Position numbers and translations under genes: made by a program | In this document: one piece after another, positions 1 to 60,655 of the stretch | Position numbering within the stretch: position 1 is the first letter of the stretch | Layout of the letters: each line of letters begins with the position of its first letter | The notes under the pieces: model-generated | What the model was told of the DNA's origin: nothing | Seen by the model: only the letters and a program-made list of their open reading frames with translations | Databases searched by the model: none | Source: Aeromicrobium sp. | GTDB lineage: Bacteria; Actinomycetota; Coriobacteriia; Anaerosomatales; Anaerosomataceae | Direction: 5' to 3' | NCBI GenBank assembly: GCA_015351705.1 | Contig: JADIIM010000045.1 | Coordinates: 1 to 60,655 of the forward strand | DNA length: 60,655 bases

Positions 1-422
1 CCGCCGGCGAGCAGGACGAGGTTGGGCCGCACCGCCTCGACCTCGGCAAGGTCGTGATCGCGCAGCATGCCCGCCGTCTGGTGCTTGACCACCGCGCCCG
101 CGCCGAGCGCAGCCTCGCGCGCGGCCATCGCGGTCATCTTCTGCGTGAGGCCGTGCACGGTCATCCGCAAGCCGCCTGCCGCCGAGGAGGTCGCAAGCGT
201 GACGCCGGGCTCGAGCGGCCCGGTCTTCGCCTCGAGCGCCGCGCGCGCGGCCACGAGACCGATGCCCACGTCGCCCTCGGCCACGCTCGTCGGAGCCACG
301 CCTTGGCCGAGCAGCACCGGCTCGGTGTCGGGCCAACCGGCAAGGCCGTCGAACGCGGTCACGCTCGTGGTGGTCGAACCGATCTCGGCGACGAGCGCGT
401 CTATGCGGCGGGGTGCGGACAC
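1..422 (-). CDS. GlmL/MutL-like mutase accessory protein (partial)
   Basis: The N-terminal 140 residues are visible; the gene runs off the left edge. The residues VAEIGSTTTSVTAFD form the actin/hexokinase-type phosphate-binding loop of the GlmL/MutL family, followed by a conserved TSSAAGGLRM segment. GlmL proteins accompany adenosylcobalamin-dependent carbon-skeleton and amino mutases and are thought to be ATP-dependent accessory or reactivating factors. I chose the GTG at 422 because a GAAGGAG ribosome-binding site lies 8 bases upstream; an in-frame ATG at 461 is a weaker choice. It lies 76 bases downstream of an ABC importer and about 8.6 kb from the B12-dependent ornithine aminomutase genes, its likely partner by inference. 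Confidence 0.8.
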   Translation of the reverse strand, partial: MSAPRRIDALVAEIGSTTTSVTAFDGLAGWPDTEPVLLGQGVAPTSVAEGDVGIGLVAARAALEAKTGPLEPGVTLATSSAAGGLRMTVHGLTQKMTAMAAREAALGAGAVVKHQTAGMLRDHDLAEVEAVRPNLVLLAG

Positions 423-498
423 CGGGCGGGCTCCTTCGGTGGCGGGGACGTCGCCGTGCATCACGAGCGTACCGGAAACGCCGCCCCCGCGCGCGGGC

Positions 499-1251
499 CT
501 ACAGCGGTACCACGAGCGGCACGTCGCCCACCGACGTCACGCTCACCGGCACGCCGTAGACCTCCGTGACCGTGGCCGAGGTGACCACCTCCGGGCCGCC
601 ACACGCGTGGACGCGGCCGTCGGCGAGGAACAGGAACGCGTCGGCGAAGCGGAGCGCGAGGTTGAGGTCGTGCATGACCGCGACGACCGCGACGCCCTGC
701 GCGGCGGTCACGCGCTTGACGGTGGCGAGTACGTCGAGCTGGTTGCGCAGGTCCAGACTCGAGGTGGGCTCATCGAGCAGCAGAACGCGCGGCTCCTGCG
801 CGAGTGCGCGGGCGATCACGGTCTTCTGCAACTCGCCGCCCGAGAGCTCGTCGATCGGCCGCATCGCCAGATCTTCCAGCCCCAACTCGGCAAGGACGTG
901 CTCGACCACGTGGTGGTCGTCGTGGCTCGCGTCCCACGTGATGTGCGGCGTGCGGCCCACGAGCACCGCGTCGTACACGGTCATGTGACTCGACTCGGCA
1001 CGCTGCGGCACGTAGCCGATCCGTCGCGCCCGCTCGTTCGCGCGCAGGGCGTGCACGTCCGTCTCACCGAGGTACACGGCGCCACGTCGCGGCCTGACCA
1101 TCCGGGTGATGCACCGGAGCAGTGTGGACTTGCCCGCGCCGTTGTTGCCGAGGACGGCCAGGAACTCGCCGGGCTGCACGACGAAGTCGACGCCGTCGAG
1201 CACCGGCGCGCTGCGGTAGGAGAACGTCACCCCGTCCACGCGCAGCATCAT
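499..1251 (-). CDS. ABC importer ATPase, FecE/BtuD type
   Basis: A 250-residue ATP-binding subunit of an iron-chelate/cobalamin-type importer. Walker A is GNNGAGKST at residues 35-43, the signature is LSGGELQK and Walker B is VLLLDEPTSSLD. Its ATG overlaps the TGA of the permease (ATGA at 1248-1251), so the two are translationally coupled. The same family carries ferric siderophores, heme, cobalamin and some metal chelates. Substrate is not decided by the sequence; a neighbouring glmL-like gene and the B12-dependent ornithine pathway make cobalamin attractive, while the FmdE gene in the same operon points to a metal or pterin cofactor. Confidence 0.93.
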   Translation of the reverse strand: MMLRVDGVTFSYRSAPVLDGVDFVVQPGEFLAVLGNNGAGKSTLLRCITRMVRPRRGAVYLGETDVHALRANERARRIGYVPQRAESSHMTVYDAVLVGRTPHITWDASHDDHHVVEHVLAELGLEDLAMRPIDELSGGELQKTVIARALAQEPRVLLLDEPTSSLDLRNQLDVLATVKRVTAAQGVAVVAVMHDLNLALRFADAFLFLADGRVHACGGPEVVTSATVTEVYGVPVSVTSVGDVPLVVPL

Positions 1252-2324
1252 GCCGACCGCCTCCTCGCGACGAGCAGGTACAGGAACAGCGGCGCGCCGA
1301 GGAACGACGTGATCGCGCCCACCGGCAGCACCACCGGCGAGATGAGCGTGCGGCCGAGCGTGTCGGCGGCGAGGAGCAGCAGCGCACCGGCCGCCGCAGA
1401 GGCTGGCAGCAAGAAGCGGTGGTCGCTTCCCATCACGCGCCTTACGAGGTGCGGACCCACAAGCCCGATGAACCCGATGATGCCGAGGAACGCCACGATC
1501 GCGGCGGTGACGAGCGATGACACGAACATCCCGAGCATCCGCACCCGCTCGACCTCCACGCCCAGCCCGTGCGCGGACTCGGCGCCGGTCTCGAGCGCGT
1601 TGTAGTCCCATCGGTGCCAGAGGAAGTACGCCCCGCACCCCGCGACCGCGGCGGCCATCACGCCTACGTCACGCCAGGTCGCGCGTCCGAGGTCGCCAAA
1701 GGTCCAGAACACCACCGCGGCCACCTGCGTGTCCTCGGCGAAGTACTGCATGAGCGCCGTGCCCGCCGAGAAGAGCGAGCCGAGCGCCACGCCGGCGAGC
1801 ACGATGGTCTCCGGAGTGGCGCCCCGGGTACGCGAGATGGCGAGCACCGCGAGCGTGGCAACCATCGCGCCGGCGAAGGCGGACCCCGCGACCGACCACA
1901 CGTTGGAGATCCGCACCGCGTCTGCCGCGGCGGTGCCGGTCATGCCCGCGCCGAACCCGATGATCGCGAGCGCCGCCCCGAACGCCGCCCCCTGCGAGAT
2001 GCCGAGGGTGAACGGCGAGGCGAGCGGGTTGCGGAGCACGCCCTGCATGACGGCGCCGGCGATCGCAAGCCCGGCGCCCGCCACGATCGCGGCGATGACC
2101 CTCGGCATCCTGATGTTCCAGACGATGAGCGACGCGGGGCCGCCGCCGTCGGCACCGGAAAGCGCGCGGACCACCTCACCGATCGTGAGGCCCGCCGAGC
2201 CCGCCTGGACCGCGTAGACGCCGGTCGCGATGACGGCGAGCGCGAGGGCGGCCGTCACCACCACCTTGCGACGCGTGTATGCCGCGTACCGGGTCCGGTA
2301 CTCTCCCTCGTGTGACACGCTCAC
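1248..2324 (-). CDS. ABC importer permease, FecCD/BtuC family
   Basis: A 358-residue polytopic membrane protein. It contains the family hallmarks: WNIRMPRVIAAIVAGAGLAI near residue 75, the NPLASPFTLGISQGAAFGA loop, and a C-terminal FIGLVGPHLVRRVMGSDHR segment that contacts the ATPase. Length is normal for a FecCD subunit. Start and stop overlap its neighbours by four bases each (2321-2324 and 1248-1251), as in a tight binding protein-permease-ATPase operon. It is expected to act as a homodimer translocating an iron-chelate, cobalamin or similar ligand across the membrane. Confidence 0.93.
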   Translation of the reverse strand: MSVSHEGEYRTRYAAYTRRKVVVTAALALAVIATGVYAVQAGSAGLTIGEVVRALSGADGGGPASLIVWNIRMPRVIAAIVAGAGLAIAGAVMQGVLRNPLASPFTLGISQGAAFGAALAIIGFGAGMTGTAAADAVRISNVWSVAGSAFAGAMVATLAVLAISRTRGATPETIVLAGVALGSLFSAGTALMQYFAEDTQVAAVVFWTFGDLGRATWRDVGVMAAAVAGCGAYFLWHRWDYNALETGAESAHGLGVEVERVRMLGMFVSSLVTAAIVAFLGIIGFIGLVGPHLVRRVMGSDHRFLLPASAAAGALLLLAADTLGRTLISPVVLPVGAITSFLGAPLFLYLLVARRRSA

Positions 2325-3469
2325 TCCCCGCCGAGAAGGTCGATCGTACCGAAGCCCTGGCCGTAGATGGCCACCAGCCGCTCGTAGACCGGCTGGCCGA
2401 CGAGCGCCACCGCGATCTCATCGGCCGTGGCGGCCGGATCCACGTCCGCGAAGCGGTCGGGGAACAGCACCGTACCGGCGAAGTACGCGTCGGCAAGCGC
2501 GATCTCCACGTTGGTGGAGTAGTTGTTGAACGGCAGCTGGGCGTGAACGCGGCCCTCGCGCGACGCGGTCAGACCCTCGTAGAGCCCGCGGTCGGCGATC
2601 ACGTCCTCGCGCACGAGCGAGAGCCCGCCCAGGTCCAGGAAGATGTGCGCCGGGTCCCACGCGACGAGCTGCTCGCGGTCGATCATGACCGAGCCGGTCT
2701 GCTCCACCGAACCCGCGACGTTCGCCGCCCCGATGACCGCCAGCGGCAGGTACTTCGGCTGCGTGCTCTCGATGCCCCGCGCACCCTTGAAGCCGAGCGC
2801 GCCCACGTATGCGGTGGCCTTCTCGGCGGCCGGGATGCCGTCGGTGCGCATCGCGAGGTCGTCGAGCGTGTCGCGCACGTACGCGACCACCTCGGCGGCA
2901 CGCTCGCCGGTGCCGAGCACCTCCCCGATGAGCTCCATCGACGTGAAGAACGGCTCGTCGAGCGTGCCGAGACTGCCGTAGCTGACCACCACGACCGGGA
3001 TGCCCGTCTTGGACTGGAGATCGTCGGCGCCCTTCGCATCGGCGATCTGGTTCACGAAGATGACGTCGGGCGCTGCCGAGAGCAGCCGCTCCGCATCGGG
3101 TGTGGAGTCGGGCCCGCCCGCGCCGATCACGGGGAGTTCGAGCAGCTCAGGGTGAGCGAGCGTGTACGGACGCGCCACCGGCGGCCGTGTCTCGAACTCC
3201 TCGATCCCCACGACCCGCTCGGCGCCGCCCGCGTAGACCACGAGCCGGAGCGTGCCCGAACCGATCGCGGCGATGCGCTTCACGGTACCGGGGACCGTGA
3301 CCACGCGCCCGGCCAGGTCCGTGACCACGCGCTCGGCCGGCTCTGTGACCTCCTGGGCGGCCTCAGGCACCTCGGCCGCGCCGGTCGCACACCCGCCGCT
3401 CACGGCAAGGCCGAGTGCAAGCACCAGCGCCAGCGCGCCGGCGACCATAACGTTCCACGTCCTTCTCAC
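2321..3469 (-). CDS. ABC importer substrate-binding lipoprotein (PF01497 type)
   Basis: A 382-residue protein with a basic N-terminus, a hydrophobic signal and a lipobox (LAVSGGC), so it is a predicted lipoprotein. The mature part starts with the DLAGRVVTVPGTVKRIAAIG segment typical of FepB/BtuF periplasmic-binding proteins, followed by AAPDVIFVNQIADAKG, the usual second motif. The two-lobed helical-backbone fold binds siderophores, heme or cobalamin in this family. It precedes the permease by an ATGA overlap and follows the fmdE-like gene by about 33 bases, so all four are probably co-transcribed. Confidence 0.9.
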   Translation of the reverse strand: MRRTWNVMVAGALALVLALGLAVSGGCATGAAEVPEAAQEVTEPAERVVTDLAGRVVTVPGTVKRIAAIGSGTLRLVVYAGGAERVVGIEEFETRPPVARPYTLAHPELLELPVIGAGGPDSTPDAERLLSAAPDVIFVNQIADAKGADDLQSKTGIPVVVVSYGSLGTLDEPFFTSMELIGEVLGTGERAAEVVAYVRDTLDDLAMRTDGIPAAEKATAYVGALGFKGARGIESTQPKYLPLAVIGAANVAGSVEQTGSVMIDREQLVAWDPAHIFLDLGGLSLVREDVIADRGLYEGLTASREGRVHAQLPFNNYSTNVEIALADAYFAGTVLFPDRFADVDPAATADEIAVALVGQPVYERLVAIYGQGFGTIDLLGGE

Positions 3470-3502
3470 GTGCGTCTCCCCTCTGGCAGCGCGCAGCGCG
3501 CG

Positions 3503-4183
3503 CTATACGTTGATCTCCCACCCGCGTCCGTACCGGACCGAGCACGGGATGCAGCAGAACCCGCCGTCGCGCACACGGGCGCGCGGCTCCATGACAGCCT
3601 CACCGCACACCGTGCAGGTGACCGAGTCGAACGCGCCGGCCTTCGGCGGCAGCTCCACCGTGACCTCGGCCACCGTGCCGAACTCGGCCACCGACGCTTC
3701 GGCCAGCTCGAGCGCGCGCTCGACGTGACCCTGCCAGAAGCGCTGCCGCTCCTCATCGGAGGCCTGACCGGACATCACTCGCGACTTGAGCGCCGTTCGC
3801 TCCGGATCCGGCGCGAACGCGTCTGAGCGCAGCGCGACCCGCACTCCGCGCCCGTCGGCGCGCCTGACGAGCGTGAACGCCTGCTTGCCGTAGTCGCGGT
3901 AGATGAGATTGCCCTTGCCGAGCGTGCAGCCGGTGAGGTACTGGAAGGCGTCGATGCCACACGCGTCGGTCTCGACGATCCCCACGAGATCTTCGTCGGT
4001 CCCGCGCTTCACGCCGAGCCGCTCCATCGCGATCAGCGCGGCGCGATAGCCGATCGTGAGACCCGGGCAAAGGTGCCCGTGGAAGTCCACAGCCTCCCGG
4101 AAGTCAGCGGGCATACGCTCCCGGACCTCAGGCGCCAGCCTCTCCGATGCTCGCAGCGGTCGCTGCTCACCTGTCGTAGTCAT
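3503..4183 (-). CDS. FmdE-family protein with C-terminal zinc finger
   Basis: A 226-residue cytoplasmic protein. The N-terminal domain carries the FmdE signature VDFHGHLCPGLTIGYRAAL near residues 28-46, with the HGHxCPG metal-ligand pattern, and a second part DACGIDAFQYLTGCTLGKGN. The C-terminus has a four-cysteine zinc-ribbon (CTVCGE...CCIPC). FmdE was named from the molybdenum formylmethanofuran dehydrogenase operon, but bacterial members often sit beside metal or cofactor importers. I use the ATG at 4183, which has AGGGG five bases upstream; a longer frame from 4213 lacks that. It is the first gene after a structured leader with an intrinsic terminator. Biochemical role unknown. Confidence 0.88.
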   Translation of the reverse strand: MTTTGEQRPLRASERLAPEVRERMPADFREAVDFHGHLCPGLTIGYRAALIAMERLGVKRGTDEDLVGIVETDACGIDAFQYLTGCTLGKGNLIYRDYGKQAFTLVRRADGRGVRVALRSDAFAPDPERTALKSRVMSGQASDEERQRFWQGHVERALELAEASVAEFGTVAEVTVELPPKAGAFDSVTCTVCGEAVMEPRARVRDGGFCCIPCSVRYGRGWEINV

Positions 4184-4210
4184 CGAGTCCCCTCGCCTCT
4201 CGCACCCGGA

Positions 4211-4250
4211 CAACAGAAAAGACCACGGCGACGTCGTGTCGCTCGTGGCC
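4211..4250 (-). terminator. Intrinsic terminator inside the fmdE leader
   Basis: On the minus strand GGCCACG (4250-4244) pairs with CGTGGTC (4227-4221), and after a bulged A, GCGAC (4242-4238) pairs with GTCGC (4232-4228) around a five-base loop; TTTTCTGTT follows. It lies between the promoter and the fmdE ribosome-binding site, so it would act as an attenuator rather than end an upstream gene. Confidence 0.65.
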
Positions 4251-4340
4251 TCGGATGGCCCTCGTGTGTACCGAACTCCTGCGTGCCGTGCATTCCGTCA
4301 CCCGGCGGCTCATGCCGCCCCGGCGCGCCTTCGTGGCGCA
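4251..4340 (-). promoter_or_regulatory. Structured 5' leader, candidate riboswitch aptamer
   Basis: Between the promoter and the terminator, the leader folds by eye into several hairpins: GCGCC/GGCGC around 4326-4340 and GGCGG/CCGCC around 4300-4320, then a less regular GC-rich segment. The order promoter, structured RNA, intrinsic terminator, ribosome-binding site is typical of a transcriptional riboswitch. I could not match it by eye to the cobalamin or molybdenum-cofactor consensus. Either ligand would make sense for the downstream genes. Confidence 0.4.
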
Positions 4341-4345
4341 CGCTC

Positions 4346-4375
4346 ATGCTAGCCGAGCACGGACTGGGGCGTCAA
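4346..4375 (-). promoter_or_regulatory. Sigma-70-type promoter of the fmdE-ABC operon
   Basis: Reading the minus strand, TTGACG (4375-4370) is followed after 18 bases by TAGCAT (4351-4346). Transcription would begin near 4339, giving a leader of about 155 bases before the fmdE start. Confidence 0.6.
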
Positions 4376-4395
4376 TGCGCACGCCGCGAACGCCC

Positions 4396-4430
4396 GGGAG
4401 CGCTCCCGCCCGGTCTGCGGAAGCGCTCCC
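4396..4430 (-). terminator. Hairpin downstream of the di-heme protein gene
   Basis: GGGAGCGCT (4396-4404) and AGCGCTCCC (4422-4430) form a 9-bp perfect stem just after the stop of the large gene at 4478. No clear T-run follows on either strand, so it may be a factor-dependent or weak terminator, or an RNA-stabilising end. Confidence 0.4.
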
Positions 4431-4477
4431 TCGACCACACGCGCCCTTACAGCGCGCTCCCCCCTGTCGGAGACGGT

Positions 4478-7400
4478 CTACTCAAGCAGCTGTGGTGCAG
4501 CCACCGCCTCGGCGATCGCCTGGTTGTGCTCGAAGACGTAGGGCATGATGCGACGGAGGTATGTGTCCATCTCGTACTTCGACGCATCGTCCACCGTCGG
4601 ATCGAACAGCCCCTCATCGTTCCAGCAGACGTACGCCTTGGAGGCGTCCGCCGAGAGCTTCACCTGGGCCTCGCCCTGCATCGACTCTCCCTTGCACAGG
4701 TAGAACGGTCGGAAGACCGTCTCGCCCGCGTGATTGCCGGAGCTGTCGATCGGGACCGTCTTCTCCTCGAAGACCCACGTGTCGCCCCAGTCGACGCTGT
4801 AGGTGTACATCAGGTCGAGCGGCATCTTCCCGTGGTCCTCTTCGTCCTCCGATTCCTGGTTTCCGTGGATCATGCCGTGCGTGGCGCCAGTACCGAACGT
4901 AAGCCACATGTTGGAGAGGTCCTCCGCATCCTCGGGATACGCCGACCCCGCCACCACAGGCCCCGGAGGTACGATGCGCGGCTCGATCACGTTCTCGCGG
5001 TTGTTGGTGAACTTGGAGATGTTGCGCGCCGGCTCGAAGCCGCCGGCCGGGATGCTGACCGTGACCTCCACACTCGGCTCCACGCCGATGGTCGACTCGT
5101 TGGCGCGTGGATTGCGGAACACCTCGGACCACACTGCGCCCTGGCCGGCATACTCGTACACGCCGTACTTGTCGGTCGCGGGCGTGGTGGTGAAGGTCTT
5201 CCCGCCGTCGAACGAGCGACGCACGTACAGGTTGTAGATGTCGTTGCCGTTGCGCGCCGAGCGCCAGTTCGGCGTCCACGTGTAACCGATCACCAGCAGT
5301 TCACCGCGCAGATACCCGCGCTGTGCCTGCGCGTTGTCCCACGCGTACTCCCACGAGTAGTCGTTCAGGTTGGTAGCGTCCTGCGTCCAGCGCACCAGCT
5401 TGATGCCCTTGTCCGGGTCCTCCTGATCCGGGTTCTCCCAGAACCCGCCGGGATAGTCCGGGTGGTCTGCCGGAGTGACCGCACTCACGTTCAGTGACCC
5501 TGGCGCAATGCGCGCGGGAGCGTACGGATTGCCGGTCTGCCACACACCACTGACCTTCTTGATCGGCCATCTCCTGATGAAGATGTCCGAGGGCCCACCG
5601 CGGCCGGCCTCACCCTGCTTGTAGACCATGACTATGACGGTACCCTCGGTCTTGGTGCCCGAGTTGTCTCGCTTGGCCATCTCGGCACCCTGGACGAGGA
5701 AGCGGGGGCGACGTGCGTTCTCGTATGCCGGGATGCGGTCGCCCCTCCAGTCGAGCATCTCGGTGCCGTCCTCGTTGAGCACCCATGCGGGCTCGAGCGT
5801 CTCCGGATCCACCGCCTGGAGGTTGAGGATCTTCCCACCGTGGACACGGTCCGGGCTCATCATGTCGAAGCTGTGGTAGACGATGTTCTTGCCGATGTCC
5901 GGCTTGTAGCGGCCGCCGCCCTTCTCCTCGTCCGGATCAGGCGTCTCGGTGCTCTCATCAGATGCGTACGGGTCGGGCACCTGGTAGGCGTGGGCGTCGG
6001 CGTGGCAGTTGATGCACTGCTCCTCGTCCCAGCGCCCGTCGTGCATGATGCCGTGGCAGTCGGCACACGGCGAATCACTCACCGCGTCATCGCAGTCAGA
6101 CACGGAGTCCCCATCCTCGTGGTCAGGGTCGTCGGTGTCGTGGTGCGCCTGCGGCATGCCGCCGCCGAGGCCCTTGCTCTCCTCGTAGGCGAGGATCACC
6201 CACGCGCTCTTCTTGCCGTCGGGCTTGGTGTAGCCCTGGAGGAACAACGCAGGCCTGGTCGAGGCCGTGTCACCGTCGAGCAAGCGCCCGTCTGCGGTGA
6301 TGGCGACCTTCTTGGGCACGCCCTTCTTGTTGACCGTCTCGTGCCAATCCGCGATGACCCCGGGGACCTTGTACGCGTAGTTGTGCGTCCCGACCTCGCG
6401 CACCTCTCCGGTCTCCTCGTCGACTTCGGTGATCGGCGTCCAGGTGGACGGATCGAGCGGGTCGCCCTTGGGGTAACCGACCTGCTCGGTGGTGCAGAGC
6501 GACGCCTCGACATCCGCGTCCGTCCACACCTCGACCTTGATGTTGTTGGTGTTGATCGTCTCGTTGTCGGTCACGCGGACCGGCAGTGCGAACGGGACGA
6601 GCGCCTTCGGGCGACCGCGCATCTCCTCGTCGTCTGGCCAGTCGTGCGACGGATCGCCGCCCGACACCCAGTCGTAGTCGATGTCGTCGAAGTCGTCCAT
6701 ATGGATGTAGCTGTACCAGACGTCGGTGCCATGACTTGCGATGGCTCCGCTCCAGCCAACGCCGGAGCCCTTGCCCTGCCCGGGGCGGATGCCCTCGGGA
6801 TCCTCCTGCCAGGCAATGGCGAAGCCGGCGAGGTTGCCCGCCGATGCCTCAACGAGCTGCATCGCGTTACGGCGACCCGAGGTCAGCCGCTCGGGCTTGT
6901 ACCAGACGATGTCGCCCGTGGCTTTGTCGATCACGCCGCGCTGAGTCCAGACCGCGTTGTACGGGAGCTCACCCACCTCTGGGAACCCTTTGTCGACGTA
7001 CGTGTAGTCGGTGGAGCGCTGCGGACCGCCCACGCCCCAGATGTCTTCGACGTAGTAGGGATGCGTCGTCTCGAGCGAGTACCGAGGCTTGCCGCTCTTG
7101 GCGTACTTGCTCGTCCACACGATGAGGATCTTGTTGTCCTTCACGTGCAGCGATGGCTTCTCGCACCCGCCGTAGAACTCCTGACCGTTGGCCAGCGTGA
7201 ATGACGAGCGATCTGCGCTCCGCGAGAGGTTCTTCCGCTTCCACGTCTCGCCATCGTCGCGCGATACCGCCGCCCAGACGTCGAGCGCACCGGTGTCCGG
7301 ATGCTCGTCCAGGTAGCACATCACGATCGGCTGCGCCTCATCGCGCGTGCCGATGAGATCGCCGTGCTCGTCGTGATACTCGATCGTCGTGGTCGTGCCA

Positions 7401-8584
7401 TCCGAGCGACGCGCCTCGATATAGAAGGGAGCGAGCTCGATGCGAGACTTCGTCGTGAAGAGATCCGGCGTCTTCGAGACGTTCTTCTCGAACTTCGCGT
7501 TGACCGACTCGAGCGTCTTGGCGAGGTTCGCCAGTGCCTCCTCCTTGGACACCTTGACGAGTGTCACGCCCTCGACACCGGCCATCTTCGCGTGCACCCC
7601 GTCGATCAGGAACGTGATCATCTCGGTGTCGGTGAAGTCGTACCCCTCGAAGTCCCCGTCGTTCTCGGCATCGGCCCACTCCTGTGCGGTCGCTTTGAGC
7701 GCATCCTGGACCGATCCCGGTATCGAGATGCGGTTCGACGGCTTGCCGTCAGCGTCCAGGCTCTGGAGAAGCCGTGCCATGTTGGCCACGCGGATGTCGT
7801 CGATCTCGGCTGTCTGGAAGATGTCGAGCGGCGATATCTTCTGCTTGCCGAGCGCCGATCCGATCGGCCAGCCCGCGAGACTGAGCTCGACCGTCTCACC
7901 CGGGTAGTACAGGAACGAGCCGGAGTCGTCCGTCACGCTCTTGAACGTCCGGGTGCGATAGCCGAGCCCGCCCACCGGCGAGTCTATGAAGTGACCTCGG
8001 CCGGGACGCTCCAGCTTGTAGCTGAACCAGGCACCGACCGCAGGTGTCTTGGGAACGAAGAAGCGGGCCCCCTCGGCCCAGGCGCCCTCGGTCGCCCGTG
8101 TCTTGAGGTTGATGAGCGACACGTGCACGGCGATGTTCTGAACATGGAGCGCCGTGTACGGCCGGCCCCACTTCACGCCAAGGTCCTGGGTGAGGTCGAG
8201 TACCAGATGGTGCTCCGGCACCGGCGATGCGTACGTCGTCTTGTACGGGAACTTGCCCGGCGCCGGCTGGCCTTTCAGGTTTACCGGGATCGGATCGGCC
8301 CCCACATAGACCTGCACCTCGGCGATCGCGTAGCCGGCGGGCAGAACGTCGATGTAGATCTTGCGCTGGTCGTTATAGACCTCGACCTCACCGACATCGA
8401 TGAGCTTGCCCCCCGAGAGCAGGTCGGCCACGTACTTGCCTGGCCCGAAATCTGCGACCGTCGGGCTGTCCGCTGCGAACACGGGTGGCATGAGTGAAGC
8501 TACAAGCATCAGTGCGAGTGATACGGCGACGATCCGTTGCTGGTGATGACGTCGTGAGGCGCCCGGACTGAGGTGTCCCTCCAT
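4478..8584 (-). CDS. Very large secreted di-heme protein with Asp-box-like repeats
   Basis: A 1368-residue exported protein. The start at 8584 has GGGAGG four bases upstream and opens a signal peptide ending near SLMPPVFA. The middle contains several Asp-box/BNR-like turns (SRDDGETWK, SFDGGKTF, SVDWGDTW) of the kind seen in sialidase-type propellers. Two c-type heme motifs, CADCH (residues 840-844) and CINCH (857-861), lie 12 residues apart in a segment rich in Asp, Glu and His. No C-terminal membrane or sorting anchor is visible. It resembles large uncharacterised heme-bearing surface proteins of metal-reducing anaerobes; an extracellular electron-transfer or substrate-binding role is inference only. 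Its leader carries a riboswitch-like element. Confidence 0.75.
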   Translation of the reverse strand: MEGHLSPGASRRHHQQRIVAVSLALMLVASLMPPVFAADSPTVADFGPGKYVADLLSGGKLIDVGEVEVYNDQRKIYIDVLPAGYAIAEVQVYVGADPIPVNLKGQPAPGKFPYKTTYASPVPEHHLVLDLTQDLGVKWGRPYTALHVQNIAVHVSLINLKTRATEGAWAEGARFFVPKTPAVGAWFSYKLERPGRGHFIDSPVGGLGYRTRTFKSVTDDSGSFLYYPGETVELSLAGWPIGSALGKQKISPLDIFQTAEIDDIRVANMARLLQSLDADGKPSNRISIPGSVQDALKATAQEWADAENDGDFEGYDFTDTEMITFLIDGVHAKMAGVEGVTLVKVSKEEALANLAKTLESVNAKFEKNVSKTPDLFTTKSRIELAPFYIEARRSDGTTTTIEYHDEHGDLIGTRDEAQPIVMCYLDEHPDTGALDVWAAVSRDDGETWKRKNLSRSADRSSFTLANGQEFYGGCEKPSLHVKDNKILIVWTSKYAKSGKPRYSLETTHPYYVEDIWGVGGPQRSTDYTYVDKGFPEVGELPYNAVWTQRGVIDKATGDIVWYKPERLTSGRRNAMQLVEASAGNLAGFAIAWQEDPEGIRPGQGKGSGVGWSGAIASHGTDVWYSYIHMDDFDDIDYDWVSGGDPSHDWPDDEEMRGRPKALVPFALPVRVTDNETINTNNIKVEVWTDADVEASLCTTEQVGYPKGDPLDPSTWTPITEVDEETGEVREVGTHNYAYKVPGVIADWHETVNKKGVPKKVAITADGRLLDGDTASTRPALFLQGYTKPDGKKSAWVILAYEESKGLGGGMPQAHHDTDDPDHEDGDSVSDCDDAVSDSPCADCHGIMHDGRWDEEQCINCHADAHAYQVPDPYASDESTETPDPDEEKGGGRYKPDIGKNIVYHSFDMMSPDRVHGGKILNLQAVDPETLEPAWVLNEDGTEMLDWRGDRIPAYENARRPRFLVQGAEMAKRDNSGTKTEGTVIVMVYKQGEAGRGGPSDIFIRRWPIKKVSGVWQTGNPYAPARIAPGSLNVSAVTPADHPDYPGGFWENPDQEDPDKGIKLVRWTQDATNLNDYSWEYAWDNAQAQRGYLRGELLVIGYTWTPNWRSARNGNDIYNLYVRRSFDGGKTFTTTPATDKYGVYEYAGQGAVWSEVFRNPRANESTIGVEPSVEVTVSIPAGGFEPARNISKFTNNRENVIEPRIVPPGPVVAGSAYPEDAEDLSNMWLTFGTGATHGMIHGNQESEDEEDHGKMPLDLMYTYSVDWGDTWVFEEKTVPIDSSGNHAGETVFRPFYLCKGESMQGEAQVKLSADASKAYVCWNDEGLFDPTVDDASKYEMDTYLRRIMPYVFEHNQAIAEAVAAPQLLE

Positions 8585-8720
8585 GATCCCTCCCCTGGTA
8601 AGACGCCGACGGGACGACGCTGTCGCCCCGGAAGACGGGTCCACCCGACCACCCCCCTCCGACGTCGCGCGGCCGCCCCCGCGGCCACACGCATCGCCTC
8701 TCCTCCGCCACGACCCCATG

Positions 8721-8755
8721 CAACACAAAGACCGACCCAAGAACTGGGTCGGTCT
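8721..8755 (-). terminator. Intrinsic terminator in the leader of the di-heme protein gene
   Basis: Arms 8729-8739 and 8745-8755 form a perfect 11-bp stem with a five-base loop; on the minus strand it is followed by TTGTGTTG. It lies about 140 bases upstream of the start codon and downstream of the predicted promoter, so it is placed to attenuate this gene. Confidence 0.75.
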
Positions 8756-8760
8756 CACCA

Positions 8761-8820
8761 TTGGCTCCCCGCCGGATACTCAGAGGTGACCGGACCTCCG
8801 GCGGCTCACAGCCCCCCAAC
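8761..8820 (-). promoter_or_regulatory. Structured RNA element, candidate riboswitch
   Basis: On the minus strand the segment directly before the terminator has nested pairings: AGCC/GGCT (8810-8813 with 8763-8766), CCGCCGG/CCGGCGG (8798-8804 with 8769-8775) and AGGT/ACCT (8794-8797 with 8784-8787). Conspicuous unpaired purine-rich stretches lie between them (CTGAGTAT, GGGGAGCC). The compact stem with internal loops next to a strong terminator looks like an aptamer with an expression platform. I could not assign it to a known class by eye. Confidence 0.45.
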
Positions 8821-8838
8821 TCGAGTGCGAGCGTACAG

Positions 8839-8868
8839 AGTACATTGCCTTCGTGAACACATTCTCAA
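8839..8868 (-). promoter_or_regulatory. Promoter of the di-heme protein gene
   Basis: TTGAGA (8868-8863) and TGTACT (8844-8839) are 18 bases apart on the minus strand. A start near 8832 gives a leader of roughly 250 bases. Confidence 0.5.
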
Positions 8869-8893
8869 CCTAACACGAGGACTTTCTGCCGGA

Positions 8894-8946
8894 CGGCTGT
8901 ATAGGCCGCTAGAGCGGCATTACATAGCCGTGCATCAACCGATGCA
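8894..8946. repeat. Inverted repeats between oraE and the di-heme gene
   Basis: A long imperfect hairpin spans 8894-8930 (outer arms near 8894-8903 and 8921-8930, inner GCCGCT/AGCGGC), and directly next to it TGCATC-AACC-GATGCA forms a perfect inverted repeat at 8931-8946. They lie just downstream of oraE. They may be the 3' end of the ora transcript; the second repeat also shares the TGCATC word found in the oraS and ord promoters. Confidence 0.45.
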
Positions 8947-9022
8947 TACCGCCCGTCATGACCGCTCGCAGCCGAACGAAAGGTGCGCCTGCGGGTGGAG
9001 GGCTCGGCCGAGGCCGCACCCG

Positions 9023-11401
9023 TCACATCCCCCGCGCGCGCATCGTCTTGACGACGAAGCTTGCAACGTCGAGGCCCTTGGTCCTGCGGCCGAAGCCCGC
9101 ATCCATGCCGCTCTCCCGCGCGATCTCGTCGGTAACCTGCGTACCTCCGCTGATGAGCAGCAGCTTGCGACGCACGCCCTTCTCTTCGGCCAGGTCGGCG
9201 AGCTTGCGCATCATCTCGCGGTGCACCTCGGCATGCGTGATGATGGTGGAGATGAGCACCACGCTCGCCGCGTGCTCGATGGCGGCGTCGAGTACCTTCT
9301 CGATCGGCACGCTCGTGCCGAGATACGTGACCGCGAAGCCCCACTTCTCCAGACCGCCATGCTTGATATCGATGATCTCGCGCATGCCCACCGAATGTTC
9401 GTCGTTGCCGACGGTGGCAGCCACACATCGCAACTCGCGCTCGTGCACGAACTCGCGGATCTCCTCGTCTGAGAGCACGTCCGGCGGCTCGGGGATCACG
9501 AGCGTGGCGGGGTCGATGGTCACCTCGAGACGCCCCTTGAGCTCGAGGAGCGTGCCTTCGGCCGGGTGCATCACGCGCTTGTGGATGACCTCGCAGTCGG
9601 CCAGGTTCATAGCGGCGCCCAGCTCAAGCGCGGCCGCCTCGGCCACTGCCTCGGCGGCGGGCAGGAACATGGTCACAACCACCACGCCGTCGCCCGCCCA
9701 CTCCACTTCGGGCTTGATGAGACCGCGCTCGCGGAGTTCTGCGGTCTGTGTAAGCCGCGTGGCGGCGTTGTCCGTGGGATCGAGCTCGTCGATGAACGGC
9801 ACCTTGGCGTCGTCGCACAGCGTGCAACTGCCGATGACGTCACACGGACGCGCGCCGCGCGACGCGCGGTCGCTGTCCAGCGCGGCGGCGTCGGCTACAA
9901 CGGCCTCCTCGCCCGGCACCGCGGCGCCGAAGCCGGCCAGCAGCTCGAGATGGTTCTCGCCGAAGTGATGGCACACCGGCGCGAGATAGTCGTCCGCACG
10001 CGGCACGATCGAGCCAGCCGCCACGCCGCCGCCGCTGTCGCGACCGATGCCATCGTCGTTGGTCTCCGGGTACTCGCCGCTGTCCACGAAGTACGCCTTC
10101 TCCACGCCCGCGAAATACCCGCCGTCTTCGAGCATGGCTTCGAGGAACAGCACCGCGCGCTCCTTGATCTCGCGCACGCGGCCCTTGAGCTCGGGCGCCT
10201 CGCGATCCACCTTCACCATCTCGCGCAGCCCGTCCATGCCCACCAGCGACTGCTTGGCCGTGTCCACCGCCGCCACGTTGTTGTAGTGCCAGGGCACGTT
10301 GCGGCCCTCGTCGGGCGTGATCGTGGACTGGATGTCCGCCGAGGTGAGCCGCGAGATCAGCAGATTCATCACGTGCGAGACCGTCGCGTCGCGCCCATCG
10401 GACTCCATGTAGCGCGTGTTCTGCTGCGCGCGCATCTTGTACCTACCGAACAGGTCCCGGAGCGCTATCGCGTACGGGAGGTCCATGCGCATGCACGGCG
10501 CGGGCGCCGCGTCCGGTGGAACGGTAGAAAGCGCGATATGATCGGCGGGCATCCCCACCGCCTCGGAGTACGCGCAGTTGATCGCGTGCTGCACCAGCAG
10601 CTCGGGCATGACCTTCCACGCCTTCACGGCCGTGGCGTTGGCGTTGTGCGCGCCGTCGATCTGCAGGATGCCCGCTGCGGCCATCACGTGCTTGGCCACC
10701 GCCGCGTCCACGAAGCTGCGGTACATGTTGATGTTGCGGTACAGCACGTTGTACTGCGGGTCCTGGTGCGCGCCGTTGACGCCCTCCTCGGCAAAGAGCA
10801 CCGCCATCTCGGGACCCGCCACGCCGCTCACATAGCTGTGGAAGTTGATCGGCCGCCCCACTTCGTCTTCGATCAGGTCGAGCGCGCGGCGCGACAGACG
10901 CAGCTGCTTGCGCGTGATCGCGATGCCGCCCACGCCTTCAGGCGTGCCCTCCAGCAGGCCGTCCATATGGCTCTGGCCGGCGGTGCGGATGACCATGATG
11001 TGGTCTGCACCGTGCCAGGCGGCCATACGCATGCGCCGGATGTCGTCTTCAGGCCTGCCCGAGGCGATCTCGGTGGTGATCACGCAGTCCGGCTGCGGGT
11101 CGATGTCCTCGAAGTAGTGCGCCGCCGGAAGCGGGACGCTCCGCGCGAGCGGCTCGGCCGTCTCGTGGTAGGTGAACTCGTAGTGCCGCTGCTCCGGCAC
11201 GAGCGTGCGCCAGATCCAGCCACGCCGGCGCGGCCGGTAGTGCTCGAGTCCCTCGAGCAGTGACTCCACATCCAGCTTCACGCATGGATCGAGCGGGGGG
11301 TCGGCAAGAGGACGGCCGAAACGGGGGTCAGCGCTCACGTCGTCGGCCGGATACGGACGGTCCGCGTCGCACCCCGGGGCGTGCGTCTGCCGCTCGCTCA
11401 T
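9023..11401 (-). CDS. oraE: D-ornithine 4,5-aminomutase, large subunit OraE
   Basis: A 792-residue subunit that binds both adenosylcobalamin and PLP and moves the terminal amino group of D-ornithine to give 2,4-diaminopentanoate. The C-terminal Rossmann domain has the base-off B12 motif DEHSVG at residues 667-672 (His669). Lys680 lies 11 residues later, the same spacing as between the cobalamin histidine and the PLP-forming lysine of the Clostridium sticklandii enzyme. The N-terminal part is the TIM-barrel catalytic domain. Its ATG overlaps the oraS stop (ATGA), so the subunits are translated together. It belongs to the oxidative ornithine pathway with ord, ortA and ortB upstream. Confidence 0.95.
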   Translation of the reverse strand: MSERQTHAPGCDADRPYPADDVSADPRFGRPLADPPLDPCVKLDVESLLEGLEHYRPRRRGWIWRTLVPEQRHYEFTYHETAEPLARSVPLPAAHYFEDIDPQPDCVITTEIASGRPEDDIRRMRMAAWHGADHIMVIRTAGQSHMDGLLEGTPEGVGGIAITRKQLRLSRRALDLIEDEVGRPINFHSYVSGVAGPEMAVLFAEEGVNGAHQDPQYNVLYRNINMYRSFVDAAVAKHVMAAAGILQIDGAHNANATAVKAWKVMPELLVQHAINCAYSEAVGMPADHIALSTVPPDAAPAPCMRMDLPYAIALRDLFGRYKMRAQQNTRYMESDGRDATVSHVMNLLISRLTSADIQSTITPDEGRNVPWHYNNVAAVDTAKQSLVGMDGLREMVKVDREAPELKGRVREIKERAVLFLEAMLEDGGYFAGVEKAYFVDSGEYPETNDDGIGRDSGGGVAAGSIVPRADDYLAPVCHHFGENHLELLAGFGAAVPGEEAVVADAAALDSDRASRGARPCDVIGSCTLCDDAKVPFIDELDPTDNAATRLTQTAELRERGLIKPEVEWAGDGVVVVTMFLPAAEAVAEAAALELGAAMNLADCEVIHKRVMHPAEGTLLELKGRLEVTIDPATLVIPEPPDVLSDEEIREFVHERELRCVAATVGNDEHSVGMREIIDIKHGGLEKWGFAVTYLGTSVPIEKVLDAAIEHAASVVLISTIITHAEVHREMMRKLADLAEEKGVRRKLLLISGGTQVTDEIARESGMDAGFGRRTKGLDVASFVVKTMRARGM

Positions 11402-11760
11402 CGGACATCACCCCACGCCGCCTCGATGAGGTCCCAACCGTCGCCATCGGCCAGGCGCCGGGCGGCCGAGACGGCATCGGCGTCCCACGCACGCATCGCC
11501 ACGAGCACAACGTGCCCCGCGCCGTGGCCAAGCAGGCCGCGCGTCTCGCACTCGGCCACGATCGCCGTGGCGGTCGGCGAGTCGACGCCCATCCGCATGA
11601 GCACGCTGCGTTCGATCGACGGCGAGGTGTGCGTCCGGGCGAGCTCCACCAGAGGGTCCACACACCGCTGCGCGAGCTCCCAGAACCGCGCCTCAAGCTC
11701 GGCGTCACTCAGCCCCTGCAGGTGCTCGCGTGCTTCGCGAAACGTGTCCTCGCGCGCCAT
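11398..11760 (-). CDS. oraS: D-ornithine 4,5-aminomutase, small subunit OraS
   Basis: A 120-residue small subunit required with OraE for ornithine aminomutase activity. It is all-helical, begins MAREDTFREAREHLQ, and contains the conserved LMRMGVDSPTATAIV segment and a terminal WDLIEAAWGDVR. Size and position before oraE are as in clostridial ora operons. It has its own promoter with TTGAAA/TATGCT boxes, overlapped by the TTGCATC-N15-TGCATA element that also occurs before ord. Confidence 0.93.
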   Translation of the reverse strand: MAREDTFREAREHLQGLSDAELEARFWELAQRCVDPLVELARTHTSPSIERSVLMRMGVDSPTATAIVAECETRGLLGHGAGHVVLVAMRAWDADAVSAARRLADGDGWDLIEAAWGDVR

Positions 11761-11784
11761 GCATGCTCCTCACGTCGTCCGGCG

Positions 11785-11812
11785 TATGCAATCTGCCGCC
11801 ATTCTGATGCAA
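11785..11812 (-). promoter_or_regulatory. Shared ornithine-gene operator (oraS copy)
   Basis: TTGCATC-N15-TGCATA read on the minus strand, overlapping the 3' end of the -10 box and the transcription start. The TGCAT cores are 21 bases apart, two helical turns. The same arrangement occurs at 17781-17808 before ord. A dimeric or tetrameric regulator binding direct repeats is the simplest reading; overlap with the start site suggests repression. Confidence 0.55.
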
Positions 11813-11839
11813 GCATAGCGGTCGGACGAGCGGTTTCAA
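11812..11839 (-). promoter_or_regulatory. Promoter of oraSE
   Basis: On the minus strand TTGAAA (11839-11834) is followed after 16 bases by TATGCT (11817-11812). The last base of the -10 box is the first base of a TTGCATC word, the upstream half of the shared operator. Confidence 0.6.
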
Positions 11840-11869
11840 GGGGCGCTGGTGCTCGCTTGCCCTACCTCA

Positions 11870-12307
11870 CTACTCGCCCTCGAGGAGTGCTTCGACCCGC
11901 ACGCGCATCTCTCCTTCATCAAGTGGGCCGATGTGCGTGTCCACCAGGACTCCCCGCGCGTCGAAGAACAGCGACGTCGGAACGTACTGGAGACCGTACT
12001 CCACCACGAAGTCCCGGTTCTCGGGGCGGTCTGCAACGATGTCGGTGAACACGAGGCGTCCTTCGTATCCGGGCATGATGTCCGTGGCGACCGCCACGAT
12101 CTCCACGCACGCGGGTCAGGTGCCGGTGTGAACGAGCACGTAGGCGGGTACGCCCGCATCGCGTGCCTCGGCAAGTACCGCGTACGGTCCGGTGCCGGAC
12201 TGCGGCGCCGGCTCGTCTGCGGCGGGTCGGCCAACTGCCACCGCAACGAGCACGCCGATGGCGACCACCGCTCCCGCGGCAAGCAGCGCCTTGGTCCGTC
12301 CGCCCAC
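11870..12307 (-). CDS. Membrane-anchored thioredoxin-like selenoprotein (in-frame UGA)
   Basis: A 145-residue protein if the TGA at 12118-12116 is read as selenocysteine. The frame continues without interruption on both sides of the TGA, and the product makes one coherent thioredoxin fold: an N-terminal membrane segment (residues 8-26), then YVLVHTGT, the redox motif U-P-A-C with Sec at codon 64, the central EIVAVATD and LVFTDIVAD strands, and the cis-proline turn YVPTSLFF. The UGA thus replaces the first cysteine of a CPAC-like active site. A 6-bp hairpin with loop GGUC begins 17 bases after the UGA. The start is a GTG with GGAG eight bases upstream. Likely a reductase serving the neighbouring ArsP/ArsR system; substrate unknown. 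Confidence 0.82.
12083..12098 (-). promoter_or_regulatory. Putative bacterial SECIS hairpin, first selenoprotein
   Basis: In the mRNA, CGUGGC (12098-12093) pairs perfectly with GCCACG (12088-12083) around the loop GGUC. It begins 17 bases after the UGA and the loop 23 bases after; the loop carries a GGU as in the E. coli fdhF SECIS. The distance is a little longer than in E. coli. Confidence 0.55.
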
Positions 12308-12308
12308 G

Positions 12309-12551
12309 TCAGGCGCTCCAGCGCGCAAGCAGCGACTTCATCTCATCGAGTTTGGGCACGCGCCCGGAGAGCCGCACCTCGCCATCGACGACCAGACCGG
12401 GGGTAGCCATGATGCCGTACGCCATGATGTCCACGAGTTCCGTCACCTTCTCGACCGTCGCGTCCAGGCCGAGCTCATCAACGGCCGTGCGCGTGGTCTC
12501 TTCGAGCAGCGCGCACTTCCGACATCCCGTGCCGAGTACCTTGATCTCCAT
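12309..12551 (-). CDS. Small thioredoxin-fold protein (TM0996/MTH895 type)
   Basis: An 80-residue cytoplasmic protein starting MEIKVLGTGCRKC, where Cys10 and Cys13 form the GCxxC redox motif, followed by a helix, the cis-proline turn MATPGLVVDGEV and a final helix. This is the redox-active disulfide protein 2 family, which is repeatedly found beside ArsR repressors and DUF318/ArsP permeases. I used the ATG at 12551 with GAGAGGA upstream rather than the longer frame from 12590. Here both redox residues are ordinary cysteines, unlike the selenoproteins on either side. It ends two bases before the GTG of the downstream selenoprotein. Confidence 0.9.
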   Translation of the reverse strand: MEIKVLGTGCRKCALLEETTRTAVDELGLDATVEKVTELVDIMAYGIMATPGLVVDGEVRLSGRVPKLDEMKSLLARWSA

Positions 12552-12586
12552 CGTTCGTGGATCCTCTCTTTCGATGCGCACCCTGA

Positions 12587-12904
12587 TCACATGCCGACGA
12601 TCGATGCGGCGACGGCCCGCAGCACCTCACGCTGTACGGTGTAGTACACCCAGGTCCCGTCCTTGCGTGCGGTCACGATACCGGCGTCACGAAGCACGCC
12701 CATATGGTGCGAGATCGTCGAGGCTACAAGGCCCAGGCGCTCGGACAGCTTGCACGCGCACACCTCATCGGTCCTGCAGCACGTCTTGGCCTCATCGCCG
12801 CTCCGTTCGAGCAAGAAGCGCACGATCTCCCGGCGCTGGGACGACGCAAGCGCCTTGAGTGCCGAGTCCAGCTGCTCCTCGGAGATGCGCTCAGCAACAA
12901 CCAC
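12587..12904 (-). CDS. ArsR-family metalloid/redox-responsive repressor
   Basis: A 105-residue winged-helix repressor. The DNA-reading helix region is LGLVASTISHHMGVLRDAG and the wing is VTARKDGTWVYYTV. A cysteine cluster, CCRTDEVCACKLSERL, matches the E. coli-type ArsR sensor site (ELCVCDL), so it should release DNA when As(III) or a related thiophile binds. Translation probably starts at the GTG at 12904, inside the end of the upstream gene, suggesting coupling. The likely operator is the palindrome at 13767-13794. Confidence 0.92.
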   Translation of the reverse strand: MVVAERISEEQLDSALKALASSQRREIVRFLLERSGDEAKTCCRTDEVCACKLSERLGLVASTISHHMGVLRDAGIVTARKDGTWVYYTVQREVLRAVAASIVGM

Positions 12905-13253
12905 TGCCGCAACACCCTTTCGGCGTAGACCCGGCGCCACCATGGGAGACCGCGTCTTGTGCACGATCGCGCGCCATCGCAACGACCGCGTCGACATCGA
13001 TCCCGTCGTGGCACGCCACCGTGCCGCCGACGAGCACCATCGGGAACCCCGCACGCTCGGCGATGATCACGTCGAGCGCCGCATGCCGCTCATCGCCCTC
13101 GAGTGCGTAGACATCGCTCACTCGTACGTCGGCCTCGATACACTCGGCCGCAAGACGCTCCCGTAGGACGTGGGCACGCCACGTCTCGGGCATGTCTCAA
13201 GCCGAACCCTCCGGGCCGACGAACTCGACCTCCTGACCGGGGTCGCAGAGCAG
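12891..13253 (-). CDS. Glutaredoxin-like selenoprotein with cysteine-rich tail (in-frame UGA)
   Basis: About 120 residues if the TGA at 13199-13197 is read as selenocysteine. On its 5' side lies a first beta strand, EVEFVGPEGSA; on its 3' side DMPETW opens the following helix, so the UGA sits exactly at the redox position of a thioredoxin/glutaredoxin fold. The cis-proline turn GFPMVLVGG follows, and the protein ends in a metal-binding-like GCCGSGCC. A 7-bp hairpin begins 11 bases after the UGA. No ATG, GTG or TTG exists between the previous in-frame stop (13265-13263) and the UGA. CTG at 13253, with GAGG seven bases upstream, is my tentative start. The alternative is readthrough from the DUF2703 gene, which is in the same frame. 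Confidence 0.72.
13167..13185 (-). promoter_or_regulatory. Putative bacterial SECIS hairpin, second selenoprotein
   Basis: GACGUGG (13185-13179) pairs perfectly with CCACGUC (13173-13167) around a five-base loop CGUGC. The stem starts 11 bases and the loop 18 bases after the UGA, close to the spacing of the E. coli fdhF element. Confidence 0.6.
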
Positions 13254-13262
13254 GTCGCCGCC

Positions 13263-13718
13263 TCAACCGCACCCGGCGCCGGTGACCAGGGTGACGGCGG
13301 CCCGCCCCGGATGCGCGGGCGCAAGCCCGGCAGCTGCCATGATCGCGGCTGTCACGGCCTCGCGGCTGAGCGCCTCGCTCACCACGCCGTCGATCTCGAC
13401 CGCACGGCAGCACGTGGGCTCGCCGAGAAGATCGGCGCACGAGGGGCAGTCGTTTTCCGTGGCCGAGCCACCGAGCCACGCCTCGACCGGGCGGCCGTTC
13501 ACGAGCACCTCGTTGGACCGGGCGATCTCACCCCGGCCGAGTTCCCGCTCGTGAAGCTCGACGACGATGCCCATCGGCGAGAGCAGGCCCGCCGCCTCGG
13601 CCACCGCGGTGCGTGTTGCGGCGCGCGTGTCACCACAACGCTCGCACGTCTCGCCGTCCTGAACGTAGAATCCGGCCTCGACCGTCACCCGTTGCGCACC
13701 GGAGCAGCACCCGCTCAC
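13263..13718 (-). CDS. DUF2703-family protein
   Basis: A 151-residue cysteine-rich protein. It shows the family pattern of a DGETCERC motif followed by a helix, a strand pair, the SNEVLVNGRPVEAWL segment and a second CPSC motif with a further Cys pair (GEPTCCR). An N-terminal SGCC and a C-terminal GAGCG add more thiols. The GTG at 13718 is preferred because GGAGGT lies five bases upstream; the frame is open to 13748. It stops with TGA, and the frame beyond continues in phase into the next gene. DUF2703 proteins accompany arsenic and other thiol-metal operons, but their reaction is not known. Confidence 0.85.
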   Translation of the reverse strand: MSGCCSGAQRVTVEAGFYVQDGETCERCGDTRAATRTAVAEAAGLLSPMGIVVELHERELGRGEIARSNEVLVNGRPVEAWLGGSATENDCPSCADLLGEPTCCRAVEIDGVVSEALSREAVTAAIMAAAGLAPAHPGRAAVTLVTGAGCG

Positions 13719-13766
13719 ATCCCACCTCCGCCTGCCGGACACACTCACTCACGCGCCCGGCATCGT

Positions 13767-13794
13767 GTATACTTCGATACCTATCGAAGCATAC
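13767..13794. promoter_or_regulatory. ArsR-type operator palindrome in the divergent promoter
   Basis: CTTCGATA-CC-TATCGAAG (13772-13789) is a perfect 8+2+8 inverted repeat, extended outward by GTAT and ATAC to 28 bp with one mismatched pair. It lies between the divergently transcribed DUF2703-arsR and arsP transcripts, where an ArsR dimer could control both. Confidence 0.75.
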
Positions 13795-13833
13795 GATGAC
13801 CACCCGATCCACACAACCCCGAGCGAGGATGCG

Positions 13834-14850
13834 ATGACCGCGATCACCAACGTGTTCGGCTGGATGAACGACCATCTTCTCAAGATGGTCTGGCTGAACG
13901 ACTCCGTCGGGTGGCTGGTCGAGAACGTGCTCGGCCTGTCGCTCCACGACCGACTCGGCGCGAGCATCCAGTTCTTCGTCTACGACGTGATCAAGATCTT
14001 CGTGCTGCTCTCGGCGCTCATCTTCACGATCTCCTACGTCCAGAGCTTCTTCCCTCCCGAGCGCACGCGGAAGATCCTCGGCAGGTTCCGCGGCATCGGC
14101 GCAAACACCGTCGGCGCGCTGCTCGGCACGGTCACGCCGTTCTGCTCGTGCTCCTCGATCCCGCTGTTCATCGGGTTCACCTCGGCGGGCCTGCCCGTCG
14201 GCGTCACGTTCTCGTTCCTGATCTCATCGCCACTGGTGGACCTCGCATCGGTGATCCTACTCGCGAGCATCTTCAACTGGAAGATCGCCGCCGCGTACGT
14301 GGTGGTGGGGATCGTCCTCGCGGTCATCGGCGGCTCGCTCATCAGCGCGTTCAAGCTCGAGCGCTATGTGGAGCCGTTCGTCTACGGCGCCACACTCACC
14401 GATGCCGAGCCAGCCGAGATGACCCGCCGCGACCGGATCGCGTTCGCCCGCGAGGCCACGGCCGACATCATCCGCCGGGTGTGGCTCTACGTGCTCATCG
14501 GCGTGGGCATCGGAGCGGTCATCCACGGCTGGATACCGGAGGCGTGGATCTCGGCTGTCCTGGGTGAGGGCAACGCGTTCTCGGTGGTGATCGCAACGCT
14601 CGCGGGCGTGCCGATGTACGCCGACATCTTCGGAACGCTCCCCATCGCCGAGGCGCTCGTCATGAAGGGCGTGGGCATCGGCACCGCGCTCGCGTTCATG
14701 ATGGCTGTGACGGCGCTCTCGCTGCCTTCGCTCATCCTGCTCAAGAAGGTCGTCAAGACGCCGCTGCTCGCCGCCTTCTTCGCCATCGTCGTGGCCGGTA
14801 TCCTTCTTATCGGCTACGGGTTCAACGCCGCCGGAGCGTGGTTCTTGTAG
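13834..14850 (+). CDS. ArsP/DUF318-family permease
   Basis: A 338-residue membrane protein with about eight to ten segments. The family signature TPFCSCSSIPLF, followed by GFTSAGLPVGVTFSFLISSP, identifies the DUF318/ArsP permease family. Characterised members export trivalent organoarsenicals, and the CSC motif contributes thiol ligands. The ATG at 13834 has GAGG upstream; an in-frame ATG at 13765 would place the start upstream of the operator and is unlikely. It is divergent from, and presumably co-regulated with, the DUF2703/ArsR/thioredoxin genes. Substrate could be an organoarsenical or another soft metal or metalloid compound. Confidence 0.9.
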   Translation: MTAITNVFGWMNDHLLKMVWLNDSVGWLVENVLGLSLHDRLGASIQFFVYDVIKIFVLLSALIFTISYVQSFFPPERTRKILGRFRGIGANTVGALLGTVTPFCSCSSIPLFIGFTSAGLPVGVTFSFLISSPLVDLASVILLASIFNWKIAAAYVVVGIVLAVIGGSLISAFKLERYVEPFVYGATLTDAEPAEMTRRDRIAFAREATADIIRRVWLYVLIGVGIGAVIHGWIPEAWISAVLGEGNAFSVVIATLAGVPMYADIFGTLPIAEALVMKGVGIGTALAFMMAVTALSLPSLILLKKVVKTPLLAAFFAIVVAGILLIGYGFNAAGAWFL

Positions 14851-14889
14851 CGCGCCCGCGGCGGCGTCGGCCGCCCGTTCGTGGCGCCG

Positions 14890-16311
14890 CTACCCCGCCC
14901 GCAACTCGGCGATGATCTCCTCGATGGTGGCTGGCGACGTGTTCGTGTCCTCGGCGAGGAAGACGATGTCCTCGGGTGTCGGCACATACCCTTCCGGCGC
15001 GCGCGAGAGCGCGTTGCGCACGTAAGAACGGTGCATCCTGCCGAGGTCGAAGTCGACCGCACGGATCTGCTCGGGCCGCTCGGGGATGACGATGGCCGTG
15101 CCCGGCACATTGTCGGCCGGGTCGCCCGCGCGCACCTCAACGCCCTGCTCGCGCGCGAAGGCGAGCTGGCTCCAGTGGTGCTTGCCCGCACCGGTGTACT
15201 CGGTCTCCTGCACCACGACGGTAGCGTCGGCCGGCAGATCGCGCGCGAGCGACATCGCCGCGGCCATCGCGGTGTTGCCACTCGGCCCGCGCTCGAGTCC
15301 CTCGAGCTTGGCGAGCGCCTCGGTCACGTAGAAGACCTCGCCCTGCGTGACGGTGAGGTAGCGGTCCATGTACCGGAGCGACCGCGCCGCGTTGCGTGGC
15401 ACGTCGGCGCGGTCCGGCCACGTCGCGAACGGCACACCGAAGCCGGTGTGGCCGGTGGTGAAGCTCTTGCGGTTGAAGTCGGTGTCACTCGCCATGTGCA
15501 GGCCCGAGAGGTCCACACTCGCGCTCACGATCTCGGTCGACGTCGCGCCGGCACGCTTCAGGCCTCGCGCGGTGCCGGTGGTGTTACCGCCGCCGGCGTG
15601 CGTGACCACCACGTGTGTGGGCGGCGCGCCGGTGAGCGCGCGCATCTCCTCGGCCAGCTCCGCGCCGAGCGTCTCGATCCCCGAGACGCCGAACGGTGAA
15701 TACAGCGATGCCGAGAGGAACCCGGTCTCGTCGAGCAGCTCGAGCATGTGGAAGAACAGCTCCGGACCGACGGTCATCTGCACGACCTCTGCCCCGAACG
15801 CCTCGCACAGCCGCGACTTCTCCACGATCTCGGGCTGGCCGATGTGGCGCGAGTCGAACGTCTCCTGGCAGATGATGCACTTGAGCCCGGCGCGCGCGGC
15901 CTGGCTGGCCACGGCCGCGCCGTAGTTGCCCGACGTGGCGGCGATCACGCCCGCGTAGCCCTTCTTCGCGGCCACGTGGATGCTCATCGATGCGCGCCGG
16001 TCCTTGAACGAACCGGCCATGTTGGCGGCCTCGTCCTTGACGAAAATGCGCGCCCCGAACCCCGGCTCGGCGTAGGAGCGCACGAGGTCGGTGAGGTTAC
16101 GCAGTTCGAGCAGCGGCGTGCCGCCCACGCCGGCGGCGCGCTGGATGCCGCGGATGTCGGCGAGCGAGTAGCCGTGCGCCGCCATCATCCCCTCGTAGTC
16201 GAACGCGATGGGGCCGCGCTCGAACTCGGCGTAGTCCATGCCGAGCGCGCGCACCATGATCTCGCCCTTGCGCGCCATGATCTGCTCGTAGCGGGTAGCC
16301 ACGTCACTCAC
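14890..16311 (-). CDS. ortB: 2-amino-4-oxopentanoate thiolase, beta subunit OrtB
   Basis: A PLP enzyme of the threonine synthase/cysteine synthase fold, about 473 residues. The PLP lysine lies in NMAGSFKDRRAS, the substrate loop is ATSGNYGAAVAS and the phosphate-binding glycines are HAGGGNTTGTA. With OrtA it cleaves 2-amino-4-oxopentanoate using CoA to give alanine and acetyl-CoA, the last step of oxidative ornithine fermentation. The start overlaps the end of ortA; GTG at 16311 and GTG at 16302 are both possible. Convergent with arsP, whose stop is 39 bases away. Confidence 0.93.
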   Translation of the reverse strand: MSDVATRYEQIMARKGEIMVRALGMDYAEFERGPIAFDYEGMMAAHGYSLADIRGIQRAAGVGGTPLLELRNLTDLVRSYAEPGFGARIFVKDEAANMAGSFKDRRASMSIHVAAKKGYAGVIAATSGNYGAAVASQAARAGLKCIICQETFDSRHIGQPEIVEKSRLCEAFGAEVVQMTVGPELFFHMLELLDETGFLSASLYSPFGVSGIETLGAELAEEMRALTGAPPTHVVVTHAGGGNTTGTARGLKRAGATSTEIVSASVDLSGLHMASDTDFNRKSFTTGHTGFGVPFATWPDRADVPRNAARSLRYMDRYLTVTQGEVFYVTEALAKLEGLERGPSGNTAMAAAMSLARDLPADATVVVQETEYTGAGKHHWSQLAFAREQGVEVRAGDPADNVPGTAIVIPERPEQIRAVDFDLGRMHRSYVRNALSRAPEGYVPTPEDIVFLAEDTNTSPATIEEIIAELRAG

Positions 16312-16666
16312 CCGCCTCGGGCGACGCCATGCCGCCGGCAACCGCGGCGGCCGCGGCGCGGTACGCCGCCACCCGTGCGCGAAGGTCGCGCCCGATGTGC
16401 ACGATCTCGGCGGGCGGCGTGCCGAAGGTGTGCGTGTAGCCAGGTGAGATCGCCGAGAGGTGCCCGCTCACTACCCGGCCGGTCATCGTCTCGACCTCGA
16501 TGGTGTCGCCGATCATCGCCTCGGAGCGCGCGTACCCTTTCACCCACACCCGGAGCGGCTGTGCCGCAGTGTCGGCGGGAAGCCCCACTGCCCGTTCAGC
16601 GACCTCAAGCAGCACCCGTTCTACCTCGACCCAGTCACCCGGCGAACACCGGACCGCATCGGTCAT
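16304..16666 (-). CDS. ortA: 2-amino-4-oxopentanoate thiolase, alpha subunit OrtA
   Basis: A 120-residue subunit with the conserved WVEVERVLLEVAERA start, VKGYARSEAMIGD and GHLSAISPGYTHTFG segments seen in clostridial OrtA. It forms the thiolase with OrtB. GAGGAG lies six bases before the ATG. It follows ord by 84 bases and overlaps ortB, as expected for one transcript. Confidence 0.92.
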   Translation of the reverse strand: MTDAVRCSPGDWVEVERVLLEVAERAVGLPADTAAQPLRVWVKGYARSEAMIGDTIEVETMTGRVVSGHLSAISPGYTHTFGTPPAEIVHIGRDLRARVAAYRAAAAAVAGGMASPEAGE

Positions 16667-16750
16667 GTCGCACTCCTCACATCCGGGGCCCTCTTCAGGC
16701 GGCGCGACGGCACCGCACCCGGACCCGTACGGCTCGCGCAGCCTCTGCGC

Positions 16751-17761
16751 TCAGACGCTCGGCGACCAGAAGCGCGGGACCGGCAGGTCAGTCACGGTAA
16801 GGATACCCGCAGGTGCGTCCACGATCAGCGGGATGTAGTTGCCGGTCGAGGCGTACGTGCCGATGCCGCCGGGGATCTCGGGCGTGTTGGCCATGTGGAT
16901 CTCGGGATCGCCGATGATCGTGATGTAGTCACCGGTCTCCACGCCCTCGAGGTGCGGGTGGATCTGCTGCGGGTGGACGAGCTCGATCTTGAGTTCGCCG
17001 TTGCTGTAGCCCCGTCCGATGTGACGACAGCCGCACACGTCGCCCGGCTCGACCTTCACATGCGGCGTTTCCCGCGGCACGTTGGTGATGATGGGCTCGC
17101 GCGTCTCCACGACCTCGTCGATCTCCCACCCGATCGCGTCGGCGATCAGTCCTATGGACTCAGGGAAGCCGATGTGCCCCACGATGGTGCCCTCGGCGAC
17201 ACCGCGCTCGAACTCCTCGACCGTGGTGCCCACGCCCTGGCTCTGCATGACGGTGGGGCCGAACGGCGAGAGGTCGTTGATGCGCTGGGCCTCGATGCGG
17301 TCGATCCTGAGGCACACCGAGCTCCACGCCACGATCAGCGCGTCGAGCATGAAGCCGGGGTTGATTCCCGTGCCGAGGATGGAGACGTCGTGCTCGACGG
17401 CCATGTCCTCGAACCGCTCCGCCCAGTCGGGATCGCTCGCCCACGGGTACGCCAGTGTCTCGGCGGTGCAGAGCACGTTGGCGCCTGCGCGGACCGCCGC
17501 CTCAACCTGATCGGAGACCTCATCGAGGTTGCTGCGCGTACAGATGCACACGACCTCGGGCTCGCGTGCCAGCACGGCCGCGGCATCCCCGGTCACGGGC
17601 ACGTCGCATCGCCTGCCGAGCAGGTCGCCGACGGTCGAGCCCTGTCGTGCCGGGTCCGCATCGATCGCGCCCACGAGTTCGATCTGCCCGGGGCGGTCGA
17701 GGATGTAGTCGAGTAGGCCCTGACCCATCATGCCGGTGCCCCATACCGCGACCTTGATCAT
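16751..17761 (-). CDS. ord: 2,4-diaminopentanoate dehydrogenase
   Basis: A 336-residue NAD(P)-dependent enzyme that oxidatively deaminates 2,4-diaminopentanoate to 2-amino-4-oxopentanoate. The N-terminal nucleotide-binding loop is VWGTGMMGQG (residues 5-14), followed by VGAIDADPARQG; the C-terminal part resembles the dihydrodipicolinate-reductase-like catalytic domain. GGAAGGAG precedes the ATG. First gene of the ord-ortA-ortB unit, with a promoter-overlapping operator shared with oraS. Confidence 0.93.
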   Translation of the reverse strand: MIKVAVWGTGMMGQGLLDYILDRPGQIELVGAIDADPARQGSTVGDLLGRRCDVPVTGDAAAVLAREPEVVCICTRSNLDEVSDQVEAAVRAGANVLCTAETLAYPWASDPDWAERFEDMAVEHDVSILGTGINPGFMLDALIVAWSSVCLRIDRIEAQRINDLSPFGPTVMQSQGVGTTVEEFERGVAEGTIVGHIGFPESIGLIADAIGWEIDEVVETREPIITNVPRETPHVKVEPGDVCGCRHIGRGYSNGELKIELVHPQQIHPHLEGVETGDYITIIGDPEIHMANTPEIPGGIGTYASTGNYIPLIVDAPAGILTVTDLPVPRFWSPSV

Positions 17762-17780
17762 GCCGGCTCCTTCCGGGACA

Positions 17781-17808
17781 TATGCAGAAGCGCATCACTT
17801 CGATGCAA
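17781..17808 (-). promoter_or_regulatory. Shared ornithine-gene operator (ord copy)
   Basis: TTGCATC-N15-TGCATA on the minus strand, with the same 21-base repeat spacing as at 11785-11812. A -10-like TAGAGT (17813-17808) abuts it exactly as TATGCT does before oraS. No convincing -35 box is visible, so this promoter may need an activator. Confidence 0.5.
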
Positions 17809-17855
17809 CTCTACCCCGAAAGCGGTCGGCGGCACAGAGGGTCAGCGCAGTGGTT

Positions 17856-18587
17856 CTACCCGCCGAGATAGGCGCGCTTGAGCTCGGGGTTGTCGAGCAG
17901 GTCCGCGGCCGTGCCCTCGATGACCACTCGGCCGCCCTGGAGAACGTACCCGCGATGGGCGATGGAAAGCGCCGCCGTGGCGTTCTGCTCGACCACGAAC
18001 ACCGCCACGCCCTGCTCGTTGACCTGCTGGATGAGATCGAAGTTCTGGTCTACGAGCGCGGGCGACAGACCCATCGACGGCTCGTCCATGCAGATGAGCT
18101 TCGGGCGGCTCATGAGCGCGCGCCCGAACGCGACCATCTGCTGCTCGCCGCCCGAGAGGGTGCCCGCGCGCTGCTTGCGGCGCTCGGCCAGCTTGGGGAA
18201 GAACTCGTAGACGCGCTCGAGGTCCTCGGCGATCCCGGCTGCATCGCTGCGCGTGTACGCGCCCATCTCAAGGTTCTCGAGCACGGTCAGGTGCGGGAAC
18301 AGCCGGCGGTTCTCCGGCACGGTGGCCACGCCGCGCTTGATGCGCTCGGCCGTGCGCAGATTGTTGATGACCTCGCCCTCCCACACCACCTGGCCCTTGG
18401 CGGGTTTCACGATGCCGAGGATGGTCTTCATCGTCGTGGACTTGCCCGACGCGTTACCGCCGAGAAGGCACACGATCTCGCCAGGATGCACCTGGTAGTT
18501 CACACCCTTGAGAATCTGGATCCGTCCGTAGAAGGTCTGGACGTCCCGGAACTCAAGCAGTGGCGTCTGCTGCTGCTCGCTTGCCAA
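17856..18587 (-). CDS. livF: Branched-chain amino-acid type ABC importer ATPase LivF
   Basis: A 243-residue ATPase with Walker A GGNASGKST (one residue unlike the usual GxxGxGKST), signature LSGGEQQMV and Walker B LICMDEPSMGLSP. The LivF-specific RRLFPHLTVLENLEMGAY segment is present. The start is a TTG at 18587 with GGAGG six bases upstream; it overlaps the 3' end of livG. Last gene of the livK-H-M-G-F set, 94 bases before ord. The importer could supply branched-chain amino acids as Stickland donors, but HAAT systems also carry other amino acids and amides. Confidence 0.93.
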   Translation of the reverse strand: MASEQQQTPLLEFRDVQTFYGRIQILKGVNYQVHPGEIVCLLGGNASGKSTTMKTILGIVKPAKGQVVWEGEVINNLRTAERIKRGVATVPENRRLFPHLTVLENLEMGAYTRSDAAGIAEDLERVYEFFPKLAERRKQRAGTLSGGEQQMVAFGRALMSRPKLICMDEPSMGLSPALVDQNFDLIQQVNEQGVAVFVVEQNATAALSIAHRGYVLQGGRVVIEGTAADLLDNPELKRAYLGG

Positions 18588-19344
18588 GGTAGGCCTCCAC
18601 AACCTGCGGGTCGTTGGCGACTTCATCGTAGGAACCTTCGGCGATCTTCACGCCGTGGTCCATCGCGATCACGCGGTCGGACACGCCTTCGACGACGTGC
18701 ATATCGTGCTCGATCATGAGGATCGTGTAGCCCTTTTCGCGCAGCATCTTGATCTGCTCCATGACCTCGTGCGACTCGGCGGGGTTCATGCCGGCCACCG
18801 GTTCGTCGAGCAGGAGCAACGCCGGGTCCGAGGCGAGTGCTCGCGCGATCTCGAGCCTCCGCCGGTTCGCGTACGAGAGAGAATACGCGGGCTGCGACTG
18901 ACGGGGCCCGGAGAACCGTCCCGGGAACATGCCGAGGAGCTCCTGCGCCTTGTCGTACATGCGCTTCTCCTCCCGCCGCACGCTGGGAAGACGGAGCATC
19001 GAGGCGATGACACCGGCGTTGGTGATCGAGTGCATACCGACGAGGACGTTCTCGAGCACGCTCATGTTGGTGAACAGCCTGAGCGACTGGAACGTGCGCG
19101 AGATGCCCTTGTCGTGCACCTGGTCGGGCCGAAGTCCCGCCACGCTCTCGCCCTTGAGCAGGATGTCGCCGGCGTCCGGCTCGTACAGGCCGCTGATGAC
19201 GTTGAACGTGGTTGTCTTACCCGAGCCGTTCGGCCCGATGATCGAGACGATCTCGCCCTCGTTGACGTCAAAGGAAAGGCCGTCAACGGCCTTCAGGCCA
19301 CCGAAGCTCATGGACACGCCTTGCAGTTCGAGGATCGCGCCCAC
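18553..19344 (-). CDS. livG: Branched-chain amino-acid type ABC importer ATPase LivG
   Basis: A 263-residue ATPase with Walker A GPNGSGKTT, the LivG-type FQSLRLFTNMSVLENVLVG segment, Walker B LLLLDEPVAGMNP and the switch histidine in LMIEHDMHVV. Its signature region reads LSYANRRRLEIARAL, the usual LivG variant. It starts two bases after livM and overlaps livF. Confidence 0.94.
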   Translation of the reverse strand: MGAILELQGVSMSFGGLKAVDGLSFDVNEGEIVSIIGPNGSGKTTTFNVISGLYEPDAGDILLKGESVAGLRPDQVHDKGISRTFQSLRLFTNMSVLENVLVGMHSITNAGVIASMLRLPSVRREEKRMYDKAQELLGMFPGRFSGPRQSQPAYSLSYANRRRLEIARALASDPALLLLDEPVAGMNPAESHEVMEQIKMLREKGYTILMIEHDMHVVEGVSDRVIAMDHGVKIAEGSYDEVANDPQVVEAYLGKRAAADATA

Positions 19345-19346
19345 GG

Positions 19347-20489
19347 CTACACCTCCAGGTCCTTCTCGCCCTCTTCGAGATCGAAGAGGGACTGCCGGGT
19401 CTTCTCAAGCTCGCGGGGATCGACCTCGCGTGCCTCGCGACGCCAGAGCTTGTCGGGCAGCAGGCCTTCGGGCCTGAAGATCACCATCACGACGATGAGG
19501 ATGCCGAAGATGAGCATCCGGTAGACCTCGAAATCGCTCCGTGCGGCGCCGGCGGCCTGCCGGATGATCTGCGGCAGCGCCTGCAGCACGATCGCGCCGA
19601 TGATCACGCCGGGGATCGACCCCATGCCACCGAGGACGACCATGCAGACGACGATGACCGACTGCATGAAGAGGAACGACTCGGGGCTGATGACGTTGCT
19701 GTAGTAAGCGAAGAGCGAGCCGGCGAACCCGGCGATACCGGCCGAGAGCACCACAGACAGCAGCTTGGCGCGCGAGGCGGTGATGCCGGTGGCGACGGCC
19801 GCGAGCTCGTCCTCGCGCAGCGCGTTCCATGCGCGGCCGACACGCGAGTTCTTCAGGTTCGAGAGCAGCACGGACGTGACGATGACGCACGCCAGCACGA
19901 GGTAGTAGTACTCGATCGGCTTGTCGACCACGAGCCACGCTGCGGCGCCGCTCGAACCGGCCGCTTCGAGCGCTTCGGCGCCGAGCAGTCGCGGCGGGTA
20001 GATGCCGGTGATGCCGTTCGGTCCGTTGGTGAGGCCCTGCAGGTTCACGATGGTCAGGCGCACGATCTCACCGAAGGCGAGCGTGACGATCGCGAGGTAG
20101 TCGCCGCGAAGACGCAGTGTCGGCAGCCCGATGACGAAGCCGGCGACCATCGCGATGAGCGTGCTCAACACCACCACCGCCAGGAACGGCCACTGCAGCT
20201 CGAACTTCGGCGACGACAGCAGCGCCGTCGTATACGCACCGAACGCGAAGAACGCGATGTAGCCCAGGTTGAGCAGACCGGTCTCGCCCATGACGATGTT
20301 CAGGCCGAGCGAGAGCATCACGAACAGCAACGAGACGACGCCCACCCGCAGCCAGGCGGTCTCGACGACGCCGGCGACGTTGAGAAGCGGGAACACCGCG
20401 GCGATCGCGAAGCCGATGACGGCGTACACACCGCGCGGCACACGTCCGGCCGCGGTCTGGATGGCACCTGTGATCTCGGCGAGTCTCAT
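19347..20489 (-). CDS. livM: Branched-chain amino-acid type ABC importer permease LivM
   Basis: A 380-residue permease with about ten membrane segments. Conserved parts are GETGLLNLGYIAFFAFGAY and a C-terminal VLGGMGSIPGVIIGAIVLQA. The tail EEGEKDLEV is acidic and cytoplasmic. Three bases separate it from livH, and two from livG. It pairs with LivH to form the channel. Confidence 0.94.
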   Translation of the reverse strand: MRLAEITGAIQTAAGRVPRGVYAVIGFAIAAVFPLLNVAGVVETAWLRVGVVSLLFVMLSLGLNIVMGETGLLNLGYIAFFAFGAYTTALLSSPKFELQWPFLAVVVLSTLIAMVAGFVIGLPTLRLRGDYLAIVTLAFGEIVRLTIVNLQGLTNGPNGITGIYPPRLLGAEALEAAGSSGAAAWLVVDKPIEYYYLVLACVIVTSVLLSNLKNSRVGRAWNALREDELAAVATGITASRAKLLSVVLSAGIAGFAGSLFAYYSNVISPESFLFMQSVIVVCMVVLGGMGSIPGVIIGAIVLQALPQIIRQAAGAARSDFEVYRMLIFGILIVVMVIFRPEGLLPDKLWRREAREVDPRELEKTRQSLFDLEEGEKDLEV

Positions 20490-20492
20490 CGG

Positions 20493-21713
20493 CTACACCT
20501 TCTCCGTGATGGCTTCGCCGAGGATGCCCGACGGCCGGAACATGAGGATCACCATCAGCACCACGAACGCGATGACCGGCTGCCAGCGCGTGTCGATGCG
20601 CGCGCTGCTGTTGGCGAACATCACCGCGGCGACCACGGCGAGGAAGATGTTGCCCGCCATGAGCCGCACCGCGTGCTGCGCCGAGACCGAGAGCAGCGCG
20701 TCGGTGCGCTCGGCAAGCAAGGTCTTCACGCCGTGGTACGGCGTCAGGCGATACACGTTGACGATCGCGCGCTCGTACTCCGGCGTGCGACGGTCCTCGG
20801 CGATGTGCACCAGGCGCTGCCGCGGCACGCGGACCATCTGCACGTACAGGCCGAGGATCACACCGGCGACCACGAACCACGCCATGAAGCCGAGGTCCAC
20901 GCTCACGCCGTACGTCTCGGTCATGCCGAGCACGATGGCGCCCACGACCGCGCCGGGGATGTTGCCGATGCCGCCCAGGACCGCGGCGGTGAACGCCTTC
21001 AGGCCGTAGAGGAAGCCCGCGTCGAACTTCATCGAGCCGTAGTACATGATGACGAGCAGCCCGCCGATGCCGGCAAGCGCCGAGCCGACGACGAACGTGA
21101 ACGCGATGGTCTTGTTGGTGTCGATGCCCATCATCTCGGCGGCCTCGGCGTCCTGTGACGTCGCCCGCATGGCCTTGCCGATCCGCGTGGAGCGCACCAG
21201 GTAGGTGAGCCCGGCCATCAGCACGGCAGAGACCACGATGATGATCAGCGCGAGCACCCGGATGCGGATGCCGAACACGTCGAGGGATGCCGAGCTGATC
21301 GTGAGCGTGGGCATGGCCACCGGCTTGGGGCCGAAGATGATGATGATCAGCTGCTGCAGCACGATCGACACACCGATGGCCGAGAGCAGCGGGATGATCC
21401 TCGCGCGGCCCCTGAGCGGCCGGTAGGCTATGCGCTCGATGAGGAAGCCGACCGTCATCGGCACCAGGACCGCGGCGAGAGCAGCGATGACGAGGCATCC
21501 GGCGATGACGAGCGGGGACATCGAGTCGTTCACGCCCAGCGTCAGCAGGGTGAACGCCGAGACGTACCCGCCCACGGTGAACACCTCACCATGCGCGAAG
21601 TTGATGAACTTGAGCACGCCGTACACCATCGTATAGCCGAGGGCGATTAGCGCGTAGATCATGCCGACGGTCAGACCGCCGATCGTCACGCTGACTACAT
21701 GGTCCAGACTCAC
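20493..21713 (-). CDS. livH: Branched-chain amino-acid type ABC importer permease LivH, extended
   Basis: A 406-residue permease; ordinary LivH proteins are near 300. The core is intact (YGVLKFINFAHGEVFTVGGY near residue 30; AAVLGGIGNIPGAVVGAIV near 235). The extra hundred or so residues lie before the last membrane segments: a charged loop (RVPRQRLVHIAEDRR to LLAERTDALLS) and an added hydrophobic segment. The final FRPSGILGE motif is conserved. Function of the extension is not clear. Confidence 0.92.
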   Translation of the reverse strand: MSLDHVVSVTIGGLTVGMIYALIALGYTMVYGVLKFINFAHGEVFTVGGYVSAFTLLTLGVNDSMSPLVIAGCLVIAALAAVLVPMTVGFLIERIAYRPLRGRARIIPLLSAIGVSIVLQQLIIIIFGPKPVAMPTLTISSASLDVFGIRIRVLALIIIVVSAVLMAGLTYLVRSTRIGKAMRATSQDAEAAEMMGIDTNKTIAFTFVVGSALAGIGGLLVIMYYGSMKFDAGFLYGLKAFTAAVLGGIGNIPGAVVGAIVLGMTETYGVSVDLGFMAWFVVAGVILGLYVQMVRVPRQRLVHIAEDRRTPEYERAIVNVYRLTPYHGVKTLLAERTDALLSVSAQHAVRLMAGNIFLAVVAAVMFANSSARIDTRWQPVIAFVVLMVILMFRPSGILGEAITEKV

Positions 21714-21798
21714 CTGTGGCTCCTCGCCGAGTGTCGTTCATCGGGGCTGCACGCAGATGCTTCCGTGCATTCTGCACTATCCAGGGGCGTAACGCACG

Positions 21799-21832
21799 CG
21801 GGAGGCGCAGGATACATCTCCTGCGCCTCCCG
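21799..21832. repeat. Strong hairpin between livK and livH
   Basis: Arms 21799-21812 and 21819-21832 form a perfect 14-bp stem with a six-base loop. No T-run follows on the minus strand. Such hairpins behind binding-protein genes commonly protect the 5' message or partly terminate, raising binding protein above permease. Confidence 0.6.
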
Positions 21833-21867
21833 ATTCAACCCAGTGCGTGCAGGCCTATGGTCTGCTG

Positions 21868-23088
21868 CTACTTGGCGGAGACGAACGCTCCACCCTCGAC
21901 GACGTACCGCGGCACGTTCTCCGGCGTGAGGCCGGCGACCACGACGTCACCGCGCGCGACCGGGCCGTCAGCGGCCGACGCGAAGCCGAAGGTGCCGGTG
22001 ACACCCTCGTACTCGATCGACTGCAGGGCCTCGATGATCGCCTCGGTATCGAGCGAACCGGCCTGCTTGATGGCCGCGATCAGAACACCGAACGCGTCGT
22101 AGTTGTTCTGGGCGTACGGGCCGACGTCCTCACCGTACTTCTCCTCGTACTTGGCAGCGAACGCGGCGTAGCCGGGCTGCTGCTCCTCGGGGAAGCCGCC
22201 GAACGTGGCGTAGATGCCCTCGGCGTTGGCCTCGCCACCGGCCTGAGCGACAAGCTCGGCCGAGCGGATGCCGTCGCCACCCATGAAGATGACGTCACCA
22301 AGACCGGCTTCGACCATCTGCTTGCGCATGAGGCCGGCCTCCGGGTGGTAACCCGTGAAGATGAGCGCGTCAGGACCGAACTCCTTGACGTTGGCCACCT
22401 GGGCCGAGAAGTCCTGGTCGCCCGACTGGCAGTTCTGGCGCAGCGTCTCGACGCCGGCGTCCTTGAGCGTCTGCTCGGCGACGTCGGCAAGGCCGACCGC
22501 GTAGGCGCCGTTGTCGTCCATCAGGACGACCTTCTCAGCACCGAGCTCCATCGCCCACACCGCGAGAGCCTCGCCCTGGATGGCGTCGTTCCAGCAGGTG
22601 CGGTAGAACGTGTCGAACCCGTCGGCGTTGGCCGCCGGACCGGTGACCGAACCGCTGATCTGCGGGATGCGGTTCTCGGCGTAGATCGGGATCGCCGAGA
22701 GGGTGGCGCCGGTGGTCAGGCTGCCGATCACGCCGACAACGCCTTCGTCCACCATCGTCTGAGCGACGACGGCCGACTCGGCCGGCTCGGCCTTGTCGTC
22801 AAGGACGACGAGCTCGACCTGGTAGGTCGTGCCGTCCATCTCGAACGTGCCGAAGTCCTCGAGTGCGAGCTCGACGCCGTTCTTGGCAGCGGCACCGTAG
22901 TCCGGCAGCGGCCCGGTCAGAGCGGTCTGCACACCGATCTTGATCGTCTCGGTGGCGCCGGTCTCACCGCCGGCCTCGCCATCGGTCTCGCCGTCATCGC
23001 TCGCACAACCGGTCACACCGAACATGCCGAGTGCAAGAACGATGGCGAGGCCGAGTGCGAGGAACTTGCGTGTCCTCTCCTGCACCAT
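21868..23088 (-). CDS. livK: Branched-chain amino-acid type ABC importer binding lipoprotein LivK
   Basis: A 406-residue lipoprotein: signal sequence, lipobox GVTGCAS near residue 25, an acidic linker and then a Leu/Ile/Val-binding-protein-type fold starting TIKIGVQTALTGPLPDYGA. Later motifs include VIGSLTTGATLSAIPIY and DALIFTGYHPEAGLMRKQ. ATG at 23088 is chosen because AAGGGGG lies six bases upstream; the open frame extends farther but has no such site. Ligand specificity cannot be read from sequence. Confidence 0.92.
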   Translation of the reverse strand: MVQERTRKFLALGLAIVLALGMFGVTGCASDDGETDGEAGGETGATETIKIGVQTALTGPLPDYGAAAKNGVELALEDFGTFEMDGTTYQVELVVLDDKAEPAESAVVAQTMVDEGVVGVIGSLTTGATLSAIPIYAENRIPQISGSVTGPAANADGFDTFYRTCWNDAIQGEALAVWAMELGAEKVVLMDDNGAYAVGLADVAEQTLKDAGVETLRQNCQSGDQDFSAQVANVKEFGPDALIFTGYHPEAGLMRKQMVEAGLGDVIFMGGDGIRSAELVAQAGGEANAEGIYATFGGFPEEQQPGYAAFAAKYEEKYGEDVGPYAQNNYDAFGVLIAAIKQAGSLDTEAIIEALQSIEYEGVTGTFGFASAADGPVARGDVVVAGLTPENVPRYVVEGGAFVSAK

Positions 23089-23108
23089 GCCCAACCCCCT
23101 TACTACGC

Positions 23109-23124
23109 GATAGCGGCTGCTATC
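23109..23124. promoter_or_regulatory. Inverted repeat in the livK leader
   Basis: GATAGC-GGCT-GCTATC, a perfect 6+4+6 inverted repeat between the -10-like TAGAAT (23143-23138) and the livK ribosome-binding site. It could be an operator or a short mRNA hairpin. Confidence 0.4.
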
Positions 23125-23180
23125 TGATTGGTAGGGCATTCTAGCGCACACCGTGCACAGGAATCCATAGTTCATGCAGA

Positions 23181-23194
23181 GTGAATGGATTCAC
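23181..23194. promoter_or_regulatory. Palindrome upstream of livK
   Basis: GTGAAT-GG-ATTCAC, a 14-bp inverted repeat centred about 47 bases upstream of the -10-like box, a position suited to an activator. No recognised -35 box is present at this promoter. Confidence 0.4.
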
Positions 23195-23308
23195 ATGGTA
23201 CCGCCATGCATTCGCGGACGTTTGGAGGTGCGCCGGCTGATGCGACCAGAGCACGGAACACGAGCCGCGTACGGCCCCCAGAGCGCCGCCGCGGTGCGCA
23301 GTATGTCG

Positions 23309-24199
23309 CTATCGAGCCCGGATGTCGGACCGGTGCGGAATGGAGTCCATCGCCCCCCGCCTGCCCACGGCAACTGACGCCGCGAGCACCGCCCACCGCG
23401 TCGCCTCAACGGCATCGGCGCCGTCGAGGAGCGCATCGACGAGCGCTGCGCAGAACGTGTCCCCGGCCGCGGTCGCATCGACAGCATCCACGGGGACTGC
23501 CGCCACATGCACGGCCGTGCCGTCGGGCACGACAAGTGCGCCCTCTTCGCCGAGGGTGACGATCACCGTATCCGGACCCCTGAGCGAGCGTGCCATCCGC
23601 TCAAGTGTGGCGATGTCCTCGGTGCCGGGCTGCCCGGCCAATCCGGCAAGCTCATGCCGGTTCGGGACGAGGACGTCGACTGCGACGAGCACCTCGGCGG
23701 GCAGCGGTCTGGCCGGCGCAGGATTCAGCACGAAAACGCCCCCGCAGAGCTCCGCGGCGCGTGCGACCACCCCAGAAGGCACCTCCTGTTGTGCCAGCAC
23801 ACAGCGAGCCCCTCGCAGACGATCGGCGATGGCATCCATGTCCGACGGCGTAAGCGCTCCGTTTGCCCCTGGAGCCACGACAATCGTGCTCTCGCCCCCG
23901 GGCTCGACGAACACGAAGGCCTGGCCCGTGGGGGACTCCGACCGGTGTACACCGGCGACGTCGACGCCTTCGCCCTCCAGTACCTCGAGCATCCACGCTC
24001 CGTCCGCGTCACTGCCCACAGCGCCCACAATGCCGACGCTGCGACCGAGACGGGCGAGCGCAACGGCTTGGTTGGCGCCCTTGCCGCCCGGTCCCCTGTG
24101 CACGGCCCCGCCGAGCAGGGTCGCGCCGCGCTGCAGCGCCTCGGGCACCTCGACCGCCCGGTCGACGTTGATGCTGCCGACGACGATGACCTCATCCAT
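23309..24199 (-). CDS. Ribokinase-family (PfkB) sugar kinase
   Basis: A 296-residue kinase beginning VIVVGSINVDRAVEVP, with the sugar-binding GPGGKGANQAVALARLG motif near residues 36-52 and the ATP/catalytic motif DATAAGDTFCAAL. The last is slightly unusual: ribokinases normally read T-G-A-G-D, here T-A-A-G-D with the catalytic Asp kept. Last gene of the LacI-controlled operon; it overlaps the nucleoside hydrolase by eight bases. It would phosphorylate the ribose released from nucleosides. Confidence 0.9.
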   Translation of the reverse strand: MDEVIVVGSINVDRAVEVPEALQRGATLLGGAVHRGPGGKGANQAVALARLGRSVGIVGAVGSDADGAWMLEVLEGEGVDVAGVHRSESPTGQAFVFVEPGGESTIVVAPGANGALTPSDMDAIADRLRGARCVLAQQEVPSGVVARAAELCGGVFVLNPAPARPLPAEVLVAVDVLVPNRHELAGLAGQPGTEDIATLERMARSLRGPDTVIVTLGEEGALVVPDGTAVHVAAVPVDAVDATAAGDTFCAALVDALLDGADAVEATRWAVLAASVAVGRRGAMDSIPHRSDIRAR

Positions 24200-25124
24200 A
24201 GCTCGCGATAGCTCCGATCATGAGGTCCCAGAACCGCTCCACGTCGAGCGTCATGGCGACGTGCGCGTTGTCGGGTTCCCCAGTGAGATGGTGCAGGTCC
24301 ACACATGTCGCCCCGCTGGTGAACCGCCCGTGTGTCTCGATCGCGACCGGCGCCTCGACGCACTCGACCAGCGACGAATCGATCACGCGTGCAACGGCCA
24401 CCGGATCGTGCAACGGCGGCGATGTGAACCCCCACGTGCGCAGATAGCTCGCCGAGAAGTACGTCAGCAGCTCCACGCAGAGATCACCCATCGGCGTGCC
24501 GAGCGCGCGGATACGGTCGACGACATCCGGCGTCGCGAGCGCCTGGTGCGTGATGTTGAGTCCGCACATGGTCACCGGCAGACCCGACCGGAACACGATA
24601 TCCGCGGCCTCGGGGTCGACTCTGATGTTGAACTCCGCGTACGGGGTGTCGTTACCACGCTCCGTGGAGCCGCCCATGAGCACGATCTCGCGGATGTTCT
24701 CCTTGAGCTCCGGATGAGCCTGGAGCACCAGTGCAATATTGGTGAGAGGCCCCGTCGGAACCAGCGTAACCGGCTCCGGATGCTCCCGCAGCAGGCGCAC
24801 GATCAGATCGTGGGCACTCTCGGCGGCCTCGGGCACCGTGGGCTCGGCGAACGCCGGACCGTCGAGCCCCGAGATCCCATGGACGTACTCACCGATGTGG
24901 AGCGAGCCCAGCAGCGGGCCCCGGGCGCCGGTTGCGATCGGCACGTCGACGATACCGGCGACCGAGCACATCCTGCGAGCGTTCAGCGTGCACTTCTCGA
25001 CGGTCTGGTTACCGCCGCAGGTGGTGATGGCAAGCAGCTCGACGGCAGGATGTGACGCGGCAAGCAGAATGGCCAGAGCATCATCGTGCCCGGGGTCGCA
25101 GTCCAGGATGAGTGGAGTCGCCAC
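24192..25124 (-). CDS. Inosine-uridine preferring nucleoside hydrolase family protein
   Basis: About 310 residues. The N-terminal LILDCDPGHDDALAILLA is the family calcium/substrate aspartate cluster, followed by AITTCGGNQTVEK and the LTNIALVLQAHPE segment. It hydrolyses the N-glycosidic bond of nucleosides to base and ribose. Start is uncertain: GTG at 25124 has GGGGGAG eight bases upstream, while GTG at 25133 overlaps the previous stop. The adjacent ribokinase completes a nucleoside-to-ribose-5-phosphate route. Confidence 0.9.
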   Translation of the reverse strand: MATPLILDCDPGHDDALAILLAASHPAVELLAITTCGGNQTVEKCTLNARRMCSVAGIVDVPIATGARGPLLGSLHIGEYVHGISGLDGPAFAEPTVPEAAESAHDLIVRLLREHPEPVTLVPTGPLTNIALVLQAHPELKENIREIVLMGGSTERGNDTPYAEFNIRVDPEAADIVFRSGLPVTMCGLNITHQALATPDVVDRIRALGTPMGDLCVELLTYFSASYLRTWGFTSPPLHDPVAVARVIDSSLVECVEAPVAIETHGRFTSGATCVDLHHLTGEPDNAHVAMTLDVERFWDLMIGAIASYG

Positions 25125-25129
25125 CAGCC

Positions 25130-25879
25130 TCACTCCCCCGAAAGCCAGCGCATGAGCTGACCGAACAGACGCCCGTACCCAGACCATGCGACGAAGTCGG
25201 CGGGGCACCAGTGCGGTCCGATGTCCGAGGCCCACACCGCGGTGCGGCCCGCGCCGACGGAGCGCACGGCAAGGAGTGGGTCGTCGCCCACCCGTGCAAG
25301 AAGCTGTGCGTCATCTTTCAGGCCGAAGCGGTTATAGCCGAGCAGCGTCGGCCACGCGCCATCCACGCCGGACAGCACCGGATGCGTCGCGTCGACCACG
25401 ACCGGCCCGGCCCCCTCTGGAGTCTCGACGCGATCGTCCCACGGGTCGATCACCGAGGGCAGCACGTCGTCTACAGGAGTACGCCGGTACATCGCCTTGC
25501 CCCCGAATCCCTGGAAGCTCATGTAACCACCGGCCATCAGTAGCCCGCCACCGGCGTGAACCCACTCGGCCAGAACCTTGAGGCGATTGACCGTCCGCTT
25601 CCCTCGAAGCCACGTGTCCGGGTGCAGCAGGATACTGTCGGCACCGATGTCGGAAAGCACCACCACGTCGTAGGCGTCGAACGCGTCAGCGGACGCCGGG
25701 AAGCCCTCGGGGACGTCGTGTGCGGGCATGTGGATGACCTCGATACCCTCGGCGGTGAGCGCATCCCTGAGCGGCCCGATGCCTGTCTCGAAGACGACCG
25801 AGCCGAAGCTGTCGAAGCCTTTGAAGTGAGTTGACTCGCTGACCCACGACTCACCCGCCACCAGTACGCGCGCCATCAT
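25130..25879 (-). CDS. Glutamine-amidotransferase-like protein (PF07090 type)
   Basis: A 249-residue cytoplasmic protein with a class I GATase-like Rossmann fold: MARVLVAGESWVSESTHFKG at the start, DVVVLSDIGADSILLHP, and VHAGGGLLMAGGYMSFQGF in place of the usual nucleophile elbow. No cysteine sits where a GATase nucleophile would be, so amidotransferase activity is doubtful. Such proteins often pair with phosphotriesterase-like hydrolases and sugar ABC importers, as here. Start at 25879 overlaps the previous TGA (ATGA). Reaction unknown. Confidence 0.8.
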   Translation of the reverse strand: MMARVLVAGESWVSESTHFKGFDSFGSVVFETGIGPLRDALTAEGIEVIHMPAHDVPEGFPASADAFDAYDVVVLSDIGADSILLHPDTWLRGKRTVNRLKVLAEWVHAGGGLLMAGGYMSFQGFGGKAMYRRTPVDDVLPSVIDPWDDRVETPEGAGPVVVDATHPVLSGVDGAWPTLLGYNRFGLKDDAQLLARVGDDPLLAVRSVGAGRTAVWASDIGPHWCPADFVAWSGYGRLFGQLMRWLSGE

Positions 25880-26919
25880 GCTCTCCCTTCTGCAGCGGTC
25901 TCGAAGACCGCACGCGGATTGTCTGTCAGCAGGCGGAGCACGACGTCTCTTCCTACACCGTGCCGCTCCAGTCGGTCGGCGAACCCGGTGAGCACGTGTG
26001 CGTAGCCGAACCCACCGTACGTCCGCAACAGGGTCTTGACGAAGACATCGTGCGACAGCAGCAGCCTGTCCCCGTAGCCATCTTCGAGCAACCGCGCGAT
26101 CGCCGTTGCGTTCTCTTCGTCGCTCGGACTCTGCCCTTCGCCGGGGTAGTAGAACTCCATGCCGAGCATGTCGTACTCGATCCACGCACCCCGGTCGGCA
26201 AGCGTGCGCTGATACTCGCGGTCACCGTGACTCGGGTTCATGTGGCACAGGACGGTGGCCCCGAGCAGCCCCCCCTCCTCTTCGACGATATCCAGGACGC
26301 GGTGCCCATGGCGCTTCCACCCGGGAAGGTGCACGGATAACGGCACCGCGGTGGCCCGCTGTGCCCTCGCCGCTGCGCGGAGAGAGTGCTCCTCAGCCGG
26401 TGTGAAGTGCGGCCCCACGCCGATCTCTCCGATGACACCCGCGTGCACCCCATCCACGCCGTCGAGAACATCGGCGATGATGAGGGCGGCCACGGCATCG
26501 ATGTCCATCTCCGCAAGACCGACGGGGTGTGAACGCTCGAGATAGAAGCCACACCCCATCACGATGTTCAGACCGGAGCCGCGTGCGATCTCTACAAGAC
26601 CCTGCGGGCTACGGCCCGATCCCTGCGGTGTCACATCCAAGACCGTACATCCGCCGACCCGGGCGAACTGCTGCAGTTCAGCCTCGGCGACGATCAGGCT
26701 GTCCAGCCGCGTGTTGTCCTGAGAAAGATACGGGTCATTCCGTAGTCTGCCGAGATGGCGCATCGCCACCGGGGAGACCGCGATCTCCTCGCCCTCCGTG
26801 TCCCCTGCTTCGGGCTCGTGGAACGCGCTCTCGCCGTTCAAGAGCACATGCTCGTGGAAGAGCGTCGGACCCAGGTCCGCCGAGTCGATCTCGCCGAGAA
26901 CGGTGCGAACGCGCGCCAT
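25876..26919 (-). CDS. Phosphotriesterase-family metal-dependent hydrolase
   Basis: A 347-residue TIM-barrel hydrolase. The metal-binding HEH appears in LGPTLFHEHVLL near residues 18-25; later metal ligands are likely in SVHLPGWKRHGH, LCHMNPSHGD and LLLSHDVF. Family members act as lactonases or phosphotriesterases. In this sugar/nucleoside operon a sugar lactone or nucleoside-derived lactone is the more likely substrate. Start and stop overlap neighbours (TGATG and ATGA). Confidence 0.86.
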   Translation of the reverse strand: MARVRTVLGEIDSADLGPTLFHEHVLLNGESAFHEPEAGDTEGEEIAVSPVAMRHLGRLRNDPYLSQDNTRLDSLIVAEAELQQFARVGGCTVLDVTPQGSGRSPQGLVEIARGSGLNIVMGCGFYLERSHPVGLAEMDIDAVAALIIADVLDGVDGVHAGVIGEIGVGPHFTPAEEHSLRAAARAQRATAVPLSVHLPGWKRHGHRVLDIVEEEGGLLGATVLCHMNPSHGDREYQRTLADRGAWIEYDMLGMEFYYPGEGQSPSDEENATAIARLLEDGYGDRLLLSHDVFVKTLLRTYGGFGYAHVLTGFADRLERHGVGRDVVLRLLTDNPRAVFETAAEGRA

Positions 26920-27926
26920 CAGCGCATCACGGACCCGAACCGTGTGAAGAGCCGGGTGTTCACGAAGATTGCGAGCAAGAGGATAGCCCCCTGGACGATC
27001 TGCACGTAGAAGGGCGAGACGTGCGAGAGCACGAGTCCGTTGGCTATCACGCCGAGTACGAGCGCGCCAAGCACGGTACCCAACATCGTGCCACGCCCGC
27101 CGAGCAGACTGGTACCACCGAGCACGACTGCCGTGATGACCTCGAGCTCGAAGCCCACGCCGGCGTTCGAGGAGCCCGACGCGAGTCGCGCGGCCACCAG
27201 GATCCCGGCCACAGACGCGGCGAGACTCGACATGACGAACACCGTCATACCCACGACCCTGGTGTTCACACCCGTACGGCGCAGCGACTCCTGATTGCTG
27301 CCGAGACCGACGACGTAGCGCCCGAACGGCGTCTTGGTGAACGCGAACCACCCCAGCAGCACGACCACCGCCGCGATGACGACGGGGACGGGCACCCCGC
27401 CGAGCCGCCCCTGGCCCAATGCGGTGACCCACGCGGTGCCAGGGATGGGTGTGGAATAGCCCTGGGTGATGAGCAGTGCCGCACCGCGCACGATCGAGAG
27501 CGTGGCGAGCGTGACGATGAAAGGTGGCAGTCCCTGGTAGGCGGTGAACCATCCGTTCACGAAACCGACCACGATGCCCAGGCCGAGAACAAGTGCCAGG
27601 GCGAGTGTCGGATCCATCCCACCGTTCGTCCAGATGGCGAGCAGCGAGCCCGCCAGTGCGACCATCGAGCCCACCGACAAATCGATTCCCGAGGTGGTGA
27701 TCACGTACGTCATGGTGACCGCTACGATCATCGTGGGGGCGATCTGCCGGAGCATGTTCAAGATATTGCCGACGGTCAGGAACGCGTCCGCGGTCGCACT
27801 GAAGTAGGTGAACAGGACGATCAGCACCGCCGAGGCAGCGAGCGTGAGCACATGCCGGGACATCCACGCCTTGACCGCCGAAGTCCTGTCGGTACTAGTG
27901 ATGGGGGCGTGACCCTGTTCACTCAT
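26919..27926 (-). CDS. Ribose-type ABC importer permease (RbsC family)
   Basis: A 335-residue permease with about ten membrane segments. Family signatures include VTMTYVITTSGIDLSVGSM near residue 75 and the C-terminal VLGGTSLLGGRGTMLGTVLG. ATG at 27926 overlaps the ATPase TGA. It serves the upstream binding protein and ATPase for uptake of a ribose-like sugar or nucleoside. Confidence 0.93.
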   Translation of the reverse strand: MSEQGHAPITSTDRTSAVKAWMSRHVLTLAASAVLIVLFTYFSATADAFLTVGNILNMLRQIAPTMIVAVTMTYVITTSGIDLSVGSMVALAGSLLAIWTNGGMDPTLALALVLGLGIVVGFVNGWFTAYQGLPPFIVTLATLSIVRGAALLITQGYSTPIPGTAWVTALGQGRLGGVPVPVVIAAVVVLLGWFAFTKTPFGRYVVGLGSNQESLRRTGVNTRVVGMTVFVMSSLAASVAGILVAARLASGSSNAGVGFELEVITAVVLGGTSLLGGRGTMLGTVLGALVLGVIANGLVLSHVSPFYVQIVQGAILLLAIFVNTRLFTRFGSVMR

Positions 27927-28693
27927 CGGTCGTGCCCCCGTCCCACGATCTCGCTCACGAGTTCCTCCAGTGTGGCCTTCCCGGCATCGAGTTCTGCGCA
28001 CATCGTCCCTTCGTACATGACGCACAGCCGGTCACAGACGGTGAACAGGTCCTGAAGGCGGTGGGTGATGAGGATGACGCTCACACCACGTGCAGCGACT
28101 GTTCGGATGAGCTCGAGGACGGTCTCGACCTCAGAGACGGCAAGCGCGGCCGTAGGCTCGTCGAGGATGAGGAGGCGCGGCTCGAAGTTCACCGCGCGAG
28201 CGATGGCCACCGCCTGACGCTGGCCTCCCGACAGGTTGCGCACGGGGAGGTCCGTGTACGGGATGCGGATCTTGAGCGAGTCGAGCAGTCTGCGTGCCTC
28301 CTCATGCATCCGCTTCTTGTCGAGCATGATGCCGCCCAATGCCCGCGGCTCCCTGCCCAAGAAGATGTTGCCGGCGACATCGATGTCATCGCACAGCGCA
28401 AGGTCCTGATAGACCATCTCGATACCGACCGACTGCGCGTCGCGAGGCGTTGAGAACGCCATGCGCTCGCCGTCGATCCAGATCTCGCCTTCATCGGGGA
28501 TGTACGCCCCGGACAGCACCTTCATCAAAGTCGACTTGCCAGCGGCGTTATCACCAACCAGGCCGACGACCTCTCCGGGAGCAACGCGAAGCGTGACACC
28601 CTGTAGTGCTTCAACCATCCCGAACCGCTTGCGAACGTCCTTGAGGACGACCCGGTCCGGTGTCCGCACGGCAGCCGCCATCACATCATCCAC
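27923..28693 (-). CDS. Ribose-type ABC importer ATPase, single domain
   Basis: A 256-residue ATPase with Walker A GDNAAGKST, signature LSGGQRQAVAIARAV and Walker B LLILDEPTAALAV. RbsA normally has two ATPase domains in about 500 residues; this is a single domain, as in FrcA-type importers, so it should work as a homodimer. GTG at 28693 has AAGGGG six bases upstream and is preferred over the in-frame ATG at 28681. Confidence 0.92.
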   Translation of the reverse strand: MDDVMAAAVRTPDRVVLKDVRKRFGMVEALQGVTLRVAPGEVVGLVGDNAAGKSTLMKVLSGAYIPDEGEIWIDGERMAFSTPRDAQSVGIEMVYQDLALCDDIDVAGNIFLGREPRALGGIMLDKKRMHEEARRLLDSLKIRIPYTDLPVRNLSGGQRQAVAIARAVNFEPRLLILDEPTAALAVSEVETVLELIRTVAARGVSVILITHRLQDLFTVCDRLCVMYEGTMCAELDAGKATLEELVSEIVGRGHDR

Positions 28694-28781
28694 GTCGCAC
28701 CCCTTGTATCGAACAGAGACCGTGCGCGCCGAGGCACCCTCGCGCGGGACGACCCGCGCGAGGGTGCCGGTCGGCAACACC

Positions 28782-29771
28782 CTACTTGAAGATCTCCCGG
28801 TACGGATCGACGTTGTCCTTGGTGACGATGGTGATCGGCACGTCGATGAAGGCCTCTACGGTGCCGCCCTCCGCTAGAGTCTTGCACGCCTTGACGGCTT
28901 CATATCCCTCAGTCTTCGGATCCTGTTGCACGACACCGAGCACGAAGCCATCGTCGATGCCGCGAATGACCTCAGCGGTGAGGTCCCACCCGAACAGCTT
29001 CACAGACGTGCCTCTGTTCTGCGAGCGCACCGCAGCCACGGCGCCGACCATCTGCGGCTCACCGGTGGCGTACATGATCGCAGTGTCCGCCTGCGCGGTG
29101 AACAGGTTCTCGGCCGCGGCCATGGCGGCCTCCTGACGGTTCTGGCCATCGACGGTCTGTGTGATGGTCGCGCCAGCAGCCTCCACGACTTCGATGAACG
29201 CGTCCTTACGCAGGTTCTGGATGAACGAGTTGAGCGCGCCCAGCACGCCGATGTTCTTGGGCTCGACGTTGTTCTCGGTCATGTACTCGACGACGAACTC
29301 ACCGATCTCCGCGCCAGCCGCAGCGTTGTCCACGCCGACCTGGACCGATACGGCCGGGTCCTCGACGACCGCATCGACCGCAACGATCTTCACGCCCGCG
29401 TCGGCAGCTTCACGGATGGCAGGCTTAACGCCCTCCACGTCGATGGCCACGACGATGATCGCATCGAAGTCCTGCGTCACGAAGTTGGTGATGGCCTCGT
29501 TCTGCTTGGCCGGATCGTCGTTCGCGTTGAAGATGGTCAGGTCCACGCCGAGTTCATCGGCTGCCTCCTGCGCGCCTTCGTTCATCTGGTTGAAGAAGAT
29601 GGCCTGCTGGTTGATCTGGACAAGGCCTACCTTGATCGCCTCGCCCGTGGCACCATCATCAGGGGGCGTCGTATCCCCGTCATCACTCTGTGTACAGCCG
29701 ACGGCGCCCAGCACGAGCATCGCAACGATGCTCAACGCTGCTACGAGCCTCCAACCCCTACGTCTTGCCAT
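28782..29771 (-). CDS. Ribose-type ABC importer binding lipoprotein (RbsB family)
   Basis: A 329-residue lipoprotein with lipobox LGAVGCTQ near residue 21 and a type I sugar-binding-protein fold: VGLVQINQQAIFFNQMNEGA, FDAIIVVAIDVEGVKPAIRE and IMYATGEPQMVGAV. GGAGGGAG precedes the ATG. First gene of the operon; its promoter start is covered by a perfect LacI-type operator. Ribose, another pentose or a nucleoside are possible ligands. Confidence 0.92.
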   Translation of the reverse strand: MARRRGWRLVAALSIVAMLVLGAVGCTQSDDGDTTPPDDGATGEAIKVGLVQINQQAIFFNQMNEGAQEAADELGVDLTIFNANDDPAKQNEAITNFVTQDFDAIIVVAIDVEGVKPAIREAADAGVKIVAVDAVVEDPAVSVQVGVDNAAAGAEIGEFVVEYMTENNVEPKNIGVLGALNSFIQNLRKDAFIEVVEAAGATITQTVDGQNRQEAAMAAAENLFTAQADTAIMYATGEPQMVGAVAAVRSQNRGTSVKLFGWDLTAEVIRGIDDGFVLGVVQQDPKTEGYEAVKACKTLAEGGTVEAFIDVPITIVTKDNVDPYREIFK

Positions 29772-29798
29772 GGCAAACTCCCTCCGCAACGCGCCCGT

Positions 29799-29814
29799 GG
29801 GTAAACGTTTACCC
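29799..29814. promoter_or_regulatory. LacI-family operator O1
   Basis: GGGTAAACGTTTACCC is a perfect 16-bp palindrome with the central CG typical of LacI/GalR operators. It overlaps or follows the start site of the ribose/nucleoside operon, so binding would block transcription. Confidence 0.85.
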
Positions 29815-29824
29815 CTTACCGTCA

Positions 29825-29853
29825 ATCATTGTTTATGCGCAACCCTACGTCAA
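29825..29853 (-). promoter_or_regulatory. Promoter of the ribose/nucleoside operon
   Basis: On the minus strand TTGACG (29853-29848) is followed after 17 bases by AATGAT (29830-29825). The start would lie near 29818, just ahead of the operator. Confidence 0.55.
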
Positions 29854-29890
29854 TATCGGACTGCCCGACGCCCGACTCTTCGCACAATCG

Positions 29891-29904
29891 GGTAATCGTT
29901 TGCG
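29891..29904. promoter_or_regulatory. LacI-family operator O2, degenerate
   Basis: GGTAATCGTTTGCG matches O1 at about ten of fourteen positions. It is 92 bases from O1 toward lacI, close to nine helical turns. Looping between the sites and autoregulation of lacI are plausible. Confidence 0.55.
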
Positions 29905-29974
29905 AGACCCCTCGTAACATCTTCGTTCCCCGCGTAGACTGTTCTCAAGCCGACATCCCAGGACGGAGGAGCCG

Positions 29975-30979
29975 ATGGCGGTCACCATTCGCGACGTGGC
30001 CGAGCATGCGGGTGTCTCGGTAGCTACCGCCTCACGCGTGCTCACCGGAAGCCGCAACGTATCGCCCGTGCTCGCTCAGCGCGTCAACGATGCCGCGCGG
30101 GCGCTCGGCTACCGTCACAACGCGGTTGCCAGCGCCTTGCGCCGTGGCCGCACCAACACGGTAGGGATGATCGTTCCGGAGATCGAGAATCCGTTCTTCC
30201 CGGCAATCGTCGAGGCAGTTGAGCGGCGGCTCCAGGGCTCGGGCAGGGACCTGTTCCTGTGTGACGCGCAACAGGACGTGGCCATCGAACGCCACCGTGC
30301 TCGCGCTCTGGCGAACCGGCAGGTGGACGGACTGATAATCGTGCCGGTCTCGTCGACAGCGAGCCGCGCCACGCTCGTCGAGGTGACAGAGCGAACGCCG
30401 GTCGTTCAGGTCGACCGGTACGTACAGGAGTATCCAGCCGATTGGGTGGGCGTGGACGATCAGCATGGCATCAGCCTGGCGGTCGAACACGTCATGGCGC
30501 TGGGCGCCACGCGGGTCGCGTTCGTCAGCGCAGCACTCGAGAGTTCGTCGGCACAGGCACGGCACGCCGGCTTCGAACGCATGATCGAGCGGAACGGCCT
30601 TCCGCACGACACCCCGCGCCTGCTCGGGACCTTCCGGGCCGAGTGGGGCCGCGCGGCTGCGATCGAGCTGCTTGCGCATCCGCCGATGCCCGACGCGGTC
30701 GTCTGTGGCAACGACGAGATCGCCGTGGGCGTCCTCGGGGAGTTCCGTCGTAAACGTGTGCGCGTCCCGGAGGACGTTCTCGTCACCGGATTCGACGACA
30801 TCCGCTTCGCCCAGCTCGCCGACCCGCCACTCACCACTGTCCGACAGCCGGGGGACCAGCTCGCTGCCGAGTGCATACGCTTGCTGGACGCACGGATGGC
30901 CGACCGCGACACACCGATCCAACGTGTGGCGATTGCGCCATCTCTCGTGATCCGGGAGTCCACCGGAGGCAGTTCGTGA
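29975..30979 (+). CDS. LacI-family transcriptional repressor
   Basis: A 334-residue repressor. The N-terminal helix-turn-helix is VTIRDVAEHAGVSVATASRV, followed by the hinge-helix region YRHNAVASALRRG and a periplasmic-binding-protein-like effector domain (GMIVPEIENPFFP; VTGFDDIRFAQ). GGAGGAG precedes the ATG. It is divergent from the operon it probably controls and is translationally coupled to the downstream peptidase. Confidence 0.94.
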   Translation: MAVTIRDVAEHAGVSVATASRVLTGSRNVSPVLAQRVNDAARALGYRHNAVASALRRGRTNTVGMIVPEIENPFFPAIVEAVERRLQGSGRDLFLCDAQQDVAIERHRARALANRQVDGLIIVPVSSTASRATLVEVTERTPVVQVDRYVQEYPADWVGVDDQHGISLAVEHVMALGATRVAFVSAALESSSAQARHAGFERMIERNGLPHDTPRLLGTFRAEWGRAAAIELLAHPPMPDAVVCGNDEIAVGVLGEFRRKRVRVPEDVLVTGFDDIRFAQLADPPLTTVRQPGDQLAAECIRLLDARMADRDTPIQRVAIAPSLVIRESTGGSS

Positions 30980-32076
30980 CCGACGTCATCGCTCTCGCGC
31001 AGGAACTCGTCCGCATGGACACCGCAGGCGTCGGCGAACAGGTCGCCGCCGAACACATCGGGAGGATTCTCGCGCGCGCCGGCGCCGACGTGGAGCTCGT
31101 GCCGTACGCACCCGGGCGGGCGCACCTGCTCGCCTCGGCAGGCGACACCCGTGACGCCCCTCTGGTGCTCTCCGGCCACCTCGACACTGTACCGCCCGGT
31201 GACGCACCTTGGGCGATCGATCCGCTCGGCGGGGAGCTGCGCGACGGCTTCCTCACCGGGCGCGGCTCGGCGGACATGAAGTCGGGTGTGGCCGCGCTCG
31301 TCACTGCATGCGTGCGCCGTCTGTCGCGGGGCACGCCCTCACGGGGGATCCAACTCGTGCTGACGGCCGCCGAGGAGACCGGCTGTGAGGGATCTCGGCA
31401 CCTGGTGTCAGTCCGGAGCATGCCAACTGGCGGTCCGTTGCTCGTGGCCGAGCCGACCGACTGCCGCATCGCCACCGGCCACAAGGGCGTCCTCTGGCTT
31501 CAGATACGCGCTGAGGGACGATCAGCGCACGGATCGCGCCCCGACCTCGGCCTAAATGCGATCGTGCCTCTGGCGCGACTAGTCACCGCACTTCATGACC
31601 ACGGACTCCCCGGCGACCATGCAGTCATGGGGTCGGTCACCGTCAATGTCGGAATGATCACCGGGGGGACCCGGATGAACGTGGTGCCGGACTCAGCGAC
31701 CATGGCCGTGGACATCCGGACGGTGCCCGGATCAGACACGGAGGAACTGATCGCACGAATACGGGAACTCAGTGGCGCCGATCTTCTCATCGAGGTCGTC
31801 GAGGACCTTCGGCCCGTGTATTCGTCACCGGAGGCGCCGCTCGCCCGGTCCGTCACGGCCGCCCTCGAGTCCGTGACCGGCTCGGCACCCTCATCCCCTC
31901 CGCTCACGTACTTCACCGATGCTGCGATACTGGCCGGAGCGCTCTCGTGCAGCGAGACCGTGCTGATGGGGCCCGGGGATCCCGCTGCGGCACATAGCAG
32001 CGATGAACGCTGCGCGTTGGAGCAGATCGAGCGCGCCACCGATGTGTACGAGGCCGTGCTCGATTCCTGGTGCTGA
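30976..32076 (+). CDS. M20-family metallopeptidase/deacylase (ArgE/DapE type)
   Basis: A 366-residue di-zinc hydrolase. The first metal motif is LSGHLDTVPPGD, the second GRGSADMKSGVAAL (bridging Asp), the general base lies in AAEETGCEG, and a dimerisation domain separates the two halves. GTG at 30976 overlaps the lacI stop (GTGA) and has GGAGG six bases before it. Candidate activities are N-acetylornithine, succinyl-diaminopimelate or N-acyl-amino-acid hydrolysis; the sequence alone does not choose. Its place beside a sugar operon is unexplained. Confidence 0.88.
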   Translation: MTDVIALAQELVRMDTAGVGEQVAAEHIGRILARAGADVELVPYAPGRAHLLASAGDTRDAPLVLSGHLDTVPPGDAPWAIDPLGGELRDGFLTGRGSADMKSGVAALVTACVRRLSRGTPSRGIQLVLTAAEETGCEGSRHLVSVRSMPTGGPLLVAEPTDCRIATGHKGVLWLQIRAEGRSAHGSRPDLGLNAIVPLARLVTALHDHGLPGDHAVMGSVTVNVGMITGGTRMNVVPDSATMAVDIRTVPGSDTEELIARIRELSGADLLIEVVEDLRPVYSSPEAPLARSVTAALESVTGSAPSSPPLTYFTDAAILAGALSCSETVLMGPGDPAAAHSSDERCALEQIERATDVYEAVLDSWC

Positions 32077-32193
32077 CCTCAGGACGCGCCCACGCTGCGG
32101 CGAGCGGGTGTTCCGGCATGCGCCCCGGCCCGAGAGCGGCTATCATCGGCGCATCGCGCTTCGCCCCGACGCCACGATGAGGCCGCCCCACCG

Positions 32194-33156
32194 ATGACGC
32201 CCACCACGCCAGATCCGACCGCCGACACCATGCCCACGCCGCCGTCCGCCGGGCCGGAAGCCGCCCGCGCAACCGGTGTGCGCGTGTGGCTTCTCGCCAT
32301 CCGGCCCAAGACGCTTCCCGCGGCCGCGGCGAGCGTGGTCGTCGGGACGGCGCTCGCCGCCTACGACGGCGGCTTCTCACTCGGGCCGGCGCTGGTGGCG
32401 CTGACGATCGCGCTCCTGCTCCAGGTGGGCAGCAACCTTGCCAACGACGTCTACGACGACGAACGTGGCGCCGACACCGACGATCGGCTCGGGCCCACGC
32501 GGGTCACGAGCGCCGGGCTGCTCTCACGCGGACAGGTCAAGCGCGGCATGGCCGTGGTCTTCGCGCTCGCCTTCGCGCTCGGCCTGTACCTCACCTGGGT
32601 GCGCGGCCCGCTCGTGCTCGTCATCGGCGTGGCAGCCATCGTGGCGGCCATCGCCTACACCGGCGGTCCATACCCGCTCGGCTATCACGGCCTCGGCGAG
32701 GTGTTCGTGTTCCTGTTCTTCGGCGTGACCTCGGTCGTGGGGACCTACTGGGTGCAGACCGGCACGACCACGCCGGTGGTGTGGCTGATGTCGGTACCCG
32801 TCGGCCTCTTGATCGTGGCGATCATCGTGGTGAACAACCTGCGCGACATCGAACAGGACGCGGCGGTGGGCAAGCGCACCGTCGCCGTGCGCATCGGCGT
32901 CCGCGCCACCAAGGCCGAGTACGCCGCGTGCGTGGCGTTCGCGTACGTGGTCGTCGGCGCGGCGGCACTCGCTGAAGCCGTGCCGGTCGCCGCGATGCTC
33001 AGCTGGGCGTCGCTGCCGCTCGCCTACCTGACGGTGCGGTCCGTCTTCACGGAGACCGGCCGCGCGCTCAACCGGTCGCTCGCCGGCACCGGTCAGGTCA
33101 CGCTCGCGTTCAGCGTCCTGTTCGCGATCGGCCTGCTGCTCGCACGCCCCGCCTGA
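32194..33156 (+). CDS. menA: 1,4-dihydroxy-2-naphthoate polyprenyltransferase
   Basis: A 320-residue UbiA-superfamily membrane enzyme that adds the polyprenyl chain in menaquinone synthesis. The first prenyl-diphosphate/Mg motif is NDVYDDERGADTDDRLGP; the second is NNLRDIEQDAAVGKRT. It opens with WLLAIRPKTLPAAAASVVVG, typical of MenA. A proline-rich 20-residue N-terminal tail is extra. A menaquinone respiratory chain is consistent with the cytochromes encoded nearby. Confidence 0.92.
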   Translation: MTPTTPDPTADTMPTPPSAGPEAARATGVRVWLLAIRPKTLPAAAASVVVGTALAAYDGGFSLGPALVALTIALLLQVGSNLANDVYDDERGADTDDRLGPTRVTSAGLLSRGQVKRGMAVVFALAFALGLYLTWVRGPLVLVIGVAAIVAAIAYTGGPYPLGYHGLGEVFVFLFFGVTSVVGTYWVQTGTTTPVVWLMSVPVGLLIVAIIVVNNLRDIEQDAAVGKRTVAVRIGVRATKAEYAACVAFAYVVVGAAALAEAVPVAAMLSWASLPLAYLTVRSVFTETGRALNRSLAGTGQVTLAFSVLFAIGLLLARPA

Positions 33157-33162
33157 GGCGCT

Positions 33163-34161
33163 CTATCCGCCGAGGAGGTCCGCGGGCGTGACCGTGGTGG
33201 TCAGGTATCCCTTGGCCGTCATCCAGTCGAGGACCGGCTGGATGAGCGCCGCATCGGGCGCCTCGGCGAGCGGGTAGTCGCTCACGGCGTACGTCTGAGC
33301 GATCACCTCGGGCAGGTTCGCCTTCTCCACGAGCACCGGGCGGAACGCATCCGGGTCGGCGTTGATCTCGGTTACCGCCGCGTCCCATGCGGCGAGCAGG
33401 CGCTCGAGCGCGGCGGCGCCCTCCGGCGACTCCGTGTATGTCTTGCTCACGCACAGGACGCTCTGGGAGAGATTCTCGCCCGCGAGCGTATCGTCGCCGC
33501 CGGCGACCACCGTGGCTCCCTGCAGCTCGGCGAGGGTGACGAACGGCTCAGGGAGCGACGCCGCGGCGAGCGTGCCCTCCATCAGCAGCTGGAAGCGGAC
33601 CGGCATCTTGCCGACCTCCTCCTTGACGATGTCGGCCTCGTCCACGCCGGCCTTCTCCATCAGGCGGTCCAGGACGTACTCGGTGATGGTCGGCGAGGCG
33701 GTGCCCACCGGCACGCCCGCGAGGTCGGTCATCGACGCGACGTCCGAGCCCGGAGCGGCGACCACCGCGAAGCGTCCCTGCGCGGCGTCAGCGCCGAGCA
33801 TGATCATCGGCACCACGACCGGCGTGCCCGACGCGTGGAGGTTCGCCGCCACGATCAGGTCGGTCATGAGCGCGTCCACGGAGCCGGAGACGAATGCCGT
33901 CTGGCACTCCAGCGCACTCTGGAAGGTCACGATCTCCACTTCGCCGAGACCGGCCTCGGCGAAGAAGCCCTCCTGCTCGGCCACCCACAGCGGAAGCGAG
34001 TCCTGCGTGGCGAGCGTGCCGATCACGATCGGCGCGGGCTCCACGGTGGCATCAGGGCCCGGAGCGGCCGGCTCGTCTGAAGGCGAGCAGCCGACGGCAA
34101 GAGCGCCGATGGCGAGAACGAGCGCAAGTGCAGATGCGAGAACGCGTCCGTGACGTCGCAT
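33163..34161 (-). CDS. NitT/TauT-type ABC substrate-binding lipoprotein, orphan
   Basis: A 332-residue lipoprotein (lipobox LAVGC) with the SsuA/ThiY-like fold: IVIGTLATQDSLPLWVAEQE, then VDALMTDLIVAANLHASG and ITEYVLDRLMEKAGV. No permease or ATPase lies next to it. It is convergent with menA, the stops six bases apart. GGAGGAG lies eight bases before the ATG. Ligand unknown. Confidence 0.85.
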   Translation of the reverse strand: MRRHGRVLASALALVLAIGALAVGCSPSDEPAAPGPDATVEPAPIVIGTLATQDSLPLWVAEQEGFFAEAGLGEVEIVTFQSALECQTAFVSGSVDALMTDLIVAANLHASGTPVVVPMIMLGADAAQGRFAVVAAPGSDVASMTDLAGVPVGTASPTITEYVLDRLMEKAGVDEADIVKEEVGKMPVRFQLLMEGTLAAASLPEPFVTLAELQGATVVAGGDDTLAGENLSQSVLCVSKTYTESPEGAAALERLLAAWDAAVTEINADPDAFRPVLVEKANLPEVIAQTYAVSDYPLAEAPDAALIQPVLDWMTAKGYLTTTVTPADLLGG

Positions 34162-34241
34162 GAGTGGGTCTCCTCCAACGCTGTCCGATGCGAAGAATGC
34201 GTGCAGTGTAGCACCGGACGCGTGTGAGTGAGAGCGGGAGA

Positions 34242-35357
34242 TCAGTGGATGCGGTCTCCGCTGAGCGGCGCCGAGGTCCACAGGCCCACATCCCCGGCCG
34301 GGAGCTGCTGCAGGTTGTTCATGTCGTAGCGCCCACGATCGAGGTCGTATGTGTCGTAGAAGCCGTTCGGCACCTCGTAGACCTCGTTCGTGTCCGGGTC
34401 GTAGACGCGCTCATTGCCGAGCATCGCATCGCTCCACTGCTGGAGCGCGATGTCCGACGAAGGCTCGCTCGCCTGGTAGCTTCGCGCCACCATCTCCGAG
34501 GTCTCCCGCAGTGTCTGTCCCGCGCGCATGATGCCCGCGAAGTTCTCCCTGCCCTGCGCGAGCCCCTCCTGCACGTACGCCTCGCTGAACTGGAAGCTGC
34601 CGCAAGCGGCGAGCAGGTCATCAGCCAGCTCGGGGAACTCGGGCACGGGCGCCATGACGCCCACGACCATGCCGGCGATACCCGTGCCGCCACCAGGGCC
34701 GTTCATGAACGGCATGAACTCGGCGACGGTGGCCATGAACTGCCCCTGGCACGGGGTCGCACCGTCCAGGAACGTCGCGTGGATGATGTCGGTCTGGCCG
34801 ATGGGCAGCGCCGAGGACGCCGGCGTGACCGAGACCGCGTCGAAGCCGTCGAGTGGCGGAAGCCCGGGCATGTACGCCTGCGCGCCCTGCGAAGCGACGA
34901 TCCCGCTGAAGTTGCGGAAGAGCTCGAGCGGGGTGAGCGGCGAGACCACGGGCATGTCGTGCCACTCCACCGGGAAGCCGCTGGCGGCCATGTACTGGCG
35001 GTCGATCTCCTTCTGCTGCGCGCTGGCGTAGAACGGCACGATCTCCCCGATGTAGAAGATCCGGCGCGACGGGCTCTGCGGGTCCCACATCATGTAGCCG
35101 AAGCCTCCGTACGCCCCGCCGGTCACGATCTCCCAGCCCACCGGCTTGAGCAGCGTGAAGTACCCACCGTCGTAGGGCTCGAGTTCGAGCGAGAGCTCGG
35201 CACGGGGGACCGGTGCCTCACGCGGCGCACCGCCGGGCATGTCTCCGGCCGGCGGCACCGGTCCACGCGGCCCGACTCCGGAAAGCCCGCAGCCGGTCAA
35301 CGCCACCGACATCGCCAGCACCACCGCCGCAGCGCGCAGACCGCACCTCACCCGCAT
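34242..35357 (-). CDS. Hypothetical lipoprotein
   Basis: I do not recognise this 371-residue protein. It has a signal peptide and lipobox (VALTGCG), a proline-rich linker, then a globular part with FTLLKPVGWEIVTGG and YMMWDPQSPSRRIFYIGE, resembling surface proteins that carry a PsbP/Mog1-like beta domain. Two cysteines (in TPCQG and AACGS) may form a disulfide. GAGGAGGAG precedes the ATG. It shares direction with the surface protease upstream (39 bases) but nothing links their functions. Confidence 0.8.
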   Translation of the reverse strand: MRVRCGLRAAAVVLAMSVALTGCGLSGVGPRGPVPPAGDMPGGAPREAPVPRAELSLELEPYDGGYFTLLKPVGWEIVTGGAYGGFGYMMWDPQSPSRRIFYIGEIVPFYASAQQKEIDRQYMAASGFPVEWHDMPVVSPLTPLELFRNFSGIVASQGAQAYMPGLPPLDGFDAVSVTPASSALPIGQTDIIHATFLDGATPCQGQFMATVAEFMPFMNGPGGGTGIAGMVVGVMAPVPEFPELADDLLAACGSFQFSEAYVQEGLAQGRENFAGIMRAGQTLRETSEMVARSYQASEPSSDIALQQWSDAMLGNERVYDPDTNEVYEVPNGFYDTYDLDRGRYDMNNLQQLPAGDVGLWTSAPLSGDRIH

Positions 35358-35396
35358 CGCTCCTCCTCGCTCTCCAGTTCCGTCCCGAACCGCCCG

Positions 35397-38300
35397 CTAC
35401 TTCAAGACGTTCACCACAGACGTCCGGACGCCCACGCTGAGCGCGCTCGGACCGCCAAAGAACGTGACCGTGTCGATGGCACCCTTGTTCGCCTTGAGCG
35501 CCGTGTTCGCCTCGGGGGATAGCACATCCGGGCGCGTCAGCAGCATCACACTGTCCACCGAGCCCTGCAGCACGCCGCCGGCGAGTGCGTCGGGATAGTT
35601 CGTGCCGGTGGCGACACCCACGCGCTCCCATGCGAGACCGGCGCTCGTCACGCCGTACCCCGCCACCTTCGCAGCCGTGTGATACCGGTTCCCGCCCGCC
35701 AGCCGCTCGACGCGCGCGTCGGTGAAACGGCCGTTCAGATACCGCTCGGTCGCATCGGTCACCGCCGAGGGCCCGCCGAGGATGATCACATCGGTGACAC
35801 CGTTCATCGCGGTCTTCGTCGCCGAGGACATGCCCCTGTTCGGATCGACCAGGAACAGCGGCCACGCGCGTGCGGCCGCGAGCGGCGCCGCCGCGAGCGC
35901 GTCCGGGAAGTCACCGCCGGTGGCCACGAACGCGCGGCCGTCATAGGCTCCCTGGCGCAGCGTCATGACCCGGCGCGCGATCCAATCGGCGGTCTGATAG
36001 CGGTTGTCTCCGGCGATCCGCTCCACGTTGCCCACGCCCAGCTTGGTCTTGAGCGCCTTTTCCACCTCGGGCCCCACTGCGCCCTCTCCGCCGAGGATGA
36101 TGACCTTGGCAGCCTGCAGACGGGTGATCTCGTCCGACACCGCCTTTGGCAGCGTCTTCGTGTCGGTGAGCAGGATCGGTCCGTCGAGTGCACCGGCAAG
36201 CGCGCTTCCGCCGAGTGCGTCAGGCCAGTTGTGGCCGGTTGCAAGCACGACGGTGCGGGCGCCGGCGGGGTCCAGGCGCACGGGATACGCGAACCCGGAC
36301 GCCTTGATAGCCGTGTCGATCCGGTTGGTGCCGGCGACCGAGATCACCGCCGGACGCGCCGGTGTCGTCGGCGCGTTCACGGTGATCGTCACGGTGGCCC
36401 AACCGGATCGCTGGGTCCCGTCCCAGGCGCGGTACTGGAAGCTGTCGGTGCCCACATACCCCGGCATCGGCTCGTACCGGAAGCTCCCGTTCGTGTTCAG
36501 GGCCAGCGCCCCGTTTGCTGGCTGCACCACCCCGCCCGCGACGTCGACCGTCAGCGTCTTGCCCGCAGGGGCGGTGTCGTTCGCAAGCACACCGGGTGCT
36601 GCCACCTGCAGCACGGTGCCACCGGTCACCGAGTAGCTGTCAGCGCTGGCGACCGGGGCCGACACGCTGCCCGTGACGGTGATCGTCACGGTGGCATACG
36701 CCGAGTAGCGTGTCCCATCGGTCACGCGATACCTGAACGTGTCGGTCCCCACGAACCCCGCGTTCGGCCTGTAGGTGAACGCACCGGTGGAGCTGTATGA
36801 CGTCAATGTCCCGTTCGAAGGAGACTGGATGTTCATCACGTCCACGGAGATGCCGAGCCCCTCGGGATGATGGTCATTTGCGAGCAACCCGGGAGCGGCA
36901 CGGGTGAGCGTGCCGCCGCTGGCGACCGTGTACGCGTCGTTCACCGCGACCGGCGGGTCGACGACCGACGTAACCGTGATCCGCACGGTCGCGTAGCCGG
37001 AGTACGACGTCCCGTTGTACGCCCGGTACGTGAAGCTGTCGGTCCCGTGGAAGTCCTTCGCCGGGGTGTAGGTGAACGACCCGTTCGCGTTGAACACGAG
37101 TGTCCCGTGCGACGGTCCGGTACCGCCGGTCCGCACCGCGGTGAGCGGCAGCGCCGCTGGATCGCTGTCGTTCGCGAGCACGCCGCTGCCCACCGGCACC
37201 GTCAGGACCGTGTCCTCGGCGGTCGTGTAGGCGTCGTCTACGGCTCGCGGCGCGGTGGGAACGGCGGTGACGGCGGCGTATGCGTTGACGCGCCCTCCCG
37301 AGACGCACTTCCCCGCAAGCGCCGGCTTCGCATCGGCCGTGTCGATCAGCACCTCGCGGACCTCGGACGCCGAGAGCGTCGAGTTACGCGACAGGACGAG
37401 GGCCGCCACTCCGGACACCGCGGGCGCCGAGAGCGACGTCCCGTCCACCACGTCGTAGGCGTCCCCGAACTCCGGACGCCAATCCCACGGATGGATGTCG
37501 AAGGTCAGGCTCGACAGGGTGATGGAATCGGTGGGCTCGGCGGCGGGCCACTGGGAGCTGAAGAGGAAGGCGACGTGGAGCTCCTCCATCCCCGCGTACT
37601 CGTAGAGCTCCCAGGTCTCGATCACCGAGCCGTCAGGCATGTCCACCGAGGGTCGCTTGCCCGCGGCATCCTTCCAGTTCACCCCGTCAGTGGAGACCTT
37701 CAGGCTCGCCCACGGCGCCCACTCGGCCCAGGTGTACTGCCGCAGGAGCCGGTACGAGATGACCGGGACGCCCTCGGAGCAGTCCAGCGGCTGCGCGATC
37801 CGGAGCCAGGACTGCTCGGGGTTCGAGTAGTCGGCCACGTACCACTCGCCACCGTTGGCGCTGCGCCACTGCCACGGCGTGATGTCGTAGGCGGTCGCGT
37901 CCCACTTTGAGGCGCTACTGAACAGGTTCGTGATCGCGGGGAAATCGTAGTCGACATCGACGACGCGGATGTCATCGATGTATCCGTAGGTGTAATCGGG
38001 ATACATATAGTCGTTCTGCACGGGATCGCTCTGCGCGACGACGAAGAGATGCAGATCGTCGCGACCCGGTCCGGCGAACGCCGAGAGGTCGACGAGCTCC
38101 TGCCGCCAGCTCAGGCTCCCACCTTGGTAGGTGTCGATGACGTAGTCCTTGTTCTCGGATGCGTCATGCAGCCCCCATACGAACCCGTCGCCCTCGGCCC
38201 GGCCGGTGTCGATCGCATGCCAGAACTCGAGCCACGGACCGCTGGCGCCTGACAGGTCGATGGGCCTGGTCGAGCGCAACACCGAGCGCTCGTCGAAGAG

Positions 38301-39587
38301 CCGGCCGGCGGGCATGTCGATGAACGCGCCGTAGTCGCCACCATCACCCACTTCCGCTTGCTGCCACTGCTCGTGCACGTACTCCGAGCGGTCCCAGTAC
38401 GGGGACGTGTCAAGAGCTGGGTCGTTGAAGTCCTCCTCGAACAGCACGGTGTGCGCCTTTGGGTACCAGGCCCAGATGCCCGAGTCGGCTACCGGGATGT
38501 CCTTGCCCGGGGCGAAGACATCGACCTTGCTGGCCCCGTAGTTCGTGCTCGTGCCACTCACCCACTGGGCCGGCGCGTCGTCGTGGTCGGACGCGGCCAC
38601 CGAGATGATGTTCGGGAAGTCGTACCAGGACGGGTAGTCAGGGGTCACGTCGATGTCTGCGCCATCGTTGCCGGCGGCGCAGACGAACAACGCGTCACTC
38701 GCCTGGATGGCATCGCCGAGCGCCTGGCCCATGCTCGGCCCGCCCCACGAGCAGTTGATGATGTCCGCGCCCATCGCATCGGCGTACTCGATCGCCTCGA
38801 TGATGGCGTCTTCGTAGATGTTGCCGCCCGGGTCGGAGATCTTCACCGCCATGAGCGTGACGTCCCAGGCCATGCCGGCCAGCCCGAGCGCGTTGTCGCT
38901 CACGGCGCCGACCGCGGACGCCACCGCTGTCCCATGACGGTCCGCGTACGACCGCGGGTAGGGGTCCGACTTGTTCCAGCCGGTGTCGATCCCGTAGACG
39001 TCATCGACGTAGCCGTTGCCGTCGTCGTCGATGTTGTTGTACGGGATCTCGCCCGAGTTGCGCCACATGTTGGATGCGAGGTCCGGATGAAGGTAGTCCA
39101 CGCCCGAGTCGAGGACCGCCACGACCACGGACTCTGAGCCGGTGGTCACGCCCCATGCCTCGGGGAGGTCCATGTCCGCGTCAACGGTCCCGCCGGTCTG
39201 GCCGGCGTTGTGCAGCCCCCACTGGTTCGGGAACAGCGGGTCGTCAGGCATCGTATAGAAGGTGCGTGTGTGGTTAGGCTCGGCGTAGAGCACGCCCGGC
39301 ATCGCCTCGTAGGCGCGGATCGCCTCGGCAACACTCACTCCGGACTGCAGCTCCACGAGTTCGAGACCCTCGACGATCTCGAAGCGCTTGACTGTGGCGC
39401 CCCGCGCACGCGCGTGGGCGGAAGCCGCAGCCTGAGTCCCGGCAACACCGCGATCGAAGCGCACCAGCAGATCGCCGGACGCACCACTCTCGTTGTCCCC
39501 GCCGTCAGACGGTCCGCCGAAGGCTGCCACCGGGACCGCCACGACCACCAAGGCCAGCGCGAGCCACAGACACACCACACGTCGCAC
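35397..39587 (-). CDS. Surface subtilisin-family (S8) protease with Ig-like and cell-wall-binding repeats
   Basis: A 1396-residue exported protein from the GTG at 39587 (AAGGGG seven bases upstream). Order: signal peptide (1-22); inhibitor-like propeptide (about 39-105, DLLVRFDRGVAG...YAEPNHTRTF); S8 catalytic domain with Asp160 (VAVLDSGVD), His218 (RHGTAVAS), oxyanion Asn308 and Ser718 (DGTSLSAP). An insertion of about 320 residues (385-705), rich in beta structure like two jelly-roll modules, splits the catalytic domain. Then three cadherin/Big-type repeats (GVLAND...FxYR...VTITV) and three PF04122 cell-wall-binding type 2 repeats up to the C-terminus. It should be held on the cell wall by the last repeats. 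Confidence 0.92.
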   Translation of the reverse strand: MRRVVCLWLALALVVVAVPVAAFGGPSDGGDNESGASGDLLVRFDRGVAGTQAAASAHARARGATVKRFEIVEGLELVELQSGVSVAEAIRAYEAMPGVLYAEPNHTRTFYTMPDDPLFPNQWGLHNAGQTGGTVDADMDLPEAWGVTTGSESVVVAVLDSGVDYLHPDLASNMWRNSGEIPYNNIDDDGNGYVDDVYGIDTGWNKSDPYPRSYADRHGTAVASAVGAVSDNALGLAGMAWDVTLMAVKISDPGGNIYEDAIIEAIEYADAMGADIINCSWGGPSMGQALGDAIQASDALFVCAAGNDGADIDVTPDYPSWYDFPNIISVAASDHDDAPAQWVSGTSTNYGASKVDVFAPGKDIPVADSGIWAWYPKAHTVLFEEDFNDPALDTSPYWDRSEYVHEQWQQAEVGDGGDYGAFIDMPAGRLFDERSVLRSTRPIDLSGASGPWLEFWHAIDTGRAEGDGFVWGLHDASENKDYVIDTYQGGSLSWRQELVDLSAFAGPGRDDLHLFVVAQSDPVQNDYMYPDYTYGYIDDIRVVDVDYDFPAITNLFSSASKWDATAYDITPWQWRSANGGEWYVADYSNPEQSWLRIAQPLDCSEGVPVISYRLLRQYTWAEWAPWASLKVSTDGVNWKDAAGKRPSVDMPDGSVIETWELYEYAGMEELHVAFLFSSQWPAAEPTDSITLSSLTFDIHPWDWRPEFGDAYDVVDGTSLSAPAVSGVAALVLSRNSTLSASEVREVLIDTADAKPALAGKCVSGGRVNAYAAVTAVPTAPRAVDDAYTTAEDTVLTVPVGSGVLANDSDPAALPLTAVRTGGTGPSHGTLVFNANGSFTYTPAKDFHGTDSFTYRAYNGTSYSGYATVRITVTSVVDPPVAVNDAYTVASGGTLTRAAPGLLANDHHPEGLGISVDVMNIQSPSNGTLTSYSSTGAFTYRPNAGFVGTDTFRYRVTDGTRYSAYATVTITVTGSVSAPVASADSYSVTGGTVLQVAAPGVLANDTAPAGKTLTVDVAGGVVQPANGALALNTNGSFRYEPMPGYVGTDSFQYRAWDGTQRSGWATVTITVNAPTTPARPAVISVAGTNRIDTAIKASGFAYPVRLDPAGARTVVLATGHNWPDALGGSALAGALDGPILLTDTKTLPKAVSDEITRLQAAKVIILGGEGAVGPEVEKALKTKLGVGNVERIAGDNRYQTADWIARRVMTLRQGAYDGRAFVATGGDFPDALAAAPLAAARAWPLFLVDPNRGMSSATKTAMNGVTDVIILGGPSAVTDATERYLNGRFTDARVERLAGGNRYHTAAKVAGYGVTSAGLAWERVGVATGTNYPDALAGGVLQGSVDSVMLLTRPDVLSPEANTALKANKGAIDTVTFFGGPSALSVGVRTSVVNVLK

Positions 39588-39693
39588 CCGATCACCCCTT
39601 AACCGGAGGCGTACTGATTCCATAAGGAGTGTCGGTGTCCGAGGGCGGGTACTTGAGTTCGGGGTGACGGACGGACTGAGTGCGGCTGCTGGA

Positions 39694-39727
39694 TAACGAA
39701 CAAGCCGGACACCTGTCGGCATCCGGC
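39694..39727 (-). terminator. Terminator of the initiator tRNA gene
   Basis: Arms 39704-39713 and 39718-39727 form a 10-bp stem (with G-U pairs near the loop) around a four-base loop, followed on the minus strand by TTGTTCGTT. Confidence 0.7.
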
Positions 39728-39739
39728 CTGCGTATGTGT

Positions 39740-39816
<77 letters not shown>

Positions 39817-39945
39817 GCGGAAGCATACCCTACCACGCATCCTGGGGCCGCGCAAGTCGTCACTCCCGTGCTTCCGGGCGCGCGATGAACAGCCGTTCGT
39901 CGGATAGCAGCGGTGTTCTGCATTATGAGCGGTATCCAAGAGTGG

Positions 39946-39971
39946 ATGAGCGGCTCGCTGCTGCCGTTCAT
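39946..39971. repeat. Hairpin upstream of the cytochrome operon
   Basis: ATGAGCGGC (39946-39954) and GCCGTTCAT (39963-39971) form a 9-bp stem with an eight-base loop. The word ATGAGCGG also occurs at 39925-39932. No T-run follows, so this is structure in the leader or an operator, not a clear terminator. Confidence 0.35.
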
Positions 39972-40046
39972 CGCCGAGGGCATTCATGTCTCTCCACCGA
40001 TATATCGATATGTCATTCAGAGGTGTATCAACGGCTGGGAGGGGTC

Positions 40047-40775
40047 ATGGGGGGCAGGAAGCACTGGGTTCTTCGCATCGGCGCAAGCATCGCCGTCGTG
40101 TCACTCGTCGTTGTCATCGCCGGCGTGGGCTTCACTGCAGACGGCCATGATGCCGCCGCCACTCGGCGGACCGGCAGCGAGCCTTCGTCCGAGGGCTACG
40201 CCCCACCTGCCACGCTGCCGCGCGTGGTGGACGATCCGGCTCCTCCCCCGCTCCCGCGAGCACTCACGCCTGTCGCAGCGGCATCCCCGGGCGGAGCGAC
40301 CGCGCCCGTCGCCACATCCGGCGGCGGCTCCCGGCCACCCGGTGACGGAGCGGGACCACCTGCGCCCGACCCATGGGCGGACTATGAGCGGGAGACCCGG
40401 CGGATCGTCGAGCAAGGAGCCGAGGGGCTTGCAGCGCAGGCTCGTGCGGTGATCGATGCGATAAGCCTCGGCGACGTGGCGACGATCGGCGATGCGATCG
40501 CCCCGGACGAAGGCCCGGGTGACGACTACGCGCACTACCTGGCGGCGCGGTATCCGGAGGCGCTCGACGCCGCGATCGGTCCGAACGTGAACGTCTACGC
40601 CCAGGGCGAGGCCACGATCTACGTCGCGTACGTGATCGTCCGCTGGAACGACGGCGGCCTGCTCTCCGAGCACACGGTTGCGATCCCGCTCCGCTACGTC
40701 GACGGTGCATGGTACGTGACGAGCCTATGGGACGCTGGCGGCGAGACGACCTTCGTCCAGGCGGTGAGGCTCTGA
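40047..40775 (+). CDS. Membrane-anchored protein upstream of the multiheme cytochrome
   Basis: A 242-residue protein not matched to a named family. One N-terminal membrane segment (residues 10-30) is followed by a long Pro/Ala/Gly-rich linker (about 40-115) and a C-terminal globular part of about 125 residues (ARAVIDAISLGDVATIGDA...) ending in a strand-rich half resembling an NTF2-like or SnoaL-like fold. GGGAGGGG precedes the ATG. The stop overlaps the ATG at 40775, a possible upstream start for the cytochrome gene. Confidence 0.78.
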   Translation: MGGRKHWVLRIGASIAVVSLVVVIAGVGFTADGHDAAATRRTGSEPSSEGYAPPATLPRVVDDPAPPPLPRALTPVAAASPGGATAPVATSGGGSRPPGDGAGPPAPDPWADYERETRRIVEQGAEGLAAQARAVIDAISLGDVATIGDAIAPDEGPGDDYAHYLAARYPEALDAAIGPNVNVYAQGEATIYVAYVIVRWNDGGLLSEHTVAIPLRYVDGAWYVTSLWDAGGETTFVQAVRL

Positions 40776-40801
40776 TGGGCGCGAACACGGGGGGAACGGC
40801 G

Positions 40802-43633
40802 ATGAGAACCACGATGGCATCCGGCCCCTACCGCTGGCGTGCGGTGGCCTTCGTCGCGATCGCGTTGGCGCTGCTGCTTCCCGCGACCGCACTGGCCGCG
40901 GCACCGACGGTGCCCCAGCAGCCGGACGTCTACGTCAGCGGCACCGGCATGGTCACGGTCACGTGGAGGGCCTCGACCGACGCAGACGGTGACCCCGTGA
41001 CCTACGACGTCTACCGCTACCGCGCCCCGGTCACCTCGGCGAACATCGGCTCGGCCGCCCTTGTCGCGGCCGACGTCACCGGCACCCGCGCCGAGGTAGC
41101 TGCTCATGCCGACGAGATCGCGCAGTCGTACGTCTGGTTCTACGCGGTTCGGGCGAAGGACCCGGGAGGCGCGCTGTCCGGCGTGTCAGACACCGCCGCC
41201 CCCAACCTGCACGGCTACCGACTCTCGCCGACCGTGGTCGCGTGCACGCGCTGCCACAGCGTTCACGGCACCTCGCCGATCGACTACCGCACGGTCGCGA
41301 TGTGCTACTACTGCCACGGCTCCACTGCCGCCGAGGACCCCGCCGACGCACTCGGCGACCGCAGCACCTTGAACATCAAGGCCGAGTTCTTCGAGTACAG
41401 CGGCCAGCAGGCGGGTTCGGTACACCGCAGCGACGCGATGGTGACCACCACCGCCGAGTGCGACGCGTGCCACACGCCGCACCGCTCGGCGTACTACTAC
41501 AGCGACGCAGGCGTGTACGACCCCGCACAGAGCTACGCACGGCTGCTGCGGGTCCAGACAGGCGTGGACAGCAAGGGCAAGCCGACGTACTCGTACTACA
41601 CGCGCGCGTCCGCGCCGCTCGGCAACGCGTTCTGCACGGCGTGCCACGGAGCCACCACCGCCCCGATCGGCTACGTGGGCGACCCGGGCGCATACGATGA
41701 CACCGGCGGCGACCACCGGTACGCGTCCGTGGCGGCCCACGGCCCTGACGTCGTGCTCGGCAACGCCACCGCGCTCGCGAGCGACTCCGGCGTGCAGTGC
41801 CTCGCGTGTCACGCGCGGCACGGGTCCGCGGCCGACAAGCTGATCGCGTATCGCGGACAGGACGACGCCGCGGGCACGCCCGACGGGACGTACGCCGAGG
41901 CGTCGCTGTGCTTCGCCTGCCACAGCGCCGGGACGACCGAGACGCGCGTGGGCGCGGGGTACGCGGCGCCGTACGCATGGAACGACCGCGATGTAGAGGC
42001 CGAGTTCGCCCGGACGTCGGCGCATCCGGCCTACAGCGCTGCCGAGGGTCGATCGCTGACGTGCGCGAACTGTCACAACGTGCACCAGGTGGGCGCAGGC
42101 GGCGGCGGAGCGTGGGACCTAGCGCGGGCGAGTTCGCCGGCGAACACGAAGCAGGTCGCAAGCTCGTTCGTGGAGTTCTGCCTCACGTGCCACACCGCCG
42201 AGCCGCCTACGGAGACCATCGGACGCGATGCGCTCGTACCGCATCGCATCGGCTTCACCGTGCTCGGTGAGGATGCACCGTACTTCTCCGGGTGGGACAA
42301 GAGCGGCTTCACCGACTCGGGCCACTACAGCGCCGCTCAGACACCTGCCCTCTGCGAGAACTGCCACGACCCGCACGGCTCGGCCTTCGCGAGACTCACC
42401 GCGTGGACCAGGCCGTCGGGGGCGAGCGGCTTGAACGCCGGCGAGCGCGAAAACACCAGCGCGGGCATGTCGCGCGAGGAGAACCTCTGTTACCAGTGCC
42501 ACGGTGATGGCACGACCGTGATCGGCGGCGTCACGACCCGCCGCGCGCCGGACGCCAAGAACGTGATCACCAAGGCGACCGCGACCTACGGGCACGACCC
42601 GGCCGACACGACCGGCCGACACAGCGACACCGAGACTGCGAGCGAGCTCGGCGGCGCCAACCGTCACGCCGAGTGCGAGGACTGCCACAACCCGCACTCG
42701 GCCACGAAGGTGGGCGGCACGGCCACTCAGGACACGTTCGACACGAGCGTGGCCGGAGGCGCCGTGTACGGCGTGTCGGGCGCAAGGCCTACGTACACGG
42801 CGAGCACGTGGGGGGCGGTGACCTCCTACTCGGCGATCGGACTGGCGGGAGACACCGGGGACTTCGAGGCGTACCTGTGCTTCAAGTGCCACAGCTCGAA
42901 CACCGCTCAGCCCGCCTCGGTGACGCGCAACAGCAGGACGTACGCCCCGACCGACGTCGCCCGCGAGTACAACCCGAGCAACTTCTCCTACCACAACGTC
43001 CTCGGCCAGAGCACGGGGATGCGACAGGACTTCAGCGTCGTCCCCGTGGGCGGCTCGCTCACATCGGTGAGCTGGCAGCTGCCGACGGTGGGCGTGTTCA
43101 CGGGCGGCTACGGCGCGAACACGATGCTCACGTGCACGTCCTGCCACACCAACGACGCGTCGAGCGCCACACAGGCCAAGGGTCCGCACGGCTCTTCTGC
43201 CGAGTGGAGCCTCGACCCCGCGTACGGGACCGACTGGAAGACGGCCGGGCTGCGTGCGGCCGGAAACGGCATGGGCATCGGCAACACGGAGGCGACGACG
43301 ATCATCTGCGCCAAGTGCCACGACCTGTACGCAGAGGCCACCGGGACCTGGTCGAACACGGCACACGCGACCTCTCAGCACTTCGTGACGCACACACGGC
43401 CGAAGCTGTGCGTGGACTGTCACGTACGGATCCCGCACGGCTGGAGCCGTCCTCGCCTGCTGGGGTCGACCGCCGACCCGCTGCCATACCGCTCCGGCCG
43501 CCTGATCGCGATGTCGGTCACCTCGCACACCCGCAGCGCCGGCGGCACGACCGTGTGGGCGTGCACCGACTGCAAGGCGACCGCTGGCGGTCAGCACACG
43601 AAGCTCGAGTCCGGGCAGCCGCAGTGGCCGTGA
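40802..43633 (+). CDS. Secreted multiheme c-type cytochrome, 15 CXXCH plus one CXXCK
   Basis: A 943-residue exported protein. A signal peptide ends near LPATALA; a fibronectin type III-like domain follows (about 35-125). Then come fifteen CXXCH motifs, from CTRCH through CVDCH, spread across the rest of the chain, several with the CXXCHxxH form (CHSVH, CHTPH, CHARH, CHNVH, CHDPH, CHNPH) of doubled-CXXCH cytochromes. The last motif is CTDCK near the C-terminus, where lysine replaces the heme histidine. ATG at 40802 with GGGGGGAA upstream is preferred; ATG at 40775 overlaps the previous stop. Probable role in electron transfer outside the membrane. Confidence 0.92.
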   Translation: MRTTMASGPYRWRAVAFVAIALALLLPATALAAAPTVPQQPDVYVSGTGMVTVTWRASTDADGDPVTYDVYRYRAPVTSANIGSAALVAADVTGTRAEVAAHADEIAQSYVWFYAVRAKDPGGALSGVSDTAAPNLHGYRLSPTVVACTRCHSVHGTSPIDYRTVAMCYYCHGSTAAEDPADALGDRSTLNIKAEFFEYSGQQAGSVHRSDAMVTTTAECDACHTPHRSAYYYSDAGVYDPAQSYARLLRVQTGVDSKGKPTYSYYTRASAPLGNAFCTACHGATTAPIGYVGDPGAYDDTGGDHRYASVAAHGPDVVLGNATALASDSGVQCLACHARHGSAADKLIAYRGQDDAAGTPDGTYAEASLCFACHSAGTTETRVGAGYAAPYAWNDRDVEAEFARTSAHPAYSAAEGRSLTCANCHNVHQVGAGGGGAWDLARASSPANTKQVASSFVEFCLTCHTAEPPTETIGRDALVPHRIGFTVLGEDAPYFSGWDKSGFTDSGHYSAAQTPALCENCHDPHGSAFARLTAWTRPSGASGLNAGERENTSAGMSREENLCYQCHGDGTTVIGGVTTRRAPDAKNVITKATATYGHDPADTTGRHSDTETASELGGANRHAECEDCHNPHSATKVGGTATQDTFDTSVAGGAVYGVSGARPTYTASTWGAVTSYSAIGLAGDTGDFEAYLCFKCHSSNTAQPASVTRNSRTYAPTDVAREYNPSNFSYHNVLGQSTGMRQDFSVVPVGGSLTSVSWQLPTVGVFTGGYGANTMLTCTSCHTNDASSATQAKGPHGSSAEWSLDPAYGTDWKTAGLRAAGNGMGIGNTEATTIICAKCHDLYAEATGTWSNTAHATSQHFVTHTRPKLCVDCHVRIPHGWSRPRLLGSTADPLPYRSGRLIAMSVTSHTRSAGGTTVWACTDCKATAGGQHTKLESGQPQWP

Positions 43634-43697
43634 GGCAGTGGTGGGTACGGCGGGCGGTGCGGGTCGCCCGCGGTAGCGACGTGCCGGACGCGGAGCG

Positions 43698-43727
43698 TGT
43701 GGCCGCGCGCGGAGGCCCGCGGCCACA
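43698..43727 (+). terminator. Hairpin after the cytochrome gene
   Basis: TGTGGCCGCG (43698-43707) pairs with CGCGGCCACA (43718-43727) in a perfect 10-bp stem. A T-rich GTTTTC follows only 12 bases later, so termination is possible but not textbook. Confidence 0.45.
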
Positions 43728-43803
43728 TCCCGGCAAGGTTTTCGCATGAGACGGTTCGGAGACGCGTGCGAGACTGGGCTACGGACGAGCACGCCCACGC
43801 GGG

Positions 43804-43809
43804 TATACT
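43804..43809 (+). promoter_or_regulatory. -10 box of the NlpC/P60 gene
   Basis: TATACT at 43804-43809, about 68 bases before the ATG. No good -35 hexamer stands 16-18 bases upstream. Confidence 0.35.
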
Positions 43810-43876
43810 TGTAGACAGCGCGGGGCCGCCCCGGCAGACGGCACGCCGCACGGCCGGGGTCGGACAGGAAGGCGCG

Positions 43877-45103
43877 ATGCACGCACTCACGATAGGCAGG
43901 CTTGGAGCACGCGTTGTCACGCTTGTGACCGTTTTCGCATTGACGGTCCCGGTCGTCGCTCTTGCCGCACCCGGTGATACCGTCTCAAGCGGGCCGGCCT
44001 CTCCGCCTTCCGCGCAGTCGCCTGCACCCGCCTCCACCACCACCGATACGCCCATCGCCGTTCCCGATGATGCCGAAGAGCGCGCGTTCCGCGCCGAACT
44101 CGCCCGTAGGCAGGCCCGGCTCGATGATCTCGAGGCGCAGCTCGACGAACTCGACCGCGAGCTTGCCATCGCAAGCGAGGCGTACAACCGCGCGAAGGTG
44201 GAACTCGAGACAACGCGCACGCGCCTGGACCTGACCCGCACCGACCTCGCCAACGCCGAGTTCGCGTTCGCGGTCCAGATGGACACCCTCGCCGACCGCG
44301 CCCGCGACATCTACCGGGAGGGCGACACCGACGTCCTCGGCGTCTTGCTGGGGTCGAAGTCCGTCTCGGACTTCGTGGCACGGGTCCGCTACCTGCGCGC
44401 GATCGGGCAGAGCGACGCCGAGATCGCGGCAACGCTCGAGGCCCAGCGCGACCAGATCGCCACAGTCGCCGCCGAGCTCGAAGAGGCGGAGCTCAAGGCC
44501 CGCTCGCTCGAGTTCGAGGCCGAGGCCCGCAAGATCGAGGTGCTCATCCGCGTGCAGGAACGCGAGGCGCTTCTCGCGGCCGCACAGGCCGACCTCCTGG
44601 AGCTCCTCGACGAGCGTGCCGAGGAGCGGCAGGCGCGTGAAGCCGAGCTGCTGCGCGCCGTCCTGCGCGGCGCCGACCGGGCCGGCATCACCGTAGAGCC
44701 CGGCTCCCCGGTGGAGACCGCGCTCGGCTACTACGGCGTCCCGTACCTGTGGGGCGGCGAGTCGGTGCGCGGCTTCGACTGCTCCGGCCTCGTGCTCTAC
44801 GTGTTCAAGCAGCACGGAGTGAACCTGCCGCACTACTCGGGATCGCAGTTCCAGCTCGGCACGAAGGTCGCGCCGGCAGACCTGCAGCCGGGAGACGCCG
44901 TGTTCTTCGGCTCGCCCGTCTACCATGTCGGCATCTACGTGGGCGCCGGGTACTTCATCCACGCGCCGCGTACCGGCGACTTCGTCAAGCTCTCGCGCCT
45001 CGCCGAGCGCAAGGACTACGCGGGTGCCCGCAGGTATGCGTGGACCTACCGCACCGGGAGGATCGAGAACGCGGTCGTCGACCCCGCGACGATCATCCCG
45101 TAA
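43877..45103 (+). CDS. NlpC/P60-family peptidoglycan endopeptidase with coiled coil
   Basis: A 408-residue exported cell-wall hydrolase. A signal peptide ends near VVALAAPG; a long coiled coil follows (about 50-270, RRQARLDDLEAQLDELDREL), then a C-terminal NlpC/P60 domain. The catalytic Cys is in GFDCSGLVLYVFKQHG, the His in VYHVGIYVGAG and the third polar residue in HAPRTGD. The architecture matches RipA/CwlO-type hydrolases, in which the coiled coil restrains the enzyme until FtsEX or a similar partner releases it. AGGAAGG precedes the ATG. Confidence 0.92.
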   Translation: MHALTIGRLGARVVTLVTVFALTVPVVALAAPGDTVSSGPASPPSAQSPAPASTTTDTPIAVPDDAEERAFRAELARRQARLDDLEAQLDELDRELAIASEAYNRAKVELETTRTRLDLTRTDLANAEFAFAVQMDTLADRARDIYREGDTDVLGVLLGSKSVSDFVARVRYLRAIGQSDAEIAATLEAQRDQIATVAAELEEAELKARSLEFEAEARKIEVLIRVQEREALLAAAQADLLELLDERAEERQAREAELLRAVLRGADRAGITVEPGSPVETALGYYGVPYLWGGESVRGFDCSGLVLYVFKQHGVNLPHYSGSQFQLGTKVAPADLQPGDAVFFGSPVYHVGIYVGAGYFIHAPRTGDFVKLSRLAERKDYAGARRYAWTYRTGRIENAVVDPATIIP

Positions 45104-45151
45104 CCTGGACATACATAACCGTTCGCAGAACACTGACGATGAGGGGGGCCG

Positions 45152-46594
45152 ATGAGGGAGGCCGTCGCATCCGCACTCGAGGCGTCACGCTCGGCCGGTG
45201 CCGCGTACGCCGACGCCCGCGTGGTGGAAAGCCGCGAGGAGAAGCTCTCCGTGCGCACCGGCCGCGTGGAGGGCATCGAGTCCGCCGAGTCGCTCGGCAT
45301 CGGGATCCGCGTGATCGCCGACGGCGCGTGGGGGTTCGCCGCAACCGCCGATCTGACGCCCGACGGCATCCGCGCCGCCGCGCGCGAGGCGGTGGCGCTT
45401 GCCCGGGCCGCTGCCACGACCGTGATCGAGCCGGTCAGGCTCGCGCCGACCGGTCTCTATCAGGACGTCTGGGCGGGCCCGTGCATCATCGACCCGTTCA
45501 CCGTCCCCACCGAGGAGAAGCTCGCGCTCTTGCTCGCGGCTGACGAGGGGCTGCGCGCCGAGGCCGCGGTGCGCGTCTCGGCGGCGCACATGGGGTTCCT
45601 CCACATCCGTACAATGTTCGGCTCCACCGAGGGCTCGATGATCGAGCAGTCCTACCACGAATCGCAGGCCGGCATCGTGGCGTATGCCATCGGCGACGGC
45701 GAGATGCTGCCGCGGTCGTATCCCAACTCCCACGGCGGGCAAGCGGTCCAGGGAGGATGGGAGGCGGTGCTCGCCCTCGACCTGGTGGGCAACGCCCCGC
45801 GCGTGGGCGAACAGGCCGCTGCGCTGCTCTCGGCGGCGCCATGCCCCTCGGAGGTGACCACCGTCGTCATCGACGGCTCCCAGGTGGCGCTGCAGGTCCA
45901 CGAGTCCGTGGGGCACCCTACCGAGCTCGACCGCGTGCTCGGGGACGAAGCGGCGTTCGCCGGCACGTCGTTCCTCGGCCTCGGCGACCTGGACACCCTG
46001 CGCTACGGCTCCGATCTCGTGACGATCACCGCTGACGCCACCATCCCGGGGTCGCTGGGCAGCTTCGGCTACGACGACGAAGGCGTTCCCGCCCAGCGTG
46101 ACTTCCTCGTCCGCGAGGGCATCCTCGCGGGGTTCCAGAGCTCGCGCGAGTCAGCGCTCGCGATCGGCCGCACCTCCAATGGATGCATGCGGGCCGACGG
46201 CTGGAACCGTCAGCCGCTCGTGCGCATGACCACCGTGAGCCTCGAGCCGGGCGACTGGACGTTCGAGGACCTCATCGCCGACACCGAGCGAGGCATCTAC
46301 TTCGAGACCAACAACTCGTGGTCCATCGACGACCGCCGGCTCAACTTCCAATTCGCGTGCGAGATCGGCTGGGAGATCGAGAACGGGAAACTCGGGCGCA
46401 TGATCAAGAACCCGAACTACACGGGCATCACCCCGGAGTTCTGGGGTGGCTGCGACGCGATCTGCGGCCCCGGCCACTGGCAAGTCTGGGGCATCCCCAA
46501 CTGCGGGAAGGGCGAGCCCATGCAGGTCGCCCACGTGGCGCACGGCGCCGCGCCCGCCCGCTTCCGCAACGTCCGGGTGGGGGTGGGACGATGA
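45152..46594 (+). CDS. tldD: TldD metalloprotease subunit
   Basis: A 480-residue subunit of the TldD/TldE heterodimer, which degrades unfolded peptides and matures some modified peptides. The zinc-binding HExxxH is in LQVHESVGHPTELD. The C-terminal CDAICGPGHWQVWGIPNCGKGEP segment is conserved. GAGGGGGG lies before the ATG. Its stop overlaps the tldE start (ATGA). Confidence 0.94.
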   Translation: MREAVASALEASRSAGAAYADARVVESREEKLSVRTGRVEGIESAESLGIGIRVIADGAWGFAATADLTPDGIRAAAREAVALARAAATTVIEPVRLAPTGLYQDVWAGPCIIDPFTVPTEEKLALLLAADEGLRAEAAVRVSAAHMGFLHIRTMFGSTEGSMIEQSYHESQAGIVAYAIGDGEMLPRSYPNSHGGQAVQGGWEAVLALDLVGNAPRVGEQAAALLSAAPCPSEVTTVVIDGSQVALQVHESVGHPTELDRVLGDEAAFAGTSFLGLGDLDTLRYGSDLVTITADATIPGSLGSFGYDDEGVPAQRDFLVREGILAGFQSSRESALAIGRTSNGCMRADGWNRQPLVRMTTVSLEPGDWTFEDLIADTERGIYFETNNSWSIDDRRLNFQFACEIGWEIENGKLGRMIKNPNYTGITPEFWGGCDAICGPGHWQVWGIPNCGKGEPMQVAHVAHGAAPARFRNVRVGVGR

Positions 46595-47934
46595 GGCTCT
46601 CACGCGACGAATCGCTCGCGATCGCTCTGCGTGCCGCCGGGCTCGTGCCGGCCGACGCCGCCGAAGTCGTCGTGAGCTCGCAGTCGAGCGCGCTCACTCG
46701 CTTCGCGGGCAACCGCATCCATCAGAACGTCGCCGAGACGGGCACGCAGGTCGCCATTCGCGCGGTCATCGGGTCGCGGACCGGCTCGGCCGAGACCAAC
46801 CGGCTCGACGAGGCCTCGCTCGTGCGCTGTGCCGCCGCGGCCGCCGAGGCCGCGCGGCACGCCCCGGAAGACACTGGCTTCCCCGGCCTTCCGGGACCGG
46901 CGGCGGAGCCTGCCGCACTGGTGGCGTCCGACCCCTTCACACCGTTCGGGGCCGACGCACGGGCCGAGGCCGCCAGGGAGATCATCGGGCACTCGGTGGC
47001 GCGCAGCCTGACCGCGGCCGGTACTGTCGCCGCCAACGACTACGCCGTCGCGGTCGCCAACACGCTCGGCGTGGCGGTCGCCACGGAGGCGGGAGACGTT
47101 CGCGCCACCGTGCTGTCGATGGGCTCGCGGGGCGGAAGCGGCTGGGCGTCGTTCCTCGGCAGGAGCGCGGTGGACTTCCTGCCCTCCACGCTCGGCGAGC
47201 AGGCCGCTGAGACGGCGGTCCGCTCCGAGGATCCGGGGAGTCTCGACCCTGGAGCCTACACGGTCGTGCTGGCCCCTGAGGCCGTCTCGGACATCCTGGA
47301 CTTCACTGGCTACCTCGGCTTCGGCGCCAAGTCGTACGCCGAGGGCGGCTCGTTCCTGGCCGAGGCGCTCGGGACGGAGATAGCAGACACACGGGTCTCG
47401 ATCGCCGACGACGCCACGCACCCGCAGACGATCGGCCTTCCGTTCGACTTCGAGGGACAGCCTCGCGGCCGCACCCCGCTGATCGAGGCCGGCATCGCCC
47501 GCGGCCCCGTGACCGACTCGTACTACGCGGCCCGACTCGGCGTGCCGAACACGGGCCACGCGCTTCCCGCGCCGAATCCCTACGGGCCGCTTCCGCTCAA
47601 CATCGTCATGGAGCCGGGGCACACGTCGCTCGTGGACATGGTCGCCTCGGTCGACCGGGGTGTGTACGTCTCGCGCTTCCACTACGTCAACGTCGAGGAC
47701 CCGATGAAGCTCGTCTTGACCGGCATGACCCGCGACGGCACCTTCATGATCGAGGGCGGCGAGATCACCACGCCGCTGCGCAATCTCCGGTTCACGCAAA
47801 GCGTGCTCGAGGCGTTTCGGAACGTGGTCGCCATCGGGTCCGAGAGGGCACTGTTCGGCCCCGGAGAAGGCGGCGCCACGCTCGTTCCGGCGATGCTGAT
47901 CGACCGCTGGGCGTTCACGGGACAGACAGGCTGA
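46591..47934 (+). CDS. tldE: TldE/PmbA partner subunit
   Basis: A 447-residue homologue of TldD lacking the HExxxH zinc site, as expected for the TldE/PmbA partner. Conserved parts include FAGNRIHQNVAETG and the C-terminal RDGTFMIEGGEITTPLRNLRF. The active site is in TldD; TldE completes the cavity. It ends 59 bases before a GC-rich terminator hairpin. Confidence 0.93.
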   Translation: MRLSRDESLAIALRAAGLVPADAAEVVVSSQSSALTRFAGNRIHQNVAETGTQVAIRAVIGSRTGSAETNRLDEASLVRCAAAAAEAARHAPEDTGFPGLPGPAAEPAALVASDPFTPFGADARAEAAREIIGHSVARSLTAAGTVAANDYAVAVANTLGVAVATEAGDVRATVLSMGSRGGSGWASFLGRSAVDFLPSTLGEQAAETAVRSEDPGSLDPGAYTVVLAPEAVSDILDFTGYLGFGAKSYAEGGSFLAEALGTEIADTRVSIADDATHPQTIGLPFDFEGQPRGRTPLIEAGIARGPVTDSYYAARLGVPNTGHALPAPNPYGPLPLNIVMEPGHTSLVDMVASVDRGVYVSRFHYVNVEDPMKLVLTGMTRDGTFMIEGGEITTPLRNLRFTQSVLEAFRNVVAIGSERALFGPGEGGATLVPAMLIDRWAFTGQTG

Positions 47935-47993
47935 CCGGCCGCCTTTGAGAGTGACCTGCTGGATCCGGTACGACGCGGCCTCAGACAGACTTC

Positions 47994-48038
47994 AGGCCCC
48001 GGGGCTCTTCGCCACCCCGGGGCCTGGTCGATTCTTTC
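47994..48038 (+). terminator. Terminator of tldDE
   Basis: AGGCCCCGGGG (47994-48004) and CCCCGGGGCCT (48015-48025) form a perfect 11-bp stem with a ten-base loop, followed on the plus strand by GGTCGATTCTTTC. The stem is symmetrical enough to act on the convergent gene as well. Confidence 0.6.
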
Positions 48039-48183
48039 GTCCGACCCTCCGGATGGAGGGGCGCCACCATCGGGCCGGACGATACGTCAGGATCGTTTCG
48101 AGTGACCTGACATCTGTGTAATCGGCGTATCACAGCTGGGACTTTAGGGTGTTCACGTCCAAGTCCGGCCAGGGAAAACCGCC

Positions 48184-48981
48184 TCACTCCTCGGCGACGC
48201 CCTTGGCCCGCAGTGCACGAACGTCACGGGCGATATCGGCCACGATGACGACCAGCTCCGAGAGCAGGTAGTTCACGAGCAGGATCACGAAACCGTAGAC
48301 GATGGCGCCGATCAGGAAGATGACTCCGAGGATGAACGCCTCGCCGCCGCCCATGCCGTAGTAGCCATAGCCGCCGTACGGATTCATTATCCCTGCCAGC
48401 GGGCTGGAGCCAAGGAACCACGTCATCAGCAGCCCCTGCACGCCTCCGACCACGCCTCCGATCAGACCGAGCTCGCCGGCGAGCTTGAGCAGGATGGACA
48501 TGATCGGAATCACCGTGTACTCGGACTCCGGCATGTCTCGAACGGTGCGCGCACGCACGAGGTACGCGTGAGAGAACATGTAGGTCCCCACGAGCATCAG
48601 CGGCAGACTGGCCAATCCGCCGAGGATCGCAAGACCACCGCGGTCGACGTACCCGATGAACAGCACGACCGCGAAAGCCAGGCCGGACAGCGCGGTGATT
48701 CCCGAGGCCGCCACGAGGAAACCGGCCACGATGCGACGGAAGAGGCTTCCGTGCGAGATGTACTCGATCAGACGAGGGATGAAGAAGATCTTGCTCCAGT
48801 CGAGGCTTGGACCGGCCTGTGCCGGCTGTGGGGCGGACCACTGTGGAGGTGCACCGGGGGTAGCTGGTGGCGCCGGGGGCGCTCCGGCCCCTTCCCCCTC
48901 CACCACCTGCAGCGGTGTGGCGCAGTTCGCGCAGAAGCGAGCATCGTCGGGATTGCTGGATCCGCAGTTCGGGCAGAACAT
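48184..48981 (-). CDS. Zinc-ribbon membrane protein
   Basis: A 265-residue protein starting MFCPNCGSSNPDDARFCANC, a four-cysteine zinc ribbon at residues 3-24, then a Pro/Ala-rich linker and four to five membrane segments (from about residue 90) with a Gly/Tyr-rich loop (NPYGGYGYYGMGGGE). The C-terminal ELVVIVADIARDVRALR is cytoplasmic. Zinc ribbons fused to membrane segments are common in anaerobes but have no settled role. ATG at 48981 is followed at once by the ribbon, and the frame further upstream is not protein-like. Confidence 0.82.
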   Translation of the reverse strand: MFCPNCGSSNPDDARFCANCATPLQVVEGEGAGAPPAPPATPGAPPQWSAPQPAQAGPSLDWSKIFFIPRLIEYISHGSLFRRIVAGFLVAASGITALSGLAFAVVLFIGYVDRGGLAILGGLASLPLMLVGTYMFSHAYLVRARTVRDMPESEYTVIPIMSILLKLAGELGLIGGVVGGVQGLLMTWFLGSSPLAGIMNPYGGYGYYGMGGGEAFILGVIFLIGAIVYGFVILLVNYLLSELVVIVADIARDVRALRAKGVAEE

Positions 48982-49075
48982 GGCCCTCTCCTCCCACGCG
49001 TTGCAGGACACGGTCACGTTCTCACGAGCGTAGAATCCCCGTCAATTCCTTCCACACCGTCGACCGGCGACCCGC

Positions 49076-50188
49076 CTACGGCTCTACCTTGACCATCGAC
49101 ATCGCGACCGCACGCAACAGGTACTCGGGCATGTCGCCCTCGACGATGTTCATCGACTGATATCCGCCGAAGACCGCCGCCACACCGTACTCCGCGGAGA
49201 CTGAGTGCCAACCCAACGCGCTGCCCCAGTTGGCACGAGTGTCGACGACGTCCGGCGCCCCTCCCAGTTCATGGTCGCCCCATCCCCCGTACACGTGCAG
49301 GACGTCGGATCCGGACCACCACTCGAACCAGTACGTGGACTCGTTGACAGACTCAGAGCCGAGCGAGAATCCCTCCGGCACCCGCGTGGGCATCCACACC
49401 TCGTACGCGCCCGTCACAGAGTCCCGGGCGGCGCGCGCCGCATCTCGCGCGCGTGGCGGGAGCTCCACCGGCACCACGAACGCGACACGCGCCAGGATCC
49501 CATCGCTCATGTCGGAATCGTCGCGCTTCACCTCGGCACGCCCCGCATCCAGATACGGCCTGAACGTGCGCCCCCGCCAGCCCCCGGATTCACGCGTCCA
49601 CGTCACGAGCCAACGACGGCCCGACACCGCGTCGCTGCCCTTGTACTCCTGGATATCGCCGACCGCCGAGTCGCCCTGCACATACAGCTGCCACACGAGG
49701 AACTGGTCCGTGCTCCCCGTCAGCGCTCGTGCGGCATCCATCAGCGCCACGCGGTCCGGCTCGCCCGGCTTGGGTGTGGAGATCGGCATCCCCTCGTAGG
49801 GGCTTGGTGTCGGCTCCGCAGGTGGCGGGGAAGGCTCAGCCGTTGCCGTCGGCTCGGCGATCGCCTGCTCCGGCTGGCTCACCGTCTCCGACGCCGTGTC
49901 GTCCGCCCCGCCACCACCAAGGACGTACGGACCGAGCAGGACCGCGCCGGCTCCGAGGAAGGCGAGCAGCGCGATGACCGCGAACACGACCCAGGCACGC
50001 CCGCCACCCGCACGCTCTGAGGCCCCGCCGTCTCGGGCGGCATCAGCGGGGGCAGGGGCGGGATCTGTGACCGTTTCCGCCGGAGATGGGACGAGGGGAG
50101 GTGGGACGGAGGGCGCCTGCGCGCCACAACCGGTGCAGAAGCGCGCCTCCTCGACCAACGCCGTGCCGCACGCCGTACAGTAGCGCAT
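49076..50188 (-). CDS. Zinc-ribbon protein with single membrane anchor and extracytoplasmic domain
   Basis: A 370-residue protein: zinc ribbon (YCTACG...FCTGCG, residues 3-22), Pro/Ala linker, one membrane segment (about 65-90), a Pro/Glu/Thr-rich stretch and a globular domain of about 230 residues with RVPEGFSLGSESVNES near its end, reminiscent of DUF4367-type domains. ATG at 50188 directly precedes the ribbon. Divergent from the PASTA protein gene, whose product shares the single-anchor layout. Confidence 0.82.
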   Translation of the reverse strand: MRYCTACGTALVEEARFCTGCGAQAPSVPPPLVPSPAETVTDPAPAPADAARDGGASERAGGGRAWVVFAVIALLAFLGAGAVLLGPYVLGGGGADDTASETVSQPEQAIAEPTATAEPSPPPAEPTPSPYEGMPISTPKPGEPDRVALMDAARALTGSTDQFLVWQLYVQGDSAVGDIQEYKGSDAVSGRRWLVTWTRESGGWRGRTFRPYLDAGRAEVKRDDSDMSDGILARVAFVVPVELPPRARDAARAARDSVTGAYEVWMPTRVPEGFSLGSESVNESTYWFEWWSGSDVLHVYGGWGDHELGGAPDVVDTRANWGSALGWHSVSAEYGVAAVFGGYQSMNIVEGDMPEYLLRAVAMSMVKVEP

Positions 50189-50333
50189 CGCACGCCCTCC
50201 CTTGCCCGTCGCCGCCACCTCTACTGCCCGCTCGGCCTCGTCGGACTTCATCTTGCACCAATGCTGAGGCACATGCAGCCTCTTCCGTTATCATTATCGC
50301 TGGTGGCCACAGGCGCGACCGAGAGGAGCTCCC

Positions 50334-51341
50334 GTGTCGGAAGCACAGCCGGCGGACGGACGAGGACCCGATCAGAGCTCGCACGGTGTTGATGCTCGCA
50401 GCCTGCCCTGGAAGCTCATCGTGCCTGTCGCCGTCGCACTCCTCGCCCTGTCGGTCGCTGGCGTCGTGTGGTTCCTCGGGCAGAATCCCCTCGTGCCGGA
50501 CTTGGCCGGTCTCACCCCCGACCAGGCAGCTGCGGCACTCGCCGAGGCCGGCCTGACGCTCGGTGGCGTCACGTATGCCCCTGACTCCACGGAGCCGACG
50601 TGGACCGTCGTCGCCCAGGGCGCACCGGCGGGTGACCGTGCTGAGCGCGGTTCGGCGGTTGACATCATCCTTGCCGGCGCCCCTCCCGCCGATGTACCGG
50701 ATCTGACCGGACTCGAGTTGGCCGAGGCGGAGGCAGCCATCCTCCAGGCTGATCTGGCCGTCGGGACGACAGCCGAGGTCCACGACGCGTCAGCACCACT
50801 GGGCGCTGTCATCTCACAGGACCCGGCCGCAGGAACCAGCGTCCCCCAAGGCACGCCGGTGAGTCTCGTGATCAGCAAGGGACCCGAGCCCGTGCCGGTG
50901 CCGACCGTGACCGGTCAGACTGACACGGAAGCGATCGCTGCGCTGGAGAAGGCCGGGTTCGTGGTGAAGCGCACGGAGAAGGACGATGCTGCCGCCAAGG
51001 GGATCGTGCTCTCGCAGAACCCGTCCTCAGGCGAGCAGCTGGCGCCCGGCTCGACGGTCGAGATCGTGGTGTCCACCGGCGTCGAGATGGTGAAGGTGCC
51101 CAGCTGGAGGGATTTCCCGGACCCAACTCCGATGACCGACGAGGAGTACGAGCTCTATGGTCTGGGTAAGGCGATGGAGCGCACGGAGGCGGCCATCAAG
51201 CAGGGCTTTGCACGGGCCGGGCTGAAGGCGGTAGTCGAGTGGAGTCCGGAGTACTGGAGGGACTCCTATCAGACCCCGAACGCCGGCAGCATGGTGCCGA
51301 AGGGAACGACTGTTAGGATCTTCCTCTTCGTAGCGGACTGA
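50334..51341 (+). CDS. Kinase-less PASTA-domain membrane protein
   Basis: A 335-residue protein with a 27-residue cytoplasmic tail, one membrane segment (about 28-48) and PASTA domains outside: VPDLAGLTPDQAAAALAEAG, VPDLTGLELAEAEAAILQAD, VPTVTGQTDTEAIAALEKAG and a fourth, longer divergent unit (252-334). PASTA domains bind muropeptides or lipid II and usually belong to Ser/Thr kinases or penicillin-binding proteins; neither domain is present here. GTG start with GAGGAG five bases upstream. Confidence 0.9.
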   Translation: MSEAQPADGRGPDQSSHGVDARSLPWKLIVPVAVALLALSVAGVVWFLGQNPLVPDLAGLTPDQAAAALAEAGLTLGGVTYAPDSTEPTWTVVAQGAPAGDRAERGSAVDIILAGAPPADVPDLTGLELAEAEAAILQADLAVGTTAEVHDASAPLGAVISQDPAAGTSVPQGTPVSLVISKGPEPVPVPTVTGQTDTEAIAALEKAGFVVKRTEKDDAAAKGIVLSQNPSSGEQLAPGSTVEIVVSTGVEMVKVPSWRDFPDPTPMTDEEYELYGLGKAMERTEAAIKQGFARAGLKAVVEWSPEYWRDSYQTPNAGSMVPKGTTVRIFLFVAD

Positions 51342-51378
51342 CGACGAGCTGGCTCGCGCTGCAGCACCAGCCTTCCCC

Positions 51379-52023
51379 CTACCGCCCCTCGTCGGCCTCC
51401 TGCTGCTGCGCGAGCATGTCCTTCACCTTCATCAGACGGGTGAGGTTACCGCGCTCGGCCTCGTCGAGCTTCATCTGGATGTCCCGGGTCGTCTCGTCGA
51501 TCGACGGGATCAGCACGTACTCGAGCGCGTTCACCCGCCGACGGGTGCGTTCGATCTCGGCGGCCAGCAGCTCAAGCGCCTTCTCGCGCTCGGCGAGTTC
51601 GAGCATGCGTGGCGTCACTGCGGCAAGCGCGCCGAGTGCCTCGTCGAGCACCACCGGAGTGCTCGCCGGCGAGTAGCCACCAGGCTCCGGAAGCTCGCCG
51701 ACGGTGAACTCGGGCACGCGCACGCTCATGACGTTGCGCTCGGCGGTCTCCAGCAGCTCGCCCGGCGCGCCCGCGAGCAGCGCCTCGTCGATCGAGGCTC
51801 GCCCGGCCTCGCCGCGCGCGACCGCAAAGAGGCCGTACGCGGCTTTGAGCTCGCGCTCCACCTCGGCACGAAGCCTCCGGTTCTCACCGATGCGCGTGAT
51901 GAACTCCTTGAGCAGCTCATCGAACTTGTCCTTGAGCAGCTTGTGGCCGCGCTTGGCGACGTCGCGCCGTCTGCGAAGCTTGAGCAGCTCCATGCGATTG
52001 GGGTTCACGCGCAGCTTGGCCAT
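51379..52023 (-). CDS. ntpD: V/A-type ATPase subunit D
   Basis: A 214-residue central-stalk subunit with the conserved start MAKLRVNPNRMELLKLRRRR and two long helices forming a coiled coil, including RVNALEYVLIPS near the C-terminal helix. It rotates inside the A3B3 head. Last gene of the ATPase operon. Confidence 0.95.
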   Translation of the reverse strand: MAKLRVNPNRMELLKLRRRRDVAKRGHKLLKDKFDELLKEFITRIGENRRLRAEVERELKAAYGLFAVARGEAGRASIDEALLAGAPGELLETAERNVMSVRVPEFTVGELPEPGGYSPASTPVVLDEALGALAAVTPRMLELAEREKALELLAAEIERTRRRVNALEYVLIPSIDETTRDIQMKLDEAERGNLTRLMKVKDMLAQQQEADEGR

Positions 52024-52026
52024 CGC

Positions 52027-52221
52027 TCAGTCCCCCACAGCGCCGAGCACGAGCCACACGATGAGTGCGACGACCGCAAGCGCGTTGACCGCGCGCAGCA
52101 CGATGACCGCGTTGGCCGAGCGACCGCCAAGCTGTCGGGCGGCGCGCGCCGAGAGCACTTGCATCACGAGGAGCACGACGAGCGCCCCGACCGCGACCCC
52201 TATGAGGAGGCCATCGCTCAC
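52027..52221 (-). CDS. Small two-helix membrane protein inside the V/A-ATPase operon
   Basis: A 64-residue protein with two membrane segments (about 5-24 and 40-60) joined by a short basic loop with an [12 protein letters not shown] segment. The ATG overlaps the ntpB stop, and subunit D follows after five bases, so it is made with the ATPase. It is not one of the usual subunits. It could assist assembly of the membrane sector; no homologue is recognised. Confidence 0.75.
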
Positions 52222-53642
52222 GAGGCCGCGTCCTCCTCGCCGTCATCGGTCGGCAGGTACTTCTCGACGTAGGCGTCCTTGATGCGCTTGAGCTCGGTCC
52301 GGGGCAAGAGTGCCGCAAGCTCCCAGCCGATGGCCAGCGTGTCGGCGATCGACCGGTCCTCGTGCGGGCCCTGGCGGATGAAACGGTCCTCGAACGCGTC
52401 GGCAAAGGCCACGAACGCCTTGTCATCATCGGAAAGCGCCGCCTCGCCGAGGATGACTGCGAGTTCCTTGGCCTGCAGGCCTCGGGCGTAAGCGCCGAAG
52501 AGCTGGTTGGAGAGGTCCGCGTGGTCCTCGCGCGTCTTGCCGGGGCCGATGCCCTTCTGCTTCAGGCGCGACAGACTCGGCAGAACCGCCACCGGCGGGT
52601 AGATGCCGCGGCGGTGCAGGTTGCGGTCGAGCACGATCTGGCCCTCGGTGATGTAGCCCGTAAGGTCCGGGATCGGATGCGTCTTGTCGTCGTCGGGCAT
52701 GGTGAGGATCGGCACCTGCGTGATCGACCCGTGCCGGCCCTTCACGCGCCCCGCACGCTCGTAGATCGTCGCGAGGTCGGTGTACAGATAACCGGGGTAA
52801 CCGCGGCGGCCCGGCACCTCCTTGCGCGCCGCCGAGACCTCGCGCAGCGCCTCGCAGTAGTACGTCATGTCGGTGAGGATGACGAGCACGTGCATGTCGC
52901 AGTCGTAGGCGAGGTACTCGGCGGCGGTGAGCGCCATACGCGGGGTGGCGATGCGCTCCACGGCCGGGTCGTCGGCGAGGTTGAGGAAGAGCACCGCACG
53001 CTCGATGGCCGAGGTGTTCCGGAACTCGTCGATGAAGAAGTCCGCATCGGCGAAGGTGATGCCCATCGCCGCGAACACCACGGCGAACTCGCCCTCGGCC
53101 TTGCAGCCGATCTCGTCGCCACCGGTGCAGTCGAGCACCGCGCTCTGGCGCGCGATCTGCGCCGCGAGCTGGTTGTGTGGCAGGCCGGAGCCCGAGAAGA
53201 TCGGCAGCTTCTGACCGCGCACGAGCGGATTCAGGCCATCGATGGCCGAGACGCCCGTCTGGATGAAGTCGTCGGGGAAGTCACGTGCCGTCGGGTTGAT
53301 CGGTGAGCCGTAGATCGAGCGACGCACATCGGGGATGATGTCCGGCCCACCGTCGGCAGGACGGCCGAGGCCGTCGAACACGCGGCCGAGCATGTCGCGC
53401 GAGACGCCCAGCTCGAGCGAGCGGCCGAGGAACCGCACCTTGGTCTGGGCCGTGTTGGCGCCACGCGTGCCCTCGAACGCCTGGACGAGCGCCACGTCCC
53501 GATCGACCTCGAGCACGTTGCCGAGTGAGCGGGTACCATCAGGGAACTCCAGCTCCACAAGCTCACCGTACGTCACGTCCGCGACGCTCTCGATGAGCAG
53601 CAGCGGTCCGACGATGTCGCGGGTGGTCATGTACTCGCGCAC
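52218..53642 (-). CDS. ntpB: V/A-type ATPase subunit B
   Basis: A 474-residue non-catalytic nucleotide-binding subunit. Hallmarks are [35 protein letters not shown] (no Walker A lysine, as expected for B), and the [20 protein letters not shown] segment. GTG start shares a base with the ntpA TAG; GGAGGT lies eight bases upstream. Confidence 0.96.
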
Positions 53643-55549
53643 TACCGCTCACCTCCCGCGTACACGGCGGTCTCCTCGCGCAGCGGGCCGGTCCCCACCA
53701 ACTGCGTCTCGATCTCCGAGGCTATCTCGTCGAACTCAGCGGCGCGGTCCTCGGTCAGGTACTTCGCGCGCGCGATGTGCTCGCGCACCGGAGCCGCGAA
53801 GATCTCCTTCAGGGCAGCGCCGTGCTCGTGAGCGCGGATCGCGGTCTTGTGAAACAGCAGGATCATCTCGAGCAGACGGTCCTGCTCGTGAAGCGAAGAG
53901 AACTGGTCGTCGTCGCGGAACGCGTTCTGCTGCAAGAAGTCCTCGCGGATGGACTTGGCGGTCTCCATGAGGATCTGCTCCTCGGGCGAGAGCGCCTCGA
54001 CGCCGACGAGCCGCACGATCTCGGCGAGCTCGTTCTCCCGCTGCAGGATGGCCATACACTCATCACGCCGCGCGCGGAACTCCGGCGAGACCTCCTCGGC
54101 CCAGTGGCCGGTGATCTTGTCGAGGTAGAGCGAGTAGCTCGTGAGCCAGTCGATGGCCGGGAAGTGACGCTGGAAGGCGAGCTGGTCCTGCAGCGCCCAG
54201 AACACCTTCACCACACGCAGCGTGTTCTGGACGACCGGCTCCGAGAGGTCACCGCCCGGAGGCGAGACGGAGCCGACGACCGAAACGGATCCGGTGCGCT
54301 TCGCGGCGGTTCCGGTGGGGCCTTCGTCGCTGTCCTCGCGCACAGACCGCGCTGCGGAGGCTTCCTCAGGCCCCCCGGAACCCGCCGCCTGCGCACGGGC
54401 GCCCTCGGCGCCCCCGTCCGAAGACAAGCACTCCACTTTGCCGGCGCGCTCGTAGAACGACGCCAGTCGCGTGCCGAGGTACGCCGGGAAGCCCTCGTCG
54501 CCCGGCATCTCCTCGAGGCGGCCGGAGATCTCGCGCATCGCCTCGGCCCAACGCGAGGTCGAGTCGGCCTGCAGCACGACGTCGTAGCCCATGTCGCGGA
54601 AGTACTCGGCCATCGTGATGCCCGTGTACACGCTCGCCTCGCGGGCGGCCACCGGCATGTTGGACGTGTTGGCCACCAGCACCGTGCGCTTGAGCAGCGG
54701 CTCGCCGGAGTACGGGTCCTCGAGCTCGGGGAACTCCATGAGCACGTCGGTCATCTCGTTGCCGCGCTCGCCGCAGCCGATGAAGATGACCACTTCTGCG
54801 TTGGACCACTTGGCGATCTGGTGCTGCGTGACGGTCTTGCCCGCGCCGAACGGCCCGGGGATGCACGCCACGCCGCCCTTCACGATCGGGAAGAACGTAT
54901 CGATCACGCGCGTGCCCGTGGTGAGCGGCTCGTCGGCGGCGATCTTCTTCTTGTACGGCCGCGGCACGCGCACCGGCCATACCTGCATCATGACGAGGTC
55001 GTGCGTGGTGCCGTCATCGGCGACCAGACGCCCCACGGGATCGGTCACCGTGTACTCACCGGCCGAGATCGACTCGATCGCGCCGGAGATCCCTGGCGGC
55101 ACCATCACGCGATGCTCGATCACGGTGTTCTCAGGCACGGTGCCGATTATGTCGCCGCCCTCAACGCGATCGCCCGCCGAGACGACCGGCGTGAACTCCC
55201 ACCGCTTCTCGCGATCGAGACCCGGTGCGTTCATCCCGCGGGTGATGAAGGCGCCGGACTGCGCCTCGAGCGCATCGAGCGGCCGCTGGACGCCGTCGTA
55301 GACGGCCTCGAGCATGCCCGGCCCGAGCTCGACCGACAGCGGCGCGCCGGTGGCCTCCACCGGATCACCGGGGCCGAGGCCCTCCGTCTCCTCGTACACC
55401 TGTATCGACGCCCGGTCCGCGCGCATCTCGATGATCTCGCCCATGAGCCCCTCGGTGCCGACCCGCACGAGGTCGTACATCTTGGAGCTCGGCAGACCCT
55501 CGGCCACCACGAGCGGCCCGGCAACCTTCACGATCCTGCCCTGATCCAC
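53642..55549 (-). CDS. ntpA: V/A-type ATPase catalytic subunit A, with an insertion
   Basis: A 635-residue catalytic subunit; most relatives are 580-600. Walker A is GPFGAGKT at residues 232-239, followed by [21 protein letters not shown] and [20 protein letters not shown]. Between [11 protein letters not shown] and [15 protein letters not shown] there is an extra stretch of about 40 residues (376-418) rich in Gly, Ala, Glu and Ser. This is normally a short turn. The rest, including the C-terminal helical domain, is intact, so the insertion looks like a surface loop. Confidence 0.95.
54296..54424 (-). other. Coding insertion in ntpA
   Basis: About 43 codons with low-complexity composition (Gly, Ala, Ser, Glu) in phase with ntpA. 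They fall near the usual DGxxGSVS turn, after the catalytic core strands, and do not break the frame. Confidence 0.7.
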
Positions 55550-55550
55550 G

Positions 55551-55877
55551 TCAGTCTTCCTCTTCCTTGATCGGCATGCTCGTACCGAGCGCGCGCTCGA
55601 TCGCCCGCGCGAGCTTGGCCTCTCCTACCCCACCGGCACTGCCCGCGCCGGGGATCACCGTGACCGCCGGCAACGGCCGGTCGACCACCTCGGCCACCAG
55701 GTCCTCGATAGCCGCATACACCGGCTCGGTCACGAACACCGTCCCGTACTCGCCGGACGTGAGGCGTGGCCACAGGGCCCGCGCGTCGTCCGGGTCCCGC
55801 ACGACGAACACCGCGAAGCCGAGCGGCCGGAACCCCGCCACGCTCGTCGAATCGCCGATGATCGCCACCTTGGCCAT
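55551..55877 (-). CDS. ntpF: V/A-type ATPase subunit F
   Basis: A 108-residue protein beginning VAIIGDSTSVAGFRPLGF and ending in a helix with GEAKLARAIERALG, the CheY-like fold of V/A-ATPase subunit F, which binds the central stalk. It is two bases from ntpA. Naming varies: this subunit is called NtpG in Enterococcus. Confidence 0.9.
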   Translation of the reverse strand: MAKVAIIGDSTSVAGFRPLGFAVFVVRDPDDARALWPRLTSGEYGTVFVTEPVYAAIEDLVAEVVDRPLPAVTVIPGAGSAGGVGEAKLARAIERALGTSMPIKEEED

Positions 55878-55886
55878 GCCGCTCCT

Positions 55887-56876
55887 CTACTCGTACCGCT
55901 CGCGCAGCCGCCGCCGGAGGACCGCCTCGGGAACCCCCGACAGCATCCCGATGAGCAGCGTGCGCACCATCATCACCTCGGCCTTGCGGGCCATCACGTA
56001 GCCGATGACGGGCTCTGGGCCTGCTGCGGCCCGCCGCGCGCGCTTGAGGTAGCGCACCTGCACGTCGTCGGCGATCACGTCGAAGCGCGCGAGGTCCGCG
56101 AGCTCGTCCGGGTCGACGCCTCGAAGCGGCCCCGGACCGCTGGCGAGCGCACTCGCAAGCTCCGGGACCGGGAGGCGGTACAGCCGCATGAGCGCGTCGG
56201 CGCTGAGCGTGCCTCCCTCGATGAGCATCGCCCGGGCGTCCGCGTTCTTGCGTTCGCGCACCCGTGCGCGCAGAAGCGTACGCACGTTGGCGAGGTCGAC
56301 CTGCAGCGCCGCGAGCCCCTCAAGGAAGCGGCTCCGGGAGGCGGCGGCATGCGCCAGGGACTCCGCGTGCAGCGCGCGGTCCACCTCGAGCGACACCGAC
56401 TCCTCATCGGCAGCCCCGGCGTCACCCGCGCGCTCGGCGATCGCGCGGAACCGCTTCGGCAGCGAGCCGATCGGGCCGGCGAACACCTCGGCGGGCACAG
56501 CGCCGAGGTCGACCAGAAGGCCGTCGACGCTCTGCCCGTACAGATCGGCCTTAAGGCGCGCCTTGAGGTTCGCGTAGTCGTACGGGGTCCGGAAGAAGGC
56601 GATCACCGGCCCCGGGAGGTTCGCGCTCTCCAAGAACCGGTACAGCTCGCCGAGCGCTTGGTCGAACGCGCGCTCGACGTCCTCGACGGTCGAGGCGCCT
56701 TCGAGGAACGTGCCGTACGGCGTGTCGGACAGCACGCGGATCTGCTCGGCGAAGCTCGGTGCGTCGAGCAACCGCTCGTAGGTGGCGCCCGACAGCATCC
56801 GGCCCTCGAGCACGCGCACCCGGCCCACGGCGAAGCCGTAGCGGATGGGCTCTGTCACCACCTGCCGGAGTCCCAC
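55887..56876 (-). CDS. ntpC: V/A-type ATPase subunit C
   Basis: A 329-residue all-helical funnel-shaped subunit that joins the central stalk to the membrane ring. Recognisable parts are GRVRVLEGRMLSGATYERLL near the start and IGYVMARKAEVMMVRTLLIG near the end. It lies nine bases from the subunit F gene. Confidence 0.92.
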   Translation of the reverse strand: MGLRQVVTEPIRYGFAVGRVRVLEGRMLSGATYERLLDAPSFAEQIRVLSDTPYGTFLEGASTVEDVERAFDQALGELYRFLESANLPGPVIAFFRTPYDYANLKARLKADLYGQSVDGLLVDLGAVPAEVFAGPIGSLPKRFRAIAERAGDAGAADEESVSLEVDRALHAESLAHAAASRSRFLEGLAALQVDLANVRTLLRARVRERKNADARAMLIEGGTLSADALMRLYRLPVPELASALASGPGPLRGVDPDELADLARFDVIADDVQVRYLKRARRAAAGPEPVIGYVMARKAEVMMVRTLLIGMLSGVPEAVLRRRLRERYE

Positions 56877-56880
56877 CGTG

Positions 56881-57477
56881 CTATCCCTTCTCCGGGTCCG
56901 CGAACAGCAGCCCGGCGACCATCGCGGTCAGGTGGTCACGCCGCGCGTCCAGAAGCGAGCGGGGCGACACCTCGGAGCTCACGCGGTCGGCGTACAGCAT
57001 CACTCCGTGCTCCAGCGGCGCGGGCTCACTGCCGAGTGTCAGGCCGTGCGCCCTGCCCGCCGCTTCGTCAGCGGCCGCCGGAAGGGCTCGCAGCCGCCCG
57101 GCATCGGCCTCGGCCACGCGCACCGTGTCGCCCCCGCGCGCCTGGACGGCCACACCGCGCGCGATGAGCCTCAGGTACTCGTCGTCAGGAAGCGAGACGA
57201 GGCGTCGCTCGACGTCCGCCAGCACCTCGTCGATAAGCGACCGCTTCGTGGTGAGCGCCGCGTCACGCGCCTCGAGTCGCGCCCCCGCCTCAAGCGTCTG
57301 CGCCTCGGAAAGCGCGTCCCGTTCGCGGGCGGCGATGAGGTCGGTGGCCTCGTGCTCCGCTGCAGCCTCCGCCTCGGCGACGATAGCCTCGGCCCGCTCG
57401 CGCGCGGCGTCAAGTACCGCGCGGGCCTCGGCTCCGGCGTCCGCCTCGATGCGCCCGATGATGTCGCGGAGCGCCAT
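56881..57477 (-). CDS. ntpE: V/A-type ATPase subunit E
   Basis: A 198-residue peripheral-stalk subunit: an N-terminal long helix (IIGRIEADAGAEARAVLDAA, then AEAIVAEAEAAAEHEA) and a C-terminal alpha/beta domain with LGSEPAPLEHGVMLYADRV. It forms the stator with the small H/G-type subunit at the operon start. Four bases separate it from ntpC. Confidence 0.92.
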   Translation of the reverse strand: MALRDIIGRIEADAGAEARAVLDAARERAEAIVAEAEAAAEHEATDLIAARERDALSEAQTLEAGARLEARDAALTTKRSLIDEVLADVERRLVSLPDDEYLRLIARGVAVQARGGDTVRVAEADAGRLRALPAAADEAAGRAHGLTLGSEPAPLEHGVMLYADRVSSEVSPRSLLDARRDHLTAMVAGLLFADPEKG

Positions 57478-57481
57478 CGGC

Positions 57482-57988
57482 CTAGCCCACCGGATACAGC
57501 GCCGCGATCCGCGACAGGATGATGATCGTCGCGATGAGCGCGAACACGGCGTACGTCTCGACGAGCGCGGGGAAGATGAGCGCCTTGCCCGCGTCCTCGC
57601 TGCGGCGCGCGACCATGCCGGCCGCGCCCACGGCGGTCATGCCCTGGTAGATCGCCGAGAACAGACACACGGCGGCCACCGGCAGGCATCCCAGGAAGAT
57701 CTTCACACCGGTGTCGGCACTGATCGTCGGAACGGTATCGCCGAGGAACCCGAAGAACGACAGCACGAGGATGGCGGTGATGAGGCCGTAGATGCCCTGC
57801 GTACCCGGCATCGCGGCCAGCGGCAGCACGCGCCCGAACTTGTCGGCATCTTCGGTCACGATCCCCGCGGCGGTGTTGCTGATGGTGGTGATGCCGATGG
57901 CCGAACCGATGCCGCCCCCGATCGCGGCGAACGCGGCGCCGAGAAGCGCCCACGTCGTGCCGGACATTCCCAAGACCACTTCGTTCAC
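57482..57988 (-). CDS. ntpK: V/A-type ATPase membrane rotor subunit K
   Basis: A 168-residue proteolipid with two fused hairpins (four membrane segments). The ion-site residues of the Enterococcus hirae Na+ V-ATPase (Thr64, Gln65, Tyr68, Gln110, Glu139) correspond here to Thr63, Gln64, Tyr67 (PGTQGIYG), Gln115 (IYQG) and Glu144 (LVETY), with the same 29-residue spacing between the last two. Na+ coupling is therefore predicted. GTG start with AGGAGG upstream overlaps the ntpI stop (GTGA). Confidence 0.94.
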   Translation of the reverse strand: MNEVVLGMSGTTWALLGAAFAAIGGGIGSAIGITTISNTAAGIVTEDADKFGRVLPLAAMPGTQGIYGLITAILVLSFFGFLGDTVPTISADTGVKIFLGCLPVAAVCLFSAIYQGMTAVGAAGMVARRSEDAGKALIFPALVETYAVFALIATIIILSRIAALYPVG

Positions 57989-60156
57989 GATGGCGCGCCT
58001 CCTTCCTGCCCCCGCGGCGCGGGGTGCAGCACGACCGACCTGGTTGTGGGCTTGAAAGGCGCATAGGCGCGCCCGCCGCCCTGGTAGAACTTGCTGAAGA
58101 ACTCCACGAACTGCAGACGCGTGGGGTGCACGAACGCGCCGAGCAGGTTGATCGCCACGTTGACGCCATGCCCCACGACGAGGATCGCCACCGCGAACAG
58201 CCATCCGAGCGGCAGCGGGCCGATCGTCATCGGCGCCACCATCGCACCGAGCATATTCATGACCTGCCCGACCAGCACGCTCGCCAAACCGAGAGCGGTC
58301 AGGCGCGTATAGGAGAGGAAGTCCGAGATGAGCCCGGTCATTCCGTAAGTCTCATACAGCCCGAGCAGCACGGCGAGCACCGTCGCGCGCACCGGCGGAA
58401 ACACAGCGAGCCCCAGCACCGCAAGAGCGAGGGCGGCATACCCGACCGGCCCGGCCGGGCCCCCGAGTGCAAGCGCGGCGACCCATGCGAACAGCAGCGC
58501 CAACCACGCCCAGGCGAGCGCGCGCTGCCACGCCGGAGTACCAGCGACACGATGAGGCGCCGCATACGCCCGGCCCTTGAGCGCGAACGTGAGCACGAGG
58601 CCGCCCAGAAGTGCGGGCATCACCACCTCGCCGGGCATCAGTCCGGCCGCCGCGGCTCCCACCACTGCGACCGCCGTCAGCAACCACAGGGTCGAGAGCT
58701 CGCCTGAGACAGCACCGTCCCAGTCCTTCGCGCGGATCTTGCCCCACGCGCCCACGCTGATGCCGAACACGATGTGGACGACCCCGAGCGCGATGCTGAG
58801 CCCGAGCGCGATCATGATGTCGTTCATCGGGTCGAGCACGATCAAGGACTGCAGCACCTCGGGCAGGTGCGCGGGGTCGATCGCGAAGTACGAGCCGGTC
58901 AGCACGCCGAAGAGCGCCGCGGAGACGCCTCCGTACATGAGCAGGTCCATGAACCGCTTCACGCCAGGCGCCACGTCGAGCCGGTGCTTGATGAGCCACG
59001 CGACCGCACCCAGCACCAGGCCATACCCCACGTCGCCGAGCGCCATGCCGAAGAACACCCAGAAGAACCCGGCGAGCAGCGGCGTAGGGTCGACCTCGCG
59101 GTACCGCGGAAGCCCGTAGAGGTCGGTCAGCATCTCGAACGGTCGGAGGATCGCGGGGTTGTCCAGCTCGACGGGCGGTTCGTCATCGGCCGCAGGCTCG
59201 CTGAACGTAAGGTCGACCACATGCGCCATAGGTTCCACGGAGGCCTCGAGCGCCGCCGTGCGCTTCTCGGCGACCCAGCCGGTGACCACAACCGCGCGCT
59301 CGGTCGCCCCGAACCGCTCGCGCACCTGAAGCGCGTCCCGCTCGGCGGCAAGACGCTCGGCGAGCACCACGACGTGCCGGTAGTGCTCTGCTTCAAGCGC
59401 GTGAGCGCGCGCGAGCAGCCGCTCCTGTTCGGCGGCCAGACGCTCCGACTCCTCGGCAGCGCGGCCCATCTCCTCGGCGGGATAGTCCGAAAGCTCCGGG
59501 AACGTGACCTCGGTGAACTCGACGAGATTGAGCAGCGCGCGGACCTCGTCGCCGCGGTCGCGGTGCACCATCACCACCCACGCCTGCCGGTCACCGACCG
59601 GGCCGAGCTCCTCCACCGACACCTCGTCGACCGCCTCGCGCAGCCGCGCACGCAGCGCCTCGCCTTCCGAGGCAGGGACCGTGCCCGTGACAAGCGAGAC
59701 GTGCTCCGTGCCGTGCCAGCTCCCGATCTGCAGTCGCAGGGATTCCCAGGGACGCAGCGCTTCGATCAGCGAGCGGAGCCGTTCGCGCTGCCGCTCGATG
59801 CTCGCGAGCCGGTCTGCGATGGTCTCGCACTCGCGGTACAAGACGTCGAACGCCTCATCGGCGCCGAGCGCGTAGTAGTCCTCCTCGGGCACGTGGAACT
59901 TCTCGCTGATGAAAGCCGAGAACGGCGCGTCGACCTCGTGGAACCGGCCGAGGAACGAGGCAGTGAACTGCGCGTCGGCCACAAGCTCGTCGAGCTCCCG
60001 GATGCGCCGCCCCACCGACTCGTCCAGCGGCGCGGGCAGTTCGTGCTCGTCAGCGACGATGTCGAGGACGCCGACGCGGCGCAGCGCCTCGACCAGCTCC
60101 CCGGTCGCCGACCCGTGCAGGATCGCCGTGACCTTGAGCATCCGCGCGACAGCCAC
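57985..60156 (-). CDS. ntpI: V/A-type ATPase membrane stator subunit I
   Basis: A 723-residue protein. The N-terminal cytoplasmic half (about 1-340) has long coiled coils; the C-terminal half has eight membrane segments beginning at TPLLAGFFWVFFGMALGDVG, with the FLSYTRLTALGLASVLVG helix expected to carry the stator arginine. The start could be GTG at 60156 or ATG at 60141. It forms the ion half-channels against the K ring. Confidence 0.94.
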   Translation of the reverse strand: MAVARMLKVTAILHGSATGELVEALRRVGVLDIVADEHELPAPLDESVGRRIRELDELVADAQFTASFLGRFHEVDAPFSAFISEKFHVPEEDYYALGADEAFDVLYRECETIADRLASIERQRERLRSLIEALRPWESLRLQIGSWHGTEHVSLVTGTVPASEGEALRARLREAVDEVSVEELGPVGDRQAWVVMVHRDRGDEVRALLNLVEFTEVTFPELSDYPAEEMGRAAEESERLAAEQERLLARAHALEAEHYRHVVVLAERLAAERDALQVRERFGATERAVVVTGWVAEKRTAALEASVEPMAHVVDLTFSEPAADDEPPVELDNPAILRPFEMLTDLYGLPRYREVDPTPLLAGFFWVFFGMALGDVGYGLVLGAVAWLIKHRLDVAPGVKRFMDLLMYGGVSAALFGVLTGSYFAIDPAHLPEVLQSLIVLDPMNDIMIALGLSIALGVVHIVFGISVGAWGKIRAKDWDGAVSGELSTLWLLTAVAVVGAAAAGLMPGEVVMPALLGGLVLTFALKGRAYAAPHRVAGTPAWQRALAWAWLALLFAWVAALALGGPAGPVGYAALALAVLGLAVFPPVRATVLAVLLGLYETYGMTGLISDFLSYTRLTALGLASVLVGQVMNMLGAMVAPMTIGPLPLGWLFAVAILVVGHGVNVAINLLGAFVHPTRLQFVEFFSKFYQGGGRAYAPFKPTTRSVVLHPAPRGQEGGAPS

Positions 60157-60159
60157 AGC

Positions 60160-60465
60160 TCATCGCACCATCTCTCGGAGCACCGCATCGGTGGCGCCGG
60201 TCATCCGCTCCCGGGCCACGCGGACGGTGTCCTGGAGTTCGGCGGCGGCCTCAGCGTGGATGGAGGCGACACGCGCACGCGCTTCGTCGAGGATCCTGGC
60301 CGCATGCGCATCGCCCGTCTTGATCGCCTCGGCACGCGCCTTGTCCCGGATGGTCCGGGCGTGATGAGTCGCCTCAGCACGAAGCCGGTCAGCCTCGTCG
60401 CGCGCGTCACTCAGGCGAGCGCGGGCAGCCTCCTCGGCGTGCAGTATCCTCTCGAGCTTCTCCAC
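60160..60465 (-). CDS. V/A-type ATPase small peripheral-stalk subunit (G/H type)
   Basis: About 101 residues, almost entirely one long helix with heptad pattern (MEKLERILHAEEAARARLSD...), the usual partner of subunit E in the peripheral stalk. First gene of the ATPase operon. GTG at 60465 has GAGGGG nine bases upstream; GTG at 60471 is an alternative. Confidence 0.85.
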   Translation of the reverse strand: MEKLERILHAEEAARARLSDARDEADRLRAEATHHARTIRDKARAEAIKTGDAHAARILDEARARVASIHAEAAAELQDTVRVARERMTGATDAVLREMVR

Positions 60466-60479
60466 GCCCACCCACCCCT

Positions 60480-60655
60480 CGCGTGGCTCAGGTGCGTTCC
60501 CGCCATACTAGCGCAAGCCCCCCACTCGCGCGGCGCCACCGCGCCACCGGGCGGCGCAGGGCTTGCTACAGTATAGTACGCACATCGCCGAAGCCCCCGA
60601 ACGTGAAGACACCTGAGCGAGCCGAGGTCATGCCCGTCTCGAACACCCCGCCCGG
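60480..60655 (-). promoter_or_regulatory. Upstream region of the V/A-ATPase operon
   Basis: No gene is seen in the last 176 bases. On the minus strand TATACT near 60576 and TAGTAT near 60510 resemble -10 boxes, but neither has a good -35 partner. The operon promoter probably lies here. Confidence 0.3.

Follow-up and report, generated by a model that had tools for sequence, protein, structure and literature searches.

What controls the importer operon that begins with fmdE in this genome, and what does the operon import? The window (the whole stretch of 60,655 nucleotides that was analyzed, from genome G000) carries the operon on its minus strand, in the order fmdE, substrate-binding protein, FecCD-type permease, and ATPase, behind a structured leader. 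The first-pass annotation saw a riboswitch layout here (a clear promoter, about 155 bases of leader with several hairpins, and an intrinsic terminator 5' of the ribosome-binding site) and expected the class of the leader to reveal the substrate. We postulate that the leader attenuates transcription of a nickel-import operon in response to nickel, standing in for the repressor NikR, and we give this reading a probability of roughly one-half. The features, in the direction of transcription, are as follows.

4346 to 4375, minus strand: promoter, with -35 hexamer TTGACG (4375-4370), an 18-bp spacer, and -10 hexamer TAGCAT (4351-4346).
4323 to 4341, minus strand: hairpin P1, located at the transcript's 5' end, with the stem GUGCGCC/GGCGCGC and an ACGAA loop (4334-4330) that is invariant.
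4304 to 4319, minus strand: hairpin P2, GGCGGC/GCCGCC.
4262 to 4268, minus strand: conserved element CACACGA, directly 5' of P3, which opens the conserved 3' block.
4247 to 4260, minus strand: hairpin P3, GGCC-AUCCGA-GGCC, a candidate antiterminator.
4220 to 4251, minus strand: hairpin P4, the intrinsic terminator; its 13-bp stem has one bulge and an energy of about -21 kcal/mol.
4217 to 4220, minus strand: terminator U-run UUUU, by sequence.
4189 to 4194, minus strand: ribosome-binding site GAGGGG, by sequence.
3503 to 4183, minus strand: fmdE, with an FmdE core (PF02663) and a C4 zinc finger.
2321 to 3469, minus strand: substrate-binding protein (PF01497), nearest solved chain 2etv.
1248 to 2324, minus strand: FecCD/BtuC-type permease.
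499 to 1254, minus strand: importer ATPase.

The promoter and terminator proposed by the first-pass annotation were both borne out. TTGACG-18-TAGCAT is the sole promoter-like site in 2 kb, where shuffled sequences yield 0.1, and is the predicted sigma-70-type promoter of fmdE. Some 155 nt of leader with several hairpins follow, from about 4342 to 4184; the total folding energy of the leader is ordinary (z = -1.28), so that the case for it rests on conservation. A terminator as strong as the 13-bp stem with its UUUU tail arose in 0 of 1,000 dinucleotide shuffles of the leader, and a G+C-rich hairpin followed by a U-run stands between the promoter and the start codon (ATG at 4183), as in a transcription attenuator. 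From the U-run to the start codon there are only about 30 to 45 nt, as read from the sequence of the four leaders described below. This leaves no space for a second promoter, so that expression of fmdE, and of the importer genes behind it, needs read-through of the terminator.

Searches for the fmdE protein covered 99 relatives and the family of 27 genomes. Six of the 27 encode it at full length, and the five other proteins are 62 to 84% identical to that of the window. Four of the six (G000, G001, G009, and G024, from three genera) have a leader with the arrangement promoter-P1-P2-P3-P4. The promoter recurs in all three relatives with the 18-bp spacer and with hexamers read as TTGACG/TAGCAT twice and TTGCCC/TAGGAT once. 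P1, with 7 to 10 pairs and an invariant ACGAA loop, lies at the 5' end of all four transcripts; the 60-kb window has no other ACGAA hairpin whose stem reaches 5 bp. P2 could be read in each leader 15 to 16 nt past the start of the P1 loop; one of its C-G pairs is U-A in two relatives, and its loop varies. Conservation is highest in the 3' block of CACACGA, P3, and P4, where 37 of 50 columns do not vary; in the middle of the leader 2 of 37 are constant. In G009 and G024 the U-run is shorter or broken.

The covariation across homologous leaders that was suggested as a check was found, as three pairs changed on both sides in only four sequences. Two P1 pairs are altered on both sides, P3 carries the double change GACC/GGUC in G024, and 100% of cells are paired in P1, in P3, and in the terminator helix across the four genomes. 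Slid controls gave no or one double change for P1 and P3. Shuffle controls were only moderate (15 of 500 for P1 and P3 together), since four sequences provide little power. When the G012 remnant described below was added, 8 of 120 arm swaps of P1 folded as well as the real arms, so that covariation in P1 is no more than suggestive.

A covariance model built from the four leaders recovered only its four sources and a decayed copy in G012 (E = 1.4e-5), so the leader appears to be narrow in range. Against 396 genomes of the class, the model produced no further standout member, and the remaining matches that were read (E of 4e-4 to 0.01) had no related context. We regard the leader as a putative element known from four intact copies in one family. 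The decayed fmdE-type operon (L106, G012:C1:124389-124468) belongs to a fourth genus; its promoter and P1 survive before broken permease and ATPase fragments. Several candidates were rejected. Six weak class matches (L155 to L160), some of them ordinary terminators, have no fmdE or metal-transport context; four others (L107, L108, L111, and L125, near E of 0.002 to 0.03) lie in unrelated contexts; and sites elsewhere that differ from the terminator core at one or two positions are not surrounded by a similar leader.

The ordinary folding energy, together with a variable leader middle in which no aptamer is obvious, would also suit a leader that does not regulate. It could be a constitutive partial terminator that reduces expression of the operon, or the promoter could serve a stable small RNA; P1 would then act as an operator in the DNA or stabilize the 5' end. 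P1 does sit at the transcription start, a frequent operator position. We nevertheless consider such a leader improbable, because G-U pairs in P1 break the DNA dyad symmetry and keep the RNA pairing, because P3 is maintained through a double change although one terminator pair is weakened to U-G, and because the leader does not occur together with NikR.

An attenuator that responds to nickel could work as follows. RNA polymerase would start near 4342 and make P1 and P2. If P4 then formed, polymerase would stop at the U-run and the importer would be off; if P4 were blocked, polymerase would pass and the importer would be on. The 3' arm of P3 is part of the 5' arm of P4 (the common GGCC strand), which should make the two hairpins mutually exclusive, and P3 is the best candidate switch partner of P4. 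The 4-bp P3 alone is too weak against the 13-bp P4, so that a bound factor or cotranscriptional timing would be required: P3 with a bound factor or metal may delay or block P4, and nickel sufficiency would favor P4 and hence termination. The best sign that P3, a single 4-bp helix, matters comes from G024, where a G-C pair of P3 has become A-U on both sides despite the change of a terminator pair to U-G. A different antiterminator, formed by a P1 strand and the 5' arm of the terminator, is possible in the window and lost in G024, and we rejected it. A leader peptide was likewise rejected: a GTG frame could open at P1, but the relatives do not preserve it.

No Rfam family matched the leader, either at the gathering threshold over the window or at E ≤ 10 over positions 4100 to 4500; this holds for the cobalamin (RF00174) and molybdenum cofactor (RF01055) riboswitches that the first-pass annotation had singled out and for the NiCo riboswitch (RF02683). 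The expectation that the leader class would name the substrate thus failed, and the substrate has to be read from genome context. The riboswitch reading is partly supported: the conserved promoter, leader, and terminator, the need for read-through, and the overlap of P3 with P4 all stand, while membership in any known riboswitch class does not. We therefore describe the leader as an attenuator outside the known Rfam classes. Elsewhere in the window (8738 to 8825, minus strand) there is a c-di-GMP-II-GAG riboswitch (RF03169; 62 bits, cut-off 40), about 150 nt upstream of a gene for a large exported protein whose frame ends at 4478.

The operon proteins themselves say little about the substrate. 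None of the four reached an NCBIfam equivalog cut-off (for the ATPase, among the matches listed). The nearest solved chain to the binding protein is 2etv, annotated as a putative iron(III)-binding protein, and HI1472 is among the weaker relatives, so that homology gives no pointer to nickel. A literature search for TM0189, presumed to be the nearest solved binding protein, returned nothing. FmdE carries the motifs HGHLC and ETDAC at the known FmdE metal site. Genes of the FmdE family mostly adjoin metal-ion transporters, and one solved member has zinc and nickel in the metal site (PMC2954224). Its crystals came from protein purified over nickel resin (PMC2954224), so that this nickel may be an artifact.

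Genomes with NikR provide the first evidence from context. In G006 and G014, the fmdE operon has no leader and lies between cbiO-cbiQ-nikR and cbiM, with NikR_C, CbiM, and CbiQ confirmed by Pfam. The fmdE and cbiM promoters of these two genomes, and the cbiM promoters of G008, G010, and G015, carry GTAGCACGA and, at a distance of exactly 20 bp, a second RTARCAC copy. Beyond these promoters, the 621 kb searched contain this 20-bp-spaced GTARCAC-type repeat once more, at an fmdE in G074. Direct GTARCAC-type copies exactly 20 bp apart are probably the NikR operator in these Coriobacteriia. Sites of this type lie at 3187 and 6992 of L059, at 4378 and 8169 of L060, and in L055, L056, and L058. The G074 copy, GTAACACGGAATTCAATTTCGTAACAC (L150, 6573 to 6599, minus strand), has the same spacing and lies between a DtxR-type gene and the fmdE relative, whose operon adjoins that gene.

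The window itself does not look like part of a NikR regulon: there is no NikR_C in G000 and no 20-bp repeat in the window. NikR is absent from all four leader genomes (G000, G001, G009, and G024). The leader is therefore found in 4 of 4 fmdE genomes that lack NikR and in 0 of 2 that have it (Fisher p = 0.067 for six genomes, with phylogeny ignored), and it would occupy the place that the NikR repressor holds in the sister genomes.

CooT and the hyp genes provide the second. The CooT family includes a studied member that binds nickel with a Kd of 9 nM (PMC6006190). CooT is present in all four leader genomes and, more broadly, in 18 of 22 genomes without NikR compared to 0 of 5 with it (Fisher p = 0.0016, uncorrected for relatedness); three of the four genomes that lack both are 70 to 86% complete, and the fourth is G003. 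Most relatives have two cbiM genes; G000, G009, and G024 each have a single one, with G024 at only 77% completeness. In these three, at loci L084, L089, and L099, the run trxB-trxA-DUF3842-CooT-MCEGG leads toward hypF without cbiMQO (names other than CooT were read from the sequence). A single CbiM together with a CooT-hypF locus that lacks cbiMQO suggests that the fmdE importer replaces the second CbiMQO. In a Firmicute, a relative of fmdE comes after hypF-hypD-hypE, as read from the sequence.

This context points to nickel as the probable substrate and signal. The same read-through mechanism could serve another metal or cofactor, such as cobalt, iron, molybdate or tungstate, heme, or a corrinoid: FecCD/BtuCD importers carry many substrates, the binding protein resembles the putative iron(III) binder and weakly HI1472, CbiM families also carry cobalt, the name FmdE derives from an operon for a molybdenum enzyme, and the G074 operon has a DtxR-type neighbor. 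We think a substrate other than nickel unlikely, because sister genomes have NikR and its repeat at this operon, because CooT and hypF belong to the context, and because the cobalamin and molybdenum cofactor riboswitches gave no match.

A separate RNA element precedes cbiM. Fifteen family genomes without NikR have a conserved element in the gap between MCEGG and cbiM (about 90 nt; alignment A4, loci L064 to L080), for which there was no Rfam match. It comprises a hairpin GGCCC-loop-GGGCC, a hairpin GCG..CC-NCGAA-GG..CGC, and CACGA plus variable bases, which pair with the GTG start codon and the bases just 5' of it. The duplex covaries: a genome's own pairings beat pairings between genera, and 18 of 40,320 permutations were equally good (one sequence per genus). 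A model of the element, scanned against the class, found its 15 loci and no convincing others. G003, which has no CooT, has 19 nt before cbiM and no element. The element has the appearance of a switch that controls translation of the other importer.

The second hairpin of the cbiM element resembles P1 of the fmdE leader, and the weak cross-matches between the two models (E of 0.8 and 0.015) fall on this ACGAA-type hairpin. These matches are marginal and cover one hairpin only, and a common model for the two leaders was rejected. CooT occurs in every genome with either intact element, although for the cbiM element this may be mere linkage, because CooT and cbiM share an operon.

Nickel might bind the RNA, which would make the leader a new riboswitch class, or act through a protein, for which CooT and FmdE are candidates. 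The conserved terminator sequence and ACGAA loop, together with the variable middle, fit a protein reader as well as a metabolite aptamer. A special case of nickel attenuation would have an RNA-binding protein, perhaps a nickel-binding member of the CooT family or the zinc-finger protein FmdE, recognizing the ACGAA hairpin, the terminator block, or both. The ACGAA loop is invariant while the P1 stem changes, the primary sequence of the terminator is conserved beyond need, and the similar GCG..CC-ACGAA-GG..CGC hairpin and the distribution of CooT could be explained in the same way. CooT and FmdE are no more than candidate RNA binders, and both the marginal cross-matches and the possible linkage of CooT to cbiM weigh against this reading; we hold a protein reader to be a tentative and rather unlikely idea.

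Taking the two elements together, we speculate that RNA-based nickel sensing of a new kind has replaced NikR in these Coriobacteriia, through a terminator leader at fmdE and sequestration of the start codon at cbiM. The reader would be nickel itself, in an importer riboswitch class that is new and off with metal, or a nickel-binding CooT-family protein on hairpins with ACGAA loops. In this full form, the scheme is unlikely. The fmdE leader and the separate cbiM element make an answer at the RNA level directly testable, and a nickel reading would give FmdE-type importers a function and perhaps CooT a regulatory role.

Among known systems, cobalamin riboswitches upstream of btuFCD or of nickel/cobalt importers are likewise leaders of BtuCD/FecCD-type importer operons, and they differ in that RF00174 finds no match in the fmdE leader even at E = 10. 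The NiCo (czcD) riboswitch is, like the leader proposed here, a metal-ion RNA regulator of a nickel/cobalt transporter that acts at the level of transcription. That class controls exporters and turns on with metal, whereas the fmdE leader, which matches it in neither sequence nor structure, precedes an importer. Protein-dependent attenuators of the LicT, ANTAR, and TRAP types also have hairpins with conserved loops that overlap a terminator; their loop sequences are unlike ACGAA, and the A1/G4 hexaloops of the ANTAR type are not seen in the fmdE leader. The E. coli NikR operator is a palindrome, whereas the copies in these Coriobacteriia are in direct orientation. NikR-regulated nickel operons rely on a protein repressor on DNA, and G000 has no NikR_C; their likeness to the window is that the same operon stands under the NikR-type repeat in G006 and G014.

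Follow-up and report, generated by a model that had tools for sequence, protein, structure and literature searches.

Computational analysis placed the RNA leader ahead of a large surface-protein gene in our window (the whole analyzed stretch of 60,655 nt) in an already catalogued, little-studied riboswitch variant, c-di-GMP-II-GAG, and on balance we favor the reading that this riboswitch works as a transcriptional ON switch of the gene. The leader lies in the intergenic region that separates an ornithine-aminomutase-like gene (positions 9023-11401) from a gene for a 1368-aa protein (8584-4478). A search against 4227 Rfam families matched its minus strand at 8738-8825 to c-di-GMP-II-GAG (RF03169) with 62.4 bits and an E-value of 4.9e-10, compared with a family cut-off of 40 bits, and the match spanned the full length of the model (1-86). 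In contrast, the canonical c-di-GMP-II family (RF01786) scored 48.3 bits, which is under its cut-off of 53.5 bits. The variant is said to have been named by Weinberg et al. in 2017. A preliminary description of this DNA had proposed a compact structured leader of the second-messenger riboswitch type preceding a large extracellular di-haem protein, and this was right. That description had also considered the class to be unknown, and had suggested an Rfam search in which a hit to a known class would count against it; since RF03169 matches the leader, the class is known and this part of the description falls.

The gene behind the leader (4478-8584, minus strand) encodes a secreted protein with a signal-peptide-like N-terminus that belongs to the choice-of-anchor O family (NCBIfam NF040591; 491.3 bits against a curated cut-off of 125, E-value 5.2e-147). 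Two CxxCH motifs, CADCH and CINCH, are encoded at about 5980-6100, and no significant Pfam domain was found in the protein. A Shine-Dalgarno-like sequence, GGGGAGGG, is present at 8588-8595. It is this large haem-carrying surface protein that the riboswitch probably switches on.

Whether the fold is conserved was a point raised in the preliminary description, and conservation was evident in an alignment of 81 distinct GAG aptamers gathered from relatives. The named structure was paired in 79% of cells, compared with 31-44% when the partner strand was slid as a control, and 22 of the 29 pairs varied on both sides. In the window, the 5′ strand of P1 (GGG, 8815-8817) pairs with CCC at 8746-8748, and these inner three pairs were found in 94% of cells; the outer eight P1 pairs of the Rfam model were paired in only 42% of cells and are not supported in these relatives. 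The 5′ strand of P2 (8811-8813) pairs with 8763-8765 (91% of cells, with compensatory changes), and that of P3 (8797-8804) pairs with 8769-8776 (77-87% of cells, with both-side changes in all pairs). The pseudoknot joins a loop strand, CGGUCACC (8785-8792), to a 3′ strand, GGUGAGACCG (8750-8759). Its pairs were present in 99.8% of cells and hardly varied, with CGGUCAC of the loop and GUGAGACCG of the 3′ strand invariant in all 81 relatives. The window aptamer is the same as RF03169 in sequence, fold and pseudoknot, and it carries the GAG signature (8754-8756, equivalent to positions 67-69) together with the fitting CGGUC loop. Folding of the whole leader beat that of shuffled sequences (z = −2.4). 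A folding energy that is only moderately unusual would also be compatible with a chance fold or an artefact, but this explanation is refuted by the E-value of the match over all families searched and by the covariation among the relatives, and we give it practically no credence.

Position numbers in the binding pocket follow the 3Q3Z sequence, a register that is consistent with the published list of contacts and with the RF01786 alignment. The ligand contacts listed for 3Q3Z are A13, A14, U37, G39, U60, A61, C68, A69, A70, C71, C72, G73 and A74 (PMC7288161). The overall architecture and most of these pocket residues are common to the canonical and window aptamers, with A70, C71, C72 and G73 identical. 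However, three listed contacts are altered in the GAG variant (U37C, C68A and A69G), and beside them G40U changes one partner base, such that the window aptamer has C, U, A and G where RF01786 has U, G, C and A at positions 37, 40, 68 and 69 (C37 is equivalent to 8792). The 37:69 and 40:68 pairs change jointly between the two types with complementarity retained. The preliminary description had noted that the leader departs from the c-di-GMP consensus; this was correct, and the misfit is due to the defining change of the variant, in which GAG replaces GCA on the pocket strand and C37 replaces U37. A further difference lies at the equivalent of contact A13 (8814; contact from PMC7288161), where most GAG relatives have A (66 of 81) whereas the window copy and the other four choice-of-anchor O leaders, one of them (L096) possibly misaligned there, have G, as do 14 of the 81 GAG aptamers overall. 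Because U37C, C68A and A69G, and in the window copy A13G, alter the contacts, c-di-GMP binding cannot be assumed. Rare GAG relatives (L278, L287 and L159) have CGGCCAC, CGGGCAC or UGGUCAC as the loop and lack the match that is usual at 40:68 or 37:69.

The end of the aptamer overlaps an intrinsic terminator. The hairpin (8728-8756, minus strand) has 12 bp and a folding energy of −21.4 kcal/mol (z = −6.1), and it runs into a U-rich tail, UUUGUGUU (8722-8729), the first two U residues of which also close the hairpin. The preliminary description had placed a strong terminator at 8721-8755, far upstream of the start. Hairpin and tail do occupy 8722-8756, upstream of the start at 8584, but they are not separate from the aptamer: the 5′ arm, GAGACCGACCCA, is the aptamer's own pseudoknot and P1 strand, which carries G69-A70-C71-C72-G73 in the ligand-bound form. 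An automatic terminator scan of the leader did not report the hairpin at 8722-8756 because a G residue interrupts its U tract. A terminator whose 5′ arm lies within the ligand-binding strand is the arrangement expected of a transcription-terminating ON switch. Without ligand, GAGACCGACCCA would pair with the following UGGGUCGGUCUU to make the terminator, and transcription would halt ahead of the gene. With ligand bound, P1 and the pseudoknot would hold this same strand, so that no terminator could form and the di-haem surface protein of the choice-of-anchor O family would be expressed. Since the strand is shared, ligand binding and termination would be mutually exclusive, and from this overlap we infer the ON direction.

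Matches were found in 52 of 398 genomes of the class Coriobacteriia, and 51 of these genomes belong to Anaerosomatales, the order of the host. The 117 readable aptamers of this order fell into 82 of the GAG type (GAGACC) and 35 of the canonical GCA type (GCAACC) with no intermediates, and the loop was CGGUCAC in every GAG aptamer and UGGGC[A/G]C in every GCA aptamer. In the loci tested, the GCA type was canonical c-di-GMP-II (RF01786). Overlap of a terminator with the aptamer, including a T-rich tail, was found at 64 of the 82 GAG loci and 20 of the 35 GCA loci, compared with 9 of 351 controls in which the downstream sequence was shuffled; canonical aptamers in the same genomes have the same architecture. 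Most loci also have a downstream gene on the same strand with a signal-peptide-like N-terminus. A structured leader without a small-molecule ligand, acting as an attenuator or simply as a terminator of read-through, would account for the strong terminator in the window and for a promoter that is not recognizable there. It would not explain why the leader matches a riboswitch family over its full length, with pocket and pseudoknot both conserved, or why the same unit recurs ahead of many unrelated genes, and we consider it improbable.

The promoter that the preliminary description had placed before the leader did not appear in our analysis. A consensus scan of the window leader found none, and the best upstream pair scored only 7 of 12; no sigma-70 promoter was thus found for this leader. 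Among loci L001-L118, a sigma-70-like promoter at 30-60 nt upstream is typical of GCA leaders (a score of at least 9 in 74%, compared with 1% of controls) but not of GAG leaders (2% compared with 3% of controls). The sequence GGGTAT is present in 25 of the 82 GAG upstream regions, and a CRP-like motif, GTG(A/T)-N6-(A/T)CAC, is present in 23 of the 35 GCA upstream regions.

The two aptamer types precede different genes. GAG aptamers are mostly found ahead of adhesin-like surface proteins, whereas GCA aptamers are found ahead of multihaem cytochromes: at least eight CxxCH motifs were counted in 27 of 30 genes following GCA aptamers and in 0 of 79 following GAG aptamers (Fisher p = 1.5e-22), where the genes were picked by script and the counts are lower bounds because many genes were cut by the fetched stretch. 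Pfam Cytochrome_C7 was identified in 27 of the 30 GCA-linked genes, while SdrD_B and SpaA were identified in 37 and 33, respectively, of 68 GAG-linked genes. All 27 cytochromes belong to a single homology cluster, so shared ancestry weakens the statistic, and common descent may explain most of it. The GAG-linked genes form 18 clusters. One gene cluster (L033, L095 and L100) has both aptamer types upstream. Exceptions to the split are the GCA aptamers of L095, L100 and L112, which lie ahead of genes without CxxCH, two in a cluster of the PKD/fn3 type and one other. Both types occur together in 27 genomes. The host genome is among them and fits the split, with GAG aptamers in the window and at L002 (adhesin-like) and a GCA aptamer at L003. 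The last of these (L003:1501-1583, contig C59) is canonical, with an RF01786 score of 60.1 bits, and precedes a 450-aa gene with 14 CxxCH motifs. This division of regulons may be previously undescribed.

The ligand is the least certain inferred part of our explanation, although c-di-GMP itself is the probable one. Canonical GGDEF proteins were found in all 69 Anaerosomatales genomes, and matches in the host genome number 14 for GGDEF and 2 for EAL; of these 14, 12 were read, and all have Asp at the selectivity position. In Hypr-type GGDEF proteins, which synthesize cGAMP, this position is Ser (PMC6456294). No such protein was found by pattern in the 69 Anaerosomatales genomes or in 28 other GAG genomes, as the pattern matches in 8 of the 69 do not read as GGDEF proteins; 3′,3′-cGAMP from a Hypr GGDEF was therefore rejected as the ligand, and genome content gives no reason to class the aptamer as a cGAMP sensor. 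CD-NTases (SMODS-type) occur in only 4 of the 69 genomes and were rejected as a general source of ligand. The strict canonical GGDEF pattern was missing from 8 of 28 GAG genomes outside Coriobacteriia. A true absence of GGDEF would have ruled out c-di-GMP, but this argument fails because the PF00990 HMM found one divergent match in each of the eight. In seven of them (the eighth was not readable) this sole match is a Rec-GGDDF response regulator in which the base-recognition residues are still Asn and Asp. Genomes with only this divergent GGDEF were counted against c-di-GMP. Proteins of this type are found at L131, L310-L312 and L314-L317; the L131 protein, a relative at 32% identity from the host genome, has GADDF.

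The same RNA and ON mechanism could operate with a GAG pocket that binds a ligand other than c-di-GMP, giving two separately wired regulons, adhesins and cytochromes. The clean GAG/GCA split at four pocket positions within the same genomes, the different genes controlled, the restriction of sigma-70-like promoters to GCA leaders and the eight genomes with a single divergent GGDEF all favor such a ligand. However, 3′,3′-cGAMP would be without a maker in these genomes, and the changes at 37:69 and 40:68 stay Watson-Crick and may be a structural means of accommodating the same ligand; we regard this explanation as rather unlikely. Slightly easier to entertain, though still tentative, is the proposal that the GAG type senses either another nucleotide signal or c-di-GMP with a threshold clearly unlike that of the GCA type, so that one genome would wire adhesion (GAG) and extracellular electron transfer (GCA) to two variants of the same fold. 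Under our preferred reading, c-di-GMP would serve both types.

In Geobacter, cGAMP (GEMM-Ib) riboswitches are a variant of the c-di-GMP riboswitch that exists alongside the standard one and is tied to surface electron transfer (PMC6456294, PMC8835794). The GAG system is similar in that a variant is co-resident with a standard c-di-GMP riboswitch in a setting of surface electron-transfer biology. However, GEMM-Ib has the class I fold, which is unrelated to the class II fold of the GAG aptamer, and here it is the standard class rather than the variant that precedes cytochromes, with no Hypr synthase found. Cultivated members of the host lineage include an iron reducer (PMC9686372), and through the aptamers both adhesion and multihaem cytochromes of this lineage are tied to a cyclic-dinucleotide switch. 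Canonical and GAG aptamers with one fold, four differing positions in or near the pocket and different surface genes provide a natural comparison within 27 genomes, and the GAG ligand question is therefore directly testable.

GAG aptamers also occur beyond Anaerosomatales, where 29 of 30 genomes found by pattern gave a match; GAGACCG was present in each of the 28 best matches that could be read, and GCA in none. In loci outside Coriobacteriia, the start codon is often 20-45 nt past the aptamer, and purine-rich stretches recognized by eye could pair with its 3′ strand, which suggests translational versions of the switch. At L152 (5316 and 5937, minus strand) and L185, a single adhesin-like gene is preceded by two GAG aptamers with a spacing of about 620 nt, and at L158 and L211 pairs of GAG aptamers lie ahead of successive genes.
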